Positions 1-33,460 of a DNA stretch of 33,460 bases are shown piece after piece. The stretch spans positions 1 through 33,460 of the forward strand of contig JAAZKV010000011.1 of assembly GCA_012799645.1 (NCBI GenBank), written 5' to 3'. Numbering within the stretch: the stretch's first letter is position 1; every line of letters starts with the position of its first letter. The DNA comes from Candidatus Iainarchaeum sp. (lineage in GTDB: Archaea; Iainarchaeota; Iainarchaeia; Iainarchaeales; JAAZKV01). The position numbers and the translations under genes were made by a program. Below the pieces are notes generated by a model. That model was not told the DNA's origin. It saw nothing but the letters and a program-made list of their open reading frames with translations, and made no database searches.

Positions 1-127
1 GGGTTGTTATCTCTGGCGAGATAACACATTTTTTTAATGGGGGATGAGTGTATTTCACGCCAATTCCTTTTGGCGATGGGGGTTGTTATCTCTGGCGAGA
101 TAACACATTTTTTTAATGGGGGATGAG
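1..127. repeat. 48-bp perfect direct repeat (1-48 and 80-127); the second copy runs into the 3' end of tRNA-Pro
   Basis: gggttgttatctctggcgagataacacatttttttaatgggggatgag occurs twice, offset 79; contains the hairpin GTTATCTC-TGGC-GAGATAAC. Confidence 0.95.
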
Positions 128-187
128 GGAATTGAACCCCCGCCTGACGCTCCCAAAGCGCCGATCATACCACTAGACTAATCCCCC
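117..187 (-). tRNA. tRNA-Pro (anticodon TGG)
   Basis: Minus strand: 7-bp acceptor gggggat/atccccc, anticodon loop TTTGGGA, T-arm gcggg-ggttcaatt-like; CCA not encoded. Confidence 0.9.
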
Positions 188-308
188 AGCTTCTCAAAGC
201 CAGTATCAGAAATCATCACTTTGTAATGCTCTTGACTAATTTTTGTTTAATTGTTCAGCTAAAATATTTTCTCTCACGAAAGTTTTTAATATTAGCTTTT
301 TTGATTTT

Positions 309-785
309 TTAATCTTTTTTTTCTTTTTCTTCTCTTTTTTCAATTCTTTGTTCAAGTTTGTTTTTAATGTAAAATATTCCTAAAAGTATAATCATCCATA
401 TCCAATTTATTGATGGATCCAAAAATATTCCTACCCCCATTATTAAAAACATTTGAACACAAAGTTTCAACCAGTGTTTTTTGTTCATTCCTTCTTTGTT
501 TTTTATTTTAAGTAACCATGTGAGGAATAAAGCGAGTGTCGCTATTATGTTTGGTAATTTTATTAATGTTGCAAACATTGCTAAAATAAATCCTGGTGCT
601 AGATCGTCAGCAATTTCTTCGTTAATATTATTCACTCTTCCGGTTTTTCCAACCCACACAAAAAAATAAAATAACACGCACGAGTATAACAAACCGAACC
701 AATCACTTCCCCACGGATTAAACAAAGCAAAACCGTGTATGTATTGACTAAAAATATCCAAAATTAAGGGATTCATTTTATTCAC
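309..785 (-). CDS. Multi-pass membrane protein of unknown function
   Basis: 158-aa ORF with several hydrophobic segments and a charged K/E C-terminus. Confidence 0.6.
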   Translation of the reverse strand: MNKMNPLILDIFSQYIHGFALFNPWGSDWFGLLYSCVLFYFFVWVGKTGRVNNINEEIADDLAPGFILAMFATLIKLPNIIATLALFLTWLLKIKNKEGMNKKHWLKLCVQMFLIMGVGIFLDPSINWIWMIILLGIFYIKNKLEQRIEKREEKEKKD

Positions 786-837
786 TATTTTTTAATTAAC
801 TTATGTTTTTTGTTTTATCAAGTTATTCCACTTAAAA

Positions 838-909
838 TTCAATTGCGTTCAATTCAATTTGGTTCAATTGTATTCAATTATTATTACATAATATAAGTTT
901 TATATACTT
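838..909 (+). promoter_or_regulatory. Putative promoter/operator of the KaiC-like gene: five TTCAATT repeats upstream of a TATA box
   Basis: TTCAATT starts at 838, 848, 853, 863, 873; TATA-like ttttatatactta at ~897-909; ATG at 948. Confidence 0.45.
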
Positions 910-947
910 AAAATGCTTTAGTTTTTAGACATAGTTGGTTTTTTTTT

Positions 948-1787
948 ATGGCTGATGAAGTTATTTTTACAAAGAGTCAATCAGTGGAACCTATACAAAT
1001 AATTGAGCTTGGCTCTAAAAAAGAAAAAGTTCATACAAGTAGTGAAAAGGAACATAGTGAAGATTTGAGAGTGAGCGGAGAAAAAATTGAGGGCAGAGCA
1101 AAGACAGGGATTAAGGGTTTTGATGAATTAATTGAAGGAGGATTTGAAAGAGAATCAATTGTTCTTTTAGTTGGTTCTGCAGGAACAGGAAAAACACTTT
1201 TTGGGTTACAATTCCTTTATGAAGGAGTAACACAATTTAACGAACCAGGAGTATTCATTTCATTTGAACAAGATAAAGAATCATTGTATAAGCACTCACT
1301 AAATTTTGGTTGGACTTTTAAAGAAATAGAAGAGCAAGGGAAATTCAAATTGCTACAATTCAAACCTCATCAAGTAACAGCAATACTTGAAGAAGGGGGG
1401 GGACAAATAAGAGATGCGTTAGCGGAGATAAAAGCAAAAAGAGTGGTAATAGATTCAATTACTGCGTATGGTTTATTATTCACTGATGAGTACAAAAGAA
1501 GAGAAAAAATATTAGAGTTTTTTAATTTACTAAGAAAATGGGGAGTAACAGCACTTGTTATTTGTGAAGATGATCCAGTAAAAATAGAAAAACAAGAAGG
1601 AAGTATTGGTTTTATTAGTGATGCAATTATTACATTGCATTACCAACACGATGAAGAAAAAGGGATAAGAATACACGCACTAGAAGTACTAAAAATGAGA
1701 GGGACAAGACACACAAACAAATTATGTGCAATAAATTTTGAAGATGATGAAGGAATAGTAGTATACCCTGATGTTGAAGTGTTCTAA
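948..1787 (+). CDS. KaiC/RadA-type RecA-superfamily ATPase, single domain
   Basis: TGIKGFDELIEGGFERESIVLLVGSAGTGKT (Walker A), RVVIDSITAYGLLF (Walker B). Confidence 0.85.
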   Translation: MADEVIFTKSQSVEPIQIIELGSKKEKVHTSSEKEHSEDLRVSGEKIEGRAKTGIKGFDELIEGGFERESIVLLVGSAGTGKTLFGLQFLYEGVTQFNEPGVFISFEQDKESLYKHSLNFGWTFKEIEEQGKFKLLQFKPHQVTAILEEGGGQIRDALAEIKAKRVVIDSITAYGLLFTDEYKRREKILEFFNLLRKWGVTALVICEDDPVKIEKQEGSIGFISDAIITLHYQHDEEKGIRIHALEVLKMRGTRHTNKLCAINFEDDEGIVVYPDVEVF

Positions 1788-1850
1788 AAAAATTATTCTA
1801 AAAATAATTATTTTAAAAAAATTATTTTAAAATAAAAAAATTAGTTATTA

Positions 1851-2438
1851 TTAGTTATCAATTTCAATTGATGAAATAAAAATATTTGAGTAATCAAAAG
1901 TTTTTCCAGAAAATTGTTTTATTTTATCAAGCGCATTCTCATTCATTGAATCTTTAACAGAGAATAGTAATAATGAATTTTTTTGCAAACTTGTTTTGTT
2001 TATAAAAATGTAAAAGAATTTCGCAATGTTTTTTGGAGAATTGTGTATTGCAAGAGAATTTATTGAATCAAAAAATATTGTTACATCTTCAGGATTTTTT
2101 TTCAAAACACTCTCCACAGCGATTTGAATTCCTGTCAAATTTGATGGATTATTAATATTAAAAATTTGGTCCTTTTTTTCTCCATTTGTTTTATTAGTAA
2201 GGTTTATTACAAAAATATTTTTTGGGATTTCTTTTTCAAAATAATTTTGGTAAGGTTGGGTTGAAACAAAAATTAATGTTTTTTTTTCTTCAAAAAAATT
2301 TTGTAACACAAAATTAATTGAGGGTTTTAGTTGTTTTTGATTCAAAAGAACAAGCACACTATTTTTTTCTAAATTATTAATAGCTTCCTTGAGGAAAGGG
2401 GTTTGCACTACTTTAGTATCTCCACTCATTTTTATCAC
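1851..2438 (-). CDS. KaiC/RecA-like protein lacking Walker A
   Basis: 195 aa; VTIFFDSINSLAIHNSPKNIAKFFYIFINKTSLQKNSLLLFSVK resembles the Walker B and following strands of KaiC; no GxxxxGKT. Confidence 0.55.
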   Translation of the reverse strand: MIKMSGDTKVVQTPFLKEAINNLEKNSVLVLLNQKQLKPSINFVLQNFFEEKKTLIFVSTQPYQNYFEKEIPKNIFVINLTNKTNGEKKDQIFNINNPSNLTGIQIAVESVLKKNPEDVTIFFDSINSLAIHNSPKNIAKFFYIFINKTSLQKNSLLLFSVKDSMNENALDKIKQFSGKTFDYSNIFISSIEIDN

Positions 2439-2617
2439 TAATTTAATTTTTTTAACAAATTTTTTGATAAATTATTTTTTTGACAAATATTTTGCTATTT
2501 ATAGTTAATTGTTAGTTATTTTCTTAATAAAAACCCTCGTATTTTTTATTTATAAATCTCTTTTTTAAAATTTCAAAAATGATTAGTTTAATTAACTAGT
2601 TTTTGATTAATTAGTTT

Positions 2618-3688
2618 ATGTTTAAAAAAAAATTAAGGGGACAAACAACAATAGAGTTATTGGTGCTTTTATCTATTTCTATGGTTGCTTTAACAATAAT
2701 TTTTGCGATTTATATTGATCAAGTTAATTCATCTTATGATAATCAGGATTTTTTTTTGGCAAAATCAAGTGTTCAAAAAATAGTGTCAGCAGTGAATACT
2801 GTTTATTACGCGGGTCCGGGTTCAGAGATTAAAGTAGAGTTTGAATTTCCGCGGGACACTAATTTTTCTGCTACTCGTTTTATTGGTTCTGATCTTATTG
2901 TGCAACTAAAAAATGGCCATACTTATATTGGCGGGGCTGATGTTAATGTAGTTGGTAATTTTAAACCAATTTCTGGAAAAAACATGATATATTTGTTTTA
3001 TGATGGAAATTCAGTAAAAATTCATTACAATGATTTTGAAGTAAATAAACAAAACATTTCAGTTTCCGCAATAAAGGGTGATTCTGTTTCAACAAATTTT
3101 ACTATAAGAAATAATAGTTCTGGCAAAATAAAATTTTATTTGGATAAAAATTTTTCTCACAATTCTGTTGAGTTAAATGTTAATTCTGCTAATGATTTTA
3201 ATTTACCACCTGGAGAAGTAAAAAAAATAACTGTGGATTTTAATCAATTATTATTTGCTCAAGGAAATTATTCAGGGTATATTTTAGTAATTGGTGAGAT
3301 TAATGACATTAATTTTTCAAGAAAAATTAATGTATCGCTTGAAGTTTTGACAAAAAGTGATGGTTTAGTTATTTACCCAAAAGATCTTTCTTTTGAATCA
3401 AACCCTGGTCAATCTTCTACTAAATCTTTTTCTATTTGTAATTCAACTCAAGAAAAAATTTCAATAAATTCTTGGGGGGCTGATGGACCAGAGGACAGAA
3501 ATGCTGCTGGGTGGATTAGTGCGTTACCAAATATTGTTAGTGTTTCTCCAAGGGATTGTAATAGTTTTGATTTAACGTTTAATATTCCTAGTGAGGCAGT
3601 TAGTGGAAAGTATGATGCTAATATTTTTGCAGCATTAAATGATTCAAATGTTTCCTCAAATATTTCAATCACAATTCCTAATGAGTAA
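2618..3688 (+). CDS. Large pilin-like protein: class III (archaeal prepilin) signal plus Ig-like/beta-rich ectodomain
   Basis: KKKLRGQTTIELLVLLSISMVALTIIF followed by ~330 aa Asn/Ser-rich ectodomain with NFTIRNNSSGK-type repeats. Confidence 0.75.
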   Translation: MFKKKLRGQTTIELLVLLSISMVALTIIFAIYIDQVNSSYDNQDFFLAKSSVQKIVSAVNTVYYAGPGSEIKVEFEFPRDTNFSATRFIGSDLIVQLKNGHTYIGGADVNVVGNFKPISGKNMIYLFYDGNSVKIHYNDFEVNKQNISVSAIKGDSVSTNFTIRNNSSGKIKFYLDKNFSHNSVELNVNSANDFNLPPGEVKKITVDFNQLLFAQGNYSGYILVIGEINDINFSRKINVSLEVLTKSDGLVIYPKDLSFESNPGQSSTKSFSICNSTQEKISINSWGADGPEDRNAAGWISALPNIVSVSPRDCNSFDLTFNIPSEAVSGKYDANIFAALNDSNVSSNISITIPNE

Positions 3689-3856
3689 TTAATTGTGTTG
3701 TGATTAGTGGTTTTGTTTTAATTAGTAGTTGTGTTGTAATTGGTGATTGTGTTTAATATTATTTTTTTAAATTGTTTTTTTTTTGTTCATTTTTTCCAAA
3801 AATAGTGTTATTTTTTTCTAAAAAACATTTTTTAACTCAAAAATTGTTATATATGC

Positions 3857-6133
3857 ATGGTTTTTGGTAAAAAAAGAGCAAAATTATTTCACAAAAATGC
3901 GTTATTGGGTCAAACTACTATTGAAACTTTAATTATTTTTTCTGTATCTTTACTAATTATTACAGTAATTTTAGGGATGGCTTTTAATCACCTTCAAACC
4001 CAAAGAGATTTTGAACAAAGAAAACTTGGGGAATTTGCGTTAAATACTCTCGCGACAGAAATAAATGATGCTTATTTTTTGGGTCCTGGAACAACAAAAA
4101 CAATAGTGCTTACTTTACCTGAACTAACCAATCTCAGAAAATCATTTATTCACAAAAATGATTTAGTTCTTAATGTTGCAGGCACTGATTTGTTTAAAAC
4201 CACAGTGGTTGATGTTAAAGGAAATTGGCCAACCACTACAGGCGAGTATTCGTTTAGAATTGTGGCTTTCCCTGATTTTGTTTCAATTAATGTTGATTCA
4301 ATAGAATTTAATCCAAAAAAAATTCAAGAAAAAATATTACAATCTTCTGAAAAAAAAATTAATTTAACTATTACTAATAATTCTGATTCAGTAAAAACAT
4401 TCAATCTTTCAGTTATTCCTTTTAGTAGTAATAAAGCAACTATTTCTATTGATAATAGCTATGGAAATTTTTCAATTAATCCTTCGGAATCAACAACCAT
4501 TCCAATAACTTTACATTGTTTGTATGATTCTTCAGGAACTTATGTTGGTGGAATTAATTTTGTTTCAGATTTAACAATGACTTATCCAATTGTTGTTACT
4601 TGTGAATCAGCTCAAGAAAAATTATCGATTTATCCAGGAACAAGATCTGTTACTAATTATGCTGAGTTAAAAAATAAACAAATTTTTTCAGTGTGTAATA
4701 ATTCAGCAAATGATCTTTTTGTTGATACTTTAATTGATGGTAATTTATATCTTGTTTCTTCAACAGCAAAAAAAGTTTTTGTTCCAAAACATTCTTGTAC
4801 TCCTCTTGATTTGAATTTATTTTCAAACAATGCAGGGTTTTTTTCAGGAAAGTTAAAAATTTTTTCAGCGGGGTATAATTCTTTTTCAAATATTGATTCA
4901 AATTTTTTACCACTTCCAATACACTATTTTTTCAAATCAGTTCTTGACAATAATTTGAACAATTGGTTTTCTTTTGGAAATAACACTAAACAAAGAGAAA
5001 ATGATTTTGTGTGGATAGCAACAGGCGAACTTGATTGGAATAAAGACAAAAATTTTGCTGTGAATGGTGATGGGTGGGATCAAAATTTAATTGCTTATTA
5101 CAATTTTAATACAAAAATCCAACAAGATGGGAATTGGGTTGTTTTGGATTTAGCAAGGGGGAATGATGGGAATTTGATGAACGAAGCAAATATTGTTGAG
5201 GGTGGAGTGTGGGATTCTAACGCAATTGAATTTGATGGTGTGGATGATTATTTTGATTTAAACTATGAATCACTAATTGTTGTTCCTGATGGAACTTTTA
5301 GTGGGTGGGTTTTTAGAAAAGATAATTCACGTTCAATGATATTTTCTCTCACAGGGACACAAAATAGTTTTAACGAATTTTCTATTGATGTTGATGATTC
5401 AAACAGATTTGGACTTTCAATAAAAAAAGACAATTCTTTTTCTCTTTCATTAGATGTAAATTATCCCAGAATAGATTCAAATAAATGGTATCATTTTGCA
5501 GTGGTTTGCGGGAATGGAGGAAATAAGGTTTTTATTAATGGGGAAAAAATTTCTTCAGAGCATTTAATTTACTCTAATGGAAATTCTTCTACAACCTCTT
5601 GTTTTAGTACTCCAAACGATATTAATTCTGCAAGGATAGGGTCAAGAGATACTGGTGTTCACACTGGTCCAGGAACAACTTATGACACTTACTTTAATGG
5701 ATTAATTGATGAGGTTAGTGTTTGGGATAGAAATTTGAGTGATGGGGAAATATTTGCATTATACAATTCTAGTGTTGTTGCAAAATTTGTTGATAAAAAC
5801 ATAGTTGATGCGGGGGTGGTTGTTGATTGGAATTCTATTCAAATAAACTCAAATTTTGATTATGGTTTTGGTGATACTGTGGGAGTTTCAAGTGTTGATA
5901 TGAATGTTTATTCTTGTGATGATCCTTTTTGTGAAGTAAAAACTTCGTTTAATTATTTGGCTGATTTGAATAGTGGTTCGTTCTTTCCAATCACTATAAA
6001 TGACTCACAATACATTGGGTTTGATGTTTATTTTAAATTGATTGAAAAATATTCAAGTTATGGGGATTATAATTATGCAGGATCTTTTTTAAAAGATTTA
6101 AATATTGCATATAAACAACGAACGGAGCAATAG
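3857..6133 (+). CDS. Giant pilin-like adhesin: class III signal, Ig-like region and LamG/concanavalin A-like domain
   Basis: LLGQTTIETLIIFSVSLLIITVILG; AYYNFN...DGVDDYFDL...GTFSGWVFRK...KWYHFAVVCGNGGNKVFINGEKI...FNGLIDEVSVWDRNLSDGEIFALYN is LamG_3-like. Confidence 0.75.
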   Translation: MVFGKKRAKLFHKNALLGQTTIETLIIFSVSLLIITVILGMAFNHLQTQRDFEQRKLGEFALNTLATEINDAYFLGPGTTKTIVLTLPELTNLRKSFIHKNDLVLNVAGTDLFKTTVVDVKGNWPTTTGEYSFRIVAFPDFVSINVDSIEFNPKKIQEKILQSSEKKINLTITNNSDSVKTFNLSVIPFSSNKATISIDNSYGNFSINPSESTTIPITLHCLYDSSGTYVGGINFVSDLTMTYPIVVTCESAQEKLSIYPGTRSVTNYAELKNKQIFSVCNNSANDLFVDTLIDGNLYLVSSTAKKVFVPKHSCTPLDLNLFSNNAGFFSGKLKIFSAGYNSFSNIDSNFLPLPIHYFFKSVLDNNLNNWFSFGNNTKQRENDFVWIATGELDWNKDKNFAVNGDGWDQNLIAYYNFNTKIQQDGNWVVLDLARGNDGNLMNEANIVEGGVWDSNAIEFDGVDDYFDLNYESLIVVPDGTFSGWVFRKDNSRSMIFSLTGTQNSFNEFSIDVDDSNRFGLSIKKDNSFSLSLDVNYPRIDSNKWYHFAVVCGNGGNKVFINGEKISSEHLIYSNGNSSTTSCFSTPNDINSARIGSRDTGVHTGPGTTYDTYFNGLIDEVSVWDRNLSDGEIFALYNSSVVAKFVDKNIVDAGVVVDWNSIQINSNFDYGFGDTVGVSSVDMNVYSCDDPFCEVKTSFNYLADLNSGSFFPITINDSQYIGFDVYFKLIEKYSSYGDYNYAGSFLKDLNIAYKQRTEQ

Positions 6134-6256
6134 TGAGTTAAGTTTTATTGTATGAATGATTGTTGTGTGGGGAAGTGTTGCGTGGAATAATTTTTGTATG
6201 AGTAATTGTTGTGCAGGAGTGTTGCGCGGAGTATTGTTGTGTAAGTAATATTTTGT

Positions 6257-6853
6257 GTGAATAATTGTTGGGTTGAAATATTGTTGTGTGTGGTATTGTC
6301 GGTAGGAATGATTGTTGTGATTGTTATGGAAAAAACATTTTTTATTAAAAATCTCATCAAAAACTTCATCAAAAACTTCATCAAAAATCTCATCAAAAAC
6401 TTCATCAAAAACCCTATCAAAAATTTCACCAAAAATTTTGTCAAACATTTTAACAAAAATAGTTCCGGTCAAGTTTCGATGGAATTTATTGTGAGTGTAA
6501 TGATGGTGTTAATTATTTTTTTGTTTGGTTTAATGGTTTTCCAAGATAGAACCGATTTTAATTCAACCAAATTCATTAATTGGGATTCGGATGTGGTTGC
6601 AACTAGAATTGCAAGGAATATTAACAATGTTTATTTAAGTGATGAAAATACTGTTGTGTTGGATTATATTTCTTGGGTTGGGAAAAACAGATCAGTTTCT
6701 TTTACAGAGAAAGCAGTGAATGTTTGGAACGAATTCGGTTATATTGATGCTCCCATTCTTGCAAAAATAAATAACCAAGTAATTGATTTTAATGGCCCTA
6801 TTATTTTTGAAAAAACAAAAGGGATTGTAGTTGTGAGGTATCCTGATGAATAA
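6257..6853 (+). CDS. Pilin-like protein with class III signal preceded by a KNFI-repeat leader (true start uncertain; MEKTFF at 6329 is plausible)
   Basis: SSGQVSMEFIVSVMMVLIIFLFGLMVF; upstream 12-bp repeat encodes KNxI units. Confidence 0.65.
   Translation: MNNCWVEILLCVVLSVGMIVVIVMEKTFFIKNLIKNFIKNFIKNLIKNFIKNPIKNFTKNFVKHFNKNSSGQVSMEFIVSVMMVLIIFLFGLMVFQDRTDFNSTKFINWDSDVVATRIARNINNVYLSDENTVVLDYISWVGKNRSVSFTEKAVNVWNEFGYIDAPILAKINNQVIDFNGPIIFEKTKGIVVVRYPDE
6346..6460 (+). repeat. Degenerate 12-bp tandem repeat (aaaaacttcatc), coding
   Basis: About eight or nine consecutive 12-mers such as aaaaatctcatc/aaaaacttcatc/aaaaaccctatc/aaaaatttcacc. Confidence 0.9.
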
Positions 6854-7379
6854 TCACAATTATAATCACAATTTTTTTGTTGGGAAAAAAGGTCAATTTT
6901 TTTCTCCGGATATGATAATTGCAATATTCATTTTTGTTGTAACAATTAGTTTCTTTTTTATTTCTTCAGAAAATATATACCAACAAATAGCGTTGTTTGA
7001 AGAGAGAAAAAAAATTGATGAAATCGCTCACTCCACAATGAATTTTTTAATTTATTCACAAGGGATTCCAAGTAATTGGGAATACGCTTCGTTTGAGGAC
7101 ATAAATTTTTTTGGATTAGCGAGTGAAAGGAATACTCTTTCTAAAAATAAACTTTCTACTTTTTTTAGTTTTTTTAATCAAGATTATGAGAAGTCAAAAG
7201 AAAAATTGGGGATTGGCGGGTTTGATTTTAAATTAATTGTTTATGATTCACAAAACAATGTTATTTTTTCAGGAGGGGTTGCAAAAGAAAACTCAAAAAA
7301 AGTATATTACTATGATCGGGTTGTTTTGTATGATAATTCACCAGTGTTATTAAGAGGGGTGTTTTATAGTGCGGATTAA
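6846..7379 (+). CDS. Pilin-like membrane-anchored protein with divergent class III-like signal
   Basis: VGKKGQFFSPDMIIAIFIFVVTISFFF; overlaps the upstream gene by 8 nt. Confidence 0.6.
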   Translation: MNNHNYNHNFFVGKKGQFFSPDMIIAIFIFVVTISFFFISSENIYQQIALFEERKKIDEIAHSTMNFLIYSQGIPSNWEYASFEDINFFGLASERNTLSKNKLSTFFSFFNQDYEKSKEKLGIGGFDFKLIVYDSQNNVIFSGGVAKENSKKVYYYDRVVLYDNSPVLLRGVFYSAD

Positions 7380-7800
7380 TAAAAAAGGATTATTCATTTC
7401 AACAGATTCTTTTGTTGCTTCAGTTTTAGTATTTATTTTAGTATTAACTTCAATGGTTTTTTTGTCCCAAGTTTCTTTCAATTCTTGGAACTCAATTGAT
7501 TTAATTAATGCTTCAAGAGATGTTGCGTCGGTTCTTGAAAAATCAAATATTTTAAAAAACGCGATTAATCAAAATTCAGCAGAACTTATTTCATCTTCTT
7601 TAATAAATACTCCTCAATCTTTTTGTTTTGAGGTAACAATTTTTGAAAATACAAATTTGTCTCTTCCAATTATTAGTACAATAAAACCAGGGTGTGTGAA
7701 GTACTCAAAAGAAATTAGTTCAGTTGAGCGAACAATTGTTGTTAATCAAAATAATTCAAATAAATATTACATTGCGAGGGTGAGTGGGTGGAATCAATGA
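7369..7800 (+). CDS. Pilin-like/secreted protein with N-terminal hydrophobic helix (GTG start)
   Basis: INKKGLFISTDSFVASVLVFILVLTSMVFLS; overlaps the previous CDS by 11 nt. Confidence 0.55.
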   Translation: MRINKKGLFISTDSFVASVLVFILVLTSMVFLSQVSFNSWNSIDLINASRDVASVLEKSNILKNAINQNSAELISSSLINTPQSFCFEVTIFENTNLSLPIISTIKPGCVKYSKEISSVERTIVVNQNNSNKYYIARVSGWNQ

Positions 7801-8669
7801 TTAAAATTAATTCAAAAGCATTCTTTTTTACTTTTGCAGTAATATTATTCGCTTCAACTCTTGTTTTTTTAACACAATCTTTTTCATCAAAAAGTGTGCT
7901 TGATGAAAGAGAGATTATTTCTTCTTATCGTTCAACAATTATTCCTTTTCTTAATGATGATATTGGGTGTGATTTGAAAAATATTTTAGGGTTTGAAACC
8001 AGTGTTGATTATAACGGAGTTGTTTTAGAACTTAGAGTGAGTGATTCGATTTCAAAAGACACTAATGTTAGAACAGAGTTGAACAATTATTCATTGTTTT
8101 TAGATAATTATTTTAAAAGAAATCAAGGACATAAAGAAATTGATTTTTCAAACGCTCTTGATGGTAATTATGAAATATTTTATGGAGATTATGAGGAATA
8201 TTTTACTTATGTAAATGATTTTGATAATAATTCAATAAAACTTTATCCAAACACTAGTTATCCAAACACTACTAACGTTTTAGAAAAAATTGATTTGAAT
8301 ATTTTTGTGAAAGATAAACAATTAGTTGATTATAATTGGTATTCAATCGAGTCAAGTGGGGCTGTCCCAGTTTTGATTAATTATTTTGGTGATTACAATA
8401 CTTTTGAAATTTCTAAAATAATTAACCCTAGTGCGAGTTCTTCTCTTGTATTAGAGTTTGAGGATGGGGTGGTGGATATTAATTTTGGTTTAATTGGGGA
8501 AAACAGTTCTTCATTTTTAATTGATTCAGGTATTAATTCAAAAATTGATTTTAGTATTTATTCAAAGTATGTTTTTGATAAAAACGAACTCCCTATTTAT
8601 TTTAATTCAAATTTAGTTGTTTTGTTACCAGAAATTGAGTATAGTTCTTTAATTGGTTTAAAAAAATGA
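7788..8669 (+). CDS. Membrane-anchored extracellular protein, minor-pilin-like (start GTG 7788 or ATG 7797)
   Basis: MIKINSKAFFFTFAVILFASTLVFLTQ followed by a beta-rich ectodomain; overlaps the previous CDS. Confidence 0.55.
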   Translation: MESMIKINSKAFFFTFAVILFASTLVFLTQSFSSKSVLDEREIISSYRSTIIPFLNDDIGCDLKNILGFETSVDYNGVVLELRVSDSISKDTNVRTELNNYSLFLDNYFKRNQGHKEIDFSNALDGNYEIFYGDYEEYFTYVNDFDNNSIKLYPNTSYPNTTNVLEKIDLNIFVKDKQLVDYNWYSIESSGAVPVLINYFGDYNTFEISKIINPSASSSLVLEFEDGVVDINFGLIGENSSSFLIDSGINSKIDFSIYSKYVFDKNELPIYFNSNLVVLLPEIEYSSLIGLKK

Positions 8670-8758
8670 TTTTGTGAATATTTTTTGCTTTTCTCTTAAT
8701 CTAAAAGTTTTTTTTTACTCTATTTTTTTTAGAAAAAATTTTTTAGAAAAAAAATTAA

Positions 8759-8781
8759 TTTGTGGGGATGTTCCCCACAAA
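8759..8781 (-). terminator. Hairpin terminator for the minus-strand pilin gene
   Basis: 10-bp stem TTTGTGGGGA-TGT-TCCCCACAAA; on the minus strand followed by AATTAATTTTTTTT. Confidence 0.7.
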
Positions 8782-8790
8782 AAAAGAGGT

Positions 8791-9243
8791 TTAGTTGCAT
8801 GTTCCTACAATATCTGCAACTCCATTTTGTCGCATATTGGCTAGGGTTCCTTTGTTGTAATCAATGTAGATATCATTTTTTGGAAATGCGTATCTTGAAC
8901 CAGCTTCGCAAGTATAATCTATTGTTATGTTGTTTTGTGCATTTTGTTCAATATTCTTGATTGGTGTGGTATTACAATCAGTTGGACTAACACATATTTT
9001 GTTTAATTGTAGTGTTTCTGAGGTTTGGTTTTTCAGAACCAAGGTTAATTTACCATTGTTTAATGTCCAATCATCTATTGCGAATGGTGATGCTGTTTTC
9101 CAAGAAACTTTTACTGAGTTTTCGTTTGTTACTCCGAAACCGGATGTTATTTGTAATAATAATCCTACTACTACTAGTGCTATTACTACTACTATTGCAA
9201 TTATTACTAAGTATTCAATTGTTCCTTGTCCTCGTGTTTTCAT
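8791..9243 (-). CDS. Archaeal pilin/archaellin-like protein, probably the major pilin
   Basis: MKTRGQGTIEYLVIIAIVVVIALVVVGLLL canonical class III signal; strong SD AAGGAGGTAGTAAAATG. Confidence 0.8.
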   Translation of the reverse strand: MKTRGQGTIEYLVIIAIVVVIALVVVGLLLQITSGFGVTNENSVKVSWKTASPFAIDDWTLNNGKLTLVLKNQTSETLQLNKICVSPTDCNTTPIKNIEQNAQNNITIDYTCEAGSRYAFPKNDIYIDYNKGTLANMRQNGVADIVGTCN

Positions 9244-9290
9244 TTTACTACCTCCTTTTTAGTTAAAACTTTTATCAATTAATATCTTTT

Positions 9291-9302
9291 TAATATATAA
9301 AT
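9291..9302 (-). promoter_or_regulatory. TATA box of the major pilin gene
   Basis: Minus strand atttatatatta ~50 nt upstream of ATG. Confidence 0.5.
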
Positions 9303-9327
9303 CTATTTATGAAGGGTTTTTTTACTA

Positions 9328-10374
9328 TTAAAATGTTCCGATTAGTCCCCCTACTGCTTGTATTAGAATATTGAATAAAATTATTCCAATTATCGCTATT
9401 ACGGGCGCGTATTTTATTCCTTCTCTTATTTTTCCCCCTCCAAGCACTCCAATAAATACACTTGCCAAAAATGCATTTACTATAATAATTATGTGTCCCA
9501 TTGTTATCATAAATTCTGGTGTTATTGTTACTCCTGATCCTATTACTCCAATTCCTACACTCATTCCTGCTGCGCTAGTATTGAATCCGCTTGTTTGTGC
9601 TTGGATTGAGGTTAGGATATTCAAGAATTGAACACTTACTGCGAGAAGCATTGGGGATGCGATTATTACTACAAATATAATGAATAAACTATACATTCTT
9701 GTAGCTGTCACTAGTTCTTTTTTTAGTTGGTTTGTTTGTTTGATATCATTCGCACTTGTTTCAATTAGTTGGGCAAGTTTTCCCCCTGATTTTAGTGCTT
9801 GGGAAAAAAATCTCGTAGTGTCTGCGAGTATTTTTGAATCAATTCTTTGAGCAATATCTTTTAGTGCATCAGAAAATGATTCTATTCCTAAACTTTTTTG
9901 AGTAGCGATTTGTATTTCTTCACTTAGTGGTCCAAACTCTGGTCTTACTGCTGATCGAAAAGCATAGAAGGGAGTCATTCCACTTTTCAAGTTGTTTCCT
10001 ACTAAAAACAAAAAATCCGGTAAAATATTTTCAACCATTTTTTTTCTTCCATCAATAACATAAGATAAGTGTAGGTAGAACAAAATCATTGTTCCAAAAA
10101 AACCAATTAATCCTAGCATTATCATTAGAGTCAGTGTTATGTTTGGGGTGAAGTAAAGGTTTGTGTTAAAGAGTGTGTTTAGTATTGGGAATACACTGAA
10201 GGGTATTAAAAATCCAATTAATCCAATTAGGGTTGAGAAAAATATTCTAACCCCTATCCATCTTCTTTCATTATCTCTTGATCCAGCATATCTCAACCAG
10301 GGTTTTATTTTTTGGTCAAGTATTTGTTTTGGAACAATTATTGATGATAAAATATAGATTTTGTCAAGTATCAT
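9328..10374 (-). CDS. Type II/IV secretion system membrane platform protein (TadC/PilC/FlaJ-like)
   Basis: DFLFLVGNNLKSGMTPFYAFRSAV...FGPLSEEIQIATQKSLGIESFSDALKDIAQRIDS...LAQLIETSANDI plus C-terminal TM segments. Confidence 0.75.
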   Translation of the reverse strand: MILDKIYILSSIIVPKQILDQKIKPWLRYAGSRDNERRWIGVRIFFSTLIGLIGFLIPFSVFPILNTLFNTNLYFTPNITLTLMIMLGLIGFFGTMILFYLHLSYVIDGRKKMVENILPDFLFLVGNNLKSGMTPFYAFRSAVRPEFGPLSEEIQIATQKSLGIESFSDALKDIAQRIDSKILADTTRFFSQALKSGGKLAQLIETSANDIKQTNQLKKELVTATRMYSLFIIFVVIIASPMLLAVSVQFLNILTSIQAQTSGFNTSAAGMSVGIGVIGSGVTITPEFMITMGHIIIIVNAFLASVFIGVLGGGKIREGIKYAPVIAIIGIILFNILIQAVGGLIGTF

Positions 10375-11264
10375 TTTATCACCTTTGGAACTTTAGCTCT
10401 TACAAGTAATATTAATCCTCCTTGGATTAAGAAAGCAATTAGTACTATTGCTATTACAGCGTTTTGTCCAATTCCGCCCCCACTAATTGAAGAAGCAATT
10501 ACTAGGAATGTTACTCCTAGTGAAGGGAGTGCTGCAGCTACTATTAAGTAAATAAGAGTCCACAAGTTTAGTTCTGCAGAGTATCTTTTGATTGATTCTC
10601 TTTGTTGTTCAACAAGGGAATCAACTTGTGCGTGGAGTGCATTAGTTAGTGATCCTCCGCTTTTTAGTGTGGTAATAATTTGCCAAATAGTTTTTTTGAG
10701 TACTTCGGATTTTGTTTTGAATGCAAGTCTTTCAAGTGCTTTGGTTTCACTCATTCCTGAATTAATGTCTTTCACTACTAGTTCAAATTCTTTTGAAACT
10801 TGTCCATAGTTTGATTTTGAAATTGATTTTATTGTTTCGAACAAACTTGTTCCTGAACTAATTTGGATTAGCATTGTTCTCAATGCGAATAATAAATCTT
10901 GTTCTATTAATCCTGCGAGTTGTTTTGAAGCAATTTTTGGGTATGATAAGTGAAAAGTCATTGCGCCAAAAAAAGCCATTATTGAAAACACTAACATAAC
11001 CATTATGGTGGTTGAGTTTATTGTTCTGGTTATTAGCACCCCAAACACCATTCCAATAAACAAAAACACAAAACTGTATATTAGTGCAGAGAATAATGAA
11101 GCTAAACAATACGCTCCTGCTGAATAATTAATGTTTGATTTTTGTAAATCGTATTTTATTTCAAAAAATATTTTGGCTATGAATCTTCCTACGGATTTTA
11201 AAAATCCTGGTACGTGCTCTGCTTTATCTATTGGGAAAAGCATCATTAATGGGTTTTTGTTCAT
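10371..11264 (-). CDS. Second TadC/PilC/FlaJ-like membrane platform protein
   Basis: LLFALRTMLIQISSGTSLFETIKSISKSNYGQVSKEFELVVKDINSGMSETKALERLAFKTKSEVLKKTIWQIITTLKSGGSLTNALHAQVD; overlaps the downstream paralogue by 4 nt. Confidence 0.75.
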   Translation of the reverse strand: MNKNPLMMLFPIDKAEHVPGFLKSVGRFIAKIFFEIKYDLQKSNINYSAGAYCLASLFSALIYSFVFLFIGMVFGVLITRTINSTTIMVMLVFSIMAFFGAMTFHLSYPKIASKQLAGLIEQDLLFALRTMLIQISSGTSLFETIKSISKSNYGQVSKEFELVVKDINSGMSETKALERLAFKTKSEVLKKTIWQIITTLKSGGSLTNALHAQVDSLVEQQRESIKRYSAELNLWTLIYLIVAAALPSLGVTFLVIASSISGGGIGQNAVIAIVLIAFLIQGGLILLVRAKVPKVIK

Positions 11265-11422
11265 AAAATTTCACTTTCAACAATTTTTTGTTATAAATTA
11301 ATAATATTAATTTCTTATAAATTATTATTTCATAAATATTATTTTTTGTAAATTATTATTTCTTATAAATTATTATTTTTCATAAATCATCATTTTTCAT
11401 AATTTATTATTTTTTATTTTTA

Positions 11423-14059
11423 TTACGCGTGTTTTTGATCAATTATTCTTTTCACTTCTTCAAATGATTTTTTTTCTTTAGCAAATTTTTTTATGGTTTC
11501 TGGGTATGAGTAAAACATTTTCACGATGTATCCTATATCATTTAGTTCGTTCAAATTTATTTCTTTTAACCATTCAAGTATTCGTTTTCTTTCTTTAATT
11601 TCTCTATTAATGTCTTCTTCTGTCATTCCTGTGTGTGCGTTTAGGAGGGTTATTAGTTTTGTTGGTTTGTTTAGTTTTTCCCACCCATCAGTTCTTGGCA
11701 CCCATTTGTAGATAGTGTTTATTTGTAGTCCTTGTCCGGTGCTTGTTTTTTCTATTTCAGCTATTTCGTAAGTTCTTCTTTTGTTTGTTTTTCTATCACG
11801 ATATTGCACAACAATTAAATCAATTAATTCTATTTGCATTAGTGGAATATTTATTGGTGGTTCTGCTAATCTTCTTAGCACTTGGTAACTTGAGTTTGCG
11901 TGGATTGTTGAGTAAATACTGTGTCCTGTTTCAATTGCTTCCATTAATACTTCTGCTTCTTTTTTTCTTCTAATTTCTCCCACAATTATTCTATCGGGTC
12001 TCATTCTTAGTGAAGTGATCATTAGATCAAGCATTGTTACCTCTCCGAGTCCTTCAGAGTTTGGGGATCTGGTTACTAGTGGTATCCAGTTCCATTCTAA
12101 AAATTTTGGTAAAACTATTTCTCTAACATCTTCTATAGAAATGATTCTGTGATATGATGGAACGAGTGCTAGCATTGAGTTTAGTGCACTTGTTTTTCCA
12201 CTTGCTGTTCCTCCTGCAATTAGTATGTTGAGTTCGTATTGCATTGCGAGCCATAGTGTTGCAGCCATTTCTGAATTCATTGTGTGTGCTTTTCCAATGA
12301 AATCAACTATTGTCCAAGGTTTTCTTGCAAATCTTCTAATAGTGATAGTGTTTCCTTCTGAAGAAATTGGTGAAAGAGTTGCATTTACTCTGTCTCCTGA
12401 AAGTAAGTGAGCATCAAGTATTGGGGTTAGGTTTGTGATTTCTCTCCCAATTTTTCTTCCAATTTGTGAAGCGTAATTTAGTATTTCTTCTTCATCTCCT
12501 GGAAGCATATTTGTTTTTAACCATCCGTGAACTCTGTGATACACTGTGATTGGGGTTTTTGCTGAATTGATCGCGATTTCTTCAAGCATCTCATCCCCAA
12601 TTAGTATTTCTATTTCTCCAAGTCCATACATTTCGTGTAATACTACCCCACTAAGCATATCAATTGTTTCTTCGTTAAGGTTTGGGAAGTGTTGAGTTAA
12701 TCTTTTTTTTGATTCTTCAAAAAATCTATCTTTTAATCTTTGAGCTTTTTGTGGGTCAATGATTTCTTCAAGTTCAATAGGCATTGTTTCTGCAATTTCT
12801 GTTTTAATAAAATCCAAATATTTTTTTGTATAAGTTCCAACAGAAACCAATTCAATATTATAAACCAATCTATTTTCTTCACTAGATAAGATTATGGAAA
12901 TTGTGGCCGGAACTTTATCGACTAGTAAATTGTATTTTTCAATAATTTTTCCTTCCGGTTTTTTTTCTAATCTTGGTTTTACTCCTTTTTTTAAAGTGAC
13001 AGTGGGTTTTCTGTTTAAACTTGTTGGATAATCTATTTCAACAATTCCTTCCCCTTCAAACATTTTTGTTATTTTTTCTACTTCAGAATAACTAAGTTTT
13101 GTGTGTTTTGCTAATTCATCCAAACCAATTTTTTGATAGCTTTCTATATATTCAAAAATCTCATCAACAGGGGTTTTATAGTTTTTATTAGTTAGTTCAA
13201 TTTTTTTGTTTAAGTTCTCCATTTGTATTATTGGGACAAATTCTGCATCTTCTTCATTAATTATTTCGTCCTCTTGGCTTGGAATAAATTCTGTGTTATC
13301 TTCATTAATTATTTTGTTTTCTTGGTTTATTATTCGTGGTTCTTCCACTACCTCATTCACAATTTTGTTTCTTTTTGGCCATTTTAATTCTTTATTTTCA
13401 CTAGGTTCTTCAGTTATTTCTTCTTTTATCCATTCAAGATCTTTTTGATCATTTGTTCTTGTTTCAAAAATTGGGTCAATTTCATCGGAATCAATTTTAT
13501 TAGAATTATCTTTATTAGAATTAACTTTTTTAGAATTAATTTCATCTTTAAAATTCAATTCTTTTTCAATATCTCTTTCTTCTTCATTATTTATTTTTTT
13601 TTCAACATTCTTTTTTTCAACACTTTTTTTTTCAACATTTTTTTCATCTTTAATGTTTATTTTTATTTCTGGTTGTTTTGTTGTTTCTTCGTTATTTGGA
13701 AAATAATTTTTTGAGTTTTGATCAACATTTTGGGTTTTAGAAGGATCCAATCCTGTTTCTTTTTGTTTTTCTTCGTTTTCACTATTTTCTTTTTCGTTAG
13801 TTTTTTTATTTTTTTCACTAATTTCTTTTAATTTTTCAAAAGCACTTTTTTCATCATTTTTGTAAGGAATTATTGAGCTTTTTGTTTTTTCGTTTTTTGT
13901 TATTTCATTTTTTGTTTTTTTTTCTTTTTTTTCTTTGTCATCCTTTTTTTCTTTTTCCGTGTTTTCTTCTTTTTTGTTGTTGTTCGTGTCTTTTATTATG
14001 TCTTCTTTTAGTTGTTTAAAGTAATCATTTGTGTCAGAATTTGTTTCGTTTTCGGTCAT
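11423..14059 (-). CDS. Type II/IV secretion ATPase (PilB/TadA/FlaI-like) with ~300-aa low-complexity charged N-terminus and winged-helix-like segment
   Basis: LNILIAGGTASGKTSALNSMLALVPSYHRIISIEDVREI; MRPDRIIVGEIRRKKEAEVLMEAIETGHSIYSTIHANS. Confidence 0.92.
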   Translation of the reverse strand: MTENETNSDTNDYFKQLKEDIIKDTNNNKKEENTEKEKKDDKEKKEKKTKNEITKNEKTKSSIIPYKNDEKSAFEKLKEISEKNKKTNEKENSENEEKQKETGLDPSKTQNVDQNSKNYFPNNEETTKQPEIKINIKDEKNVEKKSVEKKNVEKKINNEEERDIEKELNFKDEINSKKVNSNKDNSNKIDSDEIDPIFETRTNDQKDLEWIKEEITEEPSENKELKWPKRNKIVNEVVEEPRIINQENKIINEDNTEFIPSQEDEIINEEDAEFVPIIQMENLNKKIELTNKNYKTPVDEIFEYIESYQKIGLDELAKHTKLSYSEVEKITKMFEGEGIVEIDYPTSLNRKPTVTLKKGVKPRLEKKPEGKIIEKYNLLVDKVPATISIILSSEENRLVYNIELVSVGTYTKKYLDFIKTEIAETMPIELEEIIDPQKAQRLKDRFFEESKKRLTQHFPNLNEETIDMLSGVVLHEMYGLGEIEILIGDEMLEEIAINSAKTPITVYHRVHGWLKTNMLPGDEEEILNYASQIGRKIGREITNLTPILDAHLLSGDRVNATLSPISSEGNTITIRRFARKPWTIVDFIGKAHTMNSEMAATLWLAMQYELNILIAGGTASGKTSALNSMLALVPSYHRIISIEDVREIVLPKFLEWNWIPLVTRSPNSEGLGEVTMLDLMITSLRMRPDRIIVGEIRRKKEAEVLMEAIETGHSIYSTIHANSSYQVLRRLAEPPINIPLMQIELIDLIVVQYRDRKTNKRRTYEIAEIEKTSTGQGLQINTIYKWVPRTDGWEKLNKPTKLITLLNAHTGMTEEDINREIKERKRILEWLKEINLNELNDIGYIVKMFYSYPETIKKFAKEKKSFEEVKRIIDQKHA

Positions 14060-14204
14060 AAAAATACCTTTTTTAGCTTTTAATTAGTAGTTCTTTCTTA
14101 TTTAATAACTTGTCTTCTTTAATTCAGGGTTTTTTTAATAGCAATTCTTAATGTTTATTCTTTAATGGTAATTCTTTAATATAGCTTAATTCAATAATAC
14201 AAGT

Positions 14205-14885
14205 ATGTATAATTCTAGTCTTGAGAAACTAAAAAAGATGCTTGAAGAAAAAAAAGGCGAGTCCACAGAGTTTCAAAAGTCACTAAATCAAGATAAATTT
14301 GATGAAATAAATTTTTTTCTTTCAAAAGAAAAAAAAATAATTGATGAATTGGAGAAACAAATTAGTTTTTCTAAAAATACTCAAACAATTATTGGGTGTG
14401 ATTCAGTAAATAACAAAGATGTTTCTCTTGCTTTGATTAAATTTATTTTAAACTCTAACAAAACCCCTATTTTTATTTTAACAACAACTAATTATAATCA
14501 ATTTTTGAGTTATTTGTCAGAAAATAAGATTGATTCTGATAAAATATTTTTGATTGACACGATTTCTAAAAGTATTTCAAGAGTTGCAAACACGAGTAAT
14601 ATTTTTTTTGTTGATTCTTTAAGAAATTTAACTCAATTGCAAATAAAATTAGTTAAATTGATTGAGGGAAAAAATTCTTCTGACCAAGAGTGTGTTGTGG
14701 TTTTTGACTCGTTAGATGTTTTTTCTCTGTATCATGATGATCAAATAATACTAAAATTTGTTTATTCAATGACTAAACTTTTGCACAAACATTCTGTTTC
14801 TGGTTTCTTTTTATCAAGCAAAAATCCGTTTTTACCAAAACTGGTTCAATTTTTTGATGATTTTGTTGAATTAAAAAAATTCTAA
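14205..14885 (+). CDS. KaiC/RecA-like protein lacking Walker A
   Basis: QECVVVFDSLDVFSLYHDDQIILKFVYSMTKLLHKHSVSGFFLSS; expected P-loop region reads QTIIGCDSVNNKDVSLALIKFIL. Confidence 0.55.
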   Translation: MYNSSLEKLKKMLEEKKGESTEFQKSLNQDKFDEINFFLSKEKKIIDELEKQISFSKNTQTIIGCDSVNNKDVSLALIKFILNSNKTPIFILTTTNYNQFLSYLSENKIDSDKIFLIDTISKSISRVANTSNIFFVDSLRNLTQLQIKLVKLIEGKNSSDQECVVVFDSLDVFSLYHDDQIILKFVYSMTKLLHKHSVSGFFLSSKNPFLPKLVQFFDDFVELKKF

Positions 14886-14934
14886 TATTTTGTTTTTAGA
14901 AAACTATTAATACTCCTTAAATAGTTAGTATTAG

Positions 14935-15016
14935 GTGTGGGTTATTAAGTATGGGTTATTAGGTGTGGGTTATTAGGCGAAGTTATTTGGTGAAGGTTAT
15001 TAGGTATGGGTTTTGT
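14935..15016 (+). repeat. 14-bp degenerate tandem repeat (gtgtgggttattag) ending at the start codon of the next gene
   Basis: gtgtgggttattaa/gtatgggttattag/gtgtgggttattag/gcgaagttatttg/gtgaaggttattag/gtatgggttttg. Confidence 0.85.
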
Positions 15017-15716
15017 AATTAATCTTATTTCTAGAAGAAAAGTAATTTATCCTTTTTTTGTAATAATGATTTGTTTAGTTATTTTAACCTTGATTTTTTT
15101 GTTTTTTTTTACAAAACCATTAGAGGTGTATGATTCTTCTATTTCTGTTTCTGGGGAAAATTTGATTTTGACACTTGGGGTAGAAAATGTTTCTAACCAT
15201 TTAGTTAAAGATATTGAAGTGGTTGTTCTTTTTGGTGGTGAAAAAAAATTCTTTAAACTTAAACCCGAAAATAATTTCTTGTTGCCAGGAGAAACATACT
15301 CTGGTTTGTATGAGGTGCCAATAGTTGATTCAAATTTGTATGATGTTGTTGTTCAATCCCCATTTAATAGGCCTGCAAAATTGTTTTTTGAACTTGAAGA
15401 ATCCACTCTAAAACCGGTTAGGGTTGATGTGTTGTTGCCTGAAAATATGGTTGTTGGTAAAAAGTATGATGTTGTGTATAAGCTTTGTAATGTTTCTAAC
15501 AATAATTTGCATGATGTTTCTTGGCTTGAAACTGTTGATAAAAGATATTTTTCCGGCGATTATTTTTTGAAAACAATTTCCTTAAATGTTAATGAATGCA
15601 TAAACTTATATTCAACTTTAACTCCAATTAAATCTGGGGAGTCAAGAATTTCTTTTTTGTTAAAAGTGGGTGCGTTAGAACAAAAACTTTCACAAGAAGT
15701 GGTAGTTGGGGAGTAG
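15006..15716 (+). CDS. Membrane-anchored protein with beta-sandwich (CARDB-like) ectodomain
   Basis: N-terminal TM, then LGVENVSNHLVKDIEVVVLFGG...LPGETYSGLYEVP pattern. Confidence 0.5.
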   Translation: MGFVINLISRRKVIYPFFVIMICLVILTLIFLFFFTKPLEVYDSSISVSGENLILTLGVENVSNHLVKDIEVVVLFGGEKKFFKLKPENNFLLPGETYSGLYEVPIVDSNLYDVVVQSPFNRPAKLFFELEESTLKPVRVDVLLPENMVVGKKYDVVYKLCNVSNNNLHDVSWLETVDKRYFSGDYFLKTISLNVNECINLYSTLTPIKSGESRISFLLKVGALEQKLSQEVVVGE

Positions 15717-15790
15717 GTTGTGTTAAGTAATTAATTGTGTTAGTGGTTGGGGGTTAGTTAATTGTTGTTTGGTTGTTGTGTGGTGTGTTT

Positions 15791-16435
15791 ATGAAAAATG
15801 AATCAATAATTCAAGTTATTCAAAAAATGGTTCAAGAGGGCCAATCGAGAGAAAAAATTGTTTCAACTCTTAAAGATCTAGGAGTTAATGATGAGCAAGC
15901 AAAAAAATTATTGTTGATTGCTGAAGCAGATACTTTTACTTTACTAAAAAAAGAAATAAATTCAATGGTTAGAGAAGAATTTTCAAATAATAAAAAAGAT
16001 TTTGACAATTTGATTCGCAGTGAATTAAAAAAAATTGAGGATAATGAAAAAGAAAGAGTGGAACAAGTTGCGTTGGCTCAATTGGGTCAAGTTGAAAAAG
16101 ATGTTCTTGATAAAACAAAAGCTTTTGAAACAAGAGTTAATGAGGTGGTGGGGTCTTCACAAAAAACTGTGGGTATGGTAAAAATTGCTCTTGATTCTGT
16201 TCACGAAAAACTATCACAAGTTGAGCTTGACATAGAACAAATAAAAGTTCATAAGTACAGAAAAAAAACAATGTTATTTTCTTACGGGTTTTTGGTTTTA
16301 GGTCTTTTAATATTACTATTTTCGTTCGGTTTATTTGTAGTAAAACTCAATGAACTTGATCTTCAACAAATGCTCATAATTGGTCTCGCAATGCTTACAA
16401 GCATAGTGTTTATGTTTGCTTCAATAGTGAGTTAA
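15791..16435 (+). CDS. Helical/coiled-coil protein with UBA-like N-terminus and two C-terminal TM helices (ORF track start 15773)
   Basis: VQEGQSREKIVSTLKDLGVNDEQAKKLLLIAE; C-terminal hydrophobic hairpin. Confidence 0.55.
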   Translation: MKNESIIQVIQKMVQEGQSREKIVSTLKDLGVNDEQAKKLLLIAEADTFTLLKKEINSMVREEFSNNKKDFDNLIRSELKKIEDNEKERVEQVALAQLGQVEKDVLDKTKAFETRVNEVVGSSQKTVGMVKIALDSVHEKLSQVELDIEQIKVHKYRKKTMLFSYGFLVLGLLILLFSFGLFVVKLNELDLQQMLIIGLAMLTSIVFMFASIVS

Positions 16436-16710
16436 AGTTTAGTGCGGAGTTAAGTTTTTGGTTTTTCTCATTGGGGGGTGGATTTTTTGGCTTTTAAACA
16501 AATCAAAAATAATGTTGTTCAAATAAAGAGTTATTTAAAGGGTTATTTTTTTAGTTTTTTTGAATTTTTTTAAAAATTTTAATGCTTTTTTATATCTTTT
16601 TTTATCTTTTTTGAACATTTTTAGTAATTTTTGTAATAACCAATGCCTTTATATTTTATCCGTTTTAGATAATATTTACTAATTTAATAGGGTGTTTAGG
16701 GGTTATTTGT

Positions 16711-17532
16711 ATGACTAGTATTGAGGCAAGAACTAAAGAAGTTAATGAAATTGTTGAAGATATTAAAGAAATTGATGAAAAGATTGATGAAGTAAATGAT
16801 GAAGAATTGGATAAAGAGTTTGATGAAGAAAATGAAGAAAATGAAGAAGTTGCTGTGGATAGTGGTGCAGGGGCCGAGAATAAATTGCCTTTTCCTAGGG
16901 CTACAATAACTAACCTTATTAGAAAAAATGTTTCAAAAGGTAAGCAAATTAAGGGCACTGTTAAGGATGAAATGAATATTTGGGTTGATTCTTTAATAGA
17001 AAAAATAACCAAAAAAATGGATTCTCAACCGTATACCTTTGTTAATTATGATATGTTAAAAGAAGCAATTGGTCCTTATGAAGGAATGAAAAATTTGAAC
17101 GAACAAAGGGTTGAACTTTTAACAAAAATTAATTCTATCAAAACTCAGTGTGATGAAGTTATTGCAAAAATTGATTCTGATGCAAAGTCAAACACTGTTT
17201 CATTAAATATTAATAATACTGATTTGCCTTTTCCAAAAGCTACAATAACTAACAAAATTAGACAAAATCTTTCACCAGGAAAAACAATTAAAGGTCCTGT
17301 TAAAAGAGGATTGAATGTTTGGCTTGGGGGGATTGTTGAAAGAGTGTCAAAAAAAATGGATTCATATAATTATCCTTACATTGATAGAAGTATGTTCAAA
17401 GAAGCGATTGAACCATATGATACAATAACAGAAATTGAATTGGAGAAAGAAAGAATAATTCAACAAATGCAATCAATGAAAACAATTTGTGATATACTTT
17501 CTTTAGAAATTGATAGAAAATTTAAATTATAG
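16711..17532 (+). CDS. Putative tandem (doublet) histone-fold protein with a coiled coil after each fold
   Basis: Two repeats LPFPRATITNLIRKNVSKGKQIKGTVKDEMNIWVDSLIEKITKKMDSQPYTFVNYDMLKEAIGPYE and LPFPKATITNKIRQNLSPGKTIKGPVKRGLNVWLGGIVERVSKKMDSYNYPYIDRSMFKEAIEPYD resemble archaeal histone layout (LPIAPIGRIIK...). Confidence 0.6.
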   Translation: MTSIEARTKEVNEIVEDIKEIDEKIDEVNDEELDKEFDEENEENEEVAVDSGAGAENKLPFPRATITNLIRKNVSKGKQIKGTVKDEMNIWVDSLIEKITKKMDSQPYTFVNYDMLKEAIGPYEGMKNLNEQRVELLTKINSIKTQCDEVIAKIDSDAKSNTVSLNINNTDLPFPKATITNKIRQNLSPGKTIKGPVKRGLNVWLGGIVERVSKKMDSYNYPYIDRSMFKEAIEPYDTITEIELEKERIIQQMQSMKTICDILSLEIDRKFKL

Positions 17533-17710
17533 TTGCTCTGTCGAAATTGAGTAATCTAAAATTTGGGTTGTTGTTTTTATTTATTTTATTCCGCAGGATG
17601 CCCTTTTTGGGCATCGTGCTTCGTATTGCCCTGCCGAAACTGGGCAATTGATAGAAAATTTAAATTATAATTGCTCTGTCGAAACTGGGTAATTGTCAGA
17701 AAATTTAAAA
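17508..17710. repeat. Dispersed direct repeat including the 3' end of the upstream CDS, with GC-richer hairpins
   Basis: aattgatagaaaatttaaattata(g/a)ttgctctgtcgaaa(t/c)tg(a/g)gtaat at 17508-17555 and 17646-17693; TTGCCCTGCCGAAACTGGGCAA variant between; hairpin GATGCCC-TTTTT-GGGCATC at 17597-17615. Confidence 0.85.
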
Positions 17711-17749
17711 TTGCGATTTTTATAATTTAAATTGTGATTCAAATTTAAT

Positions 17750-18331
17750 TTATAATTTTAAATTCAATTTTTCTCTTATTTTTTTTGCAACTATTCCATG
17801 GGGGTTGTAGAAAAGAAAACTTTCAATTTGTCCAATGTTTTTTGTTTTATTGTTTTTTTTAAGGGTGGCTTTTTCAAAATCAATTATTGTTGGAAAAAAT
17901 TTTCGTTCACCATTAATTATTTTTTCTTGTACTAAAATATTTTTGCCCACTTGGAGTTGGTTGTGGCTTAAATTTATTTTATCAAGCAAAAACAATTGTT
18001 CATACAATTCTTTAATTAATTCGTAAAGTTCTTTTTTTGTAACATCATCAAATTTTTTTCCCAAAACAAAATCAAAAAGTTTTGTCCCGTTAATATGTTC
18101 CATTATTACATAATTTTTTTCAAAATTAATTTCTTCAATTTTTGGTCCTACTCCAACATTATTCGCGCGGATTAGCATTTTTCCTTCGCGCTGTGCAAGA
18201 TCTTTTCTTGGAGATTTTTCTCTAACTTCTTTTAACACAAATTTTTTTCCGTTTTTGTTTTCAATTAACCAAATGTATGAACTCCACCCTTTAGAGAGTT
18301 GGATAATTTTTTTACATTCCATAAATTTCAC
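17750..18331 (-). CDS. Predicted Ser/Thr protein kinase-like protein (COG2112-like)
   Basis: GWSSYIWLIENKNGKKFVLKEVRE; LDKINLSHNQLQVGKNILV; TIIDFEKATLKKNNKTKNIGQ. Confidence 0.65.
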   Translation of the reverse strand: MKFMECKKIIQLSKGWSSYIWLIENKNGKKFVLKEVREKSPRKDLAQREGKMLIRANNVGVGPKIEEINFEKNYVIMEHINGTKLFDFVLGKKFDDVTKKELYELIKELYEQLFLLDKINLSHNQLQVGKNILVQEKIINGERKFFPTIIDFEKATLKKNNKTKNIGQIESFLFYNPHGIVAKKIREKLNLKL

Positions 18332-18350
18332 AAATGTGTTTGAATTGAAT

Positions 18351-19145
18351 TTAATTGAAAGGGTGTTCGTTTTCTATTTTTTTTATTTTTAGTTTGGTTT
18401 GTTTTGGATCAATTGGGCGTTTGTTTTTTAGAGTGGTTTTAAGAAAACTTCCTGTGGGAGTGAGAGAAATTAAAAGTTCTTTTTGTTTTACTTCCATTTC
18501 TATTAAATTTTTTTCTTTAAGTTTTTTTAAATTATAAAATAATCCTGATTTTAGTTGTTTCATTTTATCAGGGTTTAGTTTAATGTTTTTGTTTTTAGCG
18601 AATTCTTTTGTTAATTGAGTAAAAGTTTTTTGGTTTTTTTCTAAAAGCAAAATTAGTTCTTTTTGTTTTTTTGCAGGGAGTGCGATTTTGCTTAAATTTA
18701 TTGAAGGGAGATCTACAAGCGCACGAGCTCCTGTTGTGATTATTTCTCCAGGGTGAGTGTATTGGGTTGGGATTACATAAAATAATTTTATTGGATAGTA
18801 TTGTGCTGCAAGCATCATTGACATTTTTAGGATAGTGGTTCCTGAAGAAATATTGACATTGATTTCATCATATTCTTTTGATAGTTTTTCAAGAAGGGCG
18901 GTTGTTTTTTCAATACATTCTTCAAGATTGTGAAAATCAAACAACATAATTTCATAATCAATAATTTGTTTTAGTGATTCCCCAATTTTTTCGGCAATGC
19001 TTGTTGTTGCTTCTCCCCATTTCTCATCATGGGATTTTTGAGAATCAGAAGAAATAAAAATCACTTTATTTGGGGGTTTTTGTTTAATCCCATAAATAAA
19101 TCTGTCAAACTCCCAACCCATTAAAATTATTTGAACTGACTTCAT
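18351..19145 (-). CDS. CARF-domain plus winged-helix regulator (DUF6293/HFX_2341-like)
   Basis: IILMGWEFDRFIYGIKQKPPNKVIFISSD; YDEINVNISSGTTILKMSMMLAAQYYPIKLFYV; C-terminal wHTH. Confidence 0.65.
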   Translation of the reverse strand: MKSVQIILMGWEFDRFIYGIKQKPPNKVIFISSDSQKSHDEKWGEATTSIAEKIGESLKQIIDYEIMLFDFHNLEECIEKTTALLEKLSKEYDEINVNISSGTTILKMSMMLAAQYYPIKLFYVIPTQYTHPGEIITTGARALVDLPSINLSKIALPAKKQKELILLLEKNQKTFTQLTKEFAKNKNIKLNPDKMKQLKSGLFYNLKKLKEKNLIEMEVKQKELLISLTPTGSFLKTTLKNKRPIDPKQTKLKIKKIENEHPFN

Positions 19146-19316
19146 AAAATATCGCCAAAATCAAAAACAATAAAATTACATTAAATTTTTTAAATTTTTT
19201 AAATTATGTTAAATTACACTAAAATTACATTAAAAATTGCACTAAAAATGATATTAAAATATTTTTAAATCATATTAATTAATTTTTAATATACAAAATA
19301 TTTTTTCAATAATGCT

Positions 19317-19326
19317 TTTATATATA
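19317..19326 (+). promoter_or_regulatory. TATA box for the wHTH gene; spacing implies a nearly leaderless transcript
   Basis: tttatatata about 18-27 nt upstream of ATG 19344. Confidence 0.55.
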
Positions 19327-19343
19327 TCTAGGCATATTATTAG

Positions 19344-19700
19344 ATGCAAAAATTTCTTGATTTTAATTTCAAAAATATTAGTGTTCTTGATTTAAAAGAT
19401 CCTGTTTTTAGTGAGCTTTCCTCTTCTTCTGTTAGGGAACAAATTGTTTCTTTGATTGGTTTTCAACCAGGGTTGTCTTGTATTCAATTAACCAAAATAA
19501 TTAATTCTTTTAGAGAGAAAAAGGTGACAAATCAAGCTGTTTTTCACTTGTTGAATGAACTTTGTGCTGATGGGGTTTTGTTGAAGAAGGATAGGAAATA
19601 TTTTGTTAATCGTGAGTGGATTTCTAAACTAAAAAACACTATTTGTGAAATAGAAGAAAAATTATCCGGTTCGCAAGAACAAGTAATTATTCTTTGTTAA
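19344..19700 (+). CDS. Winged-helix DNA-binding protein
   Basis: SSVREQIVSLIGFQPGLSCIQLTKIINSFREKKVTNQAVFHLLNELCADGVLLKKDRKYFVN. Confidence 0.6.
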   Translation: MQKFLDFNFKNISVLDLKDPVFSELSSSSVREQIVSLIGFQPGLSCIQLTKIINSFREKKVTNQAVFHLLNELCADGVLLKKDRKYFVNREWISKLKNTICEIEEKLSGSQEQVIILC

Positions 19701-20015
19701 TTTTTTTGTTAGTATTTTTTGTTAATTTTTGTATTAGTGTTTTTCTGTGTTGGCAAGTAATATTTTTTTGTCAGAATTTTTTTGTCAAAGTTTTTTTGTT
19801 AGTGTTTTTTTGTTTTTGTTTTGTATTTTTGTTATTATTTTTTTTTGTTATTTTATTTTTTTATTTATTAGTGGTTTTTTTCATTATTTTTTCATTATTT
19901 GAATTTATTTTGTTCTCTTTTTTTGCGTTCCACAAGCTTTATATAACTTTTTTTGGAGTATTATTTTAGTGTTGACTAATTGTTTTGAATTATTTTTACT
20001 AAGGGGGATTATAGT

Positions 20016-21647
20016 ATGGCTGAAAATGGACAAGATAATGCTTTCATGGGTGAGGGCACAAAAAGAACCAGAGGAAAGGATGCTCAAAGAATGAATATTT
20101 TGATTGCACGAGCGGTGGCTCATGCAGTAAAAACAACTCTTGGTCCTAAAGGAATGGACAAAATGATTGTTGATGATTTGGGGGATGTTACTATCTCTAA
20201 TGATGGGGCAACTATTTTATCAGAAATGGCGATTGAACACCCTGTTGGAAAAATGATGGTTGATGTTGCAAAAACTCAAGATAAAGAAGTTGGGGATGGA
20301 ACAACATCAGCAGTGGTGTTAGCTGGAACTTTTTTAGAGAAAGCAGAAAAATTAATTGATGATTCAATTCATCCAAGTGTAATAATTAATGGGTACAGAA
20401 TGGCTGCTCAAAAATCAAAAGAATTTTACACAGAGATCGCTGACCCGATTGATTTTTCTGATAAAAAATTAATTAAAACAGTAGCACTGACTTCAATGAC
20501 TGGTAAAGCTGCAGAATCATCAGAAGTATTAGCTGATATTGTGGTTAATGCTGTTACTTCAGTTGTTGATAATGTTGACAAAAAAATGATTATTAATGAA
20601 GATAATATAAAACTTGAAAAAAAAACAGGGGGATCACTAAAAGATACTCAACTTGTGAGTGGAATTGTTATTGACAAAGAAATTGTTCATTCTGCAATGC
20701 CAAGAAATATTGCTGATGCAAAAATCGCTTTGCTTGATTTGGCTCTTGAAGTGAGAGAACCAGAGAGTGATGCAAAAATTGAGATCAATACTCCTGAACA
20801 ACTTCAAGCATTTATTGATGAGGAAGAAAGACAACTAAAACAAATGGTTACACAAATAAAAAATGCTGGGGCTAATGTTGTGTTTACTCAAAAAGGAATT
20901 GATGATCTTGCACAACACTACTTGGCTAAAGAAAAAATCATTGCGGTGAGAAGAGTAAAAAAATCTGATATGGATGCACTAGCAAGAGCAACAGGAGCAA
21001 GTATTGTGACAAGCATTAAAGAACTAAATTCAAAAGATTTGGGGTACGCAGGAAAAGTTCTTGAAAGAAAAATTGCAGGGGACAATATGGTGTTTGTGGA
21101 AGGGTGCAAAAACCCAAAAAGTGTATCAATCCTAATAAGAGGGGGAACAGAACACGTAGTTGATGAAGCAGAAAGAGCACTAGTTGATTCAATTGGAGCA
21201 GTGGCTTCAGCAATTGAAATGGGAAAAATACTAGTGGGGGCAGGTTCTTGCGAAATAGAAGTTGCAATGAAATTAAGAGATTATGCAAAAACTGTTGGAG
21301 GAAGAGAACAACTAGCAATAGAAGCATTCGCTGAAGCACTAGAAATAATTCCTAGAACACTAGCAGAAACAGCAGGAATGGATCCAATAGACACTCTAGT
21401 AAATTTGAGAAGTATGCACACAAAAAAAGACGGAAAATATGTTGGGGTAAATGTATACAAATCAAAAGTAGAGGATATGAAAAACGCAAAAGTGCTAGAA
21501 CCACTAAAAGTAAAAACCCAAGCAATAGATTCAGCAAGTGAAGTAGCAGAAATGATACTAAGAATTGATGACATAATTTTAGGATCATCAAAAGCAAAAA
21601 TGCAACCAGGAATGGGCGGAATGGGCCCAAACGGAATGGAAATGTAA
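20016..21647 (+). CDS. thsA: Thermosome subunit (group II chaperonin)
   Basis: [44 protein letters not shown]-terminal [10 protein letters not shown]. Confidence 0.97.
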
Positions 21648-21667
21648 ATTCCAAAAAACTATTGAGG

Positions 21668-21701
21668 AATAATTGAGCTCTCCTTTTAGAGTTCAATTAT
21701 T
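21668..21701 (+). terminator. Hairpin terminator after the thermosome gene
   Basis: AATAATTGAGCTCT-CCTTTT-AGAGTTCAATTATT (14-bp stem with one G-U) followed by a T-rich tract. Confidence 0.75.
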
Positions 21702-21846
21702 TTAATTTTTTTATTTTTGTTTTTTTTTTCATTTTATTTTATTTCTTCTGTTTTAATTAATTTTGTTTTTTGATTTTTCTGTTTTATTTTTTTTATTAAA
21801 CTAAAAATTAATTTAATTAAATTCGCCCAAATTATTATAGCGTAAT

Positions 21847-22701
21847 TTGTTGGACACTTTTTTGAGCCAACTAAAAACCATTGTTGGAACCATTGTTGGA
21901 ACCATTGTTTTTCCATTGCACTTTTTTAGAAATGTTGGTTTCATTTTTGACAATATTGTTTTTATTCTCTTCTTCTCTATTTGTTTTATGGTTTTGAAAA
22001 AAAAAGTAAAGAAAGTGAATTGTAAGAAAAAAATTGAGAATAAAATTGGTCAAAAAAATATTCCAAAAAATATTCCAAAAAATATTCCAAAAAATGTTAT
22101 AAAAAATGTTACAAAAAATATTGCAAAAAAGAAGGGGCGTGTTTTTGTAATAACTGGCCCTTCGGGAGTGGGTAAAACTTCTGTTGCTGTTGGTGTTATG
22201 AAGGATCTTAAGAGTAAATTCAAAAGGGTAATAACTTGTACTACTAGAGCTCCGCGTGTGGGTGAAAAAAATGATGTTGATTATCATTTTTTATCAAAAA
22301 GCGAGTTTGAAAAATTACTAAAAAATAATGCTTTTTTTGAGTGGGCCAAAGTTTATGATAATTATTATGGTTCGTTAAAAAAAGAAATTAATGCTGTGGT
22401 TAATTCTGGTAAAAATGTTTTATTAGTAACTGATAATCAGGGGGCAATTTCTATTCAAGAAAAAAATAAAGGGGTGGTAACAATTTTTATTAAACCTCCA
22501 ACAATTGATGATTTGCGTGCTCGTTTAGAAAAAAGGGGAAAAGATACTCCTGAAGTGATTGATAAAAGAATTTCACTCGCAACAAATGAAATAAAACAAA
22601 TGGGGTTATTTAATTTTGTAGTAGTAAATGATGTGTTGAGTGATGCAATAGTTGAAACAAAAAACATTATTTTGAATAGATCTAAAAAAGTTCAAAGTTA
22701 A
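21847..22701 (+). CDS. gmk: Guanylate kinase with hydrophobic N-terminal segment and KNIP/KNV repeat linker (start uncertain; MVLKKK at 21988 possible)
   Basis: RVFVITGPSGVGKTSVAVG; TTRAPRVGEKNDVDYHF; YYGSLKKEI. Confidence 0.85.
   Translation: MLDTFLSQLKTIVGTIVGTIVFPLHFFRNVGFIFDNIVFILFFSICFMVLKKKVKKVNCKKKIENKIGQKNIPKNIPKNIPKNVIKNVTKNIAKKKGRVFVITGPSGVGKTSVAVGVMKDLKSKFKRVITCTTRAPRVGEKNDVDYHFLSKSEFEKLLKNNAFFEWAKVYDNYYGSLKKEINAVVNSGKNVLLVTDNQGAISIQEKNKGVVTIFIKPPTIDDLRARLEKRGKDTPEVIDKRISLATNEIKQMGLFNFVVVNDVLSDAIVETKNIILNRSKKVQS
22053..22130 (+). repeat. 12-bp tandem repeat (aaaaatattcca), coding KNIP units
   Basis: aaaaatattccaaaaaatattccaaaaaatattccaaaaaatgttataaaaaatgttac. Confidence 0.9.
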
Positions 22702-22800
22702 TATATTTGAAAAAATTTAATAAATTTGAAGAAATTTGAAAAAATTTTGGAATTAAAAACAATTAAATAGGATGAAATTCATAGTATTAGAGTTTGAGGT

Positions 22801-23457
22801 GTGATTTTTATGATGGGAGTTGTTTCTGAAGTATTTGCAAATTATTACACTGCTTTTGTTAATTCAATTCCTGTGCTTACTTTTGTTTTTGTGTTAGTTG
22901 TTATTGGTTATTTGTTTGGACTTCTTGTAAAATTTTTGGCTATTAGTTTACTAAAATATGTTGGTCTTGATGATTGGTTTGAAAATCAAAACCTTTTAGC
23001 AGCGCTTGGAAATAGGGATTTGTCAGAAATTATTGGATCAATTTTAAAGTGGTATGTGTTTTTTATTTTCCTAAAACAAGCAGTGGAATTAATTAATTTA
23101 TTTACTATACAAGAAATGCTTGGTTTTTGGATAAGTTTTATCCTAACTCTAATTGCGGCATTTGTTGTGCTTATATTTGGGATGATTGTTGGTAGGTATG
23201 TAAGAAATGCGGTTGAGGCAACAAAAGTTGCTATGAAAAAAATGTTAGGGTTAGTTCTAGAACTAATGATAGTTTATGTATCTTTTGTAATGGGAATTAA
23301 AATGGTGGGACTTCCAACCCAACTATTAGAATACACATTTTTGATCGCAGTATTCGGAGCAGTGTTCGCAATGAGTTTAATGATGGGAATAGGGTTTGGA
23401 TTAGCACTAAAAGATGAAGCAAAAACAATAGTAAAAGAAATAAAAAAGAAAAAGTAA
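22801..23457 (+). CDS. Multi-pass membrane protein resembling conserved TM-helix/MscS-related proteins
   Basis: Hydrophobic segments, FVVLIFGMIVGRYVRNAVEA, GIGFGLALKDEAKTIVKEIKKKK. Confidence 0.5.
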   Translation: MIFMMGVVSEVFANYYTAFVNSIPVLTFVFVLVVIGYLFGLLVKFLAISLLKYVGLDDWFENQNLLAALGNRDLSEIIGSILKWYVFFIFLKQAVELINLFTIQEMLGFWISFILTLIAAFVVLIFGMIVGRYVRNAVEATKVAMKKMLGLVLELMIVYVSFVMGIKMVGLPTQLLEYTFLIAVFGAVFAMSLMMGIGFGLALKDEAKTIVKEIKKKK

Positions 23458-23882
23458 AACAAATGTGGGAAAGCAAGAAAAGAAATGCGAAAATGTAAAC
23501 AAAGGAATACAAAAAGCTAAAAGAAGGAAAACAAGAAAGCGAATAAAGGAATAAAAAGCTGGTGTGGATAACGAGAAGGTAAGAAATAATTTTGAATAAT
23601 TAAAAAAAAAGAAAAATTAAATTCACAGTTTTTTCTAATTTTTTTAATTTTTTATTCAACCCTTTATTTTTTAAACTCTACTAGTTAATTGTTTTTTATG
23701 AATTCTAGAAGGGATTTAGCCATACTTGAATAATTTGCAAAATTCACTATTTTTAACAAAAATCATTTTTTTGAATTATTTTTTTCAATTATGTTCAATT
23801 AAGTTCTTTTTTAAATCTTCATTTACTAGAATTATTAGGGTTTACTATAATTGTTAGGAGTTAATTAAAAAAATTGGTTTTA

Positions 23883-23956
23883 AAAAATTAGTTGATTAAA
23901 AATTAGTTGATTAAAAATTAGTTGATTGAAAATTAGTTAATTAAAAATTAATTATT
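23883..23956. repeat. 15-bp degenerate tandem repeat (aaaaattagttgatt) upstream of the tRNA
   Basis: About five consecutive near-identical units. Confidence 0.85.
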
Positions 23957-23966
23957 TGGGGTTTAT

Positions 23967-24041
23967 GGACGATTAGCTCAGCCTGGTTAGAGCATTAGTC
24001 TTATACACTAGGGGTCAGCGGTTCAAATCCGCTATCGTCCA
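23967..24041 (+). tRNA. tRNA-Ile (anticodon TAT)
   Basis: GGACGAT/ATCGTCC acceptor; GCTC/GAGC D-stem; TTAGT-CTTATAC-ACTAG anticodon arm; AGCGG-TTCAAAT-CCGCT T-arm; discriminator A. Confidence 0.9.
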
Positions 24042-24108
24042 TTTGATTTCAAAAAATAAAAAATGATTAGTAAATTATTAAAAATTATTTTTGGGTTTTG
24101 TGAGTAAT

Positions 24109-26976
24109 ATGTCAAGATTTGAAATTGAAAAAAAGATTTCCGATTTCTGGGAAGAAAATAAGTGTTTTGAAAAATCTGTTTCAATGCGTCCAGTGGATAA
24201 ACAGTATGTTTTCTATGATGGTCCGCCTTTTGCTACAGGAGTTCCTCATTATGGACACATTTTGGGTTTAACTAGTAAGGATGTTTTTCCAAGGTATTGG
24301 ACAATGAAAGGGTATAGAGTTGAAAGAAGGTGGGGTTGGGATTGTCACGGTCTCCCAATAGAAAATATTGCTGAAAGAGAATTAGGAATTAAAGATAAAA
24401 AAGAAATTGAAACAATGGGTGTTGATAAGTTTAACGAGTTTTGTAGATCAAAAGTTTTCTTTTTTGAAAAAGAGTGGAAAAAAACTGTTAGATCAATGGG
24501 TAAGTGGATTGAGTTTGATAATTCTTACAAAACAATGGATAACACGTATATGGAATCAGTTTGGAATATTTTCAAAACACTTTATGATAAAAACTATATT
24601 TATGAAGGAAAAAAAATTTTGATGTATTGTCCTCATTGCCAAACTCCTCTCGCAAATTCAGAAATTGCGATGGATAATAGTTACAGAGATGTGACAGAAA
24701 AAACAGCAACAGTTGCTTTTGAAGTAAAAGGAAAAGAAAACGAATACATTTTAGCTTGGACAACCACTCCTTGGACTTTGATAGGAAATGTGGCTCTTGC
24801 AATAAACCCAGAACTTGATTATGCAAAAATTAATGTGTTTGGGAAAAAATTTATTTTAGCAAAAGAATTAGTAGAAAATTTTTTCAAACAATATGAACTA
24901 ATTGAAGAATTCAAGGGAAGTAAAATTTTGGGGTTAGAGTATGTTCCACTTTATGAAATGAATTTGAACGGAAAAAAAGGACATTATGTAATTGATGGTG
25001 GAAAAGAAGTAACAGCAGTGGATGGAACAGGAATAGTTCACATGGCAATTTACGGGGAATTTGATTATCAAATGATTAGAAAATATGATTTGCCAATAGT
25101 TCAACACATTGGAAAGGACGGGACACTAATTGAAGGGCCAAAGAATTGGATAGGGAAATGGTTCAAAAAAGTTGATGATGATGTTTTAGGTGATTTACAA
25201 GATAGAGGAATTTTGATTGAAGAAAAAAGTTACACTCACTCTTATCCATTTTGTTATAGGTGTGAAACTCCTCTAATTTACAATGCAGTGGATTCTTGGT
25301 TTGTGGATATAACAAAAATAAAGCCACAATTAATGAAAGCAGCAGAAACAATTAATTGGTATCCCGAAAATATTAAAGAAGGAAGATTCAAATATATTTT
25401 AGAAACAGCTCCTGATTGGAGTATTTCAAGAAACAGATTTTGGGCAACTGCTATTCCTGTGTGGAAATGTGATAAGTGTGGAGAAATAAAAGTTGTTGGG
25501 AGTGTTGCTGAATTAAAACAAAACGCTGTTGAAAAACTTGAAGGGGAAGTTGATTTACACAAACACGTGGTTGACAAAATTCATTTGAAGTGTTCTTGCG
25601 GAGAAGTAATGAATAGAATTCCTGAAGTTCTTGATTGTTGGTTTGAATCAGGAAGTATGCCTTATGCAGCAAAGCACTATCCTTTTGAAAACCAAGAGTG
25701 GTTCAAAACAAATTTTCCTGCAGATTTTATATCAGAGTATATTGCACAAGTTAGAGCATGGTTTTACTACATGCACGTATTATCAACTTTATTATTTGGA
25801 AAAGCCCCTTTCAAAAATGTTGTAGTGTCAGGAACAATTCTTGCAAGTGATGGAACAAAAATGTCAAAATCAAAAGGAAACTTTCCTGATCCTGAAAAAA
25901 TATTTGAAACTTACGGAGCGGATTCTTTAAGATTATACTTAATGGCTTCCGCACTAATGAGAGCAGAGGATTTGAACTTCTTTGAAGAAAATGTAAAAGA
26001 AATGCACAGAAAAGTAGTGATGATTCTTGCTAATGTAAAAAACTTTTACGAATTATTCTCCGCAACAGAAATTGATCCAAATAATGATTCTTCAACAAAT
26101 ATTTTGGACAAATGGATGATTAGTAAAACAAACAATTTAGTAAAAAACGCCACAAAATATTATGATGATTATAATACAATAAATTTGTGTTCTGAAATAA
26201 TAACTTTTGTTGATGATTTATCCACCTGGTTTGTTAGAAGAAGCAGGGATAGATTCAAGAGTGATGATGTTAAAGAAAAAAACCAAGCAATCACTACACT
26301 CGCATTCACTTTAACTAATTTATCAAAAGTAATGGCGCCAATTGCTCCCTTCATTTCTGAAGAAGTGTACCAATCTTTGAAAAAATCTTGCAACGGTTTA
26401 AAAGAATCAGTGCATTTGGATGATTGGCCATTATTTAATGAAAAATTAATTGATAATGATTTAGAAAAAACAATGCTTGTTGTTAGAGAGGTTTGTAGTA
26501 AAGCGCTTGATGAGAGAAAAAAAGCAAACATTCCAATTAGACAAGCACTCGGAAAATTATCTTTCAGTGGAGCAAAAATAAATTTGGCAAACGAATTATT
26601 GGATTTAATAAAAGATGAATTAAATGTTAAAGAAGTAATTCAAGGAGAATTATCAGATAAAGATAATTTGGAATTAGTGGTGACACTTGACACAACAATT
26701 ACTCCTGAATTATTAAGAGAAGGAATTTCAAGAGAACTAATTAGAAAAATAAACGATTATAGAAAAGAACTAAAATTAACAATAAAAAATAAAATAAATT
26801 TAATAATTGAAACAAATGATGATACAATAAAACAAAGTGTTAATGAATTTTCTTCTGAAATAAAAAAATCCGTGCAAGCAATAGAAATTGTTCAAAACAC
26901 TTGCACTAGTGATAAAGCAAAAGAAGTTGAACTAAACAAAGCAAAAATAAAACTACAAATAAATTTAGTTGAATAA
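24109..26976 (+). CDS. ileS: Isoleucyl-tRNA synthetase (ORF track start 24091, TTG)
   Basis: YDGPPFATGVPHYGHILG, WDCHGLPIE, DGTKMSKSKGNFPDP. Confidence 0.95.
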   Translation: MSRFEIEKKISDFWEENKCFEKSVSMRPVDKQYVFYDGPPFATGVPHYGHILGLTSKDVFPRYWTMKGYRVERRWGWDCHGLPIENIAERELGIKDKKEIETMGVDKFNEFCRSKVFFFEKEWKKTVRSMGKWIEFDNSYKTMDNTYMESVWNIFKTLYDKNYIYEGKKILMYCPHCQTPLANSEIAMDNSYRDVTEKTATVAFEVKGKENEYILAWTTTPWTLIGNVALAINPELDYAKINVFGKKFILAKELVENFFKQYELIEEFKGSKILGLEYVPLYEMNLNGKKGHYVIDGGKEVTAVDGTGIVHMAIYGEFDYQMIRKYDLPIVQHIGKDGTLIEGPKNWIGKWFKKVDDDVLGDLQDRGILIEEKSYTHSYPFCYRCETPLIYNAVDSWFVDITKIKPQLMKAAETINWYPENIKEGRFKYILETAPDWSISRNRFWATAIPVWKCDKCGEIKVVGSVAELKQNAVEKLEGEVDLHKHVVDKIHLKCSCGEVMNRIPEVLDCWFESGSMPYAAKHYPFENQEWFKTNFPADFISEYIAQVRAWFYYMHVLSTLLFGKAPFKNVVVSGTILASDGTKMSKSKGNFPDPEKIFETYGADSLRLYLMASALMRAEDLNFFEENVKEMHRKVVMILANVKNFYELFSATEIDPNNDSSTNILDKWMISKTNNLVKNATKYYDDYNTINLCSEIITFVDDLSTWFVRRSRDRFKSDDVKEKNQAITTLAFTLTNLSKVMAPIAPFISEEVYQSLKKSCNGLKESVHLDDWPLFNEKLIDNDLEKTMLVVREVCSKALDERKKANIPIRQALGKLSFSGAKINLANELLDLIKDELNVKEVIQGELSDKDNLELVVTLDTTITPELLREGISRELIRKINDYRKELKLTIKNKINLIIETNDDTIKQSVNEFSSEIKKSVQAIEIVQNTCTSDKAKEVELNKAKIKLQINLVE

Positions 26977-27111
26977 TTGTTTTGTTGAATAGTTGTTTTA
27001 TTGATTAATTATTTTTGCGGAACAATTTTGTTGATTAGTTTAGATAATTAGTTCAATTGATCAATTATTAATTATTTTTGTTTTTCTTCGTTTAGTTTTT
27101 TTTGAATTGTT

Positions 27112-27282
27112 TTACATCATCATTTGTAAAACAATCATTCCTACTACAATAATTATTATTGTTGCCATTACAAAGTAAGGGTTTAGTTGTGGACTTTTTG
27201 TATTCGCATCAAAAAATCTCATTATTCCTATTGCAGAACTTGGACCTGTTCCTGTGGATTTATTTTTAATGAATTTAACCAT
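27112..27282 (-). CDS. secG: Preprotein translocase subunit SecG/Sec61-beta (56 aa; absent from the ORF track)
   Basis: MVKFIKNKSTGTGPSSAIGIMRFFDANTKSPQLNPYFVMATIIIIVVGMIVLQMMM. Confidence 0.85.
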   Translation of the reverse strand: MVKFIKNKSTGTGPSSAIGIMRFFDANTKSPQLNPYFVMATIIIIVVGMIVLQMMM

Positions 27283-27440
27283 TTTTTCTTCACCTATTAA
27301 CTTTTATATATCTTAATTTACATATTTTATTATAACATTATTATTACTAATATTATGTAATAATTAATTTGGGGTTGTTTTAAAAAAGTAGTGTTTTTTG
27401 ATAATTTTTTTTGAGAGTTTTTTTGGTTGGTTTTTAGTGG

Positions 27441-28379
27441 TTGATTTTTATGAATACTGAACAATTAGATCTTGTTTTCAAATTTCTCGGAGTAGTAGTG
27501 TTGGTTTTGGTTATTCTTTTTGTAGCCACTTGGGGTGGATTAATTAAGTGTGGTAGTATTCCGTATTTTTGTGATTTGTATGATTTGGTTCTTGGCTCTC
27601 CAAGAGTTGCGATTGTTTTTGGGGATAGTGGGCTTGGGAATCCAGAAAAATTAAGAGAATTATTGCTTAGTCCTGATACTGTTAATGCACAATCAGTGGA
27701 TTTAGTTCATATTGATAGAGTTTCTCAAGGTAATTTAAAAAATTATAAATTAGTTATTGTAGAAAAAGCAAGAGTGTTGTCATTTGATCAAATGAAAATG
27801 TTTGTGGATTATGTTAGTGGGGGAGGACGTCTTGTATGGATTGGTGATGCTGGGGTAGAAACAATAGAAGATGAACAAAAAAACTATAATGATGTTAACG
27901 AACTAAAAGGGTTAGTGACAAACCCTTGGGTTAGAATTAAAGAAACAGTTGGTGAATACGAACCACTTTATTTTGATGAATTTTTAGGATTAAGATACAT
28001 AAGTAATTTTTGTGAAGAAAAACCTTGCAACACAAATCCTTTTTCAGTGGGTGCGATAAAAACAGAGCCCACAGGAAACCACACTTTAATTTATGGATTA
28101 AGTCCAATTTTGGGTTTAAAAGTTGCAAAGGATAGAGATTTTGCAATAGTTAAACAATTCCCAAATTCTTCAAATAGTAATATAGTATTAACACTTGATT
28201 TTGGTGGAAGTCTTATTGGTGAATCAGGAAATCTTGGAAAAAGTTTTCCTTTAATTGTTTCTTCAGGGGTTGGGGAAAGAGTAGCATACTATGCATATCC
28301 CCCAGAATATTATGTAATGGATAACAATTATTACAATCTAATAACAAGAATGTATTACGGAATGCTTGGAAGAAATTAG
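27441..28379 (+). CDS. Membrane-anchored GATase1/ThuA/DUF4350-like protein
   Basis: N-terminal TM; VAIVFGDSG...YKLVIVEKARVLSFDQMKMFVDYVSGGGRLVWIGDAG. Confidence 0.5.
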   Translation: MIFMNTEQLDLVFKFLGVVVLVLVILFVATWGGLIKCGSIPYFCDLYDLVLGSPRVAIVFGDSGLGNPEKLRELLLSPDTVNAQSVDLVHIDRVSQGNLKNYKLVIVEKARVLSFDQMKMFVDYVSGGGRLVWIGDAGVETIEDEQKNYNDVNELKGLVTNPWVRIKETVGEYEPLYFDEFLGLRYISNFCEEKPCNTNPFSVGAIKTEPTGNHTLIYGLSPILGLKVAKDRDFAIVKQFPNSSNSNIVLTLDFGGSLIGESGNLGKSFPLIVSSGVGERVAYYAYPPEYYVMDNNYYNLITRMYYGMLGRN

Positions 28380-28601
28380 ACAAATTTATTAAAAACAATT
28401 AACAAAATTTGTAAAAATAAAATTGTCAAACTTCAAATTAATCAAATTAATGAAAAATTAATAAATTAAAATAAATTATTAAAAATAAATTACTAAAAAT
28501 AATTTATTAAAATAAAAATAATTATTAAAAGTAAATTTATAAAAAATTAATAAATAAAATAAAAATAATTATAAAAGTAAATTAATCCAAATAACAAATT
28601 A

Positions 28602-28952
28602 TTGAAAATAAAATTAGTACTATTGAAAATAAAATCAATATTGATTTCTTTATTAATAAAATTTATTTTCTTAAGATTTTATTTTGTTTGGGTGGAGTGG
28701 TTTGGTTTGAGTAAAGATATTAGTGTTTTAACTTTGTTTTGGTTTAGTATTTTGACTTTTATATTGGTTGTTGGTATTTTTCTTTATTTTTTGATTCCAT
28801 ATTTTGTGATTGGGTTAATAATATACATTGGGTACAAGAAAATAAAAAAAATATTAGAAGAGAGAAGAGACAAAAAAGAAGAAATAAATAAAAAAGGGAA
28901 TGGGGTTATAAAAAAGAAAAAAAAGAAAAAAACTAAACAAAAAAAGAAATAA
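28602..28952 (+). CDS. Small membrane protein with poly-lysine tail (start uncertain)
   Basis: Two hydrophobic segments, KKKKKKTKQKKK C-terminus. Confidence 0.45.
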   Translation: MKIKLVLLKIKSILISLLIKFIFLRFYFVWVEWFGLSKDISVLTLFWFSILTFILVVGIFLYFLIPYFVIGLIIYIGYKKIKKILEERRDKKEEINKKGNGVIKKKKKKKTKQKKK

Positions 28953-29064
28953 AACAAAAAAAGAACAAAAAATAATTCGTTTTTTTTATTTTTTTATTAA
29001 AAAGGTTTATTAACTCTAAAATTGTATGTTTTTGTAGTTTTTTGTTTTTAGGGGGTTAAGCGAA

Positions 29065-29121
29065 ATGATTAAAAACTCCGAGAAACAAGATTTTATTAAC
29101 CGCTTAATTCGGTTAAGTTAA
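29065..29121 (+). CDS. Possible 18-aa leader ORF (MIKNSEKQDFINRLIRLS)
   Basis: ATG preceded by ggggg at 29051-29055; stop is 15 nt before ATG 29137. Confidence 0.3.
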   Translation: MIKNSEKQDFINRLIRLS

Positions 29122-29136
29122 AAAGAGGGTGAATTG

Positions 29137-29985
29137 ATGTATCCAGATGATGGTGGAGCCGATGTTGTAGCACCTATGGGTGGGGCAGTTAGGCGATTTA
29201 ATTTAGAAGGGCTAGTGCCTTTGATTCTTTTAGTAATCATTGGTATTGCTTCTTTGAATTATTTTGGAGTAATAGATGTTCCTCTTTTACCAAAAGGAAG
29301 TTCCCATATGCAAGTGCTTTTTATTGGGAATCCTTCTCCAGGTGAAAGAACAGTTTTAGACAATTTGTCATATATGTTAAATTATAGAATTAGAGACGCT
29401 GCAACTTTTGGTAATGCGGCTTCAGAAGAATTACACCAATATGATATAGTAATATTGGATCAAAGTACTACTGATAAAAGTGTAACAGTTGCTTTAGGTC
29501 AAGCTATCCAAAACTATGTTAATAAAGGTGGAAAATTAATTGTAGTGTTAAATTCAGGAATTTACCAAAATGTTGGTTTAATGGGTTTAACCGCTACTGA
29601 TGTTATTGGTTGGAAAGCAACTTTTGGTGACATAATGCCACAAGATTGTGTGCTTGGTCCTGATATGGTTCCTACTTGTCATCCAAGTAGAAATTTAACA
29701 ATGGTTGGAAGAATATATAGACAAGATTATGACCATCCAATAATGGCAGGAGTAGAATTAACTCCTCCAGCAACAGAACCACCATATTCATTAACTACAC
29801 TAGCTATCCAAGCTGATGCTGGGTCAAAACAAATTGCGTACATAAAAGCAGAGAATATTCCACAAACATATCCAGCAATAATTGAAAAGAAAAAATTTGG
29901 ATTGGGTGGAACAGTAGTATATTTCAACTATGATCCTGGTAAAACTCCAGGGGTATTAGTGAATACAATAAAGTATTTGAAATAA
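29137..29985 (+). CDS. Membrane-anchored GATase1-like protein, same architecture as 27441-28379
   Basis: TM then MQVLFIGNPSPGERTVLDNLSYML...YDIVILDQST...IQNYVNKGGKLIVVLNSG. Confidence 0.5.
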   Translation: MYPDDGGADVVAPMGGAVRRFNLEGLVPLILLVIIGIASLNYFGVIDVPLLPKGSSHMQVLFIGNPSPGERTVLDNLSYMLNYRIRDAATFGNAASEELHQYDIVILDQSTTDKSVTVALGQAIQNYVNKGGKLIVVLNSGIYQNVGLMGLTATDVIGWKATFGDIMPQDCVLGPDMVPTCHPSRNLTMVGRIYRQDYDHPIMAGVELTPPATEPPYSLTTLAIQADAGSKQIAYIKAENIPQTYPAIIEKKKFGLGGTVVYFNYDPGKTPGVLVNTIKYLK

Positions 29986-29998
29986 ATAGATAATTAAA

Positions 29999-30024
29999 AA
30001 GCAAAGGACACCCTCCCTTTGCTT
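29999..30024 (+). terminator. Hairpin terminator
   Basis: AAGCAAAGG-ACACCCTC-CCTTTGCTT followed by CTCTTTTTTTT. Confidence 0.8.
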
Positions 30025-30271
30025 CTCTTTTTTTTAATTTTTTGTTTTTTGTTTTACTATTTGGTTTCTATTTGGTTTTTTGTTTTTTACTTTTCTTGTT
30101 TTTTTTGTCCGATTTGTTTTCAATTTTTTTGTTTTAATTATTTTATTCTCTTTTTTTAATTCTATTTTTTTAGTGTTTTTTTTATTCAATTTTTGTTTTT
30201 TATTTTTTCAATAATTGGGTTTTTAAAGTTTTTTAAGTTTGTTTTAGTAAATAATTTCGGAGGAATTCAGT

Positions 30272-30613
30272 ATGGCAGAAAAGAAAGAAGCAAAAGAAAC
30301 CAAAGAGACAAAAGCAACAAAAGGTGAAGCAAAAGCACAAGAAGAGCTTGGTGGAAACTATGTTTTCATTGGGAAAAAAGGAGCAATGGCTTATGTATTA
30401 GCAGTTGTTACTCAATTTGGTGCTGGAGCAAAAGAAGTAATAGTTAAAGCAAGAGGAAAATCAATTTCTCACGCTGTTGATGTTGCAGAAATTGTTAAAA
30501 ACAAGTCTCCTGAAGTTTCTATAAAATCAATAAGTACTTCAACAGAAGAGGTTGTAACAATGGATGGACGACCACTAAAAGTTTCAGCAATAGAAATTGT
30601 TTTGAAGAAATAA
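30272..30613 (+). CDS. albA: Alba DNA/RNA-binding protein
   Basis: [55 protein letters not shown]. Confidence 0.92.
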
Positions 30614-30644
30614 ATTTAGTTGTGAACAAGTTTTTAATTAAAAG

Positions 30645-30670
30645 CAAGAGAGAAAAAATATTCTCTCTTG
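30645..30670 (+). terminator. Hairpin terminator after alba
   Basis: CAAGAGAGAA-AAAATA-TTCTCTCTTG, then ACTAATTTTTTT. Confidence 0.8.
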
Positions 30671-30754
30671 ACTAATTTTTTTAATAGTGTTTTAATATTT
30701 TATTTTAGTATTTTTTTGTTTGTTATTGTTTCATTTTTTTTAATTTCATTTTTT

Positions 30755-32278
30755 TTATTTTTTCTTTTTTGAAAAGAATTTTATTGCTTCTGCTAGTTCT
30801 TTATGGGTTTTTGCATATTTTTCTATTGGTATTTTTTTTGTGTATGCTTCGCAGGCTTGTACAAGTGCGCGTGCTCCTGCGGTTGTTCCTTTTGGGTGTG
30901 CGTGGCATCCTGCTCCCATTGTGGTAATAAAATCAGTGTTTTCCATTACATCAATGAATGGTTTTAGTAGGGTTGGGTTTAGTCCTCCTGAAATTATTGG
31001 ACAACACTTTTTCATTCCTCTCCATTCATCATCTTCAAGTATTGATTGTTGTGAGCGATCAGTGTTTATCATTTTGATTGCGTCCTTATCCATTATTGGT
31101 ATTTTTGACCAATTTTGTTCAAAGAAGTGTCCTTTTGCTTGTACTCTTGAAATATTTTGTGCGGCAGTAATATCTTCTTCTGGTGTTCCGCTCATTTTTC
31201 CTACTCCTGCTGTTCCTGTGTGTACTCCGCTTGCTCCTGCAAGTCTAGCAAATTTTGATAGTACTAGTACTGAGTATCCAATTGGGTTTTCTTTTCTAGT
31301 GAACGCTCCGTGTCCTGCTCTGTGAAAGTGAATAAACACATCAGGGTATTTTCTTCGTAGTGTTTGCACTGCCATCCACCCTGCTGTGATTCCATCAATT
31401 AAAAACGCGTAACTTCCTTTTTCAAATCCTGCGCTACGAATCATTTCACACCTTTGAATCATTGTATCATAATCCGGTGCGGATACATTGAATGAGTGAA
31501 TTTTTTTTTGTCCCGTTTCTTTCACTGCTTTATCCATTGCTTTTTTTACGTGCTCTACCATTTTTTCGTATGGACAAAAATCTTGGTTTGCTTGTGGCTC
31601 ATCATTTTTAACAAAATCTCCTCCTCCAACCCAAAAGTCATAGCACACTTCGGCATACTCCGAGCTTGTTAAACCCATTTTTGGTTTTATTATTGTTCCA
31701 AGAATTGGTCGATTGTACACTCCTAAATATTTTCTCATATCATCAATAGTATAACTTGGACCATCGTATTGTTCTAGCATTGCTGGGGGGAACCAAACAT
31801 CAAGTAATTTTAGTGCAATAATTTCTTTCATGCCGAGAGTGTTTCCCACAATGTAGGTTAAAATATTTTGCACATTTCCTATTCTATCGAACAATCTTGT
31901 TGGGTATGCAATCCAAACAAGATTTTTTTTCAAATCAATTTTGTACACGAGTGCGTTTAGTTTTTTAGAAAAAGGGGTTTCTGTTAGTACAGGAAAGTTT
32001 GTTCCTGTTGATGATTCCGCACTAACTTCAGCACTTGCTTGTAAAAAGTTTAAATTTTTTCCAGGAATTAAATGAAACACACAAAGCATGTATTCTCCAT
32101 TTTGTGGATCTTTCAAATCCAAATTAACATATGCTAATTGGTGCGAATTAAGTGTGCGAACAAGTTTATTTGCACTATTCATAGTTTGTTTGTTTGTTTT
32201 ATTTTTTTTACTAACTGGTTTCTTTTTTTTAATATTTTTTGATTTAATTTTCACGCTTTTTGATTTATTTTTATTCAT
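30755..32278 (-). CDS. rbcL: RuBisCO large subunit, form II/III type (N-terminal Lys-rich extension; alternative start 32182)
   Basis: GTIIKPKMGL, GGGDFVKNDEPQANQDFCPYEKM, IHFHRAGHGAFTR, SGVHTGTAGVGKMSG, CCPIISGGLNP. Confidence 0.96.
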   Translation of the reverse strand: MNKNKSKSVKIKSKNIKKKKPVSKKNKTNKQTMNSANKLVRTLNSHQLAYVNLDLKDPQNGEYMLCVFHLIPGKNLNFLQASAEVSAESSTGTNFPVLTETPFSKKLNALVYKIDLKKNLVWIAYPTRLFDRIGNVQNILTYIVGNTLGMKEIIALKLLDVWFPPAMLEQYDGPSYTIDDMRKYLGVYNRPILGTIIKPKMGLTSSEYAEVCYDFWVGGGDFVKNDEPQANQDFCPYEKMVEHVKKAMDKAVKETGQKKIHSFNVSAPDYDTMIQRCEMIRSAGFEKGSYAFLIDGITAGWMAVQTLRRKYPDVFIHFHRAGHGAFTRKENPIGYSVLVLSKFARLAGASGVHTGTAGVGKMSGTPEEDITAAQNISRVQAKGHFFEQNWSKIPIMDKDAIKMINTDRSQQSILEDDEWRGMKKCCPIISGGLNPTLLKPFIDVMENTDFITTMGAGCHAHPKGTTAGARALVQACEAYTKKIPIEKYAKTHKELAEAIKFFSKKKK

Positions 32279-32285
32279 ACTTCCA

Positions 32286-32440
32286 CCACCAACAAAAAAA
32301 CTTCACTCTAAAAATAATTTATCTCAAAAATATTCTACTCAAAAAATATTTTACTCCAAAAATGCTCCTCTCAAAAAATGCTTAATCCCAAAATGCTTTG
32401 TTCCAAAATACTTTATTTCAAAAATATGTTTCTCTAAATT
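32286..32440 (-). repeat. ~16-bp degenerate tandem repeat in the RuBisCO leader
   Basis: Minus strand GAGTAAAATATTTTTT/GAGTAGAATATTTTT/GAGATAAATTATTTTTA/GAGTGAAGTTTTTTT plus more diverged units. Confidence 0.7.
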
Positions 32441-32455
32441 TAGTATCTTTTTTTT

Positions 32456-32464
32456 CTATATAAA
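32456..32464 (-). promoter_or_regulatory. Putative TATA box of RuBisCO
   Basis: Minus strand TTTATATAG, ~180 nt upstream of the ORF start. Confidence 0.45.
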
Positions 32465-32544
32465 TCTATCTTACTCGTAAAAAAATGTTGAGAAAATATT
32501 AATAAAGGAGAAATGCTATTTAGTAATGTTAGTGGTTGGTAATA

Positions 32545-32590
32545 ATTAATTTAATGATTAATTTAATGATTAATTTAATGATTAATTTGG
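32545..32590. repeat. 12-bp tandem repeat attaatttaatg, ~3.7 copies
   Basis: Three identical units 32545-32580 plus a partial unit. Confidence 0.9.
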
Positions 32591-32799
32591 TTAATGTTGA
32601 TTAATTTGAGTAATGGTTTGGGAGTAGTTGATTTATTTAGTGTTAGTTAATTTTGGGAGTGTTATTTTAAATAGGAGTAGTTCGTTTAGTGTTTAATTAG
32701 GTTAATTTTGGGTTAAATTTGACATATTTTGGGGATTATAGCGGGTTTGGATTTTTAATTTTTTGAATAAAAGTGGTTTTCTTTTATTAAGTAGAAACC

Positions 32800-32846
32800 T
32801 TTATATATGTCATGATACTATCATGATATTGTATGACTGATCATGA
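32800..32846 (+). promoter_or_regulatory. TATA box and three TCATGA palindromes over the start region of the wHTH gene
   Basis: tttatatat at 32800; TCATGA at 32810, 32821, 32841. Confidence 0.6.
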
Positions 32847-33324
32847 TTTATCAAACTACGATTCTCAAAAGTTGTTAAACGATCTTAACGCAGTTAAGCG
32901 TATTTCTCCCGAGTTTAACACACTTTCAATGGATATGCAAGAAATCATGAAAGAATCAAGCAACCCAGCATTTTTAGCTGCCTTGCTTTATAGATTAACA
33001 AAAGAGAGAGAAGAAACAAACCAAATCCTTAAAAGATTAGAAGAAAAATTTGCTAAAATCCAAGAACTATTACAAAATCAAACTAACACATCCTCTAACC
33101 CCAACACAGAGGATAACATTTTGTCAGAACCTGACCAACACATAATGCAACTAGTAAGCACAGTTGGAATGGTTTCTGCACAAGATGTTCAATTAAGGTT
33201 ATCCTATAAGAACTCAAACGCTGCAAGCCAACGTTTGAACAATTTAGTGAGAAGAGGTCATTTGAAGAGAATACGTTCAGGAAAAAGAGTAATGTTCATG
33301 CCCCAACACCCAAACAAAGCATGA
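32833..33324 (+). CDS. Coiled-coil plus winged-helix DNA-binding protein
   Basis: Coiled coil LTKEREETNQILKRLEEKFAKIQELLQ; IMQLVSTVGMVSAQDVQLRLSYKNSNAASQRLNNLVRRGHLKRIRSGKRVMFMP. Confidence 0.6.
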   Translation: MTDHDLSNYDSQKLLNDLNAVKRISPEFNTLSMDMQEIMKESSNPAFLAALLYRLTKEREETNQILKRLEEKFAKIQELLQNQTNTSSNPNTEDNILSEPDQHIMQLVSTVGMVSAQDVQLRLSYKNSNAASQRLNNLVRRGHLKRIRSGKRVMFMPQHPNKA

Positions 33325-33379
33325 GTAATATAACTTCCCTGCAATCTAATTTTTCTAAAAAATGACCTCTCCTCCTTTG

Positions 33380-33420
33380 CCTGCACTTTTTTTCTTTCTG
33401 CGAAAGAAAAAACCTGCACT
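33380..33420. repeat. 11-bp perfect palindrome flanked by 8-bp direct repeats CCTGCACT
   Basis: CCTGCACT-TTTTTTCTTTC-TGC-GAAAGAAAAAA-CCTGCACT. Confidence 0.85.
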
Positions 33421-33460
33421 AAAAAAGAAAGGCTGGAATTGTATTTTTTTGTGAGAGAAA

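Follow-up and report, generated by a model that had tools for sequence, protein, structure and literature searches.

The window considered here is the whole stretch of DNA that was analysed, 33,460 nt of Candidatus Iainarchaeum sp. (phylum Iainarchaeota, Diapherotrites; contig JAAZKV010000011.1 of assembly GCA_012799645.1). One open reading frame of 273 aa occupies exactly the positions given to it in the first-pass annotation; its features, and the Alba gene that was likewise correctly placed in the window, are as follows.

16711..17532, + strand: whole gene, candidate tandem coiled-coil histone, 273 aa (ATG start; homologues in 69/87 genomes of the phylum)
16711..16878, + strand: acidic N-terminal tail, residues 1-56, net charge -19 (charge count; AlphaFold2 pLDDT <50 at residues 36-55)
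16879..17082, + strand: predicted histone fold 1, residues 57-124, with alpha1 63-71, alpha2 82-105 and alpha3 from 113 (AlphaFold2, Foldseek)
17083..17190, + strand: predicted coil 1, residues 125-160, prolonging alpha3 of fold 1 without a break, with a retained heptad core and a diverged surface (AlphaFold2, heptad register, unit entropy)
17191..17235, + strand: predicted non-helical stretch, residues 161-175, from coil 1 to alpha1 of fold 2 (AlphaFold2, unit spacing)
17224..17424, + strand: predicted histone fold 2, residues 172-238, with alpha1 176-184, alpha2 195-217 and alpha3 226-237 (AlphaFold2 of the doublet and of unit 2 alone, Foldseek)
17425..17526, + strand: predicted coil 2, residues 239-272, of conserved type, terminating in the family [DE]RKF motif (AlphaFold2, unit conservation)
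30272-30613, + strand: Alba (PF01918, E=1.5e-16)

The two repeats (residues 57-161 and 170-272) are 43.6% identical over 101 aa, with a score of 96.7 bits (E=2e-32) against 17.3 bits for the best of 100 shuffles. They had been described as ~65-aa repeats with a separate coil of ~35 aa after each; both parts are present but their separation did not survive, the repeat being a fold plus coil of ~100-105 aa in which AlphaFold2 runs alpha3 and the coil together into a single helix, both for unit 1 and for unit 2 modelled by itself. The heptad character of the coils was borne out, since one register, common to both units and to the single-unit relatives, places hydrophobic residues at 89% of a/d positions, and any other register reaches at most 66%. 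The acidic N-terminus also stands, with a net charge of -19 across residues 1-56 in a protein of net charge -11 overall; single-unit relatives have a median net charge of -9.5 over the 30 aa preceding the LPFP motif. Despite variable linker letters, 12 of the 13 doublets have a unit-to-unit spacing of 113 aa and the remaining one of 112, and the linker carries alternating hydrophobic residues (V-x-L-x-L). At unit column 93, which is an 'a' position in the coil core, cysteine occurs in 13/13 first units and 12/13 second units, and 94% of the single-unit relatives have it too.

AlphaFold2 was given an alignment of the 13 doublets and 18 single-unit relatives, and the resulting monomer model has histone topology in both units, as had been anticipated. 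Mean pLDDT is 85.9, with values of ~90 or more through both folds, and helices are assigned to residues 63-71, 82-105 and 113-160 and to 176-184, 195-217, 226-237 and 239-272; modelled alone, unit 2 has a pLDDT of 90.7, and its alpha3 and coil become a single 47-residue helix (unit positions 63-109). The pTM of the doublet model is 0.63, and the mutual placement of the two folds in the chain is uncertain. Foldseek searches of the PDB with the doublet and with unit 2 returned NF-YB/NF-YC, H2A/H2B and other histone chains as top matches at a probability of ~1.0, with E-values of only 0.01-0.1. The sequence-profile link to canonical histones is weak, and the histone assignment therefore leans mainly on predicted structure. 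The Pfam family PF00808 matched 4 of 22 relatives (best E=7e-4) and, separately, a relative in G012/G038 at 20.7 bits, slightly below the gathering cut-off of 21.4 and in the expected alpha1-alpha2 register, the best E-values lying at about 4e-4 to 7e-4; it gave no match to the window protein. An NCBIfam search gave nothing useful for the family, no histones turned up when the PDB was searched by sequence with either the protein or the family profile, and a comparison by hhalign between the family and canonical histones from the phylum was not significant and no better than column shuffles. The similarity to histone profiles that had been expected is thus marginal with PF00808, in a few relatives, and does not extend to the phylum's own canonical histones. 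The earlier description of a histone-fold doublet with a coiled coil after each fold and an acidic tail nonetheless agrees with the confident models, the Foldseek matches and conservation across the phylum, and the structural predictions support the view that both repeats are histone folds.

Members of the family occur in 69 of 87 Iainarchaeota genomes, and in 23 of the 25 good ones, mostly as one gene with one unit. Doublets are found in 13 genomes of two families. The window's own family has a doublet instead of a single unit in ten genomes, one of which holds a contig-edge fragment only, and the second family has it in part of its genomes, namely four (G016, G047, G054, G055); none of the 87 genomes carries both forms together. 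A tree of 79 units, built on 104 columns, places all 13 first units in a single clade (100/99) and likewise all 13 second units (100/98), with the fragment L012 inside the second-unit clade. As each set of units is a single clade, one fusion explains both families; the tree thus supports origin of the doublet by one duplication and fusion, and two independent fusions in the two families are rejected. The second units fall among the single-unit proteins and the first units lie on a longer branch. L012, from a doublet genus, had the look of a single unit; since its frame begins at the end of the fetched stretch, it was taken to be a contig-edge fragment. No relatives were found in viral contigs and plasmids at the sensitivity used, and a scan of genome contigs aimed at coiled-coil histones of other phyla returned only records of the Diapherotrites type. 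In the related family f21 of the same class (G075-G084), the coiled-coil histone is absent from 10/10 genomes, most of which have two canonical histones rather than one.

To judge by their sequences, the two units have become specialized since the duplication. At seven columns, all 13 first units share one residue and all 13 second units another (unit 1/unit 2: 9 R/K, 33 E/G, 34 M/L, 56 F/Y, 58 N/D, 62 L/F, 82 L/I), and at column 33, where all second units have G, 50 of 51 single-unit proteins have E. Conservation of the fold is high in both units (mean entropy 0.60 and 0.67 bits); coil 2 is equally tight at 0.67 bits, and coil 1 is loose at 1.46 bits. Within coil 1, however, core positions average 0.61 bits and the remaining, surface positions 1.80 bits, and this combination of a tight core and a drifting remainder suggests continued packing of coil 1 with a loss of surface contacts.

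R17, K24, K27 and K31 mark columns that hold only K or R across the 77 aligned units, which include both forms. Coiled-coil histones were described in 2024 by Schwab et al. (PMC11390915), who list Iainarchaeota among the phyla that have them, and one such protein, HMfC (E3GZL0) of Methanothermus fervidus, bridges DNA in vitro (PMC11390915). The spacing of their published contact residues K35, R45 and K49 falls on R17, K27 and K31, a correspondence of residue numbers rather than of an alignment to HMfC; among random offset sets, 1.3% match equally well. At the position of a fourth contact residue, R32, 65 of 77 units have N and 12 have R or K. Like coiled-coil histones, each unit of the doublet consists of a histone fold followed by a long C-terminal coiled-coil helix (AlphaFold2, heptads), with conserved basic residues on the alpha1 face at matching spacing. 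The doublet and its single-unit relatives also share the strongly acidic, disordered tail that is common but not universal among coiled-coil histones (PMC11390915); HMfC itself lacks it. On this evidence the single-unit relatives are coiled-coil histones in all but a direct test of homology to HMfC. The window protein differs in that coiled-coil histones as described have a single fold per chain, whereas it has two folds, each in a specialized unit, and in that its coil 1, unlike theirs, is eroded outside the core. Because 13 doublets have two folds in one chain, we regard the window protein, on this evidence, as a tandem variant of the coiled-coil histones and not as a standard member. The first-pass annotation had proposed a distinct architecture; this holds for the tandem form, which is the only new element, and not for the single fold-plus-coil unit with an acidic tail, already known from the coiled-coil histones. 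Doublets and coiled-coil histones are treated separately in the articles on archaeal histone diversity (PMC13260811), double folds (PMC13088155) and histone categories (PMC11390915), and term searches of these three texts found no coiled-coil doublet; full-text searches on coiled-coil, bridging and Iainarchaeota histones yielded PMC11390915 alone.

Other known systems resemble the protein in part. The doublets of Methanopyrus kandleri (HMk), Halobacteria and Marseilleviridae also have two folds per polypeptide, but these pair in cis as pseudodimers with no coil between them, whereas in the window protein a coil of ~36 residues and a linker of 15 residues intervene and the second fold has a coil of its own. 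Acidic archaeal doublets have a median length of 143 aa (PMC13260811). MJ1647, a bridging histone of Methanococcales, forms a tetramer with two opposed DNA-binding heads through a C-terminal extension (PMC11390915); it shares with the window doublet an extension beyond the fold but has one unit per chain instead of two, and the Methanococcales and coiled-coil histones show little sequence similarity to each other (PMC11390915). The canonical histone of the same genome (L001, G000 contig 22) has the histone fold in common with the doublet but is ~68 aa long, without coil or acidic tail, and its profile comparison with the doublet family by hhalign is not significant.

Four identical chains of an ordinary coiled-coil histone are thought to form a two-headed DNA bridge. 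Our working hypothesis, which we hold to be somewhat better than even, is that the window protein is a tandem-duplicated coiled-coil histone of which two chains form such a bridge, each contributing to both heads. In each half, the invariant basic alpha1-L1-alpha2 face of the histone fold would be turned toward DNA, and the coiled-coil helices would assemble with other coils into a bundle keeping the two DNA-binding heads apart. Coil 1 would run from fold 1 toward the opposite head, where the 15-residue linker would lead into fold 2, and two doublet chains would suffice in place of the ancestral four. With one chain in both heads, assembly would thus be freed from the need for four separate chains to meet. 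DNA binding and bridging are suggested by analogy with HMfC. The protein most likely works like a coiled-coil histone in which a single chain provides both of the bridge's DNA-binding heads; from the models we infer a two-chain assembly. The acidic tail probably modulates DNA binding, presumably in an inhibitory role. A more specific proposal, that the protein is an asymmetric single-chain DNA-bridging histone whose folds make unequal contacts, an obligate bridge of unlike units having replaced the ancestral homotetramer, we advance tentatively, judging it rather less probable than the tandem bridge itself.

The chief alternative is a pseudodimer of the M. kandleri kind, in which folds 1 and 2 form a handshake in cis, the coils lie side by side and two chains bridge through them. 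Known histone doublets do pair in this way (PMC13088155), the V-x-L-x-L hydrophobics of the linker could run back along the coil, and specialized units are what a pseudo-heterodimer would be expected to show. The predicted geometry argues against it: coil 1 reaches ~36 residues (~54 Å) past the fold and the 15-residue linker spans at most ~52 Å when fully stretched, distances taken from the AlphaFold2 secondary-structure assignment and not from a measured model, so that a return to fold 1 would demand an almost completely extended linker and appears strained. The opposite head could be reached without this, for which reason the chain-spanning arrangement is favoured. Moreover, no known histone doublet was well matched over its full length among the Foldseek hits listed, where the Melbournevirus mini-variant chain 9cvt_A aligned to the doublet with a TM of 0.36 over 136 columns and a Marseillevirus LCMAC102 H2A-domain protein with a TM of 0.16-0.20. 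An index of charge complementarity between the alpha2 N-terminus and L2, calculated for fold 1-fold 2 and like-like pairing, was uninformative and was discarded because single-unit proteins also scored as self-repulsive. On balance we consider pairing in cis unlikely, though it is the rival that fares best. That the protein no longer organizes DNA and has become an adaptor or assembly factor, as in the TAF and Sos histone folds, is a good deal less probable still; histone folds have frequently been put to uses that do not involve DNA (PMC13088155), the net charge of the protein is negative (-11) and the DNA face might be covered by the acidic tail, but invariance of the basic residues presumed to form that face in 77/77 units would be unexpected of such a role. 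A helical coiled-coil protein with no true relation to histones, to which the empty PDB sequence searches and the hhalign result might point, is very improbable given the Foldseek probability of ~1.0 for histone folds and a PF00808 score just below cut-off in the correct register.

If the two-chain bridge is correct, the doublet offers a simple system for testing bridging against wrapping of DNA by histones, and a fused, specialized bridging pair beside single-unit sister lineages would provide a natural before-and-after comparison of how units diverge once fused. To the knowledge of the authors of a review, no archaeal histone is known to heterodimerize obligately (PMC13088155).

In ~18 genomes of the phylum, the contig with the coiled-coil histone also carries Alba, at a distance of 8-27 kb, and their sharing of the window is therefore a matter of conserved gene order and not of chance. 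A gene encoding a protein-kinase fold with weak Kdo/APH matches (17750-18331, - strand) is downstream of and convergent with the histone gene, an arrangement seen across the phylum, in 37 of 37 places where both occur; it is a conserved neighbour of the histone, and a functional link between the two is possible. The thermosome gene (Cpn60_TCP1; 20016-21647, + strand) follows the histone gene downstream in the same orientation in 26/26 places with both. The window also contains a gene for the RuBisCO large chain (30755-32278, - strand; PF00016, E=1e-94). Finally, a 48-nt stretch spanning the end of the histone coding sequence and its 3' flank (17508-17555) recurs 138 nt downstream at 17646-17693 with 94% identity, and more copies resembling it are found at 17625-17709.
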